Source: Caldicellulosiruptor naganoensis | GTDB taxonomy: Bacteria > Bacillota > Thermoanaerobacteria > Caldicellulosiruptorales > Caldicellulosiruptoraceae | Direction: 5' to 3' | DNA length: 64,000 nt | Assembly (NCBI RefSeq): GCF_026914285.1 | Contig: NZ_CP113864.1 | Coordinates: forward strand, 2,294,501-2,358,500 | Shown here: one piece after another, positions 1 to 64,000 of the stretch | How the letters are laid out: every line of letters begins with the position of its first letter | Position numbering within the stretch: the stretch's first letter is position 1 | The notes under the pieces: model-generated | What the model saw: the letters and a program-made list of their open reading frames with translations, nothing else | The model's database searches: none | What the model was told of the DNA's origin: nothing | Translations under genes and position numbers: made by a program

Positions 1-370
1 CTTTTGCAAGCTTGTGACGTGTTGATGCTGGAGTCCCTTTGTAGATTAAAGGTAGTTCAACATTTTCAAGAGCTGTGAGCTGTGGTATCAAGTTAAAGTT
101 TTGAAACACAAAGCCTATCTTGCTGTTTCGAATCTCTGCAAGCTGGTTGTCGTTGAGCTTGCTTACTTCATGACCATCCAGTATGTACGTGCCAGATGTT
201 GGTGTGTCAAGACAGCCTATGATGTTCATAAGAGTTGATTTTCCTGATCCGGAAGGTCCAACTATAGCCACAAACTCGTGAGGCTTGATTTTCAAGCTAA
301 CACCGTTTAAAGCATATACCTCATTCTCGCCCATCTTGTAGATTTTGTAAATATCATAAAGTTCAATCAT
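1..370 (-). CDS. ABC transporter ATP-binding protein, MacB/LolD type (partial, runs off window)
   Basis: N-terminal part of an ABC ATPase, cut by the left edge of the window. The start ATG at 370 follows a GAAGGTGA ribosome site. Walker A (GPSGSGKST) is near residue 40 and the Q-loop region [16 protein letters not shown] near residue 90, as in the LolD/MacB/FtsE-like group that powers export or lipoprotein-type complexes. It begins 25 bp after the periplasmic-adaptor-like gene, so the two are almost certainly co-transcribed, with a MacB-like permease expected beyond the window. In a Gram-positive cell such sets are usually peptide or drug exporters. The substrate cannot be told from sequence. 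Confidence 0.93.
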
Positions 371-395
371 AGCAAGCTTTCACCTTCTTTTTTTA

Positions 396-2398
396 TTACC
401 TGTTTGTGTTACTTCCCTGAGACCCAGATGACTGATTCCTTGTGCCGGTGCCACCTCGGTTTTGTCTGAACTGTCTGAACTCGCCTGGCATTCCACCACC
501 TGGTCCGCCAAACCCGCCCATTATGTTAAATCCCTGCTGAGTTTGCGTCTGGGTGCTTGTTGAGCCTGTTGAAAGTGGTGGCAGAACAACTATATCTCCT
601 TCGCTAAGGCCACTTACAATTTCAATGTATGAGTCATTGTTTATACCAACCTCAACAGGTCGCAAAACTGCGCCTTTGTAGTAACTGTTGTTAAGTAAAC
701 TTGCCATCCTTCTTGTTCGCAGCTGCGACGATGTACCTGTACCTTGACTATTTTGCGACCATGAACCTCTTGATTGGCTATTTCCTGTTTGTTGTGCGTT
801 TTCTGTGCTGCTACCTCTTTGCTGCTGCCATCTTCTTGTAGAATTTTCAGAATTCTGGTTCGAACTCTGAGTCTGCTGGTTATTTCCAAAACCTCCCCGC
901 GGGAAAAATCCGCCAGTTTGCTCTTGCTGAGAGCTATTTTGACTTGAGCTTTTTACAAACACAAAGTACCTGTTGCCGAATTTCTGGACAGTTTCAAGCG
1001 GCACCATCAAAATATCTTGTTTCTGGTTTACTATTATCTCAGCATTTGCGTTCATGCCAATCTTGAGGTTCTTGGGATTGTCAATTGAGATCGTAACAGA
1101 ATATGTTGTGACGCCGTTCTGGGTTGTTCCCTCAAGCGGAATTTTGGATACTTTCCCTGTCAGCGGGTTTGTCTGTGTCTCTGATAGCGCATCAACTGTT
1201 ATATTTACTTTTTGCCCTACTTTTATTTTAGCAATATCAAGCTCATCTATGTCAACCCTAAATACTAAATTTTTGTTATCAAATACAGTTGCAAGTACCT
1301 CTCCCGCTTTTATGTTATCGCCTTTCTTGAAGTTTATATTGGTCACAACACCGTCAAACGGAGCTTTAATGTAGTAGTTTTCCAAGTTATCTTCTGCATC
1401 CTTTAGCTGGTCCTGCAAGTTTTTAAGCTGTGTCTGGTAATTCTTGAGCTGTTTTGACAGGTCATCGTTTGAAAGTTTTAAAAGCACAGCTCCTTTTTCA
1501 ACAAACTGGTTGTTTCTTGCTAAAATCTCTTCAACCTCACCATCAACCTTTGCCTTGACATTTTCCTTGTCTACACACTCCAAGGTTGCATCCTGCGTGC
1601 TAAGATATACTTCAGCTCCTACCTTTATCTCAGCACTTGCCTTCATACCTTCCTGCAGAGCGCCGGGGTTTGAGATTGTGATCTCAACATCAAAAACTTT
1701 GCCACCGCAGTCATTTGTGTAAGTTGTGTTCCCAAGATAGCTTACTGTGCCCTGGGTTGACTGGGAAATGTCAGGAATGTAAACAACTGCTGGCGCACCT
1801 ATCTTGACCTTGCCGAAAAGCGCTGCTGAAAATGGTAATGTAACTTTCAGCTTTGATGTATCAATTATTGTCAAAACGGTTGAACCTTTTGAAACCCTGT
1901 CTCCTTCTTGAGCATTCAGATTTTTTTAACATACCCTGAAATGGGTGCGGTGACAACAAGGTTTTTGATGCTCTCCTGAACATCTGCAATTGAGGAGTTC
2001 ACATCGTCAATCTGACTCTTAATTGAATCAATCTTGTCCTTTGCATCCTGGCTTTCAAGCTCAAATATTACATCCCCTTTTTTGACAGAATCCCCGTCTT
2101 TGAAAAATACATTTGTGATGGTTGAGCTCACAGTTGATGTGAGATCAACGCTCTGGGCAGACTCAATCGGGCCTGAACCGGTGACACTAACGGTTATATC
2201 GCCACGCGTCACTCTTGCAGTCCTCTGCTGAACAGTTTGATTTTGATTTTTTCTTCCCTGGACAAACCTGTATATTCCAAACCCTGCTCCTGCTAAAATT
2301 GCGATAATTACTATGGATATTATGACCCTCTTTAAAGCTTTGCTTTTTAAACTGAACTTAAACTTTGGAGTTTTTAGCGGTTTTACTTTCTCTGCCAT
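396..2398 (-). pseudogene. HlyD/MacA-family efflux adaptor, interrupted by a one-base frameshift
   Basis: Membrane-fusion adaptor partnering the adjacent ABC ATPase. The start at 2398 (MAEKVK) follows AAGGAAGGG. One membrane helix lies at about residues 20-42, then a first biotinyl-lipoyl-like segment (FFKDGDSVKKGDVIFELES), a coiled-coil hairpin and further beta-barrel segments. The N-terminal frame ends at a TGA at 1916-1918, just past a run of seven T (1921-1927). Adding one base joins it to the downstream frame (...YVKK-NLNAQEGDRVSKG...) and gives about 667 residues. The C-terminal half has a long Q/N/S/G-rich insert (roughly 80 residues, 700-960 in the DNA) and a Gly-rich tail. Either a true frameshift, slippage at A7, or a sequence error. 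Confidence 0.85.
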
Positions 2399-2432
2399 AT
2401 GCACACCCTTCCTTTCACACTTTTCTGCTTTT

Positions 2433-3253
2433 TTACTTTGAACTGCTCTGGCTGTATGTTCCAATCACCATAATCCTTTTTGCAGTTGTTTTTTTACTGT
2501 CAGAATACCAGATGTACACTATGTTGTTTGCTTTCAAATCCTTGACAGTCAGCTTCTTTTCTGTCATCTGACCATTTTGAAATGTTCTTGTAACAATCAC
2601 TGTCGACTTTGAAATTGCTATTGTCTTTGTCTGGCTTGATAGCTTTAGATTCATCATGACTCTGCCAAATCCACCTTGCGGTACTTGAAAAGCCATTCTT
2701 TGCTGAGGTTGACTGTTTTATGTGTTTTGCCTTGGCTGTGGTCTTTGTATTGTTGCAACTGTGATGGTTATTCTGCTTGACTCAACTTTTTTTATAATAC
2801 CAATTAACTCCGGCGTCTGATATGGGTCGTATGTGCCCTGTACAAGAATTTTTGAGATGGTTTTCTTTTTGCTATCTGCATACCAGATGTGCAGGATGTT
2901 GTTTGCCTTTAAGTCCTTTGTGGATAGCTTCTTCTCTGTTATCTGACCATTTTGAAATGCTCTTGTTACGATTGATGTTTTGTTTGAAACAGTAATTGTC
3001 TGTGTTTTGCTTGTCAGCTCAATTCTACCTCTTCCAAATCCTCTGTCATTGCTTTGAGAAGAGATCTTTGCGATGTAGATTGTGATTTTACTGCCAGAGA
3101 TACTTTTTGCAACGCCAATTAAATTGGCTGGGAATTTTGAGCACTGTTCGATTGGGCATATGATATATTCCATGGTAAGATCAACACTGCAATTATAAAA
3201 GTCAATATTAACATATGGGACATATAAGCTTTTAGGCTTATTAGCATTCTCAT
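2433..3253 (-). pseudogene. Secreted two-repeat protein of unknown function, broken by a frameshift and a stop
   Basis: I do not recognise the family. A signal peptide (start at 3253, hydrophobic core LILTFIIAVLILPW) leads into two tandem units of about 100 residues. Both contain the motif FQNGQxTEKKL followed by KDLKANNI and IWYxDSKK. The signal peptide is in a different frame from the first unit; one missing base near 3120 explains this. An in-frame TAA at 2718-2720 separates the two units. The gene precedes the adaptor gene by about 35 bp in the same direction, so the product probably worked with the exporter at the cell surface. Two independent lesions suggest real decay, though one could be a read error. 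Confidence 0.7.
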
Positions 3254-3630
3254 TTTTTTATTTGCGCCTCTTTCTGTGAAAATTTTCCTCTTTAAATATG
3301 TTAGCAGTAGTTTGTGAATAAATTTTTAAATTTTTATAAACAAATTTTAATGAAATGTTAAAATTGTGAAATGCGGGAAAATAAAAAAGCATTTCTATTA
3401 TGCTTATTATTTTCTATGAATTGTCAGCTAATTATCACATGAAAACTTTTTTGAAAACAAGCTCTCTCAACACTATTTGCTAATGCTAAGATATAAATAT
3501 TTGCAAATAAATTTTGTTTTTTTGTAGTACAATAAAAAATTCTCATTTATATTGAGATTTTTTTGGAACTCAAGTATATTTATTATAGTAAGTTCTCTAT
3601 AAATACCAATTAGAGAGGTGATGATTTTCT
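3254..3630. other. Divergent intergenic region, AT-rich
   Basis: About 375 bp between the decayed secreted gene (leftward) and the NPCBM-like gene (rightward), so it should hold both promoters. It is very AT-rich, and several weak -10-like hexamers (for example TATTAT near 3580) can be found. No pair with good spacing stands out, and I see no hairpin, tRNA or small gene. Confidence 0.4.
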
Positions 3631-4449
3631 ATGAAGAGGCGATTTCTTTTCTTTTTGTCAGTTCTTCTACTTTGGACAGCTGCTGGTCTTGCAGCAGCCA
3701 AGCCAGACTATAAGCAGCTTTATGAAAAACTGTTGAAACAGTACAATAGTTTAAAGACTGAAAACGCAAACCTTAAAAAGCAAATTTCTTCACTTCAAAA
3801 TCAAGTAAAATTGTTAAACCAAAAAGTTGCAAGCTTGCCTAAGGAATATGAATATGATCTTGTTAAAGATGATGTGACTATTTCAGAAAAACTTCCATTT
3901 ATCAGCTATAAAGGACGAAGATATGTCCACTTTGATTCAATTATTACTACTTTTTTATGCATTACTAATAAAGACTATGTATTCGATGTTCAAGAAAAGA
4001 AGGTTAAAATATTATCATCTTTTAAGAAAAAAGAAGGAACGTGGCTTACTGATCTTAAACCAACACATTTAGGTATGTTCTCCTCCTTTGGCTTTAACGA
4101 CGAAAATATAACTGTCAATTATCAAAAGTTCTTCAAAAATATCTGGTGGAAGCACTGGACAAACGGGGCCCAGTTTAGCCTTACGTACAAGATTGAGGGA
4201 AAATATAAGAAATTTAGCTGCTGGCTTGGCATAGCAGATTGTTCTACCAACGGTTCAAAAGGTGTAGTCAGAATTTTGGGCGATGACAGGCTTTTAGGCG
4301 AGTATAAGCTTGAATTGAACAGAAAGCCAACGTTAGCAGAAATAAATGTTGAAGGAATAAATGCCTTAACACTACAATTTGAAAGAACAATTGCTAATGA
4401 CTTAGGTGATACTTATATTTGTATTGGCGACCCGCTTTTGGTTCCTTAA
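3631..4449 (+). CDS. Secreted coiled-coil protein with C-terminal NPCBM-like domain
   Basis: 272 residues. The start follows GAGGTGA. A signal peptide covers residues 1-23 (cleavage after the GLAAA region). Residues about 26-70 form a heptad-rich coiled coil. A middle segment (75-125) resembles a copper-amine-oxidase-like or short beta domain. The C-terminal 140 residues look like an NPCBM/NEW2 domain, with a conserved core of the type FSLTYKIEGKYKKF then GVVRILGDDRLL. NPCBM domains are beta-sandwiches associated with sugar-binding proteins, which suits a plant-biomass degrader, but this protein has no catalytic domain. It is a single-gene unit ending at a strong shared terminator. Domain call by eye. 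Confidence 0.72.
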   Translation: MKRRFLFFLSVLLLWTAAGLAAAKPDYKQLYEKLLKQYNSLKTENANLKKQISSLQNQVKLLNQKVASLPKEYEYDLVKDDVTISEKLPFISYKGRRYVHFDSIITTFLCITNKDYVFDVQEKKVKILSSFKKKEGTWLTDLKPTHLGMFSSFGFNDENITVNYQKFFKNIWWKHWTNGAQFSLTYKIEGKYKKFSCWLGIADCSTNGSKGVVRILGDDRLLGEYKLELNRKPTLAEINVEGINALTLQFERTIANDLGDTYICIGDPLLVP

Positions 4450-4469
4450 ATCTTGATGAATGATAAACA

Positions 4470-4510
4470 AAATAAAAGAGGGTGAGAATCAATCTCACCC
4501 TCTTTTATTT
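4470..4510. terminator. Bidirectional intrinsic terminator
   Basis: A perfect 18-bp stem (4470-4487 pairing with 4493-4510) with a 5-nt loop, flanked by A and T runs. It lies between the convergent NPCBM-like gene and the S-layer gene and can stop both transcripts. Confidence 0.93.
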
Positions 4511-4521
4511 TAGCTTTATTA

Positions 4522-7500
4522 TTATTTCCATGTTCCACTCACACTTGTTTGTGCAAGTTCATTACCCGGATTAGCCATATCTTTTACTCTTCTTTCGGCT
4601 TCATAAGCCGGTACATAGTCTACCTTAATTGCGCTGTATCTCTTGTCACCACTGAACTTGAATACTATATTGTCGGAGTTAACAGCAATGCCTGCATCAG
4701 GATTTGTTATTGCTCCACCAATATATACCTTGAACTGGTCAAGAACATATGTTGCATTTACAACAGTCTGTTCACTGAATTTAACTGTAACAGTTGTAAC
4801 ACTATATGTCGCATCGTATACGGCTTCAACTGCAGTGATAGTTGGTGCAATCTTATCACTTGCAGTCATTGGTCCTACTGCACTGCCATTATTAATTGAT
4901 CTTCCAAGCAGGTCTTTTGTAATTGAATTAGCCTTGATAGTTACAGTCACAGCATTTCCATCTTTCCTCGCATCAGCACCAATTGCAGTTGCAAGGTTCA
5001 AAACAACAGCTTTGCTACCTGCATCCCATGTCGCATAAAGAACTCCTATTGTATTTGTCCCTGCTTTGACTTCAAAATCACCTGTGTAAAGTGTATATTC
5101 ATTGATATTGCCAGTCAAGAATACTTTCAACTGTGTTGTTGAAACAGCCTGAATTCCATTTGTTGAGTCAATTGTAACAACTGCTGAATTGGAATCTACA
5201 AAGTTAGTAGCACTTTTTGCAATCGCAACTGTTGCCTTATTGCCATTTGTATCTGCGACACCTATTATCTGCAGATATGTCATATTAGCAAAATCAGTAT
5301 CTTTAATTACTAGTTTTACTGTCTTACCATTTGCCAACAAGGTCGCAGTTGCACTGTTGAAATCTTTTAGTGCATAGGTGCTATCCAGATACTTATAATT
5401 TGTAGCTGTATTAGCACTTGCTGCATTCAATGTCTTATCAAATGTTATATAAAGTTCTGTTGTATCTCCTGAAGCATCATTGTATACTATTGGAGCAACT
5501 ACCTGCGGTACAGTTGTATCAGATAATGTAGCCGTAACTGTCTGTGGCAAGCTTGCATTTTTAAGTGGTGTGAGGTCTTCAACGCCACTTACTTGAACTG
5601 TTACAATACCTGCTGGCAGAGCCGAAGCCAATACAACTTTCAATGTATTCTTAATTTGATTACCACTGCTGTCTGTATCCCAGGTAATATTACTTATAAC
5701 TTTCTGGTTACCATCTTTGTCTTTCACAATAATCTTGTTGTCAGAAACATTAGGAACACGAACATCTTCGCTAAATGTTACCTTAACTGTAAAAGGATCT
5801 GGAACTGAAACTGATTTAACAGTTGGTCTTTCTGTGTCAATTGTTGGAACAACGTATTTTTCAAATTTTGCTGTCTGTCCAGCATAATCCTTAACTTCTA
5901 TTGTAACCTTAACACCAGATACTGGTATACAAGTTGCCAACTCATCGCCAGAACTTATTGTTACAACGTTACCATCTATTGATGTGCCAGCTATAGTACC
6001 ATTTGACAGCGACACACTTACAATGCTCTGTATAGCTTTGCTAAATTCAAGTTTAACCTGGCTAAGAGTTGCTGTGACATTCTTCAATTCAATAGGTGAC
6101 TTGTCTTCTGCAACACTGAAGCTCATCGATGGATTTACTACAAGCAACCCAGCTATGTCTGTAACACCTGTAACACTCAATGTGTTATTACCAATATTCA
6201 AAGGAATGTAAAGATTCAAAATAATTACGTTCGGGTCTATAGAACTGTCTTCATTGAATCCCTTAACCTCTTTTACGATGTACATTCCGTTCAATGTATA
6301 GTTTGCAGGATTTGCATAGTTTTTAACTGGTTCACTAAACTCAACTCTAAGCTTCTGCGGGTTCTCAGCTGTAACCTTTACTATAGCCGGAGCTGTTCCA
6401 TCTTGTACAGGGCCAATTTCTGTTGTATATGCCTCTTTCAGACCTAAACCTGTTTTGAGTGTAACTTTAACTTTGTCCTGGTTTGCTAAATCGTCTTTCA
6501 AAATCAGTGTAACCTTCTTCTTATCTTCGCTCAGTCGCACTGCACCAATTGACTTTGTTGCATCTCCAACCTTTATTTCATAGTTATTTGTATCAACAGC
6601 ATAAACATCTTTTACATCTCTATTGAACGTTACAACAACTTGCTTCAAGTTTGGTACTTCAACTTTTGCAACTTGAAGCTGTACTGGCACTGCTACAAAT
6701 GTCTTGCCTGTATCATTACCTTTGAAGTAAAGTTTGTAAGTAGCACCTTCTGTCTGAGCTTCTGTCTTTAATACAAGCTTTCCTGCTCCAAAGTCAGACG
6801 CCTGAGTGTCTATTAATGTTACAGCAACTGTCTTTGTCTCATCTTTTGCATCCTTAATCTCAAAGTCAAGAGGAATTACATCTCCTTCTTCAAGTGTCGC
6901 AGGCTCATTGTTAAGGTATGCATCAACATAAACCTCTATTGTGTCATTTGCAACTGCCTTAACATCCTTAACAACTACTGTCTTCTCTGGTGGGAAGAAT
7001 GCATTTGCAAATGCTACTGCTGCTTGACCTCTGATTACAACGTCACCAATTCCAACTTCATCTTCAATTCCATTGAAGAAACCAAGTTCAAGAGCTTTTC
7101 TTACATAGTTGAGAGGCCATTTTCCTGGAGCTGGGCTTTCACCTTTTGCAGCAACAAGCATCTTGCAGAGCTCTTCAAATTTAACTTTTCTGTCTGGCTT
7201 GAATGTTCCATCTGGGTAGCCATTTACAATGCCGAGGTCTTTACCTGCCTCAACATATGCAAATGCCCAGTGGTCCTGTGTAACATCTGTGAATGACGGT
7301 TCAGCATAAACATAGTCGTTAACAACATCTTCTTGACCTGTTGCTCTGATAATCATTGCCAAGATCTCTGCTCTTGTAAGTTCCTTGTCAAGCATCAGGT
7401 CGCCTTGCTCATTACCTTTTAAAATGCCCTTTTCCTGGAGAATTTTTGCTGCCTGGTCATACACAGAACCTGTCTCTTCTGTTGTAGCTTCGTCCTGTGC

Positions 7501-7575
7501 AAACGCAGGCGCAATTATTGAGAGGGCAAAAAGCAATACTGTTACGATAGCGATAAGTCTTTTGAATTTTTTCAT
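4522..7575 (-). CDS. SLH-domain S-layer / cell-surface protein
   Basis: 1017 residues. The start follows a strong AAGGAGG. A signal peptide (residues 1-26, ending APAFAQ) precedes three SLH modules. The clearest, around 93-143, carries SFTDVTQDHWAFAYV and GIVNGYPDGTF; a third, degenerate one is near 150-195. SLH modules anchor proteins to pyruvylated secondary wall polymer. The remaining 800 residues are repeated Ig-like/bacterial beta-sandwich segments of the kind with recurring VKVTFSEDV-like strands (for example at LRVEFSEPV, VKLEFSKAI, VTVKFSEQT), typical of self-assembling S-layer lattices. Size, composition, a consensus promoter and a stable leader hairpin all suggest a highly expressed structural protein. 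It is monocistronic. Confidence 0.93.
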   Translation of the reverse strand: MKKFKRLIAIVTVLLFALSIIAPAFAQDEATTEETGSVYDQAAKILQEKGILKGNEQGDLMLDKELTRAEILAMIIRATGQEDVVNDYVYAEPSFTDVTQDHWAFAYVEAGKDLGIVNGYPDGTFKPDRKVKFEELCKMLVAAKGESPAPGKWPLNYVRKALELGFFNGIEDEVGIGDVVIRGQAAVAFANAFFPPEKTVVVKDVKAVANDTIEVYVDAYLNNEPATLEEGDVIPLDFEIKDAKDETKTVAVTLIDTQASDFGAGKLVLKTEAQTEGATYKLYFKGNDTGKTFVAVPVQLQVAKVEVPNLKQVVVTFNRDVKDVYAVDTNNYEIKVGDATKSIGAVRLSEDKKKVTLILKDDLANQDKVKVTLKTGLGLKEAYTTEIGPVQDGTAPAIVKVTAENPQKLRVEFSEPVKNYANPANYTLNGMYIVKEVKGFNEDSSIDPNVIILNLYIPLNIGNNTLSVTGVTDIAGLLVVNPSMSFSVAEDKSPIELKNVTATLSQVKLEFSKAIQSIVSVSLSNGTIAGTSIDGNVVTISSGDELATCIPVSGVKVTIEVKDYAGQTAKFEKYVVPTIDTERPTVKSVSVPDPFTVKVTFSEDVRVPNVSDNKIIVKDKDGNQKVISNITWDTDSSGNQIKNTLKVVLASALPAGIVTVQVSGVEDLTPLKNASLPQTVTATLSDTTVPQVVAPIVYNDASGDTTELYITFDKTLNAASANTATNYKYLDSTYALKDFNSATATLLANGKTVKLVIKDTDFANMTYLQIIGVADTNGNKATVAIAKSATNFVDSNSAVVTIDSTNGIQAVSTTQLKVFLTGNINEYTLYTGDFEVKAGTNTIGVLYATWDAGSKAVVLNLATAIGADARKDGNAVTVTIKANSITKDLLGRSINNGSAVGPMTASDKIAPTITAVEAVYDATYSVTTVTVKFSEQTVVNATYVLDQFKVYIGGAITNPDAGIAVNSDNIVFKFSGDKRYSAIKVDYVPAYEAERRVKDMANPGNELAQTSVSGTWK

Positions 7576-7610
7576 AACTACTCACCAAACCTCCTTGTAT
7601 GATTTTTTGG

Positions 7611-7643
7611 TGATGAGGCTCTTGCTTTTTTGTAGCCTCATCA
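7611..7643 (-). promoter_or_regulatory. 5' leader hairpin of the S-layer mRNA
   Basis: A perfect 10-bp stem (7611-7620 with 7634-7643) and a 13-nt loop, placed at the very 5' end of the predicted S-layer transcript and upstream of its ribosome site. No T-run follows it in the direction of transcription, so it is not a terminator. A stem here would protect the mRNA from 5'-end decay, as known for other very abundant mRNAs; that role is inferred. Confidence 0.7.
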
Positions 7644-7655
7644 CTTACAGCTAAA

Positions 7656-7684
7656 ATTTTAACAACAGCATTTTAATAAGTCAA
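7656..7684 (-). promoter_or_regulatory. Sigma-A promoter of the S-layer gene
   Basis: TTGACT (7679-7684) and TAAAAT (7656-7661) on the minus strand with a 17-bp spacer. The predicted transcript start is near 7649, just before the leader hairpin. Confidence 0.8.
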
Positions 7685-7755
7685 TAGGGCTTTAGCATTT
7701 GTAACCAAACTGTAAAATTGGTGAAATAATTTTGCAAAAGCCTAAAAAGCTTTTT

Positions 7756-9897
7756 TTAAACCTTGAATATCTGCATAGCTGCCTGTAAATCTTGAGAAAG
7801 TTTGTTTAGCTGCTCTGTCATGGCTCGAAGTTCTTCTATTGCTGCAAGCTGTTCCTGTGTCGATGCAGAAACCTCTTGTGAAGATGCTGCTGTCTCCTCT
7901 GAAATAGCAGAGATATTTTCTATACTGTGAATAATAGTATCTTTTTCTTTATCAATTGCAGAAATTGACTCAGTAATATTCTCAATTCCTTTTATAAGCT
8001 CATCCATTGCGCTTTTTATGTTAGAAAATGCAGAAGCAACATCCTCCACAGCACTGTTTTGTTGATCAATGACATTTTCTACTTTATCCGCAACCTCTTG
8101 TGCAGCTTTTGTCTGAGCTACAATCTTCTTTATCATATCCTCAACTTCCCTTGTTGACTCTTTTGACTGGTCAGCAAGTTTTCTAATCTCGCTTGCAACA
8201 ACTGCAAAACCACGTCCAGCTTCTCCTGCTTTTGCTGCCTCTATTGAGGCATTCAAAGCCAAAAGTTTGGTCTGTTCAGAAATTCCACTTAAAACCTGAA
8301 TAATCTTCCCAATTGACCTTGAATACTCTGCAAGCTGATTGATTGTTTGAATCATTGTATCTGTAATGTGAACAGTCTCGTGAGTAACGTTGTTCAAGGT
8401 ATTGACAACCTCTGTTCCCTTGTTTGAAAGCTGTGAAACGTTCGTTGAAAGGGTACTCATTTGTATTGCAGATGAAACAATCGTGTCAATTTTCTCGCCA
8501 AACTTAGAAACTGCCTCAACAACGCTTGTTGCTTCTTTTGCCTGATTTGCCGCACCTTCTGCAATTTCTTGAATTGCTTTTGCAACCTCGTTTGATGCAG
8601 CAGCTGTCTCGGAAGCAATTGTGGTAAGAGTTGAGATTGCAGAACTAACCTCTTTGCTAAGATTTACACCTTTTTCAATCAAGTCCTTTATGTTCTTTGT
8701 CATGTTGTTAAAGCTATGGGAAAGAAGGCCTATCTCGTCATCTCTTTTGATATCCAAAGTAACAGTCAAGTCTCCTTTTTCAGCAACAGCAAAGGTCTTT
8801 GTAACCCTTTCTAAGTCCCTGACAATCCTCAAAGCATAGTAAATACCTATCACAAGCGCGATTAATGTGAATAAAATTGTCAACACAACTATAATAAGCT
8901 CAAGCCTTCTTGCCGCTTCTACAAGTTGTGAAACAGGAATCATTCCAACAATAGTCCAGTTTGTATCAGGAACCTGTGAGTATGTAATCAAAAATTGCTT
9001 GCCGGCAAATTCAGTGTGAAAAGCACCATTTGTTTTTCCTGCTGCTTGTGATTGCAATATTTTCTTGACAAACTGAGTGTTTCTATCTGGTGTGAGTTTC
9101 ATTGTATTTTCCCATTCAGTTGGCAATATTACGTTGCCTGAAGAACATAATGCCAGCATATATCCACCATTTTGGCTAATTTGTGTGTCTTGAAGAACAT
9201 CGCTCATCCATTTTTTGCTAATATCAAGAAGCATAACTCCCAAAGTGTGATTTATTGCAATATCTTTAAACGGCATGCCTACTGAAAATGCATACTCAGG
9301 CATATTAGCATTATTTGCCTTTGCAACGCTATCAAACTCTTCAGTATGAGACTCTATTAAAATTGGTCCTCCAGCCTCCATTATCTTTTTATACCATGGT
9401 GTTTTCTTCAATTTTTCGTAGTTGATTTCAAATGGTAATGATGGATAATATAGAGAGTTCTCCTTGTCCACTATTATATAAATACCCGCAAACATATCAT
9501 TAGCTACCAACAAATCTTGGACTACCTTATTAGCATCTGATATCAGCGTCATTTTTTGAAACTCATCCAATGTAGATTGCTTTGACTCAGAATAAAGTCT
9601 TTGAATAAGTTCGTTTGACATAAGTTGCATGCCATTGTCCTGTGCCGTTTTAAATGCAAGCTGGAAATAGCTTGCAGTTGAATTAGTCGCTGCAAGGTAC
9701 GACTTTTTGCTTTCATTTAACACCGAATTTACAGCTGTAGAAATTGAAATTATGTCAATAACCAAAATCGGGATAACTAAAATAGCAAAAATTAAAAGAG
9801 CAAATTTTTTTGCAAGTCGTCCACCTTTAGCAAACAATCTTAATCTTTTAAATTTAAGATTTTGCTTTTTCTCCGTTTTTCCTTTCTCTCTTTTCAC
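7756..9897 (-). CDS. Methyl-accepting chemotaxis protein with extracellular Cache-type sensor
   Basis: About 713 residues from the GTG at 9897, which has a GGTGGGAG site in front; a GTG four codons earlier is also possible. Order: short basic N-terminus, first membrane helix (about residues 32-54), a ~275-residue extracellular sensor resembling double Cache, second helix (near [20 protein letters not shown]), HAMP, then the long methyl-accepting coiled coil. The conserved hairpin tip is intact ([20 protein letters not shown]...[12 protein letters not shown]). It senses an unknown ligand and signals to CheA. It is transcribed alone, with no che genes next to it. Confidence 0.95.
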
Positions 9898-10054
9898 AAA
9901 CGCTCCCACCCTTTTTCTAAAAAATGCTTTATTACTTTTGATTATACCTCAATTTACCTATGTGTACAATACAATCGAAAGGTTTTGACAAAATGTTCAA
10001 AAAATCTATTGGTTTTTGTTTGAATAAGCAATTACAGAACTATATTTCAAAACT

Positions 10055-10106
10055 AAAAGCCCCTCCCTTGATTTTCTGGAATGTCTCTATACAGGAGGGG
10101 CTTTAA
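10055..10106 (-). terminator. Terminator of the amino-acid binding protein gene
   Basis: Inverted repeat AAAGCCCCTCC / GGAGGGGCTTT with a long (about 27 nt) loop, followed by TTTTAG in the minus direction. It is 23 bp past the stop codon of the binding-protein gene. Confidence 0.75.
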
Positions 10107-10128
10107 TAAATAGTTTTACACATATATC

Positions 10129-11301
10129 TTACGGATTTAACTTCTGTTTAAATCTGTACACGCCGTTTTTAATTTCAATTATCACTGCAGACTTCTTAGC
10201 ATTGTGTTTTGAGTCAATTGAAATAATGCCTGTTAAGCCAACAAAGTTTTTAGTATTCTCAAGGGCTCTTCTCAGTTTTTCTCTGTCAGCTGTGGTACCT
10301 GCACGTTTTATTGCATCTGCCATAAAATATCCTACGTCATACCCAAGAGCTGAGAGGGCATTTGGTTCTATCTTGTATTTTTGCTTGTACTTCTTTACAA
10401 ACTCTTGTACCCTCTTGTCTGTATCCTGTGATGAGTAGTGGGTTGAGAAAAAGATATTTGTTGCATATTTTTTTCCTGCCTTTTCAATAACTTTTGGATC
10501 ATCAAACCCGTCTGTACCAAGAATTGGCATCCACATTCCAAGTTCTCTTGCCTGCTTGATTATAAGTCCTGCATCGTCATAGTAAACAGGTGTAAAGATA
10601 ACATCTGGCTTTTTGTCCCTTATCTTTGTCAATATCCCATTAAAATTCTGTTCACCCTGCTGGAACGCTTCTTCTGCTACAACTTTACCGCCACCTTTTG
10701 TAAATGCCTCTTTAAAGTTCTTGTAAAGACCTTTGCTGTAATCAGACGCTGCATTGTAAAGAATTGCTGCTGTTTTTACCTTTAACGTCTTGAGTGCAAA
10801 GTTTGCCATAACACTTCCTTGGAACGAGTCATTAAAGCAGATTCTGAATACATACGCCTTTGTCTTGCCAGTTCTTTCATCAATTGTAACCGAATCATCT
10901 GTAGCAGTAGCTGACACAAGCGGCACTCTGTATCTTGTTGCGGCAATTGAAGCAGATTTTGTTGCACCTGATGTCACAGGGCTTAACATTGCCAAAACTT
11001 TCTCTTTTGTTGCAAGCCTTGTTGCAATATTTAGCGCTTCTGTCTTGTCAGATTTGTTATCAAACACAACAAGCTCTATTTTCTTTCCTAAAACTCCACC
11101 CTTTTTATTAATCTCTTCAACTGCCATCTTAAGTCCTTCTAAAGTCCTCTGTCCGTACTGTGCAACAGCACCAGACAACTCAAAATTAACTCCAAGCCTT
11201 ACTGTTTTTGAGCTTGAAGCAAAAGCAAAGGCAAATAAACCTAAGATTAAAATGAAGGCAGATGCAATGATTAGAGCTTTTTGGAGCATAAACTTTCTCA
11301 C
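10129..11301 (-). CDS. Branched-chain amino acid-type ABC transporter substrate-binding protein (orphan)
   Basis: 390 residues, GTG start after GGGAGGA. A signal peptide (1-28, ending AFAFAS) lacks a lipobox Cys, which is unusual for a Gram-positive binding protein. The mature part is a peripla_BP_6 / LivJ-type fold: VRLGVNFELSGAVAQYG at the start, then GGVLGKKIELVVFDN and later TPVYYDDAGLIIKQARELG. The usual ligands are Leu/Ile/Val, other amino acids or amides. No permease or ATPase genes are adjacent, so it must share a transporter encoded elsewhere or act as a sensor partner. It has its own terminator. Confidence 0.9.
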   Translation of the reverse strand: MRKFMLQKALIIASAFILILGLFAFAFASSSKTVRLGVNFELSGAVAQYGQRTLEGLKMAVEEINKKGGVLGKKIELVVFDNKSDKTEALNIATRLATKEKVLAMLSPVTSGATKSASIAATRYRVPLVSATATDDSVTIDERTGKTKAYVFRICFNDSFQGSVMANFALKTLKVKTAAILYNAASDYSKGLYKNFKEAFTKGGGKVVAEEAFQQGEQNFNGILTKIRDKKPDVIFTPVYYDDAGLIIKQARELGMWMPILGTDGFDDPKVIEKAGKKYATNIFFSTHYSSQDTDKRVQEFVKKYKQKYKIEPNALSALGYDVGYFMADAIKRAGTTADREKLRRALENTKNFVGLTGIISIDSKHNAKKSAVIIEIKNGVYRFKQKLNP

Positions 11302-11343
11302 GAAAAACCATCCTCCCGTCCTAACATATATTTTGCAGTATCA

Positions 11344-11391
11344 AAAAAGGGCAAAAGAAAACCTCACCAAAAGGCCACCTTTGCCCTTTTG
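11344..11391 (-). terminator. Terminator after the mqsA-like gene
   Basis: Inverted repeat AAAAGGGCAAA / TTTGCCCTTTT with a T-run on the minus strand, about 85 bp beyond the end of the mqsA-like gene. It marks the downstream end of the toxin-antitoxin unit and possibly of the whole nif transcript. Confidence 0.8.
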
Positions 11392-11476
11392 TACATATCT
11401 TAATAATATGTGTTGAGAATATTTTAATAAAACAAACAAGTCTTGTCAATAAGAATATTAGAAACAGGAATCTATG

Positions 11477-12502
11477 TTATTTCTGTAGTGCTTGACTGTC
11501 TAAACTCACTGTCTTTGCGTACTCATATGAGATTAGTTCACGCAACGGAGTTTGCTGCCATCCAACTTCTTTGTGAGACAGCTCTGAAATAGCGCTGCAC
11601 GTTTTATCTTTCAACGCATCAATGACCATATTAATGGTCTGCAATTCTTCTGAGGTAAATACTGATAGGTCGTAGTTGCCTTTGCTTTTAATCTTTGTTT
11701 GGATTGCCCCATCAGGAGTCTCATACTCCTCAACAGTGTATTTATCACTTGGGTATGCTGCTATTTCTTTGTATGCGAATTTTTCAATCACTGGCCCATA
11801 AGCATATTTGATGTATCTTAAGCCAGTTATTGAACGTAAACAACGTTTAAAGTGCATAAAATCAATATACCATAAAAACTTATTAAGACTGCTCAAATAT
11901 AGATTTTCAACTTTTTCAGTAATGTAGCTTATCAAATTCTCCAGCTTTTCAAAGTCAAACCTTCTGAATCCATTGTAGATATCTTCTGGATGTTCAAGCT
12001 CTGCAGAGATAATTTTTTTCTTCAAATCAGCAAGAGAGTCTCTGATTTTCTCCATTGTTTTTTGATATGTTCTTTCAGTTATTCTCCCAGATTTAAGTGC
12101 TTCTTCCACTTTTTCTTTGAAAAACCCTTCAGATGTTAAAATCAGTTTAAGAATATCACTATGTGATTTAGAAGGTAAAGCTCCTCTTTCATACCTGTTT
12201 ATTGTCATCTTGCCCCAGCCAAGTATCTGCCCCAGCTCTCTTTGAGAAAGTCCATATTTTTCTCTTATCTTCTGGATTTCTTCAGGGGTAATCAAGCCTG
12301 TCAACTCTCTATAGCGTTGATAGAGCCTTTTTAGATTTTCGTTTTCGATGTCTGGCACAAACAACTCAGTATCGCACTCACTGCAATGCGGAACATGTTC
12401 TTCAACATTGACTTGCACACCTTTATATTCTTTAACTAGATTTTTTTCAACTTTAATTTCAACATGCTTTTTACACTCCGGACAATATGCCCTATTCATC
12501 AT
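11477..12502 (-). CDS. mqsA: MqsA-family antitoxin with HTH and C-terminal Panacea (SocA-like) domain
   Basis: 341 residues. An N-terminal zinc ribbon has two CxxC pairs (CPECKKH at 8-11, CSECD at about 40-43). A Xre-type helix-turn-helix follows at about 75-125 (LSQRELGQILGWGKMTINRYERG). The C-terminal 150 residues resemble the DUF4065/Panacea domain (LNKFLWYIDF, YGPV). In the family the zinc domain binds the toxin and the HTH represses the operon. The start overlaps the 3' end of the upstream mqsR-like gene by 11 bp, the usual translational coupling of type II toxin-antitoxin pairs. Panacea domains are known neutralising modules, so this antitoxin carries two candidate toxin-binding parts. 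Confidence 0.85.
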   Translation of the reverse strand: MMNRAYCPECKKHVEIKVEKNLVKEYKGVQVNVEEHVPHCSECDTELFVPDIENENLKRLYQRYRELTGLITPEEIQKIREKYGLSQRELGQILGWGKMTINRYERGALPSKSHSDILKLILTSEGFFKEKVEEALKSGRITERTYQKTMEKIRDSLADLKKKIISAELEHPEDIYNGFRRFDFEKLENLISYITEKVENLYLSSLNKFLWYIDFMHFKRCLRSITGLRYIKYAYGPVIEKFAYKEIAAYPSDKYTVEEYETPDGAIQTKIKSKGNYDLSVFTSEELQTINMVIDALKDKTCSAISELSHKEVGWQQTPLRELISYEYAKTVSLDSQALQK

Positions 12503-12904
12503 TCTTTTTCACCCCCTTTTCTTGAGATTCATCCTCATGAAAAGAAATGCACACCACTTCTTCTGGTGGATTGTACCTTAGTTTTATGTATATACAAACA
12601 TCCAGGTATCTGCTGTTTTTGAAAATCCAAATGTCACCTTCTTTACCATCAAGATGGTCTTGCTCTGGTCCTTTGACATAATCTCCTGGCTGAAGGTCCA
12701 ACAATATGTCCTTTACATCGTCTATTAGCAAACCCCATTCTTTCAAGAATTTTATGTTTTTCTCTCTTTTGACAAAACCCCATTTCCCTGCTACTATTAG
12801 TTTTTTAATTTTGAGTAGATAACTTTTGATAACCTCTTCTTTTAGCTTTTCAATCTCAATCGCCCTCTTTCGTGCAACTTTAAAAACACTTTTTGCATTT
12901 TCAT
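12492..12904 (-). pseudogene. mqsR: MqsR-family toxin, apparent one-base frameshift at its start
   Basis: The open frame 12492-12902 encodes a complete MqsR-like mRNA interferase of the Gram-positive type: DILLDLQPGDYVKGPE, GDIWIFKN, VYIKL-type strand and VVCISFHEDE. It contains no ATG, GTG or TTG until a TTG at 12746, which would remove the first third of the fold. An ATG at 12902-12904 sits one frame off; adding one A to the run of four As right after it gives MKNAKSVFKVARKRAIEIEK in frame. So the toxin is either inactivated by a one-base loss or the base is missing from the read. An intact antitoxin follows, overlapping by 11 bp. Confidence 0.72.
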
Positions 12905-12973
12905 TATATCATATAAATTTTATTATTGCCACTATTTGATGGCAACATTCAACTTTGGATAAGATAATGAAGC

Positions 12974-13969
12974 TTACTTCATAACCTCAAACCTTGAGGT
13001 AAACTCCAAAAGCTCATCTAAAGCCTCAAAATTTAAGTTTGGTGCATTTTCAGCTTTTATCTGGACAAGGTCCAAGATTGCAACCTCTAAAGCTGCAATG
13101 CCAGTCCTCTCACCTATCCCTCTTATAGAGCAGTTTACCATTGAAGCTCCGTATAGCCACGCACAGACTGCATTACTTTGAGCTTTATAAAAATCGTTGT
13201 GACCATGCCACTCAAGCCTCTCTGGTGGTATATTGGTGCTCTTTGAAATTGTGTAAATAATTTTAGGAACGCTTCGTGGCAAGCTTGCATATTCATATGG
13301 CACACCAAACCCTAAAGTGTCGCACAGTTTAAAATACACCTTTTTGTCACACTTTTTTGCCATCTCTTCAATTGCCAAAATGAGTGGAATGACAAAATTT
13401 TCAATATCTGATCTTGTGATGTCTTCAAGATGAACTCTTGGAGTGATGCCAAGTGAAAAGGCTTCTTGTATAACATCGATGTAGTGGGCGGCAATTTCTG
13501 ACCTTGTTTTTTGAAACTTTTTGTAGATGTGATAGTCTGAGCATGACATTAAAATCCCTACCTCATCAAGTCCAAACTCTTTTGCAAGTTTTAGTTCCTC
13601 TTTTTTACTTCTCACCCACCCAACTACATTTGGAAATTTGAATCTTTTTTTCAAGCATTCCTGAACACACTGTCTGTGATAGTTTGTATAAAGAAAAAAT
13701 TCGGAGTATTTTATAGTTCCAGTGCCATTGTCAATGTAGTGAAGATATTCGAAAATCTTTGCTACATTTTCTTTTCCTATATACGAAATAGCCTGCTGAC
13801 CTTCTCTGAACGTGCTGTCTGTTACGTATAGCTTTGACGGTATATTGAGGGGAACAGAAATACTATCAAATATAACTCTTGGTATACTCTCATATGGAAA
13901 TATTTCTTTAAAGTAATTAGGAGCGCCTTTTTCAAAATCTTGAAAACTCTTTTTTACTGTATCTACCAT
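12974..13969 (-). CDS. nifV: Homocitrate synthase / Re-citrate-synthase-like enzyme, C-terminally truncated
   Basis: 331 residues from the ATG at 13969. A DRE-TIM metallolyase barrel: the DSTFREGQQ motif near residue 50, the metal-binding HxH in LEWHGHNDF, and ERTG later. Homocitrate is the organic ligand of FeMo-cofactor, and position in the nif cluster fits nifV. The sequence most resembles clostridial Re-citrate/homocitrate synthases of about 450 residues. It stops after RFEVMK, at the point where those proteins continue with a conserved AGIHADG-containing segment, so about 110-120 residues are missing. The next ~70 bp lead straight into the mqsR-like gene. Activity is therefore doubtful, unless the missing part is not needed. 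Confidence 0.78.
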   Translation of the reverse strand: MVDTVKKSFQDFEKGAPNYFKEIFPYESIPRVIFDSISVPLNIPSKLYVTDSTFREGQQAISYIGKENVAKIFEYLHYIDNGTGTIKYSEFFLYTNYHRQCVQECLKKRFKFPNVVGWVRSKKEELKLAKEFGLDEVGILMSCSDYHIYKKFQKTRSEIAAHYIDVIQEAFSLGITPRVHLEDITRSDIENFVIPLILAIEEMAKKCDKKVYFKLCDTLGFGVPYEYASLPRSVPKIIYTISKSTNIPPERLEWHGHNDFYKAQSNAVCAWLYGASMVNCSIRGIGERTGIAALEVAILDLVQIKAENAPNLNFEALDELLEFTSRFEVMK

Positions 13970-14005
13970 TTTTCTCACATCCTAACAGATTTATAGTCAA
14001 GTTTT

Positions 14006-14791
14006 TCAATAGCCAACGTTGTTCAAAAGTTTTTTTGTTAAGTAAAGAATTAAATATGAAATTATTATCATCACAAAACTCACAGAATAAGTTTCATCTT
14101 GATTTTGCACATATAGTTTGTACAAATAAAGTGAGATTGTTTGAGTTTTTCCAAAGACATTCCCAGCAAAGACAACTGTTGCGCCAAACTCGCCAAGCGC
14201 CCTTGAAAACGTGCCAAGTATACCTATCACAAGCCCCTTTCTCGCAACTGGCAAGTACACACGCCACAAAATTCCAAGCTCATCAAGCCCTAAAATGAAG
14301 CTTTCTTCTTTTAGCTGTTTGTCTATGGCCAAAAACGAAGAGTATGCTACTTTCAAATAGTATCCAATACTAACAAAAAGCTGAGCAAGTATTACTGCAA
14401 AGGTGGTAAAAGGTATCTGAAGAGAAGCTTTGTCAAGTATTCTCCCTACAAATCCGACTTTGCCATACAAAAGAAGCAAGAGCACTCCCATCAAGATCGG
14501 TGGCAAGACGTTTGGAAGGTCTATTATCAGCTCAAGAAAAGCGATTCTTCTTTTTGTGCTGGCAAGGAGGTATGCAAAAGGTGTGCCTATTAAAAATGCC
14601 AAAATACAGCAGATGCTGGCTGTAAAAAAAGAAAGCCCAAAGGCTGTGATGGTCTCTTTTTTTGTCATCATATTAAAAAGTTTTGAGTATGGTACAACAA
14701 AAAGTAAATTTAAAAAAGGTAAAAGCAAAAATATTAAAAACGGAACTGAAAGAATAAATACCTTTTTCATAATAAGCTCACACGCTTTCAC
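14006..14791 (-). CDS. modB: Molybdate ABC transporter permease
   Basis: 261 residues from a GTG at 14791; an ATG eight codons in (14770) is an alternative. Six or so membrane helices. The inner-membrane loop carries the EAA-type motif (EESFILGLDELGILWRVYLP then ARKGLVIGILGTFSRALGEFGATV), characteristic of ModB/CysW permeases. It lies just after modA (26-bp gap) and before nifV. Molybdate is needed for FeMo-cofactor, so nif placement makes sense. No modC ATPase gene is present in the island; the permease must borrow an ATPase from elsewhere. Confidence 0.92.
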   Translation of the reverse strand: MKACELIMKKVFILSVPFLIFLLLPFLNLLFVVPYSKLFNMMTKKETITAFGLSFFTASICCILAFLIGTPFAYLLASTKRRIAFLELIIDLPNVLPPILMGVLLLLLYGKVGFVGRILDKASLQIPFTTFAVILAQLFVSIGYYLKVAYSSFLAIDKQLKEESFILGLDELGILWRVYLPVARKGLVIGILGTFSRALGEFGATVVFAGNVFGKTQTISLYLYKLYVQNQDETYSVSFVMIIISYLILYLTKKLLNNVGY

Positions 14792-14817
14792 AAAAGAAAC
14801 TTGATCGGTTTTCTTTG

Positions 14818-15624
14818 CTATTCATATCCTGCTGACTTTAAAATAGCTTTGACTTTTTTTGAACTTAAAAACTTTATAAACTCCTTTGCAAGCCTATTTT
14901 TCTCAGATGTTTTGATTACCCCAACATAATGATAAGCCTGAACATTGTACTCATCAGGAATAGAAACAATACCCAGTTTTGAATTTATGGCATCTGTGAA
15001 ATAAACAACACCTGCGTCAGCCTGCATTGCCTTAACTTTTTGGATAACATCAGTAATCTGAAACTCTTGTGAGATGACATTTTGCAAAATCTTTTTGTAC
15101 AGGGCAGGGTCTTTGCTTTTTACTTTGTTTAGAAACTGTTGTGTCCACATACCAATTGGTGAAACAGGGTCTGCTATGCAAAGCTTTACACCCTTTTTAG
15201 ATATATCCTCAAAGCTTTTCACCTTTTTCGATGAGCTGACAATAGCAAGAGTAGCTTTAGCAAATGTCAAGTAACTATTTATATACCTCTTTCCTTTTAT
15301 TTCATCAATGTATCTTTTGTCTGCTGAAAAGAATATATCACAAGAAGCACCACTTTTGAGCTGCGTCACAAGTACATGAGTGCCTGCAACATTCATTTCA
15401 ATCTTGCAATTTTTCTCTTTTTCAAACTGGTCAGCTATTTTTTCTATAACCGCTTCTAAAGTATTTGGTACAAAAAGGACAAGTTTATCATTTTTAGAGC
15501 TTTGAGCTTTGGTAGTCTTTGAAAAAGCAAATCGAGAATAGGTACAAAACAAAGCTGCCACAAGTACAGCTATCACAAAAATTGAGATTACAAATAATTT
15601 TATCCACTTTGACCTAATTTTCAT
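14818..15624 (-). CDS. modA: Molybdate ABC transporter substrate-binding protein
   Basis: 268 residues. An N-terminal membrane anchor (residues 8-28) without a clear lipobox precedes a ModA fold. Features include LVLFVPNTLEAVIEKIA at the start, GTHVLVTQLKSGASCDIFFSAD, VSPIGMWTQQFL and ADAGVVYFTDA, the oxyanion-binding strand regions of the family. It captures molybdate (or tungstate) outside the cell and passes it to ModB. It follows the nifX-like gene by about 40 bp in the nif operon and has a good GGAGAG site. Confidence 0.93.
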   Translation of the reverse strand: MKIRSKWIKLFVISIFVIAVLVAALFCTYSRFAFSKTTKAQSSKNDKLVLFVPNTLEAVIEKIADQFEKEKNCKIEMNVAGTHVLVTQLKSGASCDIFFSADKRYIDEIKGKRYINSYLTFAKATLAIVSSSKKVKSFEDISKKGVKLCIADPVSPIGMWTQQFLNKVKSKDPALYKKILQNVISQEFQITDVIQKVKAMQADAGVVYFTDAINSKLGIVSIPDEYNVQAYHYVGVIKTSEKNRLAKEFIKFLSSKKVKAILKSAGYE

Positions 15625-15664
15625 TCTATATCTCTCCTTTTCTTCCTGAAGAAACGGTCATTTT

Positions 15665-15997
15665 TTAAGTCATAAAAAGATCCAAAACCTCTTTGATAGC
15701 ATCTTTCACAAGCCCATGTCTTTCTAAAACAATCTTGTCAGAAAGCTTTTCCAAGGCACAAAGTCCAACTTTGTTTGCTATTATCACATCACAGTCTCTT
15801 AGCATCTCAACTCTTTTTTCCATCCTCTCCTGGCTGCTGCAACTCTCAATTCCTTGGTCTTTAAACTCTCTAACACAAATTAGATCGCAGCTGCCATCGT
15901 CAAACAAATCAACAATCAAAAAATTCTCGCTGTTACCAAAGTGTCTGTTCACAAGCTTTCCATCACTGGTGGCAATTGCAACTCTTTTTCTTTTCAT
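15665..15997 (-). CDS. nifX: NifX/NafY-family dinitrogenase cofactor-binding protein
   Basis: 110 residues, the whole length of one Nitro_FeMo-Co domain: VAIATSDGKLVNRHFGNSE at the N-terminus and CDVIIANKVGLCALEKL in the middle. The family binds NifB-co or FeMo-co and shuttles it between scaffold proteins. In many bacteria this domain is fused to the C-terminus of NifB; here it is a separate gene directly after a short nifB, which supports the call. The symbol is by family and could equally be a detached nifB tail. Confidence 0.85.
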   Translation of the reverse strand: MKRKRVAIATSDGKLVNRHFGNSENFLIVDLFDDGSCDLICVREFKDQGIESCSSQERMEKRVEMLRDCDVIIANKVGLCALEKLSDKIVLERHGLVKDAIKEVLDLFMT

Positions 15998-16023
15998 CTT
16001 TTATCCCACCACCAAAAATTTTT

Positions 16024-16827
16024 TCAAATCATAAGCATGCCAATTGCATCAGACCTGCACTGGTTGCAGTGGCTAATCTGGTCAATGATACTCTCACACC
16101 TTTTTCTGATGTTATTTACTGTATCGCAAGACGGCCTTTTCAGATGAGAAAACTTGGCATATGGTCGCAATGGCACGATGTTCATAATACTGACTCCAAG
16201 TGCTTTTACCACCTTTGCAATCTCTTCTATGTGGTCCTGGTTGATGTCAGGAATCAAGACAGTGTTTACCTTCACAACAAGCCCTGCTTTGCACGCCTTT
16301 TCTATACCCTTTTGCTGTTTTTCAACCAAAAGTTTTGCTGCATCCTCGCCAAAGTACAAAACCTCATCGTACAGGGCAAACTCATAAATCTCTTTTGCTA
16401 CCTCAAAGTTTACTGCGTTGACAGTTACGGTTACAAACCTTACACTGCTTTTCAAAAGATCTTCAGTTCTGTCTTCAAGCAAAAGCCCGTTTGTGCTGAT
16501 ACAAAATATAGCACCTTTGTCATAGCTTTTTATGAGCTCAAAGGTTTTAAAAGTCTCAGGGTTGAAAAGTGGGTCGCCAGGCCCTGAAATTCCAACAATC
16601 TTTAGCCTGCTGTCTGATGAAGCATACCTTTTGTATCTTTCTAACGCCTGCTCAGGTGTCAAAACCTCAAGGCAGGCACCAGGGTGGTTTTCGTTCATGC
16701 ATGAGATGTTTCTATCACAATAGTTACACTTTATATTACACGCTTTTGCAACAGGAAGATGTATTCTTCCAATCTTGCTTGCTGCATCTTTTCCAAAACA
16801 TGGATGACCATAGTTTCTATTTCCCAT
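16024..16827 (-). CDS. nifB: NifB, radical SAM FeMo-cofactor precursor synthase (short form)
   Basis: 267 residues, only the radical SAM part. The SAM cluster motif is CNIKCNYC near residues 30-37; GISGPGDPLFNP and STNGLLL follow. The C-terminal CNQCRSDAIG matches the conserved NifB tail that binds accessory clusters. NifB fuses two [4Fe-4S] units around a carbide to make NifB-co. The stand-alone domain without a NifX fusion is the form found in many archaea and clostridia. Its stop is 196 bp from modA's operon partner nifX, and it begins 1 bp after nifE, so it is co-translated with nifE. Confidence 0.95.
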   Translation of the reverse strand: MGNRNYGHPCFGKDAASKIGRIHLPVAKACNIKCNYCDRNISCMNENHPGACLEVLTPEQALERYKRYASSDSRLKIVGISGPGDPLFNPETFKTFELIKSYDKGAIFCISTNGLLLEDRTEDLLKSSVRFVTVTVNAVNFEVAKEIYEFALYDEVLYFGEDAAKLLVEKQQKGIEKACKAGLVVKVNTVLIPDINQDHIEEIAKVVKALGVSIMNIVPLRPYAKFSHLKRPSCDTVNNIRKRCESIIDQISHCNQCRSDAIGMLMI

Positions 16828-16828
16828 C

Positions 16829-18118
16829 TCAAATCAGCCTCCAAACAGGTGCAAAGACTTCTTTGTATATGTCAATAAGCAAATGCAAAAAACCTTCAAA
16901 ACAGGCATACGGCTTTGTCTCTTGAGGCAGAACCAAAAACGGCACGCCAAACTTATGTGAAAGGTACCACTCTCTTGTTCCACCAATGAAAAGGTCGGGC
17001 GAAAATCTTAATATTATCTCTTCAACCTCTGCACAGTTAAAATCATCCACCAAGATGCTGTCAGGAAGTATACAGCGTGCTATATCGTAGTCGTTCGAAC
17101 ATCCAAACTGGCTACCACAAACCAAGATTTCAAGCCCTGCTTCTTTGAAAGCATTTGTCATAAAACCTATGCGCGATGCCCCTAAAAGTACGATTGCCTT
17201 TTTGCCTTGCAATTTGCTTTTGAAAAACTGTATCTTGTGTTTTATCTTTGAAAACTCTTCATCTGCAACAATTTCAGCAGCCTTTTCTTTTCCAAAAAAT
17301 TTTGCTATCTTTTTAAGTGAGGTTATAGTATTCTCAATTCCGTAGAAAGAGACCTCCATATACGGTATTGAAAACCTCTCTTTCATAAATTGAGCAAGTA
17401 ATAGTCCAGAACTTCTGCAAAGCAAAAGATTTAGCCTTGCATTTACGCTTTTTTCCATCTGAGAAAGACAACAATTACCTGTGTAGGTGCAAATTACATT
17501 TATTCCTATTTTTTCTAAAAGTCTTTTTATAGCCTGGCTCTCCCCTGCTACATTGTACTCGCCAATGATATTAACAGAATTTTCAATTTCACCTGTCTTT
17601 TTAAAATTTTTGAGTATATAGTTTGCAATTGCTCTTTGTGCGATGTGATGCCCATCTGCTTGTGAATACCCTGAAAATCCAGGAACAACAACTGGGATTA
17701 GAATTTTGTTAACCCTGTCTTTCAACCTTTTAATTGACCATTCAATGTCCTCGCCAATTTGCGAAGCTGTGCATGTTGCGTAAACAAACACAAGGTCGTA
17801 GCTATCAAAGATTTTGGCTGCCTCAACTATGCTCTCTTCCAATTTTCTTGCCGCCCCAAATATAATGTCTTTTTCTACAAGGTCTGTTGAGAGTATCATG
17901 TAGTTTTTCTTTCTTACATTCTGACCATAAAATGCACAGTCAGCCGGTGCATGAACAAGATGAAGAGAGTTTTTAATAGGGGCAAGTACCCAGCGCGCAC
18001 CGTAAAAGGTACATGCGCGCTGGGACATAATCCCTGGGATTGTGGGTCTTTGACACTCAGGAACTCCATCTTTGGTTATATGCTGATTCCTCTGTTGCAA
18101 AAGATTTTGAGCGTTCAT
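16829..18118 (-). CDS. nifE: NifE, FeMo-cofactor scaffold subunit
   Basis: 429 residues from the ATG at 18118, preceded by GGTGAGGG; upstream in-frame ATGs overlap nifK and lack sites. It is a NifD/NifE-type oxidoreductase 1 protein with the cluster-ligand cysteines (RACTFYGARWVL, ADCAFYG, YATCTASQIGED). The FeMo-co His of NifD is replaced in the C-terminal VLPQETKPYACFEG region, the difference expected of a scaffold rather than a catalytic subunit. NifE normally pairs with NifN to mature NifB-co; no nifN follows here. Alternative reading: a divergent second nifD, but gene order favours nifE. Confidence 0.88.
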   Translation of the reverse strand: MNAQNLLQQRNQHITKDGVPECQRPTIPGIMSQRACTFYGARWVLAPIKNSLHLVHAPADCAFYGQNVRKKNYMILSTDLVEKDIIFGAARKLEESIVEAAKIFDSYDLVFVYATCTASQIGEDIEWSIKRLKDRVNKILIPVVVPGFSGYSQADGHHIAQRAIANYILKNFKKTGEIENSVNIIGEYNVAGESQAIKRLLEKIGINVICTYTGNCCLSQMEKSVNARLNLLLCRSSGLLLAQFMKERFSIPYMEVSFYGIENTITSLKKIAKFFGKEKAAEIVADEEFSKIKHKIQFFKSKLQGKKAIVLLGASRIGFMTNAFKEAGLEILVCGSQFGCSNDYDIARCILPDSILVDDFNCAEVEEIILRFSPDLFIGGTREWYLSHKFGVPFLVLPQETKPYACFEGFLHLLIDIYKEVFAPVWRLI

Positions 18119-18155
18119 AACCCTCACCGCTTTCATATACAAAAGTAAAAAAGTC

Positions 18156-19535
18156 TTACTGATGCAGCTTATCATGCGGATATGAATACTCCAAGATGGT
18201 ATTGACAATCAAATCCAAAAGCCATATACTGCCCTTGTACCCTGTAATTCCGTACCTAAAATACCCTACTCTGTCGTACACAGGAAAACCAATTCTAACA
18301 GGTGGACATTTTATTGATTTTGCAACTTCAACTACTTTTGAATTTCCAAGCACAACATCAACCCCTGCCTCTTTTGCCAAGTACTCAAACTCGTAAAGGT
18401 CGCTGTCAACAAGAATCTCTCCTTCTATGTTGTACTCATCAAATATAGCCTTTATCTCATCTGTGAATGTTGGGCTTGGGGTTGCAGTTTCAACTACCTT
18501 GACATCCATTCCAAGCTCACACAAAAATCTTGTGACACCAATTACAATGTCCGGGTCGCCAAACACAGCGGCCTTTTTCATCATTGTGTACTGGCATGTG
18601 TCTGCCATGGCATCTAATAAAAGCCCTCTTTCAACTTTTAGTTCATAGGGTATTTCAGTACCATATGCCTGTGAGAGATTTTCAATGAACTTGTCAGTAT
18701 TAGCAACACCAACAGGGAACGGTCCTAAGATGCTCTTTACACCAAATTCGCTTTCTAAATACTTGGCAGCAGAGCCTCCGGCATGTGGACAAAGCGAAAC
18801 TACTACCTTGCCGTTTGCACTGTCTTCAAGCTCTGAATAAGGTGTGCCACCTTCAGGGTAAAGCGGTTTTGGCGGCATAAGGGGTGAGTTTAGAGTTTTT
18901 GAGATATCAAATAGCACCGAATAATCAATCTTCATAAGGTCTAAGATGTGTTTTATCTCCTCAATATCGCCAGGGTTTATCATGCCAGGGATTATATATG
19001 CTTTGCCATTTTCCTCTTTTTTCTTTGCAAAGTACCTTACATATGAGATAGTTGCTGTGTCATACCCTTTTACATGCGTTCCTGCATAGCTTGGTGTGTG
19101 AATGGGCACGATATATACACTATTTGCCGCCTCACTGCTCAGCTCCTCAGAAAGCTTTTTGTACGCCTCTTTGATAAACGCTTCAATGTCATCGCCTATT
19201 GTCTCGCTCGAACATGTGGTGATTACACCAATTACTGTTGGTGAGTATCTCAAAACAAGGTTTCTGATACCCTCTATGAGATTTCGGCGCCCGCCAAAGA
19301 CAGCCGCATCTTCATGAAATGATGTCACTGCAATGTTAACCGGCTCTTTAAAATGTCTGTTGAACTGGTATCGCACATAAGTACAGCAACCTTGTGAACC
19401 CTGGACAAGCGGAACTGCTTTGTCTATACCAAGGGTTGCGTACATTGCACCAATTGGCTGACACATCTTTGGCGGGTTTATTGTCACATGCCTGTTTGCC
19501 TTTGAGATTAAAGGGTTAGCCAGTTTGGTTGCCAT
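18156..19535 (-). CDS. nifK: Nitrogenase MoFe protein beta chain
   Basis: 459 residues from the ATG at 19535, which has GAGAGGTGGAG in front; it overlaps the end of nifD by 28 bp. P-cluster cysteines are visible at MCQPIGAMYA, SQGCCTYVR and TTCSSETIGDD. Length is that of the short clostridial/archaeal NifK, lacking the N-terminal extension of proteobacterial proteins. With NifD it forms the heterotetramer that reduces N2 in the cytoplasm. FHEDAAVFGG and SFTDEIKA-type helices also fit the family. Confidence 0.97.
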   Translation of the reverse strand: MATKLANPLISKANRHVTINPPKMCQPIGAMYATLGIDKAVPLVQGSQGCCTYVRYQFNRHFKEPVNIAVTSFHEDAAVFGGRRNLIEGIRNLVLRYSPTVIGVITTCSSETIGDDIEAFIKEAYKKLSEELSSEAANSVYIVPIHTPSYAGTHVKGYDTATISYVRYFAKKKEENGKAYIIPGMINPGDIEEIKHILDLMKIDYSVLFDISKTLNSPLMPPKPLYPEGGTPYSELEDSANGKVVVSLCPHAGGSAAKYLESEFGVKSILGPFPVGVANTDKFIENLSQAYGTEIPYELKVERGLLLDAMADTCQYTMMKKAAVFGDPDIVIGVTRFLCELGMDVKVVETATPSPTFTDEIKAIFDEYNIEGEILVDSDLYEFEYLAKEAGVDVVLGNSKVVEVAKSIKCPPVRIGFPVYDRVGYFRYGITGYKGSIWLLDLIVNTILEYSYPHDKLHQ

Positions 19536-20902
19536 TTTGCACTCCACCTCTCTCCTACAAAATTCCAAACAGGTGCGTATAATGATTTGTAAAGATCTCT
19601 TGCAAAGTTTACAAGTCCCTCAAAAGCTACATACGGCCCATTCTCATACGAATGTGAATTGAGGGACGGCACACCCAGCTTGTGCGCAAGGTATTTCTCT
19701 TTAAGACCAGTGAGGAATATATCAGGTTTGTATTTTTGGATTACCTCTTCAAGTTCAAGCTCGTTTGGATTATCTATGACAAGCACACCATCGTCCGCCC
19801 TTGCATTTATCTTTTCATAGTCATCCTCATGCCCAAATGTGGTAGCACATGCCACAACTTCTATTCCAAGGTCACGCATAAGCGGTATCCAGTGCCAAAC
19901 ACGCGGTGCACCAACATAGATCATTGCGCGTTTTCCGCGTAGCTTTTCTCTGTAAAACTGAAGCCTTGGCATGATTGATTCAAGCTCTTCTTCAATGACC
20001 TCTTCAACCTTCTTTTGGATTTCGAAAAACTCGCCAATTTCACGAAGTGAGTTGATTGTCTCTGTTATCCCAAAAAGGGTGACACGAATAAACGGTGTTC
20101 CATACTTTTCCTTCATCAGCCTTGCTATATATGTGGCTGACCTTTGACAGTGCACAATGTTGAGTTTTGCATGGTGCATCTTGCAAAGATTGTCATATGA
20201 AGCATTGCCGGTAAATGCTGTGATAATTCTAAGTCCTATCTTGGTAAATAGCTTCTCGAGCACCCAGTAATCTCCATCAATGTTATACTCGCCTATGATA
20301 TTAACATCATACGGTGTTGGGTCTTCAAGTTCTTTTGTCCCAACAATCTTTTCAAAGATTGTGTGATTTGCTATGTGATGTCCTTTGGATTGGCTAACAC
20401 CACAAAATCCTGGTGAGTTGAAGGCAATAACCGGTTTTCCAATTGCTTTTGAAGCTTTTTTAGCAACTGCTTCTAAGTCATCGCCAATCAGGGCAGTAGG
20501 ACATGTTGCATAGATGAACACTGCTTTTGCTTCAGGAAATTCCTGGTTTGCTTCGATGATGGCGTTGTAAAGCTTCTTTTCCCCTCCAAAGACTATGTCC
20601 TTTTCCTGCATATCTGTTGAAAAGCAGTATTTTCTGTGAAACTCACTGTCTGAAAGATGTCTTCGAGACGACCATGTATAGTAAGCACAGCCAATTGGAC
20701 CATGGACTATTTGAATTACATCCTTTACAGGTCCTCCAACAACACCTCTTGCCCCTGCAAATGCACAACCACGTTCTGTCATGTCGCCAGGCACTGTTCT
20801 GACGTTGCATACAGGTATAACAGGATTTTTCTTATCAGTGATATATGTGTGCCTTCCTCTTTCTTCAATGCACTTATCACAATCAAGAGTCACAAATGGC
20901 AT
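19508..20902 (-). CDS. nifD: Nitrogenase MoFe protein alpha chain
   Basis: 464 residues, start after AAAGGGGGC. P-cluster ligands sit in RGCAFAGARG, GPIGCAYYTW and YATCPTALIGDD. FeMo-cofactor ligands are the Cys in NIVHCQRSATY and the His in LNSHSYENGPYVAFEG. These show a catalytic alpha chain. The protein is shorter than Azotobacter NifD and carries no VnfG/AnfG partner, so the Mo enzyme is expected, in line with modAB nearby. It is translated in tandem with nifI2 (30 bp upstream) and nifK (overlapping). Confidence 0.97.
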   Translation of the reverse strand: MPFVTLDCDKCIEERGRHTYITDKKNPVIPVCNVRTVPGDMTERGCAFAGARGVVGGPVKDVIQIVHGPIGCAYYTWSSRRHLSDSEFHRKYCFSTDMQEKDIVFGGEKKLYNAIIEANQEFPEAKAVFIYATCPTALIGDDLEAVAKKASKAIGKPVIAFNSPGFCGVSQSKGHHIANHTIFEKIVGTKELEDPTPYDVNIIGEYNIDGDYWVLEKLFTKIGLRIITAFTGNASYDNLCKMHHAKLNIVHCQRSATYIARLMKEKYGTPFIRVTLFGITETINSLREIGEFFEIQKKVEEVIEEELESIMPRLQFYREKLRGKRAMIYVGAPRVWHWIPLMRDLGIEVVACATTFGHEDDYEKINARADDGVLVIDNPNELELEEVIQKYKPDIFLTGLKEKYLAHKLGVPSLNSHSYENGPYVAFEGLVNFARDLYKSLYAPVWNFVGERWSAKWQPNWLTL

Positions 20903-20932
20903 TTTTATTCTGCCCCCTTTTTTGACAATTTT

Positions 20933-21307
20933 TTATACCAAAGCCTCAAAGCCTTTTTCCCTTGTCCTGATTCTAATTGCTTCGTCAACCGGAAGGACGA
21001 ATATCTTTCCATCTCCCACCTGACCTGTGCGGTTTACCGCCATGATGATGTTGACAACTCTTTCTACATCCTTGTCATCAACAATGATTGTAATCATGCG
21101 TTTTGGAACAAACTCCATAGCAGATGATGAAAGCACCATCTCGGTTGCCTTGTCAACCTCAATAGCTTTTACCTCGCCAACAAGCCCACGCTGTTTGCCA
21201 CGCCCCAACACTTTTTGGAATGTGGCAGCAGGGTATCCTGCTGCCGCCAGTACATCTTTTGTCACGCCAACCTTGTTCATTCTGATAATTGCAATTATCT
21301 CTTTCAT
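20933..21307 (-). CDS. nifI2: NifI2, PII-like nitrogenase regulator
   Basis: 124 residues of the GlnB fold with the NifI2-type long T-loop (LGRGKQRGLVGEV...) and the C-terminal GQVGDGKIFVLPVDEAIRIRT signature. In methanogens NifI1-NifI2 complexes bind and inhibit NifDK when ammonium is present, and 2-oxoglutarate releases them. Its place between nifH and nifD is the diagnostic arrangement. Together with nifI1 it gives this bacterium post-translational switch-off without DraT/DraG. Confidence 0.95.
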   Translation of the reverse strand: MKEIIAIIRMNKVGVTKDVLAAAGYPAATFQKVLGRGKQRGLVGEVKAIEVDKATEMVLSSSAMEFVPKRMITIIVDDKDVERVVNIIMAVNRTGQVGDGKIFVLPVDEAIRIRTREKGFEALV

Positions 21308-21343
21308 TTTGAGAAATTCACCACCTTATGTTTTGTGAATAGT

Positions 21344-21661
21344 TTAAAGCTTCTTCTCCCCTGTTCTGATTGTATACGCCTCTTCAACAGGGCTTATAAA
21401 AATTTTGCCATCTCCAAAGTTTCCCGTGTACGCATTTTGTAGAATGATATCCACAACTTTTTGGCAATCCTCATCCTCAACAACCATCATCAGCATTGTC
21501 TTTGGAAGCTCATCATATAGGATACTCCCTGTCCTGATTCCCTTTTGTTTGCCTCGACCAAATACATCAATCTTTGTCATAGAAACAAAACCATTTGAGT
21601 CAAGTGCACGAACAACCTTTTCTTGCATCTCCGGCCTTATTATTGCCCTTATCATCTTCAT
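21344..21661 (-). CDS. nifI1: NifI1, PII-like nitrogenase regulator
   Basis: 105 residues, start after GGGAGG. GlnB fold with VFGRGKQKGIRTGSILYDE in the T-loop region, NifI1-like in length and sequence, and the signature GNFGDGKIFISPVEEAYTIRTGE. It lies 44 bp after nifH and 36 bp before nifI2. It acts as the partner of NifI2 in direct control of nitrogenase. Confidence 0.95.
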   Translation of the reverse strand: MKMIRAIIRPEMQEKVVRALDSNGFVSMTKIDVFGRGKQKGIRTGSILYDELPKTMLMMVVEDEDCQKVVDIILQNAYTGNFGDGKIFISPVEEAYTIRTGEKKL

Positions 21662-21705
21662 AACTCAAAATACCTCCCTGAACTTTTCTACTTTCTTGAT
21701 GTATG

Positions 21706-22706
<1,001 letters not shown>

Positions 22707-22844
22707 TATTTTATCTTTATTTGAAATAAGGGTAAAATCTATAAAAAGGGCAACAGCAGACACCAAAACTTTTGGGTTTTCTCAAAACTTTTGATAACAC
22801 GTGGCAATGGCAGGCACAAAACACATTATTCACTTTTTCAAAAG

Positions 22845-22924
22845 AGAGGGGCGCAAGAGGCAAGGCTGATCTATCCTCTCAATTTGGGGGTGTTTTGGAT
22901 GCCTGCTGTTGCCAAATTGTAAGC
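22845..22924 (+). repeat. 80-bp direct repeat, copy 1 (nifH side of the urea cassette)
   Basis: Identical over 80 bp to 32492-32571, in the same orientation. Each copy can fold into two adjacent hairpins: AGAGG...CCTCT, then CAATTTGG...CCAAATTG. Together the copies bracket the urt-ure genes plus the IS. Confidence 0.95.
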
Positions 22925-22957
22925 AAAATATATAAGTTAAACTGCGAGTTTATTTTT

Positions 22958-24670
22958 TTAAAATAGGTTATATCTTCGTGTCATGCTTAAGGAGACTGCA
23001 GGAGGAACATCAATCTTGTTGCCATTGACAAATACTTCAAATGTCTTATAATCAATTTCTATCTTCGGCAGTTGGTTATTATATATCATATTTTCCTTTG
23101 ATATATTTCTACAATTTTTTACTGGTAAGACTTTTTTGTTTATTCCTATTTTCTTATTTATTTCATTTTCATAGAAATAACCAGAAACAAATGTAACAGC
23201 AATGTCATAAACAGCTTTTCCAAATGCTCCAAACATCTTTTTCATAATAACAGGTTGAGGGGTTGGTATTGAAGCATTAGCATCGCCCATTTTTGATGCT
23301 ATAATAAATCCTCCTTTTATTATCATCTCTGGCTTTACTCCGAAGAATGCAGGTTTCCACAAAACTATATCTGCAATTTTTCCTGGTTCAAGAGAACCAA
23401 TATATTGTGAAATACCATGAGCAATTGCTGGATTAATCGTATACTTACTTATATATCTCTTTACACGATAATTATCATTTTGGGTGTCCTCTGGTAGACG
23501 TCCATATATCTTTTTCATTTTATCAGCTGTTTGCCATGTTCGAGTAATTACCTCTCCTATTCTTCCCATAGCTTGTGAATCAGAATTTATAATGCTTATT
23601 GCCCCTATATCATGTAAGTAGTCCTCTGCTGCCATGGTTGTTTCTCTTATTCTTGCTTTTGCAAATTCAACATCTTCTTCCAAATTTTTATCAAGATGAT
23701 GACAGAATATCAGCATATCAAGATGTTCTGGAAAAGTATTTATTGTATGCGGCATTGTAGGAGTGGTAGATGAAGGTATTATATTTTTATACTGTACAAC
23801 TTTCAGAACGTCTGGTGCATGGCCACCACCTGCACCTTCAACATGATATGCATGTAAAACTCTATTACCAATAGCTTTTATTGTATCCTCAACAAATCCC
23901 GCTTCATTCATACTATCAGTGTGCAAAGCTACTTGGACGTCAAACTCATCAGCTACTTTCAAACATGTATCTATAACTGTTGGTGTTGCACCCCAGTCTT
24001 CATGTATTTTAAAACCTACTACCCCTGCTTTCACTTGTTCAATTAACGGCTTTTCATATGAGGAGTTCCCCTTCCCTGTCAGCCCAATATTCACAGGAAA
24101 GTTATCTATTGCTTTTAACATTTTGAATATATTCCAAACTCCTGGAGTACATGTTGTAGCTTTAGTTCCTTCTGTAGGACCTATTCCACCACCTATTAAC
24201 GTCGTTATACCTTTATAAAGAGCCGTCTCTATTTGTTGAGGGCAAATGAAATGAACATGAGTATCAATTGCACCTGCTGTAGCAATCAAGCCTTCACCCG
24301 AAATAACATCAGTGGAAGGACCTATCACCATATTAGGAGTAACTCCATCCATGACATTTGGATTCCCCGCTTTTCCAATTCCGACTATCTTCCCATCTTT
24401 AATTCCTATATCTCCTTTTACAATTCCCCACCAGTCTATTATCACAACATTTGTTATTACAAGATCTAAAGCACTATTATTGCAAGCAAACTGATTTTGG
24501 CTCATTCCATCTCTAATATTTTTTCCAGCACCAAATTTACATTCTTCTCCATAGACTGTATAATCTTTTTCAATTTCAATTATTAAATCAGTATCTGCAA
24601 GTCGTATTTTATCACCAACTGTAGGTCCATATATCTTGACATAATCTTCTCTTTTGATACGATATGTCAT
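22958..24670 (-). CDS. ureC: Urease alpha (catalytic) subunit
   Basis: 570 residues from the ATG at 24670, which follows AGGAGG by ten bases. Nickel-site features are intact: HVHFICPQQ early, the carbamylated lysine in GFKIHEDWG near residue 217, [23 protein letters not shown], and the flap Cys-His in FCHHLD. It hydrolyses urea to ammonia and carbamate in the cytoplasm. It is the last gene of urtABCDE-ureABC; the first 80-bp repeat begins 34 bp further on. The chaperone genes ureD/E/F/G that load nickel are absent from the window. Confidence 0.97.
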
Positions 24671-24685
24671 TGCTCTGTCCACCTC

Positions 24686-24997
24686 CTACTGAGCTTCAAT
24701 AAAGTTTTTTCTTCTAAAGCCATCTATTCTTTTTAACCCGCCATAATCTACTAATTCGACCTCTATTTCGCTTTGTGCTTTAAAAAGTACAGTCGTCCCT
24801 GCTGGTATATTAAGCCTTTTACCAATTGCTTTTTTTCTGTCAAATACCAATGCTTCATTAACCTCAAAGAAGTGATAATGTGACCCAACTTGGATATTTT
24901 TCTCGCTTACATTCTTAACTTTTATCCGAGTAATCTCTTTACTTGCGTTTAAAACAATGTCTTCTCCTTTTTTAACTATTATTTCCCCTGGTCTCAT
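24686..24997 (-). CDS. ureB: Urease beta subunit
   Basis: 103 residues from the ATG at 24997, after GGGGGGAATAAG. MRPGEIIVKKGEDI at the N-terminus, SHYHFFEVNEALVFDR and the C-terminal VELVDYGGLKRIDGFR are hallmarks of UreB. A structural, non-catalytic subunit of the three-gene bacterial urease. It lies 15 bp before ureC. Confidence 0.95.
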   Translation of the reverse strand: MRPGEIIVKKGEDIVLNASKEITRIKVKNVSEKNIQVGSHYHFFEVNEALVFDRKKAIGKRLNIPAGTTVLFKAQSEIEVELVDYGGLKRIDGFRRKNFIEAQ

Positions 24998-25027
24998 TTT
25001 GCTTATTCCCCCCACTATTTAATTTAG

Positions 25028-25330
25028 TCATTTAATTGGTCTTTGAACTGAAATCAATTTAGTACCATCTTCAAATGTCAACTCAATTTGAATATCCTCA
25101 ATCATATCTTCTACTCCTTCTATCACATCCTCTTTTCTTAATGCAGTTTCAACTGTTTTGATTGCTTCTTCATAAGAACATCCCGCGCGAACTGCTTCCA
25201 TTACTTCATAGCATATATAAGCTACTGCTTCGGGATAATTCAACTTTAACCCTTTCTCCTTTCTCTCTTTCGCCATTTTACCTGCTAACCACAACAATAA
25301 TTTTTCCTTTTCTTCATTTGTCAGATACAT
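25028..25330 (-). CDS. ureA: Urease gamma subunit
   Basis: 100 residues, start after GAGAGGGGAGATGG. Typical UreA: LTNEEKEKLLLWLAG at the N-terminus, KGLKLNYPEAVAYI, and FEDGTKLISVQRPI at the end. Separate gamma and beta genes show the usual three-subunit bacterial enzyme rather than the fused Helicobacter form. It follows urtE by about 50 bp and heads the ureABC part of the operon. Confidence 0.96.
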   Translation of the reverse strand: MYLTNEEKEKLLLWLAGKMAKERKEKGLKLNYPEAVAYICYEVMEAVRAGCSYEEAIKTVETALRKEDVIEGVEDMIEDIQIELTFEDGTKLISVQRPIK

Positions 25331-25380
25331 AATTTACCATCTCCCCTCTCATTGCTGTATAACTCTTTTAGTTATTGAAT

Positions 25381-26061
25381 TTAAACCATTAAAAGTCTAC
25401 ACATAGTAGGATAACTTTCTTCATTTATTACCCCTTCATCAACTACATGCCCACTATCAAGAAAGTAATAATAATCACCTATCTCTAGCAATAAATCTAA
25501 ATTTTGTTCGACTATCAAAACCGAGATTCCTCTTTTTTTAATTTCGTATAATGCACTTACTATAGTTTCAACTACTGATGGCTGTATTCCTTCTGTTGGC
25601 TCATCAAGAATTAATAACTTTGGAGTTTTAATCAATGCTCTTGCTATAGCAAGCTGTTGTTGTTCTCCACCACTTAAGCTCCCTCCCTTTCTCTTCATTA
25701 ATACTTTAAGCTTGGGGAACAAAGTGAATACTTCCTCTATTCTGTTTTTAACATTTTTGTCCATAATGAGTAAATTTTCTGCAACAGTTAATTGAGGGAA
25801 AATTCCTCTTCCTTGAGGGACATAACCAATTCCCAATTCTGCTCTTTCATAAGGTTTTAATGAATTAATGAGCTTCTCTTCAAACCATATTTCTCCCATT
25901 TTTATTTTTACTATACCCAAAATTGTTTTTAAGAGTGTGGTTTTCCCAACACCATTTCTTCCAATTATACCTACTATAGAGTTTTTATCTACTCGTAAAG
26001 AAATTCCATGAAGAACAATACTGTCAGCATATCCTGAATAAACATTATTGATTAACAGCAT
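25381..26061 (-). CDS. urtE: Urea ABC transporter ATPase UrtE
   Basis: 226 residues. LivF-type ATPase: Walker A GRNGVGKTT, GYVPQGRGIFPQLTVAENL, signature LSGGEQQQLAIARAL and Walker B LLILDEPTEGIQPS; that last stretch is the form typical of UrtE. It energises urea import with UrtD. Its start overlaps the end of urtD by 17 bp, indicating translational coupling. Confidence 0.95.
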   Translation of the reverse strand: MLLINNVYSGYADSIVLHGISLRVDKNSIVGIIGRNGVGKTTLLKTILGIVKIKMGEIWFEEKLINSLKPYERAELGIGYVPQGRGIFPQLTVAENLLIMDKNVKNRIEEVFTLFPKLKVLMKRKGGSLSGGEQQQLAIARALIKTPKLLILDEPTEGIQPSVVETIVSALYEIKKRGISVLIVEQNLDLLLEIGDYYYFLDSGHVVDEGVINEESYPTMCRLLMV

Positions 26062-26809
26062 AATCTCTACCCCTTCCTTTCCCTATGTAAACTTCAATCA
26101 CTTGCTTGTTATTTTGAATTTCATCCATTTTCCCTTCTGCTATGATTTGCCCCTCATGTAGTACAGTCACTCTTGCAGTTTCAAACATTCTCACAAAGTC
26201 CATATCGTGTTCTACAATCAACACTGTTGTATTTTGTCTAATTTGCTCAATAATTTTAGATAGATTCTTCTTTTCAGTTTTACTTAATCCCGCACCTGGT
26301 TCATCTAACAAAACTAATGAAGGTTTTTTTACCATAATCATACATAATTCCAACATTTGACGTTCACCATGAGATAGGTTTTGTGCTTTTTCTGAAAGTT
26401 TCCTTTCTAAATTGAAAATTCTACTTATTTCTTCAATTCTTTCGTATATTTCTTTTTTATTTTTTTCGACTGTTTTTAAGCCAACTTCACTTATAAAACT
26501 CAAAATAAGATTATCGCGGACTGTTAACGTATTAAAAACACTTGGTGTCTGAAATTTTCTAACAATCCCTACTTTTGCGCGTATATAATTAGGATGATAA
26601 GTAATATCTTTTTCCTTAAAAACAATTCTGCCTTTAGAAGGAGAAATTTTACCGCAAATAATATCCATTAACGTTGTCTTGCCTGCTCCATTGGGCCCTA
26701 TTAAAAACCTTATTTCATTGGCATTTAGAAAAAGATTAACATTATTAAGTATGGTTAATCCATTTACTGCAAACGAGAGATTTTCAACTTTTAACAAGTG
26801 ATGAGACAT
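26045..26809 (-). CDS. urtD: Urea ABC transporter ATPase UrtD
   Basis: 254 residues from the ATG at 26809, placed after GAGGTGA, which includes the stop of urtC. LivG-type ATPase: Walker A GPNGAGKTT, VGIVRKFQTPSVFNTLTV, signature LSHGERQMLELC and Walker B LVLLDEPGAGLS. The RKFQ-P-VF motif is characteristic of UrtD among LivG paralogues. It pairs with UrtE on the membrane complex UrtBC. Confidence 0.95.
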   Translation of the reverse strand: MSHHLLKVENLSFAVNGLTILNNVNLFLNANEIRFLIGPNGAGKTTLMDIICGKISPSKGRIVFKEKDITYHPNYIRAKVGIVRKFQTPSVFNTLTVRDNLILSFISEVGLKTVEKNKKEIYERIEEISRIFNLERKLSEKAQNLSHGERQMLELCMIMVKKPSLVLLDEPGAGLSKTEKKNLSKIIEQIRQNTTVLIVEHDMDFVRMFETARVTVLHEGQIIAEGKMDEIQNNKQVIEVYIGKGRGRDYAVNQ

Positions 26810-26814
26810 ATTTC

Positions 26815-27882
26815 TCACCTCAGTTTCTCATTTATTTTCAAAATGTTATGTGTTTTTTTTAATTTTGAGAATCTTATATTTTTAATCAGTTTTATATTTG
26901 TATGCTCAATTAACGAAATCATAATAAACACAACTCCCAGTAGATATAACCAAATATCTGGATAATTCTCACTTATAATACTCTTTAAGAAATATGCCAC
27001 TACGGTTCCCACAATACCACCCAGAAGATTTACTTTTCCACCAATTGCAACTCCTAAAACTAACTCTATCGATGGAATAATACCCATTTCGCTTGGCGAA
27101 ATCATTCCAACATTCAATACAAATAACATTCCACCAATTGCTGCCAAAATAGCCGAAAATATATATATAGCTATTTTGTATCCTAATGGATTTATTCCTA
27201 AATATTTTAATCTCTCCTCATTGTCTCTTATTGCAATTAATATATTCCCATATTTCTTTACAATCACTTTACCCACAATGTACAACAATATAACAACAGC
27301 AAGTGTTAGATAATATATCCACATTTTTATCTTTTCATCTTTTAGGCTAATCCCTAATAAGGTCTTAAAATTGGTTAATCCGTTTGTTCCACCCGTTAGA
27401 GGTTGCTGACCTATAAAAAGCGTCACAAAAATTACAGCCAGTGCTTGAGTAATTAAAGTAAAATACACATCTTTAATACTCCTCTTAAAAGTGAAATAAC
27501 CTAATGCACCTGCTAATAGTGCCGGAATAAGAATTCCTAATAAAATAGCAATAAACACGTTTTTAAATGGCACCCACAAAAGTGGTAATTTTTCTAAACC
27601 ACACCATTGCATAAAATCGGTTAATCTAAAATTTGAAGCCTCTAATTTCAAATACATCCCTAATGCATAAGCCCCTAATCCAAAGAAGACTGCTTGCCCT
27701 AAACTTAGAATTCCTGTATAACCCCATAATAACACAATTCCTACAGCTGCTATACTATAAGAAAGATATTTGCCAAACAAAGCAACTCTGAATGATGAGG
27801 TAACAAAAGGAAGTAATATCAAACTCCCAAACAAAACTAATTCGAAAACTCTGGACATTAAGTTGTTACAATTTCTATTCAT
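26815..27882 (-). CDS. urtC: Urea ABC transporter permease UrtC
   Basis: 355 residues from the ATG at 27882 after GGGGTG. LivM-type permease with about nine to ten helices: GYTGILSLGQAVFFGLGAYA near the N-terminus and TLITQALAVIFVTLFIGQQP, with GGTNGLTNF following. The family signature for urea over amino acids is the long loop around residues 85-105. Operon context (urtA-E then ureABC) makes urea the clear substrate. Confidence 0.95.
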   Translation of the reverse strand: MNRNCNNLMSRVFELVLFGSLILLPFVTSSFRVALFGKYLSYSIAAVGIVLLWGYTGILSLGQAVFFGLGAYALGMYLKLEASNFRLTDFMQWCGLEKLPLLWVPFKNVFIAILLGILIPALLAGALGYFTFKRSIKDVYFTLITQALAVIFVTLFIGQQPLTGGTNGLTNFKTLLGISLKDEKIKMWIYYLTLAVVILLYIVGKVIVKKYGNILIAIRDNEERLKYLGINPLGYKIAIYIFSAILAAIGGMLFVLNVGMISPSEMGIIPSIELVLGVAIGGKVNLLGGIVGTVVAYFLKSIISENYPDIWLYLLGVVFIMISLIEHTNIKLIKNIRFSKLKKTHNILKINEKLR

Positions 27883-27900
27883 CTTTAGCACCCCTACTTT

Positions 27901-28812
27901 TTATACTGCGCTCCTTTCGGGTCTGTAATACAAGCCATGAGGTTTAAATTGAAGTATTAAAATTATGATTATGAAAATCAAAACTTTAGCCATGGTAGTA
28001 CTCATATTTAATTCAAAGAAGGTTTTTAAAAATCCAATAATTAAAGAACTAATAATAACCCCTGGTAAATACCCCATTCCACCTAAAATAACAATCATAA
28101 AGGCATCTATGATATAATTTGTTCCCATGCTTGGACCTATAGGCCCAAGCATGGTCAAACAACATCCAGCTACACCTGCAAGTCCTGTGCCTATACCAAA
28201 TGACAACGAATCAATTTCTTCAGAATTTATTCCTAATGCTGAAGCAATCTCTCGATTCTGAAGAACTGCTTTAATCCTTAAACCTATAACAGTTTTGTTT
28301 AGCAAGATAAACATTAGTATCAAAAGACTGATTGCTACCACAAGGATAAAAAGTCGTCTTGATGGTATAAACAAATGAGAAGTAAAATTAATTTGCTTTG
28401 ACATCCATTGTGGTGTCTTTACTTCAACATTAGGAGCTCCAAATATGTTTCGAACTAACTGTTGAAGAATAAGACTTATACCCCAAGTCAAAAGCAAACT
28501 ATCTAACGTGCGCTCGTATAGCCTTTTCACAATAGTCTTTTCAATAAATACACCTATAAAAAACCCTACTATGAAAGCCACAGGTATTGCAACTAAAATG
28601 TAATAGTCAAAGAACGACTTCCAATACTTTTCAAAAACATTCTGAATTACATAAGTAGTGTACGCCCCAAGCATTATAAACTCTCCATGCGCCATATTTA
28701 TAATTTTCATTAAACCAAATGTTATGACAAGACCCATAGCAATTAAGATGTAAATGCTACCAACACTAAGGGCATTGAATATATTACTAAACCAGTAACT
28801 AATGTTCTTCAC
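27901..28812 (-). CDS. urtB: Urea ABC transporter permease UrtB
   Basis: 303 residues from a GTG at 28812 lying unusually close to GAGGAGG. LivH-type permease with eight or so helices: SVGSIYILIAMGLVITFGLM and NMAHGEFIMLGAYTTY at the start, and GTGLAGVAGCCLTMLGPIGPSMG and GMGYLPGVIISSLIIG later. Forms the membrane pore with UrtC. It lies 26 bp after urtA. Confidence 0.94.
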   Translation of the reverse strand: MKNISYWFSNIFNALSVGSIYILIAMGLVITFGLMKIINMAHGEFIMLGAYTTYVIQNVFEKYWKSFFDYYILVAIPVAFIVGFFIGVFIEKTIVKRLYERTLDSLLLTWGISLILQQLVRNIFGAPNVEVKTPQWMSKQINFTSHLFIPSRRLFILVVAISLLILMFILLNKTVIGLRIKAVLQNREIASALGINSEEIDSLSFGIGTGLAGVAGCCLTMLGPIGPSMGTNYIIDAFMIVILGGMGYLPGVIISSLIIGFLKTFFELNMSTTMAKVLIFIIIILILQFKPHGLYYRPERSAV

Positions 28813-28838
28813 CCCCTCCTCTTGCCTTTTTTATAGAT

Positions 28839-30086
28839 TTATTGCTCACTTAATCCCTTTGCCCATTCATAACCTTTTAGGTATGGATCTGGTTTTACCG
28901 GTTCATTTGTTTTCCACAGTTCTCTTATTTGTCCATTTTCTAGTATTTCGCCTATTCTAACTGTCTTATATAAATGTTGATTATCTCCGTCGATCTTAAC
29001 AGGGCCCTCCGGAGCATTAAACTCAATTCCTTTCGCTGCTTCTCTTACTTTATCCACATCTGTTGACCCTGCTTTTTCAACAGCTTTAGCCCATAAATAT
29101 ACTCCTATATATGCTGCTTCAATAGGATCATCGGTTACCCTGTCTTCTCCATATTTCTTCTTGTATTTCTCTACAAACTCTTTATTTTCAGGAGTATCTA
29201 CGCTTTGGAAATAGTTCCATGCTACAAGATGGCCTTTTAAATATTCTGGACCAATTCCTTTGATTTCTTCTTCTGCAATGCTTACTGACATAACTGGTAG
29301 AGTTTTGGCATCAATTCCCGCATCTTTTAACTGCTTGAAAAATGCTACATTACTATCGCCATTTAGCGTATTAAACACTACATCTGGCTTTGCAGCTTTG
29401 ATTTTATTTATCACAGAGCTATAATCTGTATGACCCAATGGCGTGTATTCTTCTCCAACCACAACACCGCCTAAATACTTTAGATAAGCCTTAATAATCT
29501 TATTTGCTGTACGTGGAAAAACATAATCTGAACCCAACAAATAAAATCTTTTTTTGCCATTGTCAAATAACCATTTCACAGCTGGAACTATCTGTTGGTT
29601 TGGTGCAGCTCCCATATAGAAAATATTGGGTGATGATTCTAAACCTTCATATTGAACTGGGTAAAACAGTAAACCATTATTTTCTTCTACAACTGGTAAA
29701 ACAGCCTTTCTACTTGCAGACGTCCAACAACCAAAAATAACTGCTACCTTGTCTTTTTGCAAAAGTTTCTTAGCTTTTTCAGCAAATGTTGGCCAATCCG
29801 ATGCTCCGTCCTCTACTATAGGCTCCAATTTTTTACCAAGTACTCCACCATTATTATTAATTTCTTCTATGGCCATTAACTCTGCGTCTTTCAGAGAAAC
29901 CTCACTTATTGACATTGTCCCACTTAATGAATGTAAAATGCCAACTTTTATTGTTTCTTCACTTTTCTCTTTTTTGCTTTCAGAAGAAGATGAAGACTTT
30001 TTGCATCCGTATAAGACAGACACAACCATTACAATTACTAATAACAAAGATAACATTTTTACCAACATTTTATTTGATTTTCTCAT
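28839..30086 (-). CDS. urtA: Urea-binding lipoprotein UrtA (intact copy downstream of the IS)
   Basis: 415 residues from the ATG at 30086 after GGGAGGAGGAA. A lipoprotein signal peptide (lipobox region VSVLYGC, Cys near residue 28) precedes a serine-rich linker and a peripla_BP_5-type domain with UrtA hallmarks: [65 protein letters not shown]. It captures urea. Its first 323 bp and 36 bp of upstream sequence are also present beyond the IS (32105-32463), so this copy was restored by the IS target duplication. Its native promoter now lies on the far side of the IS. Confidence 0.96.
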
Positions 30087-30122
30087 AAGTCTAATTCCTC
30101 CTCCCAATTATTTAATATTTTT
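29764..30122. repeat. 359-bp target-site duplication, left copy
   Basis: Identical to 32105-32463, immediately flanking both ends of the IS. It covers the urtA start, ribosome site and the first 108 codons. The copies diverge right outside the duplicated segment. Confidence 0.93.
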
Positions 30123-30262
30123 CTTGACTTTGTCAGTTAAGAGGTGTTTTTGAGCTAACAAAAAATAACAAAGTCTTAATTTATGCGGGTTTCAAGAAGA
30201 GAAAAATAAAAAATTTTAAAAAATGTAGGGACAAATTTTAGCTTAATATATACTGAATTTGC

Positions 30263-30291
30263 TTGACTTTTTAAATATTTTGTGGTACAAT
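30263..30291 (+). promoter_or_regulatory. Promoter of the IS transposase
   Basis: TTGACT (30263-30268) and TACAAT (30286-30291) with a 17-bp spacer. The ATG at 30321 follows AAGGAG by seven bases. It reads into the transposase, away from the intact urtA. Confidence 0.85.
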
Positions 30292-30320
30292 ATAACAAAC
30301 TATCTTCAAGGAGTTGCCAT

Positions 30321-32024
30321 ATGTTTGTCAAAATTACTAATGCTGGCGGTTATCAGTATGTTAGGTTAGTCGAAAATTACCGTGAAAATGGTAAAGTAAA
30401 GCAAAGAGTACTATTTAACTTTGGTAGACTTGATATTCTCAAAGATGACCCCGCTTTTAAAAACATTGTAAAAAAACTATCTGATATTGTCGCTGAAACA
30501 ACTACTGAGAATGCAAAAGCTGTTACTATTGAATCTGAAGAAGATATTTCGGATGCAGTTGTAAAAAACTGGGGATACATTGTATACAGAAAGTTATGGC
30601 AGGAGCTTGAAATTGATAAGTTTTTAAAAGGGAAAGCAGCAAAAGAGAGAAAGATAAAATTTGATGTAGACAAAGTAAGTTTTTTAATGACCATACAGAG
30701 ATTGATAGAGCCAATGAGCAAACTAAGAACTTATCATCAGAGAAGCAAATATTTTGGATTTGAAGAGGATATAGATTTGAATCAATTGTACAGGTGTTTA
30801 GATTTTCTTGACAGTGTAAAAGAAGATTTAGAGACATACCTGTATCAGAGAAATAAAGACTTATTTAAGATGGTAGTTGATGTAGTGTTTTATGATGTGA
30901 CGACAATATACTTTGAGAGTTGTAGAGCGGATGAACTTAAAAATTTTGGGTTTAGCAAAGACAACAAGGTAAATGAAGTGCAAGTTGTATTAGGGCTTTT
31001 GGTGGACAAAGAAGGCAGACCGATAGGGTATGAACTTTTTCCTGGTAATACGATAGATAGCAAGACGATGGTAAAGATACTGAGGAAGCTGAAGGAAAAA
31101 TTTAGTATAGATAAGATAATAATAGTAGCAGACAAAGGGCTTAACAGCAGAATAAATTTAAAGATGATAAAAGAAGCTGGGTACGACTATATAGTAGCAA
31201 GCAGATTAAAGAATGCAAGTAAAGAAATTTTAGATGAAGTTTTTAATGAAGAAGGATATAAAAGACTTGATGGCAAAAGATGTTTGAATGCTGAAGAAAT
31301 TTATGGTGATGAATTCAAATATAAGGTATTGGAAAGAACAAATATTGTCAAGGATGAAGAGGGTAAAGAGTTCAAAATAGAAGAGAATTTGATAATAACG
31401 TATTCAAGCAAGAGAGCCAAGAAAGACAAAGAAGACAGAGAGAGATTGGTAAGAAAAGCCAAAGAGCTTTTAGAGAACAAAGGAAGCATAACAGCCTTAG
31501 AAAAGAAAGGTGCAAGGAAATATTTGAAGAAGAAATCAAAATCAGAAGAATATGTATTGGATGAGGAAGCGATAAAACGAGATGAGAAATTTGACGGTTA
31601 TTATGCAATTCAAACGAGCAAAAAGGATATGGATGTAGAAGAGGTTTTAGGAGCATATCACGATTTATGGAAGATAGAACAGTCATTCAGAGTAATGAAA
31701 AGCTGTTTAGAAGTGCGACCGATATATCACTTTACAGAAAGCAGAATAAAAGGACATTTTGTGATATGTTTTTTGGCATTTTTACTGCAAAGGACATTGG
31801 AATATATTTTGAGGAGAAAAGGTAAAGGAATAAGTAGTGAAAGGATAATGGAAGCAATATATTCAATGAACTTTTTTGAAATAGAGATAAAAGGGAAGAA
31901 ATATTTGATAAAGCAAAAAATTGAGGGAGAAGCTGGAGATATACTGAATGTAATGAAGATAAAGGGTCCAAAAAACTTCATGACATATGAGGAAGGCTTA
32001 GAATTTATTGGTATTAGCAAATGA
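30321..32024 (+). CDS. IS1634-family DDE transposase
   Basis: 567 residues from the ATG at 30321; an in-frame extension to 30282 covers the promoter and is unlikely to be translated. IS4-superfamily transposase: first Asp in DVVFYDVTTIYFES (about residue 195), second in IIIVADKGLNSR (about 270), and the Glu region HDLWKIEQSFRVMKSCLE with YHFTESRIKGHF downstream (about 465-500). Lysine-rich, AT-rich coding. No lesions are seen, so it is probably active. Confidence 0.94.
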   Translation: MFVKITNAGGYQYVRLVENYRENGKVKQRVLFNFGRLDILKDDPAFKNIVKKLSDIVAETTTENAKAVTIESEEDISDAVVKNWGYIVYRKLWQELEIDKFLKGKAAKERKIKFDVDKVSFLMTIQRLIEPMSKLRTYHQRSKYFGFEEDIDLNQLYRCLDFLDSVKEDLETYLYQRNKDLFKMVVDVVFYDVTTIYFESCRADELKNFGFSKDNKVNEVQVVLGLLVDKEGRPIGYELFPGNTIDSKTMVKILRKLKEKFSIDKIIIVADKGLNSRINLKMIKEAGYDYIVASRLKNASKEILDEVFNEEGYKRLDGKRCLNAEEIYGDEFKYKVLERTNIVKDEEGKEFKIEENLIITYSSKRAKKDKEDRERLVRKAKELLENKGSITALEKKGARKYLKKKSKSEEYVLDEEAIKRDEKFDGYYAIQTSKKDMDVEEVLGAYHDLWKIEQSFRVMKSCLEVRPIYHFTESRIKGHFVICFLAFLLQRTLEYILRRKGKGISSERIMEAIYSMNFFEIEIKGKKYLIKQKIEGEAGDILNVMKIKGPKNFMTYEEGLEFIGISK

Positions 32025-32104
32025 TGTAGTGACAAAATTGAGGTCCATATTTTGTCAATCCCAGTCCTCCCAAGCTTTTTGAGCTTCAAACTGACAAAGT
32101 CAAG

Positions 32105-32427
32105 AGTTTCTTAGCTTTTTCAGCAAATGTTGGCCAATCCGATGCTCCGTCCTCTACTATAGGCTCCAATTTTTTACCAAGTACTCCACCATTATTATTA
32201 ATTTCTTCTATGGCCATTAACTCTGCGTCTTTCAGAGAAACCTCACTTATTGACATTGTCCCACTTAATGAATGTAAAATGCCAACTTTTATTGTTTCTT
32301 CACTTTTCTCTTTTTTGCTTTCAGAAGAAGATGAAGACTTTTTGCATCCGTATAAGACAGACACAACCATTACAATTACTAATAACAAAGATAACATTTT
32401 TACCAACATTTTATTTGATTTTCTCAT
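32105..32427 (-). pseudogene. urtA: urtA 5' fragment (upstream duplicate)
   Basis: First 108 codons of urtA including ribosome site, signal peptide and lipobox, ending at the IS where the frame runs on for a few residues (LLTLSV). It is a by-product of the target duplication. It still lies next to the native urt leader and glnK, so it is probably transcribed and may yield a short secreted lipopeptide. Confidence 0.9.
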
Positions 32428-32463
32428 AAGTCTAATTCCTCCTCCCAATTATTTAATATTTTT
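32105..32463. repeat. 359-bp target-site duplication, right copy
   Basis: Same sequence as 29764-30122. Outside it the poly-T run is one base longer and then becomes native sequence upstream of urtA. Confidence 0.93.
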
Positions 32464-32491
32464 TCCGCAGTTCAACATACGCATCACTTTT

Positions 32492-32571
32492 AGAGGGGCG
32501 CAAGAGGCAAGGCTGATCTATCCTCTCAATTTGGGGGTGTTTTGGATGCCTGCTGTTGCCAAATTGTAAGC
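32492..32571 (+). repeat. 80-bp direct repeat, copy 2 (glnK side of the urea cassette)
   Basis: Identical to 22845-22924. It lies between the glnK stop (32613) and urtA's leader. Just outside it, 32604-32614 (CCCCCCAAATT) can pair with the AATTTGGGGG arm inside the repeat, an alternative fold not available to copy 1. Confidence 0.95.
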
Positions 32572-32612
32572 GGGCAGCTATTGACCGAAGATAGAGGCAA
32601 GCCCCCCAAATT

Positions 32613-32969
<357 letters not shown>

Positions 32970-32995
32970 TTAAGATTTGGCTTATCTACATATTT

Positions 32996-34333
32996 TTACT
33001 TAACTGTTTGAGATTTTATTACAAAGTCTCCATACGCAGCCGTACCATGTTCTGTAACATCCAGACCTTCTATCTCTTCCTCTTCAGAGACTCTCAAACC
33101 AACTGTGAGTTTTATAACTGCAAATAGGATAAAAGCTGTGATTGTTGTCCAGATAAACGTTGAAACAACACCTGCAAGCTGAACTAAAAATTGCTTTATT
33201 CCACCGCCATAGAAAAGACCTCCATCTGTTGCAAAAAGACCAACCATCAGTGTACCAAAAGCTCCACATACGCCATGCACTGAGATTGCACCGACTGGGT
33301 CATCAATTTTGAGCTTTTTGTCAATGAACTCAACAGCGACAACTACAAGCACTCCTGCAAGGCCACCAATAATTGCTGCACCCCAAGCGTTAACTGATGC
33401 ACATCCTGCTGTGATTGCAACAAGACCAGCCAAAGCACCATTTAGTGTCATACTAACGTCTGGTTTTTTGTACTTTAGCCATGTGTATATCATTGCTAAG
33501 TTTGCACCCATCGCAGCTGCCAAGTTGGTATTGACAGCAATATCGCCAATTTTGTCGTTCATACCTGAAAGAGTAGAACCTGGGTTGAATCCAAACCAGC
33601 CAAACCACAAGATAAATGTGCCAAGTGCTGCTAAGGTGATGCTATGGCCAGGGATAGCATTGACCTTGCCATCTTTTGTATACTTCCCTATTCTTGGCCC
33701 AAGCATTGCAGCGCCTATCAGTGCACACCAGCCACCAACTGAGTGAACAACAGTAGAACCTGCAAAGTCGATAAATCCAAGTTTGCTAAGCCAGCCGCCG
33801 CCCCATGCCCAGTGACCAACAACAGGATATATTATGAATGAAATAACTGCGCTGTAGATACAGTAAGCAATGAACTTTGTTCGCTCAGCCATAGCACCAG
33901 ATACTATTGTTGCGGCTGTTGCTGCAAATACTGTCTGGAACATCAAGAATGATGTAAGTGGAATTGAAAGCCCTAAATGTTTGAATGAGTCGCTTAGGAA
34001 AAATCCTGACGTTCCTATAAAACCACCAGCGTCTTTGCCAAACATGAATGCAAACCCGAACAACCAGAAAATTACAGAACCGATTGCAAAGTCCATTAGG
34101 TTTTTCATAACAATGTTGCTTGCGTTCTTTGCTCTTGTAAAACCTGCTTCAACCATTGCAAACCCTGCTTGCATGAAGAAGACCAAAAACGCTGTAATAA
34201 GCACCCACACATTGTCAATTGCTGTTGCGACCTTTTCAGGTGTAATCTGGTCAGCTTTTGCTGTGCTAAATCCTAATATCAAAGCAAGGATTAAAAGTAC
34301 AATACCAAGCAGGATTTTAAAACTTCTATACAT
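32996..34333 (-). CDS. amtB: Ammonium transporter
   Basis: 445 residues, start after GAGGAGGG. A signal-peptide-like first helix (1-27) is followed by eleven Amt helices. Conserved features: FMQAGFAMVEAGFTRAKN, the ammonium-pore region GHWAWGGGWL with DFAGSTVVHSVGG, and FNPGSTLSGM. Passive ammonium or ammonia channel of the cell membrane, regulated by GlnK. It heads the nitrogen island. The leader contains an 11-mer complementary to the 80-bp repeat. Confidence 0.97.
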   Translation of the reverse strand: MYRSFKILLGIVLLILALILGFSTAKADQITPEKVATAIDNVWVLITAFLVFFMQAGFAMVEAGFTRAKNASNIVMKNLMDFAIGSVIFWLFGFAFMFGKDAGGFIGTSGFFLSDSFKHLGLSIPLTSFLMFQTVFAATAATIVSGAMAERTKFIAYCIYSAVISFIIYPVVGHWAWGGGWLSKLGFIDFAGSTVVHSVGGWCALIGAAMLGPRIGKYTKDGKVNAIPGHSITLAALGTFILWFGWFGFNPGSTLSGMNDKIGDIAVNTNLAAAMGANLAMIYTWLKYKKPDVSMTLNGALAGLVAITAGCASVNAWGAAIIGGLAGVLVVVAVEFIDKKLKIDDPVGAISVHGVCGAFGTLMVGLFATDGGLFYGGGIKQFLVQLAGVVSTFIWTTITAFILFAVIKLTVGLRVSEEEEIEGLDVTEHGTAAYGDFVIKSQTVK

Positions 34334-34983
34334 TTTTAACCCTCCTCATTTAATTGAAAGTTGATTTGAATTTGAAAAGCACTTTTTAACACCTCCCTGC
34401 GCCCCTCTTTTCAGAAATAAATTTATGTGGTATAATAAAAAAGTTGTTTTAAAGAAAAAAGTAAAGGGAAAAACATTGCAAATGGGTTGTGTGTGGAGTA
34501 TTATCCCATGTGAGGTAAAAGAAGTATTAAGTAAATTGCGGTGTTAAATAAAAAAGGCAAAGGCAACCTTTTGAAAGGCGCCTTTGCCTTTCTTTCTTTA
34601 TTCTCTTTGTTTACTCTCATTATATTCTTCATTTTGCAATTTGTCAATACCAAAATTGCATTTTATTTTATATAAATTTTTTAAGGTAATTTATAATTGT
34701 TTTAGATATTGTATATAAAAAGTAGGATGTATTTGTATGCTTTGCCTTTTGTTAATCTAATTCTATAGTACCTAATTAGATGATTATTGCATGATAACAA
34801 ATTTACAAGGCAAATTTTTATGGTTATATTATAATGATTAACAGAAAGAAAAAAAAGGAACCAGCTGTAACAGAGAGGTATGCTTCTGTGAAACTTCCAG
34901 AGGATTTTAAAATCTTATTCAAAAATTACAACTTTGAAATGTTAGATACAGAAAAACACAAAGAATTAATAGTGAACTACCAT
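34334..34983. other. Intergenic region upstream of amtB
   Basis: 650 bp, very AT-rich. It contains the amtB leader (an 11-mer TGCGCCCCTCT at 34398-34408 complementary to the 80-bp repeat), a leftward terminator at 34554-34591 and otherwise no clear gene. I could not pick a convincing promoter for amtB. A TATAAT-like box at 34429-34434 is on the plus strand with no gene behind it. Confidence 0.45.
34554..34591 (-). terminator. Intrinsic terminator upstream of amtB
   Basis: Stem AAAGGCAAAGGC / GCCTTTGCCTTT (12 bp) with a T-run on the minus strand. It isolates amtB from leftward transcription out of the mobile-element remnants. Confidence 0.85.
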
Positions 34984-35034
34984 CCACCTGAAGAGGTGGA
35001 GGCTTCGCAAGAAGCTTGGTAGTGTTATACTACC
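34984..35034 (-). other. Right-end hairpins of an IS200/IS605-type element (possible omega-RNA region)
   Basis: Three consecutive short hairpins: CCACCT/AGGTGG (34984-34999), GCTTC/GAAGC (35002-35015) and GGTAGT/ACTACC (35018-35034), overlapping and following the 3' end of the tnpB remnant. IS605-group elements carry such subterminal hairpins at the right end, and in TnpB systems this region is the guide-RNA scaffold. Function here is doubtful because tnpB is truncated. Confidence 0.6.
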
Positions 35035-35455
35035 CTTATTCTCACAGGGTGGTTCACACACCCACTACTGGTTATCTGCCTTATAGCAGATTCACCAGCT
35101 ACTTTTCTTAAAATATTTATCGCACCGTTTATATTTGCATTAACAACATACCCGCAATCTTTACATACGTACAATCCCCTGTGTTTCCTGTTGCTTTTCT
35201 TTATTATTTCACATCTACTGCATGTCTGTGATGTATAGCTTTCATCCACTTCCACATACCCTATACCATAATACTTGCACTTTGATTCTAACTTCCTCTT
35301 GAACTTCTCAAACGGTATCTCCACAAAATTTTGATTGTTTACTTTACCAAGATTTATCTCTTGTTTTATCTCCTTCATTTTCCCTACTACTACCCAGCCT
35401 ATTTGATTACTTAAACAATGCTTAACTATTAAGTTGACTGCTTGATTGGGAGTTA
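35025..35455 (-). pseudogene. tnpB: TnpB (IS200/IS605) C-terminal remnant
   Basis: About 143 codons remain. Visible are the zinc ribbon (TCSRCEIIKKSNRKHRGLYV, then CKDCGY) and the RuvC-III Asp region (NANINGAINILRK). In intact TnpB (about 400 residues) these form the end of the RNA-guided nuclease. The frame stays open upstream of the ATG at 35378 to about 35455, where it meets the end of the IS256-like remnant. The N-terminal two thirds are gone. Confidence 0.88.
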
Positions 35456-35457
35456 AA

Positions 35458-36670
35458 ATAAAATTGTGTCCACTGTATAATTAGTATTGAAGTAATTATC
35501 AAGGGGGCTACTTAAAATGAATAAAAACGAAATTATTGAGACTGCTAAAAACATGGCCCAAGAAGCAAGTATTAAATATGTATTGCTCCAAAGATGATCC
35601 TAACCGCAAAGCTTCTTTAGCAACTCTTAGAAAACTTGCTCGATTGCTTTATGTTATCGGAAAGAAAAGTCTTCCTTGCTAAAAATGACAATGACAAAGG
35701 CAATGGTTTATATTGAAGTAAAACTTGCAACACCTGTCTTGTGTCTTGAAATCTCTGTCCCTCGCACACGCCCTTAGAATTTCCGACCTTCTATCCTCTT
35801 CTTTCCGCTACAAAAGAGTTGATAGCTTAGCTACTTTCCTGCTTATGTCTTTAGTCGTCAATGGTTATTCTTGAGCCTTCCCTTGCCCAGACTCTGAAAG
35901 CTTTGAATCTTCCATATTCCGAAAATGAAATACTAAAAATCAAAGAAGACCTTAAAAATGAGCTTAAGTTTCTTAAAATAAAGAAAACTACCAACAAGTG
36001 CTTTTGCTACTTTTCATCGATGGTTATTCAAAAGTGAAGTTAAGGATAATTCTAAGATAAAACTTGCTACTTGCAATGCCTGCCCCGGTATCGACTCAAG
36101 AAAGGTAAAAAAGACATTTTCGGTGTTCTGCTCTTTCTTCGGCAAAGAAAATAAGATAGATGCTGTCAAACTTGCTTATCCTCTTGCTGACCTTGAGCTT
36201 GCTTTTGTCCACCTCCAATAAAATAGCTGAAAACATATGGCAAAAGACATAGGCTTTCAGCTTTTAACAAGAGTTTAGACACACTTAGAATTTCTTCCTC
36301 CGATTTTGACAAAGCTTTACTGAAATTTAAAGAACTTTGTGATGGATACCTTTCAAAATATCCTCGATTTTATTGCTGCAATATCAGAAAAAGCAGAGTT
36401 TTATTCTGTTCATATGAAATACCCTGAGGAATTAAGAAAGCATATTCTTATCCACAAACGCCGCCTTTGTGTAAATAGCATGATTGAAAAGTAAAAAAGT
36501 AAATTCAGTTGGATATATCAATGCTGCCAAAGTCTTAGAAATTAATATTTACGGAACAAGAAGAGAACTTACGCCGTACAAAATGGAAAAATGGAGTTCC
36601 CAGTATTAGAAAATGCATCAATAACATAACCCAACTTTACAACTTACGTTATAAATTGGAAACACAAAAT
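35458..36670 (+). mobile_element. Decayed IS256-like (mutator-type) insertion sequence
   Basis: About 1.2 kb with recognisable pieces of one rightward transposase scattered over several frames: NKNEIIETAKNMAQEAS near the start (ATG about 35517), DPNRKASLATLRKLA, then VFCSFFGKENKID, and near the end YPEELRKHI and VNSMIEK. Many stops and frameshifts; not functional. The ends resemble inverted repeats: AATTGTGTCC... at about 35462 and, on the other strand, TTTTGTGTTTCC... ending near 36665. Family by eye: the order of fragments and a TTN-VES-like region fit IS256. Confidence 0.65.
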
Positions 36671-36880
36671 TCTTGACAAGTCTCGCCCTTTTCTTTGCCT
36701 TTTTCTTCTGCTTCTTTGTAATACTCCTGTATCAGCTGCTGAACATTGAATATAAACTCTCCCACATCTTCCACCCCCTCAGCTTCTATCTTCTTCAGCA
36801 GTTCATCTATCTTGCTTTCTATCTCCTCTCTCACCTGCGGTTTTACTATCCTCAAAAGCCATGAACAAAATAATCTACTT
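36649..36880 (-). pseudogene. Rpn-family nuclease/transposase fragment, copy 1
   Basis: Open frame of 68 codons, KPQVREEIESKIDELLKK to EEKGKEKG. After that it runs into the IS256-like remnant and picks up a foreign tail (ETCQEFCVSNL). It is about 95% identical in DNA to the fragment at 38858-39040. It corresponds to the region following the PD-(D/E)XK domain of Rpn/YhgA-like proteins. Homology extends some bases upstream of the ATG in a frame with a stop. Confidence 0.7.
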
Positions 36881-37024
36881 CATCCTTATAATTAATTTTT
36901 ATCCAGCTATAGTTTTTTCTTACGTTTAAAATCATACCATAAAGGAAAAGAGCATACAAGCAGCATCTCACTACTTACATGATTAGTGTAAACCTTAAAA
37001 ACCTATTTGCTAACATTTCACTAT

Positions 37025-38554
37025 TCATAGCTTTATATCAGCACCTATCACGCCCAAAAGCTTACCAATACTGTCATATACAGGCATAGAAACTGTAATG
37101 CAGTAGTTTCTTGTTATAGCTGAGATGTAAGCTGAAGATACATATGTGTGACCTGCCACCGCTTTTGTGAACCACTCTCTGACCTTTGCGTTTTCTATGC
37201 CCTCTGGCGGATTTGAATATATAAAGGTTCCATCAGGATTGTTTGTCCACAGAGCCTCAAATATATTAGAAAACTTTTGCAGACTCTGGTCTATAACCTC
37301 TTTGTGATTGAGCTCTTTCTGCCAGCTTAAAACAAGTTGCGGAATCACTTCATTTTCAATTATTTCAATAGCCTCTGTAATGCGTTGCTGGTTTACCTGT
37401 ATTTCTACCCTCTTTGTAATTTTTGCTGAGATGTCATTTCTGACAGATTCAAACTCTCTGCATATGTCAACAAGCCTGTTCATAAGTCGCATAAGCCTTG
37501 CTGCAGTTTTTTGGCTCACCTCTACAGAACTTAAAATTTTGTTGGTGCTTCTATCTACAGCGATGTAGCTATTTTCCAGCCTTGATACATAGTGCTTAAG
37601 ATCGTTCACAATTGAGTACTGAACAGAAAGCTTTTCTGATGCCTGGGAAATCTTCTTGTTTATGTAGCCAACAAGCTGCGATACTTGATTTAGTTTTTCA
37701 AAAGTAGTCTTGCCATATTCTACCTGCCTTGATATAATATCCTTACTTTTCTCGCTGAGGCTTGAAATTCCATCAACAATGCCAGAAATTTCAATGATAA
37801 AGTCTCCAATCTCGTCTGCAGTTGATTTCGTGTCATTTGAAAGTCTTCGAATTTGGTCAGCAATTACATGAAAGCCTGTTTTGAAATTCTCGCCAAGCAC
37901 ACTTTCAAGCTTTGCAGATTCAATTGAAGCGTTCAGTGCAAGGATGTTTATCTTCTCTGAAATTTTCACAATTGTGCCAAGAAAATCTTCTACCTTTTTG
38001 AAAACAGCTTTGAGCTTGGTTATTTGATCAGCCATTTTATGTGTGTATGCTGTATTTTCCGAAACCATACTTTCCAAATCGGTTGAAACCTCGGCAAGCA
38101 GTTTTTGAATGTCCTCCTGAATATTCTGGTTTTTTTCTTTGAAATGAACCATGAATTCTTCAAGGCTTGAGACATTTTCATATGCACTTTCAATGTGCTG
38201 GAGAACAAGCCTCAAACCTATCAAAAGTTCTGATATAGAATTTTGAATATCTTTACTATTTGTTAAAACAAGATTTGACTGTTGTTGGTTCTTTTCTGCG
38301 CTTGATTCAATGTCATAAGCAACTGACAGGATTTTGTTGTATGCAAGGTCAATTTCTTTAAATATGTCACTTAGAAAATCCTGAAAAGATGCTGCCCAAT
38401 CTTTCACAGGTGTCAAAAATAGCTTTTCAATTGCGTTGAGGTTGTTTTTGCCTTGCAAAATAGAAAGTGTCTTGTCAACAAAGATTTTTAAGATAAGAAT
38501 GGAAAATACAACTGATAGCACAAGCACACCCAAGATAATCAATACAACTTGCAT
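37025..38554 (-). CDS. Chemoreceptor-like protein with N-terminal anchor and C-terminal Cache domain
   Basis: 509 residues from the ATG at 38554 after AGGGGGG. One membrane helix (residues 1-24), then a long coiled coil of the methyl-accepting type. The hairpin tip is divergent but recognisable ([20 protein letters not shown]...FHVIADQIRRLSNDTKSTADEI). The last 110 residues (EALWTNNPDGTFIYSNPPEG ... VSMPVYDSIGKLLGVIGADI) look like a single Cache/PDC sensor, placed after the signalling domain. No HAMP. The sensor would be cytoplasmic if topology is N-out. It sits alone between two Rpn fragments. Confidence 0.85.
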   Translation of the reverse strand: MQVVLIILGVLVLSVVFSILILKIFVDKTLSILQGKNNLNAIEKLFLTPVKDWAASFQDFLSDIFKEIDLAYNKILSVAYDIESSAEKNQQQSNLVLTNSKDIQNSISELLIGLRLVLQHIESAYENVSSLEEFMVHFKEKNQNIQEDIQKLLAEVSTDLESMVSENTAYTHKMADQITKLKAVFKKVEDFLGTIVKISEKINILALNASIESAKLESVLGENFKTGFHVIADQIRRLSNDTKSTADEIGDFIIEISGIVDGISSLSEKSKDIISRQVEYGKTTFEKLNQVSQLVGYINKKISQASEKLSVQYSIVNDLKHYVSRLENSYIAVDRSTNKILSSVEVSQKTAARLMRLMNRLVDICREFESVRNDISAKITKRVEIQVNQQRITEAIEIIENEVIPQLVLSWQKELNHKEVIDQSLQKFSNIFEALWTNNPDGTFIYSNPPEGIENAKVREWFTKAVAGHTYVSSAYISAITRNYCITVSMPVYDSIGKLLGVIGADIKL

Positions 38555-38596
38555 CTTGCAAAACCCCCCTGAAAAAAGTTTCATAAAAAAAAATAA

Positions 38597-38630
38597 AAGG
38601 CGTTTTGAAGCTTCCGCCCCAAAACGCCTT
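38597..38630 (-). terminator. Intrinsic terminator
   Basis: Stem AAGGCGTTTT / AAAACGCCTT with a 14-nt loop and a long T-run on the minus strand. It stops leftward transcripts from the Rpn fragment before the chemoreceptor-like gene. Confidence 0.85.
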
Positions 38631-38698
38631 TGTTTTGGAGAAAGTTTGAATTTGTCGTCTTTATTATAACACAGATATTTACAAATAGCAAAGGGAAA

Positions 38699-39058
38699 TT
38701 AAAAATATTTCGTATATTCTTCTCTTATCTTCCTTACTCTCTCAACTTCAACTCCAGTTGCTTCAGCTATGAAATTGTCATCAAACCCCTTTTGTATAAG
38801 CCTTCTCACAATTTCCTCTTCTTTTCGCTGTATACCTTCCTGTATACCCTCTTCATAGCCCTTTTCTTTGCCTTTTTCTTCTGCTTCTTTGTAATACTCC
38901 TGTATCAGCTGCTGAACATTGAATATAAACTCACCCACATCTTTCATCCCCTCAGCTTCTATCTTCTTTAGCAGTTCATCTATCCTGCTTTCTATCTCCT
39001 CTCTCACCTGCGGTTTTACTATCCTCAAAAGCCACAAACAAAACACCCTTAGCTGCAC
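38699..39058 (-). pseudogene. Rpn-family nuclease/transposase fragment, copy 2
   Basis: 119 codons from a GTG. The C-terminal region typical of Rpn/PD-(D/E)XK transposase-like proteins: WLLRIVKPQVREEIESRIDE, a charged heptad stretch EEKGKEKGYEEGIQEGIQRK, and a final helix-turn-helix-like segment (LIQKGFDDNFIAEATGVEVE). The catalytic N-terminal domain (about 180 residues) is missing. The part shared with copy 1 forms direct repeats on either side of the chemoreceptor-like gene. Confidence 0.75.
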
Positions 39059-39135
39059 CTGCGGTAACTTAATTTATTTTAGGTGGTAAATATGCCTTCA
39101 CCTCGTACCTATTGAAAAACCTACTCCAAAATTTA

Positions 39136-39765
39136 TCACTTCTCGACTTTTTCAATTTCCATCTCACCTTCGTATGGCTTTAAAACAGCATCAAATAACT
39201 TTTTCAATTTTCTTTCATCACCCTTTTCAAAAAGCCACAAATCTTCATGTTCTTTTTTAAGTATCGCCGGCATTCTGTCGTGAATTGGCTTTACCTGGGA
39301 ATTAGGCTGGGTGGTGATAATTACAAATGCGTCAATTTGAGTGCCATCTTCCAAGTTGATTCTCTCATAAAGTCCTGCCATGTAAAAAAGGCTTCTGTCT
39401 TGAGGCTTTATTAAAAATTTTTGTTTACTATCCTCTCTCTTTTTCCACTCATAAAATCCAACTGCTGGAATAAGGCATCTTTGATGAACTATTCTTTTGA
39501 AAGTCCACTTTTCAAGCAAAGTCTCTGCCCTTGCATTTATTATCACCTGTTTTTTGCCCTCAATAGGAAAGCCCCAGCGGGCAATTGTAGCGTCTTTCTC
39601 ATCATTTCCAGCAACTACCACCGGGACAAGCTCTGTTGGGAAAATCTCTCCTATTTTGAGTTTGTTCAAAAAGGGTGTGTCATGAAATTTTTGATTAATT
39701 CTTTGTAAAATGTTTTTTATTTCTTCAATTTGTTCATCTGGCAAAAATAGATATCTTCCGCACAT
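39136..39765 (-). CDS. SRAP/HMCES-family abasic-site protein
   Basis: 209 residues. The start ATG at 39765 is chosen so that Cys2 (MCGRY) is exposed after Met removal, as catalysis requires. Conserved elements: NARAETLLEKWTF, RCLIPAVGFYEWKK (active-site Glu), and HDRMPAIL (His). The family forms a covalent thiazolidine link to abasic sites in single-stranded DNA and protects them during replication. It begins 1 bp after the HAD gene's stop, with the ribosome site inside that gene, so the pair is co-translated. Confidence 0.95.
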   Translation of the reverse strand: MCGRYLFLPDEQIEEIKNILQRINQKFHDTPFLNKLKIGEIFPTELVPVVVAGNDEKDATIARWGFPIEGKKQVIINARAETLLEKWTFKRIVHQRCLIPAVGFYEWKKREDSKQKFLIKPQDRSLFYMAGLYERINLEDGTQIDAFVIITTQPNSQVKPIHDRMPAILKKEHEDLWLFEKGDERKLKKLFDAVLKPYEGEMEIEKVEK

Positions 39766-39766
39766 T

Positions 39767-40606
39767 CTATTTTGCACCCCTGTAAAGAATTTTCAAATCT
39801 TCATAGATATCCTTGATAGAGTTATATATCAAAGTTGGCTTGATGGCGGATTTTTCCACATCCTCATAAGTTGTCTCGCCAGACAAGACAAGAATAGAAA
39901 TCATTCCATTGTCATTTGCCATCTTTATGTCTGTGTAGAGTCTGTCGCCAATCATGGCTATTTCGCTCTTTTCAACATTTTTGAATTTCGAGATGACATC
40001 AACAATTATCGAAGATGGCTTTCCTATAAAAAGAGGCTTTTTCTTTGTTGCATTTTCAAGCATTATACAGATTGAACCACAATCTGGAATGTACTCACCA
40101 CCCTCAAGTGGGCAAACCAAATCAGGGTTTGTTGCCAAAAAAGGCACTCCTTTTCTTATAAGCTTGCAAGCATCCAAAAGTTTTTTGTAGGTAAGCTCTG
40201 TGTCAAACCCAACAATCAGATAGTCTACCTTTTCTTTTTCAATGCTATCTACAACATTTACTCCAAAACTTTTGAGTTCATCTTTCAAAGACTGCGTGCC
40301 CACAACATATGCACTGACAACACTTCTTTGGTCAATACTTTTAAGATAAATAGCAGTTGCCTGGCCCGATGTGAGAAGATTTTCTTTTGTAATCTCAATT
40401 CCCATTTTTGATAACTTTTTTAGGTAGTCATCAGAGCTTTTTGATGAGTTGTTTGTCAAAAACAAAAACTCTTTGTTATTTTCTTTTAAAAGCTGTACAA
40501 ACTCCCTGCTGCCTTCAAAGAGCCTATCACCAAGGTAGATTGTGCCGTCCATGTCAAGCAGAAAAAGATCTACTTTAGATAACACCTCAAGTTTATTATT
40601 CCCCAT
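39767..40606 (-). CDS. HAD-IIA family phosphatase (NagD-like)
   Basis: 279 residues. Motif I is DLFLLDMDGTIYLGD (nucleophile Asp about residue 18), motif II is FLTNNSSKS, and motif III/IV is MIGDRLYTDIKMAND. The inserted C2a cap between them (ATNPDLVCPLEGG) marks the NagD / p-nitrophenyl phosphatase group, acting on sugar or nucleotide monophosphates. The substrate is not predictable. It overlaps the upstream glycosyltransferase by 11 bp. Confidence 0.93.
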   Translation of the reverse strand: MGNNKLEVLSKVDLFLLDMDGTIYLGDRLFEGSREFVQLLKENNKEFLFLTNNSSKSSDDYLKKLSKMGIEITKENLLTSGQATAIYLKSIDQRSVVSAYVVGTQSLKDELKSFGVNVVDSIEKEKVDYLIVGFDTELTYKKLLDACKLIRKGVPFLATNPDLVCPLEGGEYIPDCGSICIMLENATKKKPLFIGKPSSIIVDVISKFKNVEKSEIAMIGDRLYTDIKMANDNGMISILVLSGETTYEDVEKSAIKPTLIYNSIKDIYEDLKILYRGAK

Positions 40607-41873
40607 TCTTTAGTTCAGCTCCCTTTTTTGACTGTGCAAGCCTTACTATTTCAGATACAAATTCCTCATATGTTTTCTTAGCATTGAACCTTTCTTCCCA
40701 TGTCTTTCTTGCCTCAATACAAAATCTCTGATACTCACCCTCTTGCATTTGAATAAATTTTTCTATTAGCGATGAAAGTTCATCTTCTGTGAAATCTTTT
40801 TCAAGCAAATACCCATTTGAGCCATCTTTTACAATCTCACGCACACCTCCAACGTCTGTCGCCACAACAGGTATTCCAAACGACATTGCCTCCATGATCG
40901 AAACAGGAAGACCTTCAGATGAGCTTGTATTTACAAACAGGTTAAAATCTTCTTTTGCGTAAAGGTCTAAGATTTTACTATTTGGCAAAAACCCCATAAA
41001 ATTGTAGGTAATATTTTCTTTTTTAGAAAGCTTCTTTTGAGCATATTCTTTTAGACTTTCAAAAAGCTCTCCATCTCCAATGTGTGTCCATAAAATCTCA
41101 TAGCCTTCTATTTTTTCAAGGCTATCCACTATTTTTTCAACCCTTTTGACAGGCACAACCCTCGCACAGCTGACTATCTTAAAGGGCTTTGACCTTTTCT
41201 TGTTAAGGTTTACCTTATAATCATTAAAAGTTCCAAGGTATGAAATGGCTGCTTTGTTTGTGTTATACTTCTTATTTATATAATCTGCGCCCATCTTGGA
41301 GCATGCAAATACTTTGTCAATGTGATTTATTATAAACTCTTTGCAGGGCTGGGGAAAAAGTTCTGTATATAGGTCTGAGCGATGCGCTCTTGAGATCTTT
41401 AATAAAACAGGCTTTTTAAAAAGAGCAACACTTAAAGCCAGAAAGTGAAACCAGTAAGAATAAAGGACTGTATCATTTGGGTCAATTCCTTCTTTTTCAA
41501 ATAGCCTGCTGAGATTTTTCAATGTGATGTTCGTCAAAAACACCCACCTAAAAATCATCCAAAGATAAAGCATCTTATATCTAACTGTGTTTTTTTGAAA
41601 AATTGCTTTGAGAGCTTCTTTTGCAGCAAGCACAATTAATTTAGGAGAAACAAACAAAATGTCCTTTATTGTGTACTCAACATCCCATACCTTTACCTTC
41701 TGGTGGGGTTTGTATTTATCACCGTTTTTTAATTTCTTTGGCAAAACTTTGCCTGCCTGAACAGGTAAAATAAAAACCCTGTCAAAAGCCCTGCAAAGAA
41801 AGTCTATCTCATTTCCCACAAAAACATCTCTTTTAGGATGTGGATAGCCAATTGTAAGAAGTATAAGGATCAC
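40596..41873 (-). CDS. Glycosyltransferase, family 4-like (GT-B)
   Basis: 425 residues from a GTG at 41873 after GGGGGG. GT-B retaining glycosyltransferase: the C-terminal nucleotide-sugar domain carries FKIVSCARVVPVKRVEKIVD, HIGDGELF and the EX7E region SEGLPVSIMEAMSFGIPVV. The N-terminal half has ISRAHRSDLYTE, seen in polysaccharide-synthesis enzymes. Probably a cytoplasmic enzyme of cell-surface glycan assembly. First gene of a three-gene unit with the HAD and SRAP genes. Confidence 0.9.
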   Translation of the reverse strand: MILILLTIGYPHPKRDVFVGNEIDFLCRAFDRVFILPVQAGKVLPKKLKNGDKYKPHQKVKVWDVEYTIKDILFVSPKLIVLAAKEALKAIFQKNTVRYKMLYLWMIFRWVFLTNITLKNLSRLFEKEGIDPNDTVLYSYWFHFLALSVALFKKPVLLKISRAHRSDLYTELFPQPCKEFIINHIDKVFACSKMGADYINKKYNTNKAAISYLGTFNDYKVNLNKKRSKPFKIVSCARVVPVKRVEKIVDSLEKIEGYEILWTHIGDGELFESLKEYAQKKLSKKENITYNFMGFLPNSKILDLYAKEDFNLFVNTSSSEGLPVSIMEAMSFGIPVVATDVGGVREIVKDGSNGYLLEKDFTEDELSSLIEKFIQMQEGEYQRFCIEARKTWEERFNAKKTYEEFVSEIVRLAQSKKGAELKNGE

Positions 41874-41992
41874 ATGCCAACCCCCCAAAATTTTTATGTT
41901 CCTCTTTTCAAGTGTAGCACTCGAAAAGACTTTGAGTCAAGGATTTCAAAACTATAATAGTGTCATCTTTCAAGCTAAAAATTTTGCAGTTG

Positions 41993-42021
41993 TTGACAAG
42001 ACAATATAAAAGATATATAAT
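41993..42021 (+). promoter_or_regulatory. Consensus sigma-A promoter of the metal-efflux operon
   Basis: Perfect TTGACA (41993-41998) and TATAAT (42016-42021) with a 17-bp spacer. This is the strongest promoter in the window and is expected to need a tight repressor, whose operator follows directly. Confidence 0.93.
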
Positions 42022-42025
42022 GAAC

Positions 42026-42047
42026 ACATGAATAATTGTTCATATGT
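42026..42047 (+). promoter_or_regulatory. ArsR/SmtB-type operator
   Basis: Imperfect palindrome with arms ATGAA and TTCAT around six AT-rich bases, extended by ACAT/ATGT, directly at the expected transcription start. It resembles the 12-2-12 operators of SmtB/CadC/CzrA repressors. The repressor is the next gene. Confidence 0.82.
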
Positions 42048-42068
42048 TTATGATCTGAGGTGAAAAGA

Positions 42069-42431
42069 ATGTCAAAAAAGATAGATACTTGCTCATGCAC
42101 GATAATTCATCAAGACATTCTTGAGAAGGTAAAAAAAGAGCTGCCTGATGATGAGAAGCTATTTGATCTCTCTGAGTTTTTTAAAGTGTTTTCAGATTCA
42201 ACAAGAGTGAAGATTTTAAATGCGCTTCTGATATCAGAGATGTGTGTGTGCGATTTAGCGGCGCTGCTGCAGGTGACGCAGTCGGCAATATCCCACCAGC
42301 TGCGACTTTTGAAAGCATTTAGGCTTGTCAAGAGCAGAAAAGAGGGAAAGGTGGTCTACTACAGTTTAAATGATGAGCATGTAAAGAGTATATTAGAACT
42401 TGGGCTTTTACATCTTTCAGAAAAAGCTTGA
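42069..42431 (+). CDS. cadC: CadC-type ArsR/SmtB metal-sensing repressor
   Basis: 120 residues from the ATG at 42069 after GAGGTG. Winged helix of the ArsR family: FFKVFSDSTRVKILNALLIS, the metal-box SEMCVCDLAALL, and recognition helix TQSAISHQLRLLK. The N-terminal TCSC pair plus the CVC of the alpha3 helix make the CadC alpha3N soft-metal site (Cd, Pb, Zn). It binds its own operator and leaves it when metal binds. The P-type ATPase gene follows 45 bp later. Confidence 0.94.
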   Translation: MSKKIDTCSCTIIHQDILEKVKKELPDDEKLFDLSEFFKVFSDSTRVKILNALLISEMCVCDLAALLQVTQSAISHQLRLLKAFRLVKSRKEGKVVYYSLNDEHVKSILELGLLHLSEKA

Positions 42432-42476
42432 CTTTAATCAACAACCAATAATAACATCATAAAGGAGATGTCAGAC

Positions 42477-44564
42477 TTGGCAAACGGTAAGGTTGAACTC
42501 ATATTAGAAAATCTTTCTTGTGCAAACTGTGCATCTAAGATTGAACAAAAGGTAAATAGCCTATACTTTGTCAAAAATGCAAATTTGAACTTTGTCACAA
42601 AAAAGCTAACAGCTGAAGTATCGCCCAAGGACTATAAACTCTTTTTAGAAAATGTAACCAAAATTGTAAATGAAATTGAGCCAGATGTCAAAGTTTTAGA
42701 AGTACCTAAGGAAAAGCCTGTGATTGATATAAAAGATCTTTCTTTGATAATTGTTTCAATCTTCTTTTTCGCATCGGGGCTTTTTGTTTATAAAAGAGCG
42801 TGGTGGGGATTGATATTTTTGGCAGCAGCGTATATCTTGGCAGGAGAAAGTGTAATAAGAAAGTTTTTGCAAAACCTTCTTCGGCTAAAACTGTTTGATG
42901 AAAATTTCTTGATGACAGTTGCAACAATCTCTGCCTTTTTGCTCAAAGAATACCCAGAAGCAGTCCTTGTTATGCTTCTTTACAAAATAGGCGAGCTACT
43001 TGAAGAGACAGCAATCAGAAGGTCAAGAAAGACTATAAATTCCTTGAAAAACCTTGAAATTGAATATGCAAACCTGAAGATTGAAAATGAAATAAAAAGG
43101 GTAAATCCAAAAGACATCGTTCCTGGTGATACTGTCATTGTCAAAGCAGGTGAAAGGGTACCTATTGATGGAGTTGTAGCAGCAGGTAGTTCTTTTTTGG
43201 ACACATCTGCAATCACAGGTGAGTCAAGGCTAATTCCTGTGAAGGAAAACGATGAAGTGTTTGCAGGGTTAATAAATATTGATGGGACAATAGAAGTGCT
43301 TGCCAAGAGCTTTTACAAAGACTCTACAATTTCAAAGATAATAGAGATTGTAGAAAATGCAACATCTAAAAAATCACAAACAGAGCGGTTTATTACTTAC
43401 TTTGCAAGAGTTTATACACCTGCTGTAACTGTCATTGCTTTTTTGGTAGCAGTTGTCCCACCACTCTTGTTCTCTCAACCATTTGACAGATGGATATATC
43501 GCGCTCTTATATTCCTAATTGTCTCTTGCCCATGCAGCCTTGTTTTGTCCGTGCCTCTTTCCTATTTTGCCGGCGTTGCACGACTATCTAAAGCTTCAAT
43601 CCTTGTAAAAGGTACAACATACATTGACAAAATGGCAAGGAAAATTTATGCTATTCTTTTTGATAAAACTGGAACTATCACTCAAGGCAGCCTAAAAGTT
43701 GACAAAGTTGTGACAAAAGATATATCCTATGAAGAGTTTATAAGACTTCTCTGCCACATAGAAAGTTTTTCAAATCATCCAATTGCTCTTTCTGTCACCA
43801 GAGAATTTAAAGTCAAAGTTGAGGCAGAGTCAGTAAAAGAAGTAAAAGAGTATGCCGGCAAGGGAATAGAAGGGGTTGTAGATGGCAAAAAAGTCATTGC
43901 TGGAACAAAAGAGTTTTTAGAAGAAAATGGTGTTAAGGTTGAGATAAAAGAAGATTTTATTGCTTCAACAGCAGTATATGTTGCTGTAGATAATAAGTTC
44001 TGTGGATATGTGGTTTTAAAGGACTTTCTCAGACAAGATATAAAAGATACATTGAATTTGTTAAAAAAACTTGGGATAAAGACGTTTCTTCTCACAGGTG
44101 ACAAAAAGGAAGCTGCTGAAGAATTAGCAGGTGAACTTGAGTTTGATGGAATTTTTGCAAATCTTCTTCCTCAAGACAAGGCAAAGATTGCTGAACAGAT
44201 TAAAAAGGAAGCTGAAAATGCAACGGTTGTATTTGTAGGTGACGGGATAAATGACTGCCCTGCCTTGGCTGTATGTGATGTTGGAATTTCGTTTGTGCAG
44301 AATGCCTCAAGCATTGCAACTGCAGCAGCAGATGTAATACTTCTTGAAAATTCAACCGAGAAAATTTTGGATCTGATTCAAATTTCAAGGTTTGTTCGCA
44401 GAGTTGTAATACAAAATATTTCAATTTCGCTCTCTGTAAAGTTTTTGGTCATGGCTTTGGGCGCAATAGGCTTTGCAAACCTTTGGGAGGCAGTTTTAGC
44501 AGATGTGGGCGTTGCTCTAATTGCTATTTTGAACTCACTTAGAATTTTAAAAAACCAAAAATAA
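42477..44564 (+). CDS. cadA: Heavy-metal P1B-type ATPase (Cd/Zn/Pb exporter)
   Basis: About 695 residues. An AAGGAG abuts the ATG at 42468, so the TTG at 42477 with a nine-base gap is the likelier start. N-terminal HMA domain with the ligand pair CANC (LSCANCASKIE), eight membrane helices, membrane motif SCPCSL, phosphorylation site DKTGTIT, the SNHP of P1B pumps, and hinge GDGINDCPAL. The CPC motif together with CadC control points to Cd/Zn/Pb rather than Cu. It exports metal across the cell membrane. The operon ends at 44564. Confidence 0.95.
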   Translation: MANGKVELILENLSCANCASKIEQKVNSLYFVKNANLNFVTKKLTAEVSPKDYKLFLENVTKIVNEIEPDVKVLEVPKEKPVIDIKDLSLIIVSIFFFASGLFVYKRAWWGLIFLAAAYILAGESVIRKFLQNLLRLKLFDENFLMTVATISAFLLKEYPEAVLVMLLYKIGELLEETAIRRSRKTINSLKNLEIEYANLKIENEIKRVNPKDIVPGDTVIVKAGERVPIDGVVAAGSSFLDTSAITGESRLIPVKENDEVFAGLINIDGTIEVLAKSFYKDSTISKIIEIVENATSKKSQTERFITYFARVYTPAVTVIAFLVAVVPPLLFSQPFDRWIYRALIFLIVSCPCSLVLSVPLSYFAGVARLSKASILVKGTTYIDKMARKIYAILFDKTGTITQGSLKVDKVVTKDISYEEFIRLLCHIESFSNHPIALSVTREFKVKVEAESVKEVKEYAGKGIEGVVDGKKVIAGTKEFLEENGVKVEIKEDFIASTAVYVAVDNKFCGYVVLKDFLRQDIKDTLNLLKKLGIKTFLLTGDKKEAAEELAGELEFDGIFANLLPQDKAKIAEQIKKEAENATVVFVGDGINDCPALAVCDVGISFVQNASSIATAAADVILLENSTEKILDLIQISRFVRRVVIQNISISLSVKFLVMALGAIGFANLWEAVLADVGVALIAILNSLRILKNQK

Positions 44565-44586
44565 TTTTTTCTAAAATCTTTATTTG

Positions 44587-44628
44587 ACCCCTTGCTTTGT
44601 GTCATAATATTAGAGTAAGGGGTTTTTT
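44587..44628 (+). terminator. Terminator of the cadCA operon
   Basis: Stem ACCCCTT / AAGGGGT (7 bp) followed by TTTTTT, 22 bp after cadA. Confidence 0.8.
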
Positions 44629-44672
44629 GCTTTGTTGTAAATTATTCCAATTTAAAAGAGGTGCTATTCACT

Positions 44673-45089
44673 ATGATTGAAATGTACGTTTTAAACGTTG
44701 CATTTTTCCATGAAGGTGGAGGATTTGCGGTCCTGTTGTGTGACAAAAACAACAAGATGGTACTCCCTATCTTTATTGGACCTTTAGAGGCACAGTCAAT
44801 CGCACTTGCACTTGAAAAGCAGCAACTTCCACGCCCAATCACACATGATTTGATGGTTAACATCTTTCAAAAATTTGGTATTTCAATTCAAAAGGTTGTA
44901 ATCACTGACATCAAAGACGGCACATATTATGCAGAACTTTATCTTAAAGACTATAACAATGTCATATCTGTCATAGACTCAAGACCAAGCGATGCAATTG
45001 CACTTGCTCTCAGAACCAACAGCCCTATCTATATGGCACCAAAGCTTATTGAATTTACCTACAAGTACGAAGAGCTAATTCCTCAATAA
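44673..45089 (+). CDS. Bifunctional nuclease family (DUF151) protein
   Basis: 138 residues from the ATG at 44673 after AGAGGTG. Whole-length BFN domain: LLCDKNNKMVLPIFIGPLEA, SIALALEKQQLPRPITHDL, and VIDSRPSDAIALALRTNSPI. Plant and some bacterial members have RNase/DNase activity; most bacterial ones are uncharacterised and stand alone like this. No neighbouring gene suggests a specific role. It is convergent with the PIG-L gene, six bases apart. Confidence 0.92.
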   Translation: MIEMYVLNVAFFHEGGGFAVLLCDKNNKMVLPIFIGPLEAQSIALALEKQQLPRPITHDLMVNIFQKFGISIQKVVITDIKDGTYYAELYLKDYNNVISVIDSRPSDAIALALRTNSPIYMAPKLIEFTYKYEELIPQ

Positions 45090-45094
45090 AGGTT

Positions 45095-46561
45095 TTATTT
45101 CAGCAGTATCACTTTCCATGCGCTTCTGTCAAGCTGACGGCCTAAAAACTCTGTCCTGAGACTTAAAAATAGCATGTTTGCGTTTTGTAAATTTTTCTTT
45201 GGCAGAACTATCTTCATATAACTTTTGTTTCTTTGGAATTTTGAATTGTCTAAAGAAAACTGAGGAGTTGTCATAGTTTTTACGCTTTTCATTTTACTTC
45301 CCGAAATTTGGATGTACATCCTTCCAAGATATTTTTGGTCTTTAAACGCACGAATGTGAAGATAATAGTTAATAAGTCTTTTTGCAGACCCTACCATTTT
45401 AATGCCTATGTAGATATTCTTGCTGTCATATGCAGCATAGATACTATCTATGTCCGCACCTTTTTCAAAAATAAGCGACCAGATATCATGCGTTGGTTCT
45501 TCTATCACCAGATATTTAGGCGAAAACAGGTCGTCACCCTCATACCTTTTGGCAATGCTATTGCCAAGCTTTGCAAAAAGCTCGTTTCGCCTTATAAAAG
45601 CCTCTAAAAACCCTCGCATAACCTTTATTTGAGAGTGATAATCTGAAATAGAGTTTGCTTTTCTCTCTATCATAAAATCATCAAGTGATACCTGATACCA
45701 CTTGGTATCTGTAAACGCAAGCTTGAAAGGTGGTACTAAAAACATGTCCGGGTGCTTGCCAAACGGAGTTGGCCAGTCACCTCTGTGAACAAGGTACTGC
45801 CACTCATCACCTTTGTACCCAAGCTTTAAAAGTGAAAATTTAACAAACGCAGAGGTTGCCCAATGGTCAGGATGCTGGTCGCGTGAGTAGGGGTATATTA
45901 TCAAATCTGGTTCAAATGACTTTATTATACTTTCTATGTTTTTCACAACATTTACGCCTTTGTACTGGACATTTTTCTCATAGGAATTTGAATATGGACT
46001 GTGAAAGATTCTTGTAAGAGGATTAAAATAGCTCACTTTTGAGTCAAAATACTTTTCCCAAAGATACCTCAAACCCCTATCCGGATAACCTAAAAAGATA
46101 ATATCCTCCCTTTCAACCCCCAAATTCTCAAGAGCATGAATGGTCTCTTTTTGACGAAGGTATCCAAATTTAATATAGTCTTCGGCTTTTAATCTAATCT
46201 TGCCAAAGTTTTGCCCAGCTGCTCTTGTAAAACCGTCACCGTTTGTCATCACAACAACTTTTACTTTACTGCCATTTGCTAAGGCTTTTTGGATGACACC
46301 AGCAGAAGACAGGGTCTCGTCGTCACAATGCGGTGCAAATATAAGTATTCTTTTATAATTTTCAGGAGAAAGCTCAGGTAGCTGGGTTGAAAAATAGTAG
46401 TTCGAAAGATATTCTCTTACCAAAAATAAGAGCACATTTGCTAAAATCCATATAGCAAAGATATAGAGTATATATTTGCGTTTAAACCTTCTTTTCTTCT
46501 CTTTTTGAGTTTTCCTAAAAACTACTCCTCTCTTTTTTTGACCCAATCTGTACTTTGCCAT
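45095..46561 (-). CDS. Membrane-anchored PIG-L family deacetylase with extra C-terminal domain
   Basis: 488 residues from the ATG at 46561. A basic N-terminus and one helix (about residues 32-52) anchor it, with the rest outside. The PIG-L/LmbE zinc site is complete: IFAPHCDDETLS (HxDD), and later RDQHPDHWATS. The family deacetylates GlcNAc-type sugars on lipids or small molecules. The last 150 residues (from about THDIWSLIFE) form a beta-rich domain resembling CBM9/DOMON-like sandwiches, and may bind a glycan. A role in surface polymer modification is inferred. Confidence 0.9.
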   Translation of the reverse strand: MAKYRLGQKKRGVVFRKTQKEKKRRFKRKYILYIFAIWILANVLLFLVREYLSNYYFSTQLPELSPENYKRILIFAPHCDDETLSSAGVIQKALANGSKVKVVVMTNGDGFTRAAGQNFGKIRLKAEDYIKFGYLRQKETIHALENLGVEREDIIFLGYPDRGLRYLWEKYFDSKVSYFNPLTRIFHSPYSNSYEKNVQYKGVNVVKNIESIIKSFEPDLIIYPYSRDQHPDHWATSAFVKFSLLKLGYKGDEWQYLVHRGDWPTPFGKHPDMFLVPPFKLAFTDTKWYQVSLDDFMIERKANSISDYHSQIKVMRGFLEAFIRRNELFAKLGNSIAKRYEGDDLFSPKYLVIEEPTHDIWSLIFEKGADIDSIYAAYDSKNIYIGIKMVGSAKRLINYYLHIRAFKDQKYLGRMYIQISGSKMKSVKTMTTPQFSLDNSKFQRNKSYMKIVLPKKNLQNANMLFLSLRTEFLGRQLDRSAWKVILLK

Positions 46562-47017
46562 GTTGCTCTTAAAATTCCCCTTTGACAAAAAAATATGCCT
46601 TATTCTATTTTACAATATTTTTTAAAAAGCTTGCATTAAAAAATTCCCCCTAAAATCGCAAGCGGGCAGAAGCTCTTTTGCTTGTTGAGCTTCTGCCCGC
46701 TTTCTATATAAAAGGAGGAAATGAACGGGGGGATCCTACTGTATGTGTTTTTTAAAATCTCAAGGGGTTGTCCGCAGCTATCTTTTGTTTTTTCTCATCA
46801 GCTGCCCTTTACAGTTTTAATTATATGCTTTTTGTATACACCAATCAATACCAAAAATAAATGAACTTTTTCAAAGTTTTTATTCTGTTTTTGTAGATGT
46901 GGTTATGTGAATAATTGACCGATTTTAATAAAATATTCTTTCCCTTTTATATATTTTAGACATATACGAGAATTTTCAAATACCATTCTTCAAAAAAACT
47001 CTTCAAAAATAGAATTT
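46562..47017. other. Intergenic region with a strong hairpin
   Basis: 455 bp. It contains the 46661-46702 hairpin, then a ribosome-site-like AAAGGAGG at 46712-46719 followed too closely by an ATG (a 47-codon frame with no protein-like features). The remainder is AT-rich with no further signal I can support. Confidence 0.4.
46661..46702. terminator. Strong hairpin, probable bidirectional terminator
   Basis: Perfect 15-bp GC-rich stem (46661-46675 with 46688-46702) and a 12-nt loop. The flanking T-runs are short on both strands. It would end leftward transcripts of the AAA/TOPRIM pair before the PIG-L gene. Confidence 0.75.
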
Positions 47018-47566
47018 CTATTCGATGTACTTTTCCATAAAGTATTTAAAAGATGCATTCCGGCTCTTAGCCTTTTCTATTGAAAAATTTTTTGTAAGTT
47101 CTATCATGAAATCTGTTCTGTCAAAACTCCGAGGGATAAACTTATTAAAATCTTCTTTTGACAATTTTTCAGTATTACTAATTTGGGACTCTGAAATTCC
47201 AAACTTTGAGCAAAAATTATCTTCTGCACCTGCTAAGTACCAGCTTTCTATCTCCTTCTTAACTATAATTACATTTTCTTTGTTTATATTCTCTATCAAC
47301 TTTGCAATTTGCTCTTTTTTATATGTAACACATGGTGAATCATCTATGTCTGTTACAAAAATGTAATCATTATTACTTTTCACAAAAGCCTTTATGAGAT
47401 TAGAATACTTTTGCAAATTTTTAAGGCTCCTAAACTCATCACCACAGTATCTCATAATATGAACGAAAGAATACTTAGAAGAGAGTTTGGGTTCCAATAT
47501 ACGTCTAAAAAACCTCTCATCATCTATACCTTCCACCAAAATGTATATACCTTTGCCACAGTTCAT
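47018..47566 (-). CDS. TOPRIM-like protein, partner of the AAA ATPase (candidate defence nuclease)
   Basis: 182 residues. I do not recognise a named family with certainty. The N-terminus ILVEGIDDERFF and the later FVTDIDDSP give the Glu and Asp-x-Asp motifs of a TOPRIM fold, as in OLD-family and RloB/DUF4276-like nucleases. The middle VKKEIESWYLAG also recalls DUF4276. The ATG lies one base after the AAA gene's stop region, with its GGAG ribosome site inside that gene's last codons, so the two are coupled. Paired ATPase and TOPRIM proteins are common in phage-defence systems; the role here is inferred. Confidence 0.7.
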   Translation of the reverse strand: MNCGKGIYILVEGIDDERFFRRILEPKLSSKYSFVHIMRYCGDEFRSLKNLQKYSNLIKAFVKSNNDYIFVTDIDDSPCVTYKKEQIAKLIENINKENVIIVKKEIESWYLAGAEDNFCSKFGISESQISNTEKLSKEDFNKFIPRSFDRTDFMIELTKNFSIEKAKSRNASFKYFMEKYIE

Positions 47567-47570
47567 TTAC

Positions 47571-48809
47571 TTACGCTCCTACCTCCAGGAGATTTTGAAC
47601 AAAGAGTTCTTCGATTCCTAAATCATTTTCTAAAAATATCTTTATCTCTTCTTTCTCAAGTGGTCGGTATATCTTTGAAAAGCCATCTCTGCCGCGAGAA
47701 ACAAGCAAAAGATTATCAACTCCTGCATATTTGACAACCTCAGGATTATGCGTTGTAACAATAATTTGTTTTCTTTGCGAAATTTCTTTCATCATTTCAA
47801 TAACTTTTGAAATAAGAAAAGGATGAATATTTCTTTCTGGCTCTTCAAAGATAACAAACTTTTTCTTTTCAAAATATAATGCAATTATCATTGCTATTAC
47901 ATTAATAGTTCCATCAGAAAGCAATGATGCAGGAATATCCTTCTTTTCAAAGTATGATTCTTGGAGCTTGAAAAGTAAGGACTTATCAGGTAACTTTTCT
48001 ACAGAAAGATTATTGACAAAAGGCAAAATGTCATTTACTAAATTAAAAAGTTTTCGCCTTTTTTCTTCATTTTCTAAAATGTTTTTTAACACTATTGCAA
48101 GATTGCTCCCGTTTTCTTCTAATTCAGCCTTACCTGTAATTGGAGCAGCCTCCTTGGACTTTTTGGGATCAAAATCGTAAATTGAAATATTACGGAATAT
48201 ATTATCTATCGTCAACCGCCGCCATATAAAAAATAAAGGTGTTTGAATTAGCAAAATGTTCTGGGGTAAAGAATCCATTTTTAAATATAAAAGCGGAATA
48301 AGACTTTCCACTTTCTCCTCAATACCTTTTGGAAAAATTCCGTACACTACTTTATCTTTTTTATGGGACAGTCTGATTTCACCCTCAATAATTTTCCCAT
48401 CTTCATCTTTAAATTTAAACTTTTGAAGCAAACAATCGTTAACAATTTTAAAACCTGGCGCACCTTTTTTCTCTTTTAGAGAAAACTCATACCTCATTTC
48501 ATGGAAAGTCATTTCAATGTTTTGCTTCGTATTTGTGATTTTTTCATTATCTTCCATTTCGCACACTATACTAATTGATAATTCTTCACCTCGGCCAACT
48601 TTTAAATTAGTAAGATATTCAATATCTCCTTGGATGGACACGGCATTTTCTAAACCAAGATTCATAATATCGCGTAGAAATTTAAATACTTGAACAAAAT
48701 TTGACTTTCCTGAAGCATTCGCACCAATAACCACGTTAAAATCTTTTAGCTCTATATCAATTTCTTTGAAACTTTTGAAGTTTTTAACGCTTAAACTTTT
48801 TAATTTCAT
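47571..48809 (-). CDS. AAA-family ATPase (OLD/RecF-like, AAA_15/21)
   Basis: 412 residues from the ATG at 48809 after GAGGTG. RecF/SMC-type ATPase without a long coiled coil: LKSLSVKNFKSFKEIDIEL, Walker A GANASGKSNF, the ABC-like signature LLSDGTINVIAM, Walker B KKFVIFEEPERNIHP and a switch His in TTHNPEVVKYAG. Proteins of this group act with nucleases (Septu, Gabija-like, PARIS-like, AbiL-like systems). The TOPRIM-like gene follows directly. No known system name can be assigned by eye. Confidence 0.88.
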   Translation of the reverse strand: MKLKSLSVKNFKSFKEIDIELKDFNVVIGANASGKSNFVQVFKFLRDIMNLGLENAVSIQGDIEYLTNLKVGRGEELSISIVCEMEDNEKITNTKQNIEMTFHEMRYEFSLKEKKGAPGFKIVNDCLLQKFKFKDEDGKIIEGEIRLSHKKDKVVYGIFPKGIEEKVESLIPLLYLKMDSLPQNILLIQTPLFFIWRRLTIDNIFRNISIYDFDPKKSKEAAPITGKAELEENGSNLAIVLKNILENEEKRRKLFNLVNDILPFVNNLSVEKLPDKSLLFKLQESYFEKKDIPASLLSDGTINVIAMIIALYFEKKKFVIFEEPERNIHPFLISKVIEMMKEISQRKQIIVTTHNPEVVKYAGVDNLLLVSRGRDGFSKIYRPLEKEEIKIFLENDLGIEELFVQNLLEVGA

Positions 48810-48862
48810 TAAAAGACACCTCAATTTATTTTTTTATCCTGATAAATTCCCCTTTATTCTTA

Positions 48863-49459
48863 TTATCCCTCATACGCTCTCACTTTAAAATTCACGCCAA
48901 GGTCTCTGGCAATTTCCTTGCACCTGTCTATCTCCTCTTCATCTATGACGGTATCTACACATGAAACCCACACTTCTTTTATGTATTTTTTGCTTTCTTT
49001 TATAAACTCAATTACATGGTCGTATATATCTTCATTAAATGGTCTACAAATCTCATTGTACTTTTGTTTGTTTGAAGCGTTAAGACTTATCGAAATTCTG
49101 TCAATAAGGCCGTGAAGAAGCTGTGGAACATTTTTCTTGTGAATGTAAGAGGCATGTCCATTTGTGTTAACTCTCAAGGGCACAGCTGTCTTTTCTTTTA
49201 GCCTTTTTGCAACCTCAATCACAACATCAAGCCTGATAAGTGGCTCACCATAGCCGCAAAAGACAATCTCATCATACTTTTGTGGGTCTTTTATGCTGTT
49301 TAAAATCTCATCTGCTGTTGGGTCTTTTTCAAGCCACAGGTCATACTCGCTACCTAAACCTTTTTCAGTGTTTCTTATACAGAATATGCATGAGTTTGTG
49401 CATTTGTTTGTAACATTGATATATAGCTTGTTGTCAATTGTGTATGTTATCATTCCCAT
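48863..49459 (-). CDS. TatD-associated radical SAM protein
   Basis: 198 residues, a small radical SAM domain with the cluster motif CTNSCIFC (residues 17-24), EIVFCGYGEPLIRLD (GGE-like motif) and RVNTNGHAS. It matches the family consistently encoded next to tatD in Firmicutes, and tatD is indeed the adjacent gene upstream (40-bp gap). The reaction is unknown. Small size and lack of auxiliary cluster cysteines suggest an activase or simple modification enzyme. Confidence 0.9.
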   Translation of the reverse strand: MGMITYTIDNKLYINVTNKCTNSCIFCIRNTEKGLGSEYDLWLEKDPTADEILNSIKDPQKYDEIVFCGYGEPLIRLDVVIEVAKRLKEKTAVPLRVNTNGHASYIHKKNVPQLLHGLIDRISISLNASNKQKYNEICRPFNEDIYDHVIEFIKESKKYIKEVWVSCVDTVIDEEEIDRCKEIARDLGVNFKVRAYEG

Positions 49460-49499
49460 CTTTACTTTGACTCATCTCCTATCTTTTTGTTTTTTTACC

Positions 49500-50264
49500 T
49501 TATTTAATACCAAATACATCCATGGCATTTTTTGTTGTCTTTTCTATTACTTCATCTTCGGATACTTCTTTTATCTCTGCAATCTTTGATATTACATACT
49601 TCAAATATGTTGAATCATTGCGCTTGCCCCTGTGCGGATGAGGAGTAAGATAAGGGCTGTCTGTTTCAAGCATCAAAAGTTCAAGCGGGTATTCTTTTAC
49701 AACCTCAATGAGCTTCTTTGCATTCTGGAAGGTCACAACCCCGCCAACAGAGATATATATCCCATGTTTTCTTAAAATCCTGCTCATCTCAACACTTCCT
49801 GAATAGCAGTGAATCAAAATTGGTATTTTGCCAATTGCATGTTCTTGTAAAATATCAAGTGTATCTTTGTGCGCCTCTCTTGAGTGAACAACAATAGGAA
49901 GATTTAGCTTTTTTGCAACCTCTATCTGGCGAACAAAAACCTCTTTTTGCACATCTCTTGGCGAAAAATCGTAATGGTAATCAAGACCTATCTCACCAAT
50001 TGCAACATTCTTTTCATATTTGGCAAGCTCAAAAAGATCATCTTCAAAATCTTTTGGCGCATCTTTTGCCTCATGAGGATGAATTCCCACATTTACATAA
50101 ATGTGGTCGTACTTTTTCGCAATTTCAATATTTTCTTTTGATGACTCAATAGATGAAGAGGATGAGATGGCAACAATTCCCTGTTGTTTTAGCCTTGCCA
50201 TCACATCCTCTAAGTCATCCAAAAATGCTTCATCGTCATAATGTGCATGAACATCAACTATCAT
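49500..50264 (-). CDS. tatD: TatD-family metal-dependent deoxyribonuclease
   Basis: 254 residues. Metal ligands: HAH (VDVHAHYDD) near residue 6, Glu in IGEIGLDYHYD, His in VVHSREAH, His in IHCYSGS and the final Asp in LETDSPYLTPHPHRGKRN. Cytoplasmic TIM-barrel hydrolase with 3'-5' exonuclease or D-aminoacyl-tRNA-type roles. Its ATG overlaps the TGA stop of metG (TGATG), so translation is coupled. Confidence 0.96.
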   Translation of the reverse strand: MIVDVHAHYDDEAFLDDLEDVMARLKQQGIVAISSSSSIESSKENIEIAKKYDHIYVNVGIHPHEAKDAPKDFEDDLFELAKYEKNVAIGEIGLDYHYDFSPRDVQKEVFVRQIEVAKKLNLPIVVHSREAHKDTLDILQEHAIGKIPILIHCYSGSVEMSRILRKHGIYISVGGVVTFQNAKKLIEVVKEYPLELLMLETDSPYLTPHPHRGKRNDSTYLKYVISKIAEIKEVSEDEVIEKTTKNAMDVFGIK

Positions 50265-52234
50265 CACTTTACTTTAGCACCCTCTTTGATGTCTTTTTCA
50301 GGAGTAATCAGGCAAAGATCATCATCGATTGATGCTGCCAAAAGCATGCCCTGTGACTCAACACCACGCAGTTTTGCAGGTTTTAAGTTTGCAACAACCA
50401 CAATTTTCTTACCAACAAGTTCCTCGGGTGAATAGTGTTTTGCAATGCCTGCAACTATCTGGCGTTTTTCATCTCCTAAGTCAACAATGAGCTTGAGCAG
50501 CTTGTCTGCACCTTCAATCTTTTCTGCCTCCAAAATCTTGGCAACTTTGAGTTCAATCTTTGCAAAATCCTCTATTGAGATATACTCTTTCTTTTCATCT
50601 TCTTTTTTGTCATCCGCTGGAACAGCACCTTCTATTTTTGTAGCATCAGTTCTATTTTGTTCTTCTTTCACCTTTTCTTCCTCCTTCTCATCAACTATCC
50701 TTGGGAAAAGCGGCCCAGCCCTTTTTACTTTTGTACCTTCTTTAATCAGCCCAAAAGTTGCCGCTGACTCCCAAGATGTTATCTCAGGATTTTCTTCTTT
50801 TGAAATTCCAAGCTGAGAAAGCATCTTCGGTGTTGTCTGCGGCATAAATGGTTCTATCAATATTGCAACAATTCTCAAAACCTCTGCTAAGTTGTACAAA
50901 ACTGTTTTTAAGCGCGGATACTTAGATTTGTCCCTGCCAAGCATCCACGGCATTGTCTCGTCTATATACTTGTTCGCCCTTGCAATCAGCTTCCAGATTT
51001 CTATCAAGGCATTTGAAAATTGAAGCTCATCAAGGCATTTGCATACTTTTTCGTATACTTCTTTTGACAAGGTTATCAGTTCATTATCAAGATCTTCTTT
51101 TTCTTCAGGGAAATAGATAACTCCGTCAAAGTACTTTTCAATCATTGCAACTGTTCTTGACAAAAGATTTCCAAGGTCGTTTGCAAGGTCGCTATTGTGC
51201 CTTGTCTTTAGCGCATCTTCTGAAAAGTGACCGTCAGCACCAAACGGAATCTCTCTTAAGAGGAAATATCTTAGGCTATCAACTCCATACTTTTGCGCAA
51301 GTATTACTGGGTCCACTACATTCCCTTTTGACTTTGACATCTTGCCACCTTCTAAAAGTAGCCAGCCATGACCAAACACCATCTTAGGAAGTGGAAGGCC
51401 CAGTGCCATCAGCATTGCCGGCCAGATTATTGTGTGGAATCTTACAATTTCTTTTCCAACAAGGTGAACATCTGCCGGCCAGTATTTTTTGAACTTGCTG
51501 TCATCCTCGCTCATATACCCCAGTGCTGTTATATAGTTTGAAAGTGCGTCTATCCAAACATAGATTACATGTTTTGGGTCAAATGGCACAGGAATTCCCC
51601 ACTTTAAAGTTGTTCTTGAAACGCATATATCCTCAAGGCCGGGCTTAATAAAATTGTTTATCATCTCGTTTGCACGCGACTGCGGAACTATGAAGTCAGG
51701 ATGTTCTTCAATGTATTTTACAAGTGCATCTTGGTATTTTGAAAGCCTGAAAAAGTAGCTCTCTTCTCTCGCCCTTTCAACAGGCCTGCCGCAGTCAGGA
51801 CACTTGCCATCAACAAGCTGTCTGTCAAGCCAGAATGACTCACACGGTGTGCAGTACCAGCCTTCATATTCGCTCTTGTAGATATCGCCCTGCTCATAAA
51901 GCTTTGTAAATATCTTCTGGACAACCTTCTTGTGGCGCTCTTCTGTTGTTCTTATAAAGTCATCGTATGAGATGTTCATAAGCTTCCAAAGGTCTTTTAT
52001 TGACGCAACTATTTCATCAACATACTCTTGAGGAGTCTTGCCAACCTCTTGGGCTTTCCTTTCTATCTTTTGTCCATGCTCATCTGTGCCTGTCAGAAAA
52101 AATACGTCATACCCTCTGAGTCTTTTGTATCTTGCGATGGTGTCTGCAGCAACTGTGCAGTATGTGTGACCTATGTGAAGCTTATCAGATGGATAGTATA
52201 TAGGCGTTGTTATATAAAATTTTGGTTTTTCCAT
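50264..52234 (-). CDS. metG: Methionyl-tRNA synthetase
   Basis: 656 residues from the ATG at 52234, ten bases after GGAGG. Class I synthetase: HIGH motif in KLHIGHTYC, KMSKS in GGKMSKSKGN, and one zinc knuckle (CTPCESFW ... KCPDCGRP). The C-terminal EMAP-II-like tRNA-binding domain (about residues 545-656, IEDFAKIELKVAKILEAE) is joined by a charged linker rich in Glu and Lys. It charges tRNA-Met in the cytoplasm. First gene of metG-tatD-radical SAM. Confidence 0.98.
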   Translation of the reverse strand: MEKPKFYITTPIYYPSDKLHIGHTYCTVAADTIARYKRLRGYDVFFLTGTDEHGQKIERKAQEVGKTPQEYVDEIVASIKDLWKLMNISYDDFIRTTEERHKKVVQKIFTKLYEQGDIYKSEYEGWYCTPCESFWLDRQLVDGKCPDCGRPVERAREESYFFRLSKYQDALVKYIEEHPDFIVPQSRANEMINNFIKPGLEDICVSRTTLKWGIPVPFDPKHVIYVWIDALSNYITALGYMSEDDSKFKKYWPADVHLVGKEIVRFHTIIWPAMLMALGLPLPKMVFGHGWLLLEGGKMSKSKGNVVDPVILAQKYGVDSLRYFLLREIPFGADGHFSEDALKTRHNSDLANDLGNLLSRTVAMIEKYFDGVIYFPEEKEDLDNELITLSKEVYEKVCKCLDELQFSNALIEIWKLIARANKYIDETMPWMLGRDKSKYPRLKTVLYNLAEVLRIVAILIEPFMPQTTPKMLSQLGISKEENPEITSWESAATFGLIKEGTKVKRAGPLFPRIVDEKEEEKVKEEQNRTDATKIEGAVPADDKKEDEKKEYISIEDFAKIELKVAKILEAEKIEGADKLLKLIVDLGDEKRQIVAGIAKHYSPEELVGKKIVVVANLKPAKLRGVESQGMLLAASIDDDLCLITPEKDIKEGAKVK

Positions 52235-52292
52235 AAACAATTTTCCTCCCCTTTTTAAAAACTTTTCTAAAATTTAGAATATATTTTTACAC

Positions 52293-52853
52293 CTATATTC
52301 CATAGCGCTTGTGATCAAAATCGTAAAAAAGTTCTGGAATTTTTGGCGGAAAATATGTAAATAGTGGAAACAAAATCAGCATGATGATTAAAAGTATTAC
52401 AAATGGTCCTTTTTTTATCTTTCTATTTGACAATGTTATTCCAAGTGAAACAAACTGGGCTATCATTACCGATAAAGCAAGAGAGAGAATGTCAAGAACC
52501 AAATTGTCTTCTAAAAATGCTGTATAGGTGTAGAAAAACACCGCTGTTAAAAATGGTATTAAAAGTAGCGCAACTGATTTTCCTACAATAAAATTGTCAA
52601 ACTTCTTTCCATAAATGATAAATTCAATTACGTAAAAAATCAACCCCCCGAAAAATCCAATTTTAAGATGCTCCCATACACTCTCGTTGACTGCAAAAAT
52701 CACAGCAGTCGGCATAGACCTTCCGAAAAAGTCAAACCCAAAGTGAAGAAAGCTTGATATTGCAATGATTATAAATATGCCTACAATAGATGTTATTTTG
52801 GCTCTTTTTCTATAAATTTTCTTTGAGTATGAAGAAAGATAGATTTCAAACAT
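52293..52853 (-). CDS. DUF6512-type membrane protein
   Basis: 186 residues with five to six predicted helices. The motif AVNESVWEHLKIGFFGGL around residues 53-70 is the hallmark of a small Firmicute membrane family of unknown function. No catalytic residues are obvious. It begins 2 bp after comB in the same direction, suggesting co-expression. Confidence 0.8.
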   Translation of the reverse strand: MFEIYLSSYSKKIYRKRAKITSIVGIFIIIAISSFLHFGFDFFGRSMPTAVIFAVNESVWEHLKIGFFGGLIFYVIEFIIYGKKFDNFIVGKSVALLLIPFLTAVFFYTYTAFLEDNLVLDILSLALSVMIAQFVSLGITLSNRKIKKGPFVILLIIMLILFPLFTYFPPKIPELFYDFDHKRYGI

Positions 52854-52855
52854 TT

Positions 52856-53584
52856 TTACACCTTCTCTACTACCAAGTTTTTATACTCACATACACAATC
52901 TATAAAGTCTTTCTTGAGACAAAATTGAAGGTCAGCTTCAAAGCCAATCCTTTTTAAATGATTATAGTGATATGAATATTTTAATATTTCATGAGGGTCA
53001 TTTTCAAATTTTTTATAAAGCACATGTGATGCAAGAGAAAGATCATCTAAAAACGCATTTGGAAAATTCTCTTTAAATAAATCGACAAAATAGCCAGCAC
53101 AAAGGATATCCTCAAGGGTAAATTTCTCTTCTGTTCCGGCACACACAATTGAGATTGTGTCAACGCTATACTGTAGAGCCTCTTTTATAATATACTCTGC
53201 AGTTTTTTTAGCATTTATAAATGAACCAAGAAAGATTCGCTTTGCAAAGGATGCTTTCTTGAGCGCTCTTGTGCCGTTTGTTGTTGTCATAACCACAGTT
53301 TTGCCAAAAATGGCTTCCTTTTTGTACGAAAGAGGTGAGTTGTCAAGGTCAAAACCTTCAATTTTCAAGCCACCTCTTTCTCCTCCAAGAAGAACCCTTT
53401 CATCTAACCTCTTGAAAAGCCGCGCTTCAGAAATATCCTCAACAGGAATTATTCCCTTTGCACCATTTGAAATAGCCCAAATCATAGTAGATGTTGCCCT
53501 GAGAAGGTCTATCACAATGGCATATGACTCTTTTAAAACCTCATCAGTTACCTCTTTGTAGTGTGAAAATGTAACTATCTTCAA
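52856..53584 (-). CDS. comB: 2-phosphosulfolactate phosphatase family protein
   Basis: 242 residues, the length of ComB. Conserved pieces: AIVIDLLRATSTMIWAISNG, GGERGGLKIEGFDLDNSP, VVMTTTNGTRAL and SIVCAGTEEKFTLEDILCAG. The archaeal enzyme works in coenzyme M synthesis. Bacterial homologues are common in organisms without CoM, and their substrate is unknown. No other CoM genes are nearby, so the name is by homology only. Confidence 0.92.
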   Translation of the reverse strand: MKIVTFSHYKEVTDEVLKESYAIVIDLLRATSTMIWAISNGAKGIIPVEDISEARLFKRLDERVLLGGERGGLKIEGFDLDNSPLSYKKEAIFGKTVVMTTTNGTRALKKASFAKRIFLGSFINAKKTAEYIIKEALQYSVDTISIVCAGTEEKFTLEDILCAGYFVDLFKENFPNAFLDDLSLASHVLYKKFENDPHEILKYSYHYNHLKRIGFEADLQFCLKKDFIDCVCEYKNLVVEKV

Positions 53585-53619
53585 GATTCTGCACCTTCTT
53601 CCGTAAATTTTTACGTTAC

Positions 53620-53924
53620 TTAAAATGGAAATAACCCTTCCATCTTTTTGAATACCTCAAAACACCTCATTTCATCCTCTTTCAAATCGAAATATAGTTG
53701 CCAAAACCTTGCAGGTTTTTTCAAAAGACTTCTGCTATTCTTTACTACATCTTTAATTTCTTTTTTCGAATATGTGCTAAATAGCCACTTTATGCAATCT
53801 TGGTCTCCAAAGTTAAGAAGGCGCGTGATGATAAATGCTTTGTGCCTCTGAATGTCTAAATCTTTAAATTCAATATCCCAAAAGAATTTTTAAACTTTTC
53901 GGGTATTTGAGTTTGGCTGTCCAT
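53620..53924 (-). pseudogene. DUF6922-like small protein, one-base frameshift
   Basis: The ATG at 53924 begins MDSQTQIPEKFKN, then the frame breaks. One base to the other frame the rest reads FFWDIEFKDLDIQRHKAFII, then LNFGDQDCIKWLF and ARFWQLYFDL, to a TAA at 53620. Adding one T in the short T-run near 53888 restores a 101-residue protein. Homologues are often antitoxin-like genes paired with a nucleotidyltransferase (AbiEii-type) toxin; none is present here. Confidence 0.75.
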
Positions 53925-54002
53925 CTTAAAATCATAATCCCCCAAAAGAGTTTGCTTTACCTTTATATATACCATACTTGATCAAAAAGATACACACCTT
54001 TT

Positions 54003-54034
54003 TTGAAAACTTTTGAGTTAAATTGTGGTATAAT
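54003..54034 (+). promoter_or_regulatory. Extended -10 promoter of the split small gene
   Basis: TGGTATAAT with TATAAT at 54029-54034. A TTGAAA at 54003-54008 is 20 bp upstream, long for a -35, but the TGn extension can compensate. Confidence 0.55.
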
Positions 54035-54082
54035 AAAGATGTGAGGAGATATCCAAAAAGGTATAAAAAGAGTTGAGGTAAA

Positions 54083-54634
54083 ATGGTAGGTGTATCATAT
54101 ATTAGTTCAAAGTCTTTGATAAACACTTTTTCGCAGAGCTTGCAAAATTCAATTGACTATATAATAATTTCTCAAGGAAATGTTTTGAACAATTTGAAAA
54201 ACAATATAACACCTGATAAAGTAGCTATCTTCGAAAAGCAAACACAGCTTCCAAGTTTTGAAAACCAGCTTAAAATATACAGTCCAGAAATCCTAAGCTC
54301 CAAATCAGGTTTAGAGGTAGTACAAAACAGTTTTGAGCAAATGCCAGACCTGTCCTCACCAAGTACCTTAGTTGAAATAGCAAACCAGCTAAATCTTCTA
54401 AATAAAGGAGTTTTGACATCATACCAAACTTTTTAAGAACAAGATATTACTATGCTCTCCAGTAGTTATTCATTTTTGACCAAAGTACTGTCAGCTGATG
54501 ATTTAAAAAGTCTTATGAGCAAAAACACTCCTATTTTGCAAGACATTATGATGTATACTTATAGTCCTCAAAATGGAATTGTACCTTATTTGCAGAGCAA
54601 TTTTTCAACTTCTGTTTTGGATGTGAAGGTATAG
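54083..54634 (+). pseudogene. Small protein of unknown function, interrupted by an in-frame stop
   Basis: I do not recognise it. The frame from ATG 54083 (MVGVSYISSKSL) runs 117 codons to a TAA at 54434-54436, then stays open in the same frame for another 65 codons to 54634 (EQDITMLSSSYSFLTKVLSA...). Both parts are rich in Ser, Leu, Asn and Gln and mainly helical. A ribosome site (GAGGTAA) precedes the first ATG. One base change would give a 183-residue protein. Read-through, decay or a read error are all possible. Confidence 0.6.
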
Positions 54635-54642
54635 GAATAGAG

Positions 54643-54760
54643 TGGTGTAATTACCGTTAAGATAGCACATTTGGTTTTCAGCCTTAATTGTAAAAAGTGT
54701 ATAATCCCTTTGAATCTTCACTGAACATTTATCTTAGGCAGTGTGAATATATCGATGTGT
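54643..54760 (+). pseudogene. Remnant of a DUF3842 gene copy
   Basis: About 118 bp with roughly 80% identity to 56369-56487 of the intact DUF3842 gene (shared blocks AAGATAGCACATTT, TTTTCAGCCTT and AATCCCTTTGAATCTTCA). It carries stops and no start. It indicates an old duplication or a deletion between tandem copies. Confidence 0.8.
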
Positions 54761-54801
54761 CTTTAATCTTAAAGGGATATTTTAAATTTATTATTTTAGG
54801 T

Positions 54802-55869
54802 TTACACCTCATTTAAAAGTCTTATAATCTCATCTGTACTTAGCACTGCTTCTGCCGCTCCCTTTTCTATGGCAACTCTTGGCATACCAAAAACTACACA
54901 TGATTCTTTACTTTGTGCAATTGTCAAAGCACCCTGATTTTTCATTTCCAAAAGACCATTTGACCCATCACAACCCATTCCAGTCATGATTATGCCTGTT
55001 GCATATTTTCCGTACCATTCAGCTACTGAACTGAATAAAATATCACAAGATGGTTTGTGGCTATTTACCTTTTCGACATTTTCAAGAAGTCTTATGTAAT
55101 ACTTTCCTAAGATCTTTTCAACAGCAAGATGTACTCCACCTTTTGCTATATAAATTACACCATTTTCAATCTTTTCACCATCTTCGGCTTCTTTCACCTG
55201 TCTTTGAGATATTTTGCAAAGCCTTTCAGCCAAGGCTTTTGTAAATGCTGGCGGCATGTGCTGAACAACTAATATTGGAATTGAAAAATCTTTCTTAAGA
55301 TTTGTAAAAATCTTTTCTAAAACAGGGGGGCCTCCTGTTGAAATTCCAATTGCTATTACTTTACTTTCTCTTAGCTTATCCACTAAGTAATTAAGAGTAC
55401 CAGCTTTAAGACCCTCAAGATAACTTAAAACTTTAGGTCTGTCTTTTTCTATCTTACTTTTTTTGCGGCTAAACTCTCTTCCTGTTAATATCCAGCGAAC
55501 TTTATCTAACAGTTCTTTTTTAAATCCTTCAAATTCTTCTTTATTTGAGGGTTTTAATATGTAATCAATTGCACCTCTTGCAAGTGCTTCAAGAGTAATC
55601 TGGGCACCAGGTTCAGTATAAGCAGAAACCATTACAATTTTTGTTAATGGATTTATCTCCTTTAAATAGCCGATAAGTAAAAGACCATTCATATAAGGCA
55701 TTTCATAGTCAATTAGTGCTAAATCAATGTTAAATAAACTAGCCTTTCTAATAGCAATAAGAGGATTTGTAGCTATAAAAACAACTATATCTTCTTCTAA
55801 ACCCCTCAAAGCTCCTTTTATAACTTCACACATCAGTTCAGAGTCATCAACAATCAAGATCCTTTTCAT
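54802..55869 (-). CDS. cheB: CheB-type chemotaxis methylesterase/glutamine deamidase
   Basis: 355 residues from the ATG at 55869 after AAGGAG. N-terminal receiver domain (RILIVDDSELM, phospho-Asp in LALIDYEMPYMNG), linker, then catalytic domain with Ser in AIGISTGGPP, His in VVQHMPPAFTKAL and Asp in TGMGCDGSNGL. It resets receptor methylation after phosphorylation by CheA. No cheR or cheA is adjacent, so it is a detached copy. It could serve the two receptors in this window. Confidence 0.95.
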   Translation of the reverse strand: MKRILIVDDSELMCEVIKGALRGLEEDIVVFIATNPLIAIRKASLFNIDLALIDYEMPYMNGLLLIGYLKEINPLTKIVMVSAYTEPGAQITLEALARGAIDYILKPSNKEEFEGFKKELLDKVRWILTGREFSRKKSKIEKDRPKVLSYLEGLKAGTLNYLVDKLRESKVIAIGISTGGPPVLEKIFTNLKKDFSIPILVVQHMPPAFTKALAERLCKISQRQVKEAEDGEKIENGVIYIAKGGVHLAVEKILGKYYIRLLENVEKVNSHKPSCDILFSSVAEWYGKYATGIIMTGMGCDGSNGLLEMKNQGALTIAQSKESCVVFGMPRVAIEKGAAEAVLSTDEIIRLLNEV

Positions 55870-56042
55870 AGTCTCCTTCACCATATAAAATTATTATTTG
55901 AGTATTTTGGAACTCCATACATGAGAAATTATACACAAAATTGTTGCAAATATTCAATTAATTTTTTTGCGATTTTTTGAAGGCAAAATAATACAAAAGC
56001 TATATAACTGAAAAATCAATAAAGATGATAGATAATTTTTTT

Positions 56043-56072
56043 TTGACAACTAAATTTAAAAGGTTTTATAAT
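56043..56072 (+). promoter_or_regulatory. Promoter of the DUF3842 gene
   Basis: TTGACA (56043-56048) and TATAAT (56067-56072), both perfect, with an 18-bp spacer, 45 bp upstream of the ATG. Confidence 0.85.
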
Positions 56073-56117
56073 TAAAATTACTTAAAAAACACAATGTCAA
56101 AGGATTGAGATACACAC

Positions 56118-56573
56118 ATGGTCATTGCAGTTTTAGACGGACTGGGGGCTGGAATTGGAAGGGAATTTATAAAAAGACTAAAAAAAGAATTTGAAGATAA
56201 AATAAAAGTTGTTGCGCTTGGAACTAACAAAGTAGCTATGCAGAACATGATCAAAAATGGTGCAGATGTAGGATATTGCGGTGAAGATGAAATTGTTTAT
56301 TTTTTGACAAACTTTGTACCAGATGCAATTGTGGGTCCAATCGGAATTCTGAGCTGTGGTGGAATAAACGGTGAAATTACTGCAAAGATAGCACATTTAG
56401 TTTTCAGCCTTGAATGCAAAAAGTACATAATCCCTTTGAATCTTCATGGAATATTTATCCCCGGCACTGTAAATCTATCTATGAAAGAGATATTTTCTTT
56501 GATAATAGATGACATAAAAGAAAGTTTAAAAAAAGAGGATGAGCAAAAGACTCTATCTTCCCCATCCTCTTGA
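56118..56573 (+). CDS. DUF3842 family protein
   Basis: 151 residues. Rossmann-like N-terminus VIAVLDGLGAGIGREF with a glycine-rich loop, ALGTNKVAMQNMIKNGAD, and GPIGILSCGGINGEIT; all are typical of DUF3842, widespread in anaerobic Firmicutes with unknown function. A nucleotide-binding role is suggested by the fold only. A decayed partial copy lies 1.6 kb upstream. Its 3' end overlaps the convergent FmdE-like gene by 21 bp. Confidence 0.9.
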   Translation: MVIAVLDGLGAGIGREFIKRLKKEFEDKIKVVALGTNKVAMQNMIKNGADVGYCGEDEIVYFLTNFVPDAIVGPIGILSCGGINGEITAKIAHLVFSLECKKYIIPLNLHGIFIPGTVNLSMKEIFSLIIDDIKESLKKEDEQKTLSSPSS

Positions 56574-57092
56574 GTAGTCTTCATAGCAGTCAAGACACAA
56601 AAATTTGCCATCTAAAATTCTTATTCTGTGCTCTGCTGCTCTCTCTCCACAGTTTTCACATTTCAAAGAACGGAAAATTCGTGCCATATTAGGAACTTTG
56701 TCTTTTGGTTCTTTGTACTCGAAAATCTCATCCAAAGGCGCTTCAAGGATATACTGTAAGTTTTCTTCTCTTGACCTGTTTTCTGCAAAACCCTTGAAAA
56801 CAATTCTAATACCCTGATTTGTATCCCTTCTGAAAAACGTAAATGCCTGTTTGCCCCTGTCTTTGAAAATGAGATTGCCTTTGCCAGCAGTACAGCCCAA
56901 AATGACTTGAATAGCATCAACACCACATGCATCGTTTTCTGTTATGCAAACTACTTCTTCATCCGAAGAAAACTCAAGAGAAAGCTTTTTTGCTGCTGCC
57001 TCACATGCTCTAAAACCTATTGCAAGACCTGGGCATATGTGCCCGTGAAACTCAGCTGCCTTTTTCCAGAAAAGTTCTTTTTCCCATGTCAT
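56553..57092 (-). CDS. FmdE-like protein with C-terminal zinc ribbon
   Basis: 179 residues from the ATG at 57092 after AAAGGTGG. FmdE domain: EFHGHICPGLAIGFRACEAA (conserved His and Cys) and VVCITENDACGVDAIQVILG with GCTAGKGNL. A C-terminal ribbon (CENCGERA ... CLDCYEDY) is also seen in many clostridial members. FmdE copurifies with the Mo/W enzyme formylmethanofuran dehydrogenase; outside methanogens it is usually next to Mo/W or metal-chelate transporters, as here. Exact role unknown. Confidence 0.9.
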   Translation of the reverse strand: MTWEKELFWKKAAEFHGHICPGLAIGFRACEAAAKKLSLEFSSDEEVVCITENDACGVDAIQVILGCTAGKGNLIFKDRGKQAFTFFRRDTNQGIRIVFKGFAENRSREENLQYILEAPLDEIFEYKEPKDKVPNMARIFRSLKCENCGERAAEHRIRILDGKFLCLDCYEDYSRGWGR

Positions 57093-57115
57093 ATTAACAC
57101 CACCTTTCAAACATG

Positions 57116-57550
57116 TCATTTGCTTTGTTCTTCAAAAATTTTTTCTTGTAACCCTTTGGGAATGTCAATTCTTTCATAATAGGGTTTTATATCTATTACA
57201 GGTGAACCGTCTATCGCATCAAGCCCTTTTACAACAAGAACATTGCCTTTTAGGTCTATAAGCTCTGCAATATCTAAAAGTACTGGGTTTGGTCTGTTGG
57301 GAGACCTGCAAGCAAAAACACCTTTTGGAACATCTGAAAAGGGTGTTTTTGTAATTAAAGTCTCCCTGTTTGATTGATGTCCCCAGTACAAAATTATTAA
57401 GTACTTTGCCTCTTCGATATCCTTCAAACCATTAATATAATCTTCAAATATTTCTATATAGCAAATCTCTTCTGAATCCGCACCTTGCCGTGGCGCCTCT
57501 TCTTTTGTTTTATATGGACTGTGAATTATTCCTATTTTTACAAGTTCCAT
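57116..57550 (-). CDS. trmO: TrmO-like (TsaA/YaeB) tRNA methyltransferase
   Basis: 144 residues, the TsaA domain alone: IGIIHSPYKTKEEAPRQG at the N-terminus, LIILYWGHQ, GVFACRSPNRPNPVLLDIA and LDAIDGSPVIDIKPY. E. coli TrmO N6-methylates t6A37 of tRNA-Thr using SAM. Short clostridial versions near FmdE genes may act on something else, so the function is tentative. It lies between the ABC transporter and the FmdE-like gene in one direction. Confidence 0.88.
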   Translation of the reverse strand: MELVKIGIIHSPYKTKEEAPRQGADSEEICYIEIFEDYINGLKDIEEAKYLIILYWGHQSNRETLITKTPFSDVPKGVFACRSPNRPNPVLLDIAELIDLKGNVLVVKGLDAIDGSPVIDIKPYYERIDIPKGLQEKIFEEQSK

Positions 57551-57587
57551 CAGTCCAAAATCTCCCCTTTTAAAAACTAACTTATGC

Positions 57588-58352
57588 TTAAATAGCAGCT
57601 ACTATTGGAACAACAAAAATCTCATCACCATGCTTTTCTACTTTTACATCTATGCCATATACCTTCGAGATTATATCAGCCCTTATTACTTCTTTCCCGC
57701 CTGATGCAAATATTTTTCTATCTTTGATGAAGATGAACCAGTCAGAGAACCTGATGGCCAAGTTTAAGTCATGTAAGATTACAATTACTAAAATCCCTTC
57801 TTGCATTGAAAGTCTTTTTAAAATCTTCAAAACCTCTATTTGATTTTTCAAGTCAAGGTTGTTTATTGGCTCATCCAAAAGCAGGACTTTGGGCTCTTGG
57901 ACAAACGCTCTTGCAATCACTACCTTCTGAAGTTCACCACCACTTATCTCATCTACATACCTGAAAGCAAGGTGCTTTAGTTCAAAAAGGTCAAGTGCCA
58001 TCTCCACCTTTTTTAAATCTTCTGAAGAAGGAGCAAGCCCGGTAAAATGTGGTTTTCTCCCAAGAAGGATTGCTTCATACACTGTTATTCTGTTTGTAGT
58101 GTATCTTTGCGGAACATAAGCAACACTTTTTGAAAGCTGGCGCAAGGAAAAACTATTTGTGTCCTTGCCATCTATTAGCACAACTCCACTTTTAGGCTTT
58201 AAAAGCCTTGCTATGCATTTTAAAAGTGTAGATTTTCCTGCACCGTTGTTCCCCAAAATTGACACAAACTCTCCTCTTCTTGCTTCAAAACAAATCCCAC
58301 TTAAGACCTGAAAGTCTTTGAAGCTAAACTCAAGGTTATCTACTTTCAGCAT
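57588..58352 (-). CDS. Metal-chelate ABC transporter ATPase (FecE/BtuD type)
   Basis: 254 residues. Walker A GNNGAGKST, Q-loop SVAYVPQRYTTNRITVYE, signature SGGELQKVVIARA, Walker B VLLLDEPINNLD and switch HDLNLAIRFSD. It energises import of an iron-siderophore, cobalamin or similar chelate with the adjacent FecCD permease and binding protein (3-bp gap to the permease). Confidence 0.95.
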   Translation of the reverse strand: MLKVDNLEFSFKDFQVLSGICFEARRGEFVSILGNNGAGKSTLLKCIARLLKPKSGVVLIDGKDTNSFSLRQLSKSVAYVPQRYTTNRITVYEAILLGRKPHFTGLAPSSEDLKKVEMALDLFELKHLAFRYVDEISGGELQKVVIARAFVQEPKVLLLDEPINNLDLKNQIEVLKILKRLSMQEGILVIVILHDLNLAIRFSDWFIFIKDRKIFASGGKEVIRADIISKVYGIDVKVEKHGDEIFVVPIVAAI

Positions 58353-58355
58353 TTT

Positions 58356-59438
58356 TCATACCTTCTTTCCGCGGATTAAAAGATACATAAAAAGCGGTGC
58401 ACCAAGGAAAGATGTCACAGCGCCAACTGGCAAAACAACTGGCTGTATTATAAGTCTTGCTACTGTGTCTGACAAAAGAAGCAAAAACGCACCTACAAGA
58501 CCAGATGCCATAGTCAAAAACCTCTGGTCATTTCCTATAAACCTTCGTGCTATGTGAGGCGCTACCAAGCATATAAAACCTATAATTCCTAAGAAGGATA
58601 CAATCACAGATGTTATAAAGCTGCTTACTAAAATCCCAAAAAACCTTGTTCTTTCAACATTCACACCAAGGCTTTTTGCAACATCATCGCCGCTTGCAAT
58701 TGCATTGTAGTTCCATGAATTTGCCAAAAAGTACAGCCATGCTAAAATTACAAAAACCGCCATAATCTTTACATCATCCCATGTCGCTCTTCCAATATCG
58801 CCAAATGTCCAGAATACAAGCGCAGCAATCTTTACATCTGATGCAAAATACTGAATTATAGTTGTTGCGGCAGAAAAAAGAGAACTCAAGGCAACTCCAG
58901 AAAGCACAACTGCCTCTGGCGAAAACCTCTTTATTTGTGCTAAAGCAAGTACTACTCCAGTTGATAACATTGCCCCCAAAAAAGCACACACAACGACCAC
59001 AGATGGATGCAAAATGGTAACAGAGTCAGAGGCGGCAGAACTTGTCGCTCCGCCGCCCAACACAATTATTCCAATTGCCGCACCAAACGCAGCACCCTGC
59101 GAAATTCCAAGAGTAAAAGGAGATGCTAATGGGTTGTGAAAAAGGCTTTGAATTGCAGCCCCACCAATTGCAAGACCAATCCCTGCCAAAATTGCCGCAA
59201 CAACTCTTACAAGTCTTATGTCAAAGACTATAAGAGCTGTTCTTTCATCACTTTTTCCTAAAAAAGCCTTTAAAACATCAGAAAAACTCAAATCTGATGA
59301 ACCTGACGATATTGCATATACCGAAAGAAGCACTGTCAAGATAGCAATAGTAATTAAAAACAGCACTTTCTCAGCAACAAGCTTTTTGTACTGTGATTTT
59401 AGTTTTTGGTGTTTCTCTACTTCTTGAGTCATCTTCAT
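58356..59438 (-). CDS. Metal-chelate ABC transporter permease (FecCD family)
   Basis: 360 residues with about nine to ten helices after a basic N-terminus. FecCD features: DIRLVRVVAAILAGIGLAIG, FHNPLASPFTLGISQGAAFG, and LGIIGFICLVAPHIARRFIG, with HRFL-like NDQRFLTMASGLVGA. Forms the homodimeric membrane channel. It lies between the binding protein and ATPase genes in a standard import operon. Confidence 0.95.
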   Translation of the reverse strand: MKMTQEVEKHQKLKSQYKKLVAEKVLFLITIAILTVLLSVYAISSGSSDLSFSDVLKAFLGKSDERTALIVFDIRLVRVVAAILAGIGLAIGGAAIQSLFHNPLASPFTLGISQGAAFGAAIGIIVLGGGATSSAASDSVTILHPSVVVVCAFLGAMLSTGVVLALAQIKRFSPEAVVLSGVALSSLFSAATTIIQYFASDVKIAALVFWTFGDIGRATWDDVKIMAVFVILAWLYFLANSWNYNAIASGDDVAKSLGVNVERTRFFGILVSSFITSVIVSFLGIIGFICLVAPHIARRFIGNDQRFLTMASGLVGAFLLLLSDTVARLIIQPVVLPVGAVTSFLGAPLFMYLLIRGKKV

Positions 59439-59460
59439 AAAACCTCTTTGCTCTTAATTT

Positions 59461-60606
59461 TTAGTCAAGCTTTATTTTCACAAACCCACCAAATTTCTTT
59501 GCCATCTTGGAATAAAGCGGCTTTCCTAAGAAGAATTTGTAAATCTCATCTGCTCGCTTGATTGGGTCAACATCTTTGAATCTGTCTGGATACACAACTT
59601 TTGCAATCCAGAATGTGTTTGCCAAAACAGTGTCAATGTTGGTCCAATAGAAGTTGTAAGGAAGCTGACCGTAAACTTTGCCATATTTGAAAGCTGAAAG
59701 TGATTTATAAAACTCAGGGTTTTTCTTGTAATCCTGCTTTACAAGATCCAAATTTGCCTCGTCAATAAATATAATATCAGGGTTCCACTCTAGAATCTTT
59801 TCTTTCTCAACCATGAACCAGCCTTCTTTGTTTGCCTGGTCTGCAACATTTATCACATTTATGGCCAAAAATGGAAAGTATTTGCCCATTGTACTCTCAA
59901 ATCCATGCCCGCCTTTGAAACTGATAGCCCCCACATATACCTTTGGCTTTTTAGAAGCCGGGATATTTCTGGTTCTTTCATTGAAAAATGCCTTGCACCT
60001 TTGCATATAGTTTATGAGGTCTTCTGCACGCTGCTGCTTTCCTACAATCTTTCCAATGATTCTGAGCGATTTGTATACATTCTCATCAAAAAGAAGCTTT
60101 GTACCATAATCAAGCACAACAACAGGAATTTTTGTTTTTGCTTGAAGAGCATCTGCCTTTGCCCTGTCTAAAAAACTTGCTGCAAAAATAACATCTGGTT
60201 TTACAGAAATAAGTTTTTCTGGGTCAGGGGATGAGTCTGCCCCGCCTTGGCCAATTGTTGGAAGTCTTTTGAGCTCAGGATATGCCATGATATATGTTCT
60301 TGAACCTTCTTCCCATGCCTTTTCTGCATTTTCAACTCCAACTATATTTTTTGTTCCATTGACATACAAAACAAGCCTGAGTGCCCCAGGTCCTATCGCA
60401 ACAATTCTTTTGTTTTTCTTGTTTTCAATCTCTACTTTTCTGCCAAGAAGGTCAGTCACAATTAACTTTGATGAAGACCTTTCTTGTTTTGCTTGACCTG
60501 AAAGTGCGTTCAATACAATTAGTAAGAAAAGACTCAAAATTAGCAAAATACTTATTGCCTTTTTACTTGCTTTAAAGTAATCAGAACAAAAACTCTTGCT
60601 TCTCAT
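59461..60606 (-). CDS. Metal-chelate ABC transporter substrate-binding protein
   Basis: 381 residues from the ATG at 60606 after GAGGAGG. An N-terminal hydrophobic segment (residues 15-38) serves as signal or anchor without a clear lipobox. Class III binding fold: VTDLLGRKVEI, IVAIGPGALRLVLYVNG, KPDVIFAASF, then KEKILEWNPDIIFIDEA. The motif SFKGGHGFEST near the middle is shared with FmdE-linked iron/Mo/W-type binding proteins. Ligand could be ferric chelate, cobalamin or a W/Mo chelate. A 250-nt structured leader precedes it. Confidence 0.92.
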   Translation of the reverse strand: MRSKSFCSDYFKASKKAISILLILSLFLLIVLNALSGQAKQERSSSKLIVTDLLGRKVEIENKKNKRIVAIGPGALRLVLYVNGTKNIVGVENAEKAWEEGSRTYIMAYPELKRLPTIGQGGADSSPDPEKLISVKPDVIFAASFLDRAKADALQAKTKIPVVVLDYGTKLLFDENVYKSLRIIGKIVGKQQRAEDLINYMQRCKAFFNERTRNIPASKKPKVYVGAISFKGGHGFESTMGKYFPFLAINVINVADQANKEGWFMVEKEKILEWNPDIIFIDEANLDLVKQDYKKNPEFYKSLSAFKYGKVYGQLPYNFYWTNIDTVLANTFWIAKVVYPDRFKDVDPIKRADEIYKFFLGKPLYSKMAKKFGGFVKIKLD

Positions 60607-60861
60607 CAACTTCTTACCTCCTCTTTGTATATTTGTAAACAAAATAAAAGCCCACAACAGGTGAAAATCTCACCCTTCGTGGGCCTTGTTCTCAAAATCT
60701 TTGGTTATACCTTTGTCAAATTTATCTTACCCCCAACTCTAAATATTTATAGCACCTTCGTGGTGCTATTTAAGAATAATTCCGACTATCTTGATGCATT
60801 TAATTCTGCTTTTAATCTATAATCACTCTATCAGTTTGATTAAGCAATTCATCTAAATATT
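60607..60861 (-). promoter_or_regulatory. Long structured 5' leader of the metal-chelate transporter operon
   Basis: From the predicted start near 60855 to the ribosome site. A hairpin TAGCACC / GGTGCTA with loop ACGAA (minus strand) lies at 60750-60768. A second occurrence of CCC-ACGAA-GGG lies at 60673-60685 and overlaps the arm of a terminator-like stem. The arrangement (sensor-like stem, then competing terminator) is that of a transcription attenuator. It does not match a riboswitch class I can name. Confidence 0.6.
60650..60684 (-). terminator. Attenuator-like terminator in the transporter leader
   Basis: Minus-strand stem GCCCAC / GTGGGC with an inner stem GGGTGA/TCACC, followed by TTTTATTTTG, 44 nt before the start codon. 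Because it precedes the gene it should cut expression unless disrupted. Confidence 0.75.
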
Positions 60862-60890
60862 ATAATACTAATCTCGTTTACAATTTTCAA
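60862..60890 (-). promoter_or_regulatory. Promoter of the metal-chelate transporter operon
   Basis: TTGAAA (60885-60890) and TATTAT (60862-60867) on the minus strand with a 17-bp spacer. Confidence 0.7.
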
Positions 60891-60910
60891 CCTTGTGTTA
60901 TTAGTTAGAT

Positions 60911-61918
60911 AGTGTCAAGAGTTTGTAGGGAAATTTTTTATTAAAACACGACTGCATTTAAGAAATCTCCAGTACCTAGCCCTTTCAGTACTCTAAACGT
61001 CAAATCAACTTTTCCTCTTGCTAAAATTGGCACATTATTCCTCGTCTCTTCAATCTGTTTCTTTATCTTCTTAACATCTTTTCTCACAATTTCTTTCAAT
61101 ATTTTTTCTTCTTTCTCTTCCTTGCTACAAATCTCTTTTAAATATACTTCTTTCAAGTTTACACCATTATACTTCAAGCTCAATAACTTTACCATCACTT
61201 CTGCTCCTTGTTCGCTCCATCCTCTTGGTCTTGAACTCATCCTATCTGCTAATACATGGCTTACATGCCCTTCTGCACTGCATCCTTTTATAATCCTATT
61301 ATCTAACTCTAATACTATATTATCCCAATGATTGGCTATATATCTCCTACTTTCACTTATCCTCTTCAACGCTCTTTTGTCCTCTCCAGCCTTTTCCATC
61401 GCTTTAGCTACCAATCCCTCAAACTTCTCTCTATCCTTATCCCTCAACGCTTATACTATCCCAGCAAATATATTCTTATCTCCACCGCTTATTTTGATTA
61501 CCTCTCTCATTAGATGAAACCTGTCTAATACAAATTCTGCACCCACTATCCATTCAAACCCTTCCACCTCATACCTTGCCTTCCTCTTCTTTTCATTCCT
61601 TACAATCTCATCTACAAGTCCGCATGCCTCTTTTATCATCTCCTTCCCTATCTCATCCATCTTCTCCTTCAATTCCATTGAATACATCGCTATATCCTTC
61701 TCTCCTCTTAATATCTCTACTATCCCTTCTCCAAATCTATTTAAAAGTTCCTCTATTTTTGCTATAATATTATCAAACATTTTGCTCCCTCCTTTGGTTT
61801 GTTTTTCTTTTCAGTTCTCTTCTTCTTTCTTTTTACTCATTATTTTATATCATTCTCTCATTTTTCCCAAGAGGAGGGAGCATTTTTTCCATCTCAAGTC
61901 CTATAAATATTTTACACT
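60911..61918 (-). mobile_element. ISLre2-family element with internal deletion
   Basis: About 1.0 kb. Ends share inverted repeats beginning AGTGT (AGTGTCAAGAGTTTGTAGGG at the left, AGTGTAAAATATTTATAGGA inverted at the right). It encloses a shortened transposase. Intact members are about 1.5 kb. No clear target duplication was found. Confidence 0.78.
60941..61780 (-). pseudogene. ISLre2 transposase, internally deleted and with an in-frame stop
   Basis: N-terminal part MFDNIIAKIEELLNRFGEGI through RKARYEVEGFE, then an abrupt jump to EFVLDRFHLMREVI, which in full-length (about 450-residue) UPF0236/ISLre2 proteins comes roughly 170 residues later. A TAA at 61451-61453 then interrupts, and the same frame continues with RDKDREKFEG, WSEQGAEVMVKLLSLKYNG and the C-terminus. 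The catalytic DDE region is partly lost, so it is not functional. Confidence 0.85.
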
Positions 61919-62083
61919 AAGAATTGCAGCGAGGGGGGTGGTGGGGATTTGTTAGTAGTTGGTAAAGTGTCTTGAAATCCTTGAAGGAAAAGAATGCAAA
62001 AGCCTTAAAAATAATTATAGACCTCGCTGCAAAGTGGTTTTGTTTGGAAATGTATGTTCATCATTGGTATCCTTTAAAAATAT
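61919..62083. other. Intergenic region with a wide 11-bp inverted repeat
   Basis: TTGCAGCGAGG (61924-61934) and CCTCGCTGCAA (62022-62032), perfectly complementary and 87 bp apart, just after the cas2 gene. No repeat-spacer pattern. Possibly the ends of a small element or a cas-locus terminator. Confidence 0.5.
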
Positions 62084-62347
62084 TCAAATTATAATAGAAT
62101 CATAGTTCTTTTCTTGACCCAAAACTTTTTTATTGCACACAAGTTTATATTCCATCTCATAAAAATATACCGAATCTTCATCCTTTTCTATGACCGATAA
62201 AAGCTCCCGTTTGCACTTTTCAAGCTTGCCAAGTGTGATTTCTCCTTCAAACACTGAATTTTGAACCCATGTGAAGTATTTTTTTAAAATCTTTCTTACC
62301 TTGTTGACCCTCTTTTCATTTATGTCGTATGTGACTATAACAAAGAT
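62084..62347 (-). CDS. cas2: CRISPR-associated Cas2, start codon ATC
   Basis: 87 residues: IFVIVTYDINEKRVNKVRKI (ferredoxin-like first strand with the conserved Asp), FTWVQNSVFEGEITLGKLEK, and VYFYEM-type last strand. Cas2 homologues begin MFVIVTYD; here the first codon is ATC, with AAGGAG about ten bases before it and an in-frame TGA two codons upstream. No ATG, GTG or TTG can supply the N-terminus. So cas2 is either poorly translated from ATC, inactivated by an ATG-to-ATC change, or misread. It lies 92 bp after cas1. Confidence 0.85.
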   Translation of the reverse strand: MFVIVTYDINEKRVNKVRKILKKYFTWVQNSVFEGEITLGKLEKCKRELLSVIEKDEDSVYFYEMEYKLVCNKKVLGQEKNYDSIII

Positions 62348-62439
62348 GCTCTCTCACTCCTTTTAGCATAAATTCTTATGAAAGACTAACTCCCTAATCA
62401 ATAAAAAATATATTGTCATCCGTTACGTTCAAACTAATT

Positions 62440-63420
62440 CTACCACCATGCTTTGAGTGGAGAGTAAACCTGATCACCTATAAAATGTTTTATCAGCTTG
62501 TAACACTCGAGTCTTATAAACCCCTTATAGGAAACATTTCTATTTAGCTGTCTGTGACGAACTGTAGTCTCAAGCTTGCTTTGGAGCTCTTTTATGAATA
62601 TCTTTCTTCCCTCTTGGTTCAGATAACAATAATTCAAATCCTCATCAAAATGTTCAAGGCTAAGTTGATGGTTGTTGAGAAGTTTGAATATTACAGTGTC
62701 AACAACCAACGGCTTGAAGATCTCAGAGATGTCAAGGCTTAGTGAAAATCTTTTTTCACTTGGTTCATGCAAAAAACTTATGCTCGGGTCAAGCTGTGTG
62801 TGGTAAATCTCTGTTAAAACTGTGCTGTAAATTAGGCTGTTCCCAAACGAAATCAAAGCATTTATCGGATTTGTTGGTGGTCTTTTCTCACGCTTTTCCA
62901 TATAGAAATCTTCTGGCAAAAATTGATTGAAGGAGGAATAGTAAATGTTCCTCACCCTTCCCTCAAGTCCCATAAGTTCTGATATGCTTGAAATGTTAAA
63001 CTTGCCATTCTCCCATTCATCGTCAATTGCGTTCAAAAAAGCCTCTGCTTCTTTTCTTTCTCTCAAATTTCTCATCATATGATAAACTGCTGATTCAACA
63101 AAGCAATATGCCAAGAAAATTCTCTTTTCTCTATCAAGATAATGGAGAGCCTGCCGAACAACAACATCTCCAGAAACGTTTTTTTTGCGTGGCATAAAGC
63201 TTCCTGCATAAAAGCCATAATAGTTGTAAAAGTGAAGAATTATGCCGTATTGAGAGATATAATTCAAAGCCTTGGTATTCAAGTCAACCTCTCCAAAGAT
63301 GTGTATCTGTTCAACATTTTCAATATCAATTGACCTCTTTTCATTTTCTGTCTCAAAGTAAAGTGTGTTGTCTTTTCTGCGAAGTCTTCCGTTCGAGGTT
63401 ATGTAAAGTGTTTTTTGCAT
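62440..63420 (-). CDS. cas1: CRISPR-associated Cas1 integrase (type I-B-like)
   Basis: 326 residues from the ATG at 63420 after GGGGGTAAG. Metal-binding residues: Glu in LMGLEGRVRNIYYSSF, His in ISFLHEPSEKRFSL and Asp/Glu in LDISEIFKPLVVD. N-terminal beta domain TLYITSNGRLRRKDNTLYFE and the PRKKNVSGDVVVRQ stretch fit the I-B subfamily. With Cas2 it integrates new spacers. It is five bases after cas4. Confidence 0.96.
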   Translation of the reverse strand: MQKTLYITSNGRLRRKDNTLYFETENEKRSIDIENVEQIHIFGEVDLNTKALNYISQYGIILHFYNYYGFYAGSFMPRKKNVSGDVVVRQALHYLDREKRIFLAYCFVESAVYHMMRNLRERKEAEAFLNAIDDEWENGKFNISSISELMGLEGRVRNIYYSSFNQFLPEDFYMEKREKRPPTNPINALISFGNSLIYSTVLTEIYHTQLDPSISFLHEPSEKRFSLSLDISEIFKPLVVDTVIFKLLNNHQLSLEHFDEDLNYCYLNQEGRKIFIKELQSKLETTVRHRQLNRNVSYKGFIRLECYKLIKHFIGDQVYSPLKAWW

Positions 63421-63425
63421 TAGAC

Positions 63426-63941
63426 TTACCCCCAGCAAAATTCAAAGTATGCACAGGACTTGCATATCTTTTGTTTTGTAGCCGGCGGTGGAGCTATCTG
63501 AGAGGTTATTTTTTCTATCTCGCTCAGTGCCTGTTTTACTTTTTGCTCATATTCAGGTGTAAGCTGTAAGATTTCTTTCCTGCGTTCTTTCGGATAGTTA
63601 ATTATACCCTGCTTTTCTATCCCTTTTTGTTTTAGATAGTAGAGATAATACATAACCTGCATTATATCTGCCTCTTTCATTTTGCTGCTGTACTTTACCT
63701 CTCTCACTGCCCCATCTGAGACAATGTCAATCATTATAAGATTGTCTATTAAAACTTCTTTTGCATCTTCCTTAGGATAAGAATACTCATGCAAAACCTT
63801 GCCAATCAGGACCTTGTCAGACTGATTTTCAAATGTGATGTTTTTGCTAAAAAGCCAGAGCTTTCTTTTGCAAACATAAAGGTAGTTGATTTTAATACCC
63901 TGGAATTTGAGGTCTTGCAGTTCTTGAAGTTCTTCTGACAT
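63426..63941 (-). CDS. cas4: CRISPR-associated Cas4 nuclease
   Basis: 171 residues. RecB-like PD-(D/E)XK core: GKVLHEYSYP (His), MIDIVSDG (Asp) and VREVKYSSKM (ExK). Iron-sulfur cysteines: one in YVCKRKLW, three in ICKSCAYFEFCW. Length and order cas4-cas1-cas2 are those of type I-B adaptation modules, where Cas4 trims prespacers. Effector cas genes should lie upstream, beyond the right edge. Confidence 0.95.
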   Translation of the reverse strand: MSEELQELQDLKFQGIKINYLYVCKRKLWLFSKNITFENQSDKVLIGKVLHEYSYPKEDAKEVLIDNLIMIDIVSDGAVREVKYSSKMKEADIMQVMYYLYYLKQKGIEKQGIINYPKERRKEILQLTPEYEQKVKQALSEIEKITSQIAPPPATKQKICKSCAYFEFCWG

Positions 63942-64000
63942 TTTGAAAGATCACTCTCTTTTTATCAAAATATCATATTAACCTTTTTTACATCAGCTCA

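Follow-up and report, generated by a model that had tools for sequence, protein, structure and literature searches.

How is nitrogenase expression controlled in this genus, for which nif regulation in anaerobes without NifA has been described as open (PMC8209448)? Bacteria of this kind have been reported to fix nitrogen up to 78 °C, and strain YA01 fixes nitrogen. Ammonium does not fully suppress nitrogenase activity in the genus (PMC8209448). The 64,000-nucleotide stretch of DNA analysed here (the window) carries nifH on the minus strand, which is the nif-sense strand, with its AUG at 22527 and a leader extending from approximately 22922 down to that codon. A sequence-only reading of the window had proposed a terminator/antiterminator switch in this leader, either a transcription attenuator or an unnamed riboswitch. 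We followed up this proposal in the genome of the window (G000) and in 11 congeners (G001–G011) that behave as Caldicellulosiruptor. The features discussed are listed in Table 1.

Table 1. Features of the nifH leader and of the amtB-glnK region, in window coordinates.
Feature	Position	Strand	Basis or remark
nifH, first gene downstream of the putative switch	21706..22527	minus	ORF and upstream AGGGAGG
Hairpin D, between switch and nifH	22633..22706	minus	19 pairs, 3 with compensatory changes
Segment C, GUUUUGGUGUCUGCUGUUGCC (22769-22749) and CUUUUU (22748-22743), 3' arm of the terminator-like A:C stem	22743..22769	minus	core invariant in 9 congeners; U5 tract kept
Segment B, GUGUUUUGUGCCUGCCAUUGCC, possible antiterminator partner of A	22803..22824	minus	invariant in 9 congeners
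Element A (78 nt) with blocks 1 and 2, upstream arm of the putative switch	22845..22922	minus	kept in 9 nif+ congeners and, in another genus, in 3 genomes; sequence model R1
Block 2 core, UGCGCCCCUCU (block 2 spans 22845-22864)	22845..22855	minus	complementary to amtB-glnK leader
Block 1, CAUCCAAAACACCCCCAAAUU	22881..22901	minus	complementary to amt1 RBS and AUG (20 nt, this genome) and to glnK1 start site (15 nt)
Segment A proper, GGCAACAGCAGGCAUCCAAAACAC, partner of B or C	22890..22913	minus	pairing, folding, shuffles
Identical second copy of element A, lying between glnK and urtA and lacking B and C	32492..32569	minus	sequence comparison
glnK (P-II protein), followed by element A	32613..32948	minus	start coordinate approximate
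amtB, ammonium transporter, leader with site L	32996..34333	minus	
Site L in the amtB-glnK leader, AGAGGGGCGCAGG, partner of block 2	34396..34408	minus	AGRGGGGYGCARG near-unique; covarying base pair

Two exclusive pairings upstream of nifH

On the minus strand, segment A is complementary to two later segments, B and C, as the sequence-only reading had stated. Its description of A:B as 5+7+8 bp was exact. For A:C it had correctly placed CUUUUU directly after C, but its count of 11+7 bp was too low: the full match comprises about 21 bp with one G-U pair and a single-base bulge, and for the leader as far as the U tract it is the fold of lowest energy. In 60 dinucleotide shuffles the minima for a best and a second-best partner were −24.0 and −16.4 kcal/mol, against −36.7 and −31.2 kcal/mol for the actual A region, and both pairings are far beyond chance. 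No double pairing of this kind and strength was found in 26 other nifH leaders, the nearest ones being much richer in G+C.

The nif genes and this leader are present in 9 of the 12 congeners. A, B and C are nearly identical in every one of these genomes, down to the two mismatches of B to A; the spacer between B and C is rebuilt, and this spacer and much else differ between the two clades of nif+ congeners. This invariance means that A:B and A:C display no compensatory changes in the nine genomes, and stems without variation are no evidence either way. The two pairings exclude each other, with the terminator-like one nearest nifH. Folds with B barred were better than folds with C barred in eight of the nine genomes at 37 °C and in all nine at 70 °C, where the advantage of A:C over A:B was 0.3–5.5 kcal/mol. 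Since the exclusive pairings are real, conserved and close in energy, a regulated transcription attenuator before nifH is plausible, and to this extent the original proposal is supported.

A terminator-like stem at C would depend on A. A local scan returned no terminator-like hairpin at C, and the last 60 nt of the leader without A were almost unfolded at 70 °C; a local terminator independent of A was rejected on the near-absence of any hairpin at that temperature. The tract after C reads CUUUUU or AUUUUU in the nine genomes. Five U residues are short, and a stem enclosing approximately 120 nt is unusual for an intrinsic terminator. That A:C is the favoured fold, and that its stem could simply end amtB-glnK transcripts, would also agree with a terminator between glnK and nifH that is fixed and unregulated, B being a chance or relic repeat. 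We consider this decidedly unlikely, because B is retained letter for letter in nine genomes, down to its two mismatches, and because blocks 1 and 2 have other partners (see below).

The other half of the proposal, an unnamed riboswitch, gained no support. Searches of Rfam at gathering and at permissive thresholds yielded nothing relevant in the leader, and the shared segment is invariant in primary sequence. The hairpin that A was said to close on itself (CAAUUUGG/CCAAAUUG) is present in this genome, where 22919–22912 pairs with 22887–22880, but it is broken in G004 and weakened in G007, which leaves it the least secure part of the switch; as an aptamer it was rejected on the break in G004. 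A ligand-sensing riboswitch, in which A to C would supply the aptamer and the expression platform, would fit the alternative pairings, the nitrogen-gene context and the structured hairpin D nearby. It is nevertheless very unlikely in our view: besides the lack of an Rfam match and of a conserved self-hairpin, A contains no conserved compact structured domain, the known occurrence is limited to one genus and three further genomes, and the antisense matches described below would be left unexplained.

Hairpin D has a conserved internal loop and three pairs compensated between the clades. On account of these compensated pairs, this part of the sequence between C and nifH is very probably transcribed as leader RNA. 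The hairpin could be a separate regulatory or stabilising element.

Element A apart from nif

Seven of the nif+ congeners have the arrangement amtB-glnK-A-B-C-D-nifH. The remaining two, G000 and G009, have two copies of A with a urt-ure module between them. In G000 the gene preceding nifH is ureC instead of glnK, a point against the switch preferred below. The copies (22845–22922 and 32492–32569, minus strand) are identical within G000 and within G009 and differ between the two genomes, as if they had been homogenised within each genome. As direct repeats they flank the whole module. A transposase gene splits urtA (window 30282–32024), the 5' part of which occurs twice, near 30107 and 32448. 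An Rfam match above cut-off to 5_ureB_sRNA (24223–24515, plus strand) lies antisense within ureC and may merely reflect conserved coding sequence.

Three genomes without nif that belong to another genus or family (G025, G032 and G034), and which we take to be Thermoanaerobacter-like, also carry element A, immediately behind a closely related glnK; neither B nor C was seen behind A in these genomes. Searching a 399-genome sample of the phylum with model R1 yielded nothing else outside the genus. Weak matches at L120, L124, L134 and L136 were judged to be chance after their context had been read. The three nif− congeners have neither A nor an amtB-type transporter, and a distant relative of amtB-glnK (in G031) is followed by an ordinary terminator after glnK and carries neither A nor site L.

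The 5' edge of element A reads TTAYAAT and resembles a −10 box. No conserved −35 was seen beside it, and no terminator of its own was seen behind A. A sigma-54 promoter reading of A, B or C was dropped, the GG/GC spacing being one position out on visual inspection.

Complementarity of element A to ammonium-transporter transcripts

Block 1 of element A (CAUCCAAAACACCCCCAAAU) is the exact complement of the RBS and AUG of a second transporter gene, amt1 (G000:723801), and glnK1, the P-II gene behind amt1, repeats UUUGGGGGUGUUUUG at its own start. With a predicted energy of −44.0 kcal/mol, amt1 was the strongest partner of block 1 among 411 start regions taken, with crude start calling, from a 400-kb genome sample and the window (mean −12.2, sd 4.6, next best −30.6 kcal/mol). 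The match stops at the AUG, which is what an antisense site would be expected to do. At 70 °C, amt1 RNA is predicted to gain approximately 10 kcal/mol when it takes the place of B and C on A. Joint changes between block 1 and amt1 are absent, as the amt1 start is invariant. The start sites of amt1 and glnK1 are the same in the nif− congeners that lack A, and are therefore not explained by A; A may instead have evolved towards them. Part of the start sequence of amt1 (GUGUUUUG, GUUUUGG) recurs in segments B and C. Block 1 might conceivably have arisen by inverted duplication of a start region like that of amt1, but the end of the match at the AUG fits an antisense site.

Nearly all congeners, including those without A, share UUUGGGGGUGUUUUG at the starts of amt1 and glnK1 (L166 at 1475 and 2713), which may be recognised by something besides A. 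A further complement of block 1 in cis, TTTGGGGG, lies just after the glnK stop codon (loci L117–L119). In G034 this complement reads TTTGGAGG together with CCTCCAAA in A; G032 has a disrupted pairing here.

Block 2 (UUGCGCCCCUCU) pairs with AGAGGGGCGCA in the leader of amtB-glnK at −35.4 kcal/mol, compared with −30.4 kcal/mol for the best sampled start region. The 13-nt motif AGRGGGGYGCARG occurs in G000 only at the two copies of A and in the amtB-glnK leader. Across 15 genomes it was confined to A copies and amtB leaders, except for one match in G001 that we take as chance, lying as it does inside a coding sequence. In G025, G032 and G034, GCGCCCC in A is changed to GCACCC(C/U) and GGGGCGC in the leader to GGGGUGC, so that a G-C pair has become A-U. 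In the alignment of block 2 with site L, 97.8% of cells were paired, against 44–69% when the two were slid; one pair was changed on both sides. The control by shuffling gave a modest result (22/500), as seven rows and a single event would lead one to expect. The same three genomes lack amt1; in two of them block 1 is decayed and block 2 is kept together with its partner, which is what two separate functions would leave.

Element A thus displays extended complementarity beyond chance to mRNA start regions and leaders, as is found in base-pairing antisense RNAs. On sequence grounds, its complementarities to both ammonium-transporter operons are well supported, and they point to RNA-RNA regulation rather than, or besides, ligand sensing. 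They hint at an antisense link between A and both operons, which is the new and testable part of the present analysis.

These matches also bear on whether the segments act as RNA at all. If A, B and C were DNA operator sites for a transcription factor, their invariant primary sequence and the inverted orientation of the A motif relative to B and C would be expected. This explanation is highly unlikely, as the matches fall on an RBS with its AUG and on an mRNA leader, the amt1 match ends at the AUG, and base pairing has been kept through a joint change.

An alternative in which the pairings do matter as RNA is that A is an antisense RNA of the amtB-glnK operon, acting in trans or derived from the 3'UTR, which B and C only sequester as a built-in sponge, with no regulated termination before nifH. 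The occurrence of A without B and C, its two target-like blocks, the copying of the amt1 start sequence in B and C, and the local scan that was empty at C all agree with this. Against it stand the conserved U5 tract after C, exactly where a terminator needs one, and the failure to see either a promoter with a conserved −35 or a terminator belonging to A. We regard this alternative as unlikely, while giving it real weight.

A possible RNA circuit and its relatives

The reading that we prefer, tentatively and at slightly less than an even chance, is a terminator/antiterminator switch before nifH with a 5' arm, A, that is antisense to mRNAs of ammonium transporters as well. What can be read from the DNA are the complementarities, with their conservation and near-uniqueness in the genomes, and the one compensated pair; termination at A:C, the direction of control, A as a separate RNA and the signal are what we infer. 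When A pairs with B, C would be left free and polymerase would run on into nifH. When A pairs with C, a terminator-like stem followed by U5 would form, one that would not arise without A. Acting in trans, or across a long operon transcript, A could pair with the amt1 and glnK1 starts through block 1 and with the amtB-glnK leader through block 2. Read-through into nif would then depend on whether A reaches C: with A held away by B or by a transporter mRNA, nif would be transcribed, and with A free, the A:C terminator would form. A released A RNA could in addition hinder translation of amt1 and glnK1. A bolder version, which we consider unlikely, is that the attenuator gating nif has other mRNAs as its signal, transporter transcripts holding A from the A:C terminator and thereby coupling ammonium uptake to nitrogenase in bacteria without NifA. 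The preferred reading offers a concrete RNA circuit between nif and both ammonium-transporter operons, with exact base pairs to mutate.

Functionally, the A switch comes closest to attenuators and to nitrogen sRNAs of the type of GlnZ and sRNA154. As in transcription attenuators, one upstream segment has two mutually exclusive downstream partners, the last of which is followed by a U tract; unlike in these, the segment common to both pairings is antisense to two other mRNAs as well, about 120 nt lie within the stem, and termination is presumed. The SAM riboswitches SreA and SreB of Listeria are terminated leaders that act in trans; the nifH leader is similar in that it may double as an antisense regulator, but no aptamer was found in it. 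GlnZ is a nitrogen sRNA released from the 3'UTR of glnA (PMC9731577). It shares with A an antisense-type sequence behind a nitrogen-assimilation gene (here glnK), whereas host, sequence and targets differ, the putative targets here being ammonium transporters and the release of A being putative. The archaeal sRNA154 of Methanosarcina mazei stabilises or blocks nifH, nrpA and glnA mRNAs (reviewed in PMC9170634); it likewise links nitrogenase genes with other nitrogen genes, but does so without an attenuator. We found no earlier report of the element in the literature searched.

ANTAR control, an antitermination mechanism at nitrogen genes, has been predicted upstream of ammonium-transporter and nitrogenase genes (PMC3369931). 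An ANTAR target in the nifH leader, as proposed for some nitrogenase genes (PMC3369931), would fit with the finding that each tested genome encodes one ANTAR-domain protein scoring at or above cut-off, and with an ANTAR-like hexaloop hairpin in the amtB leader. ANTAR targets consist of two small stems whose hexanucleotide loops have A at position 1 and G at position 4. We rejected this reading and leave it a near-negligible probability, as the nifH leaders of the nine genomes have no conserved hairpin with such an A1/G4 hexaloop. The amtB-glnK leader itself (34651–34549, minus strand) contains a TTGACA-17-TATAAT promoter followed by a GAAAGGC-AAAGGC-GCCTTTC hexaloop hairpin (A1, G4) that overlaps a terminator. 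Together with the single ANTAR protein per tested genome, these sequence features fit an ANTAR target at amtB-glnK.
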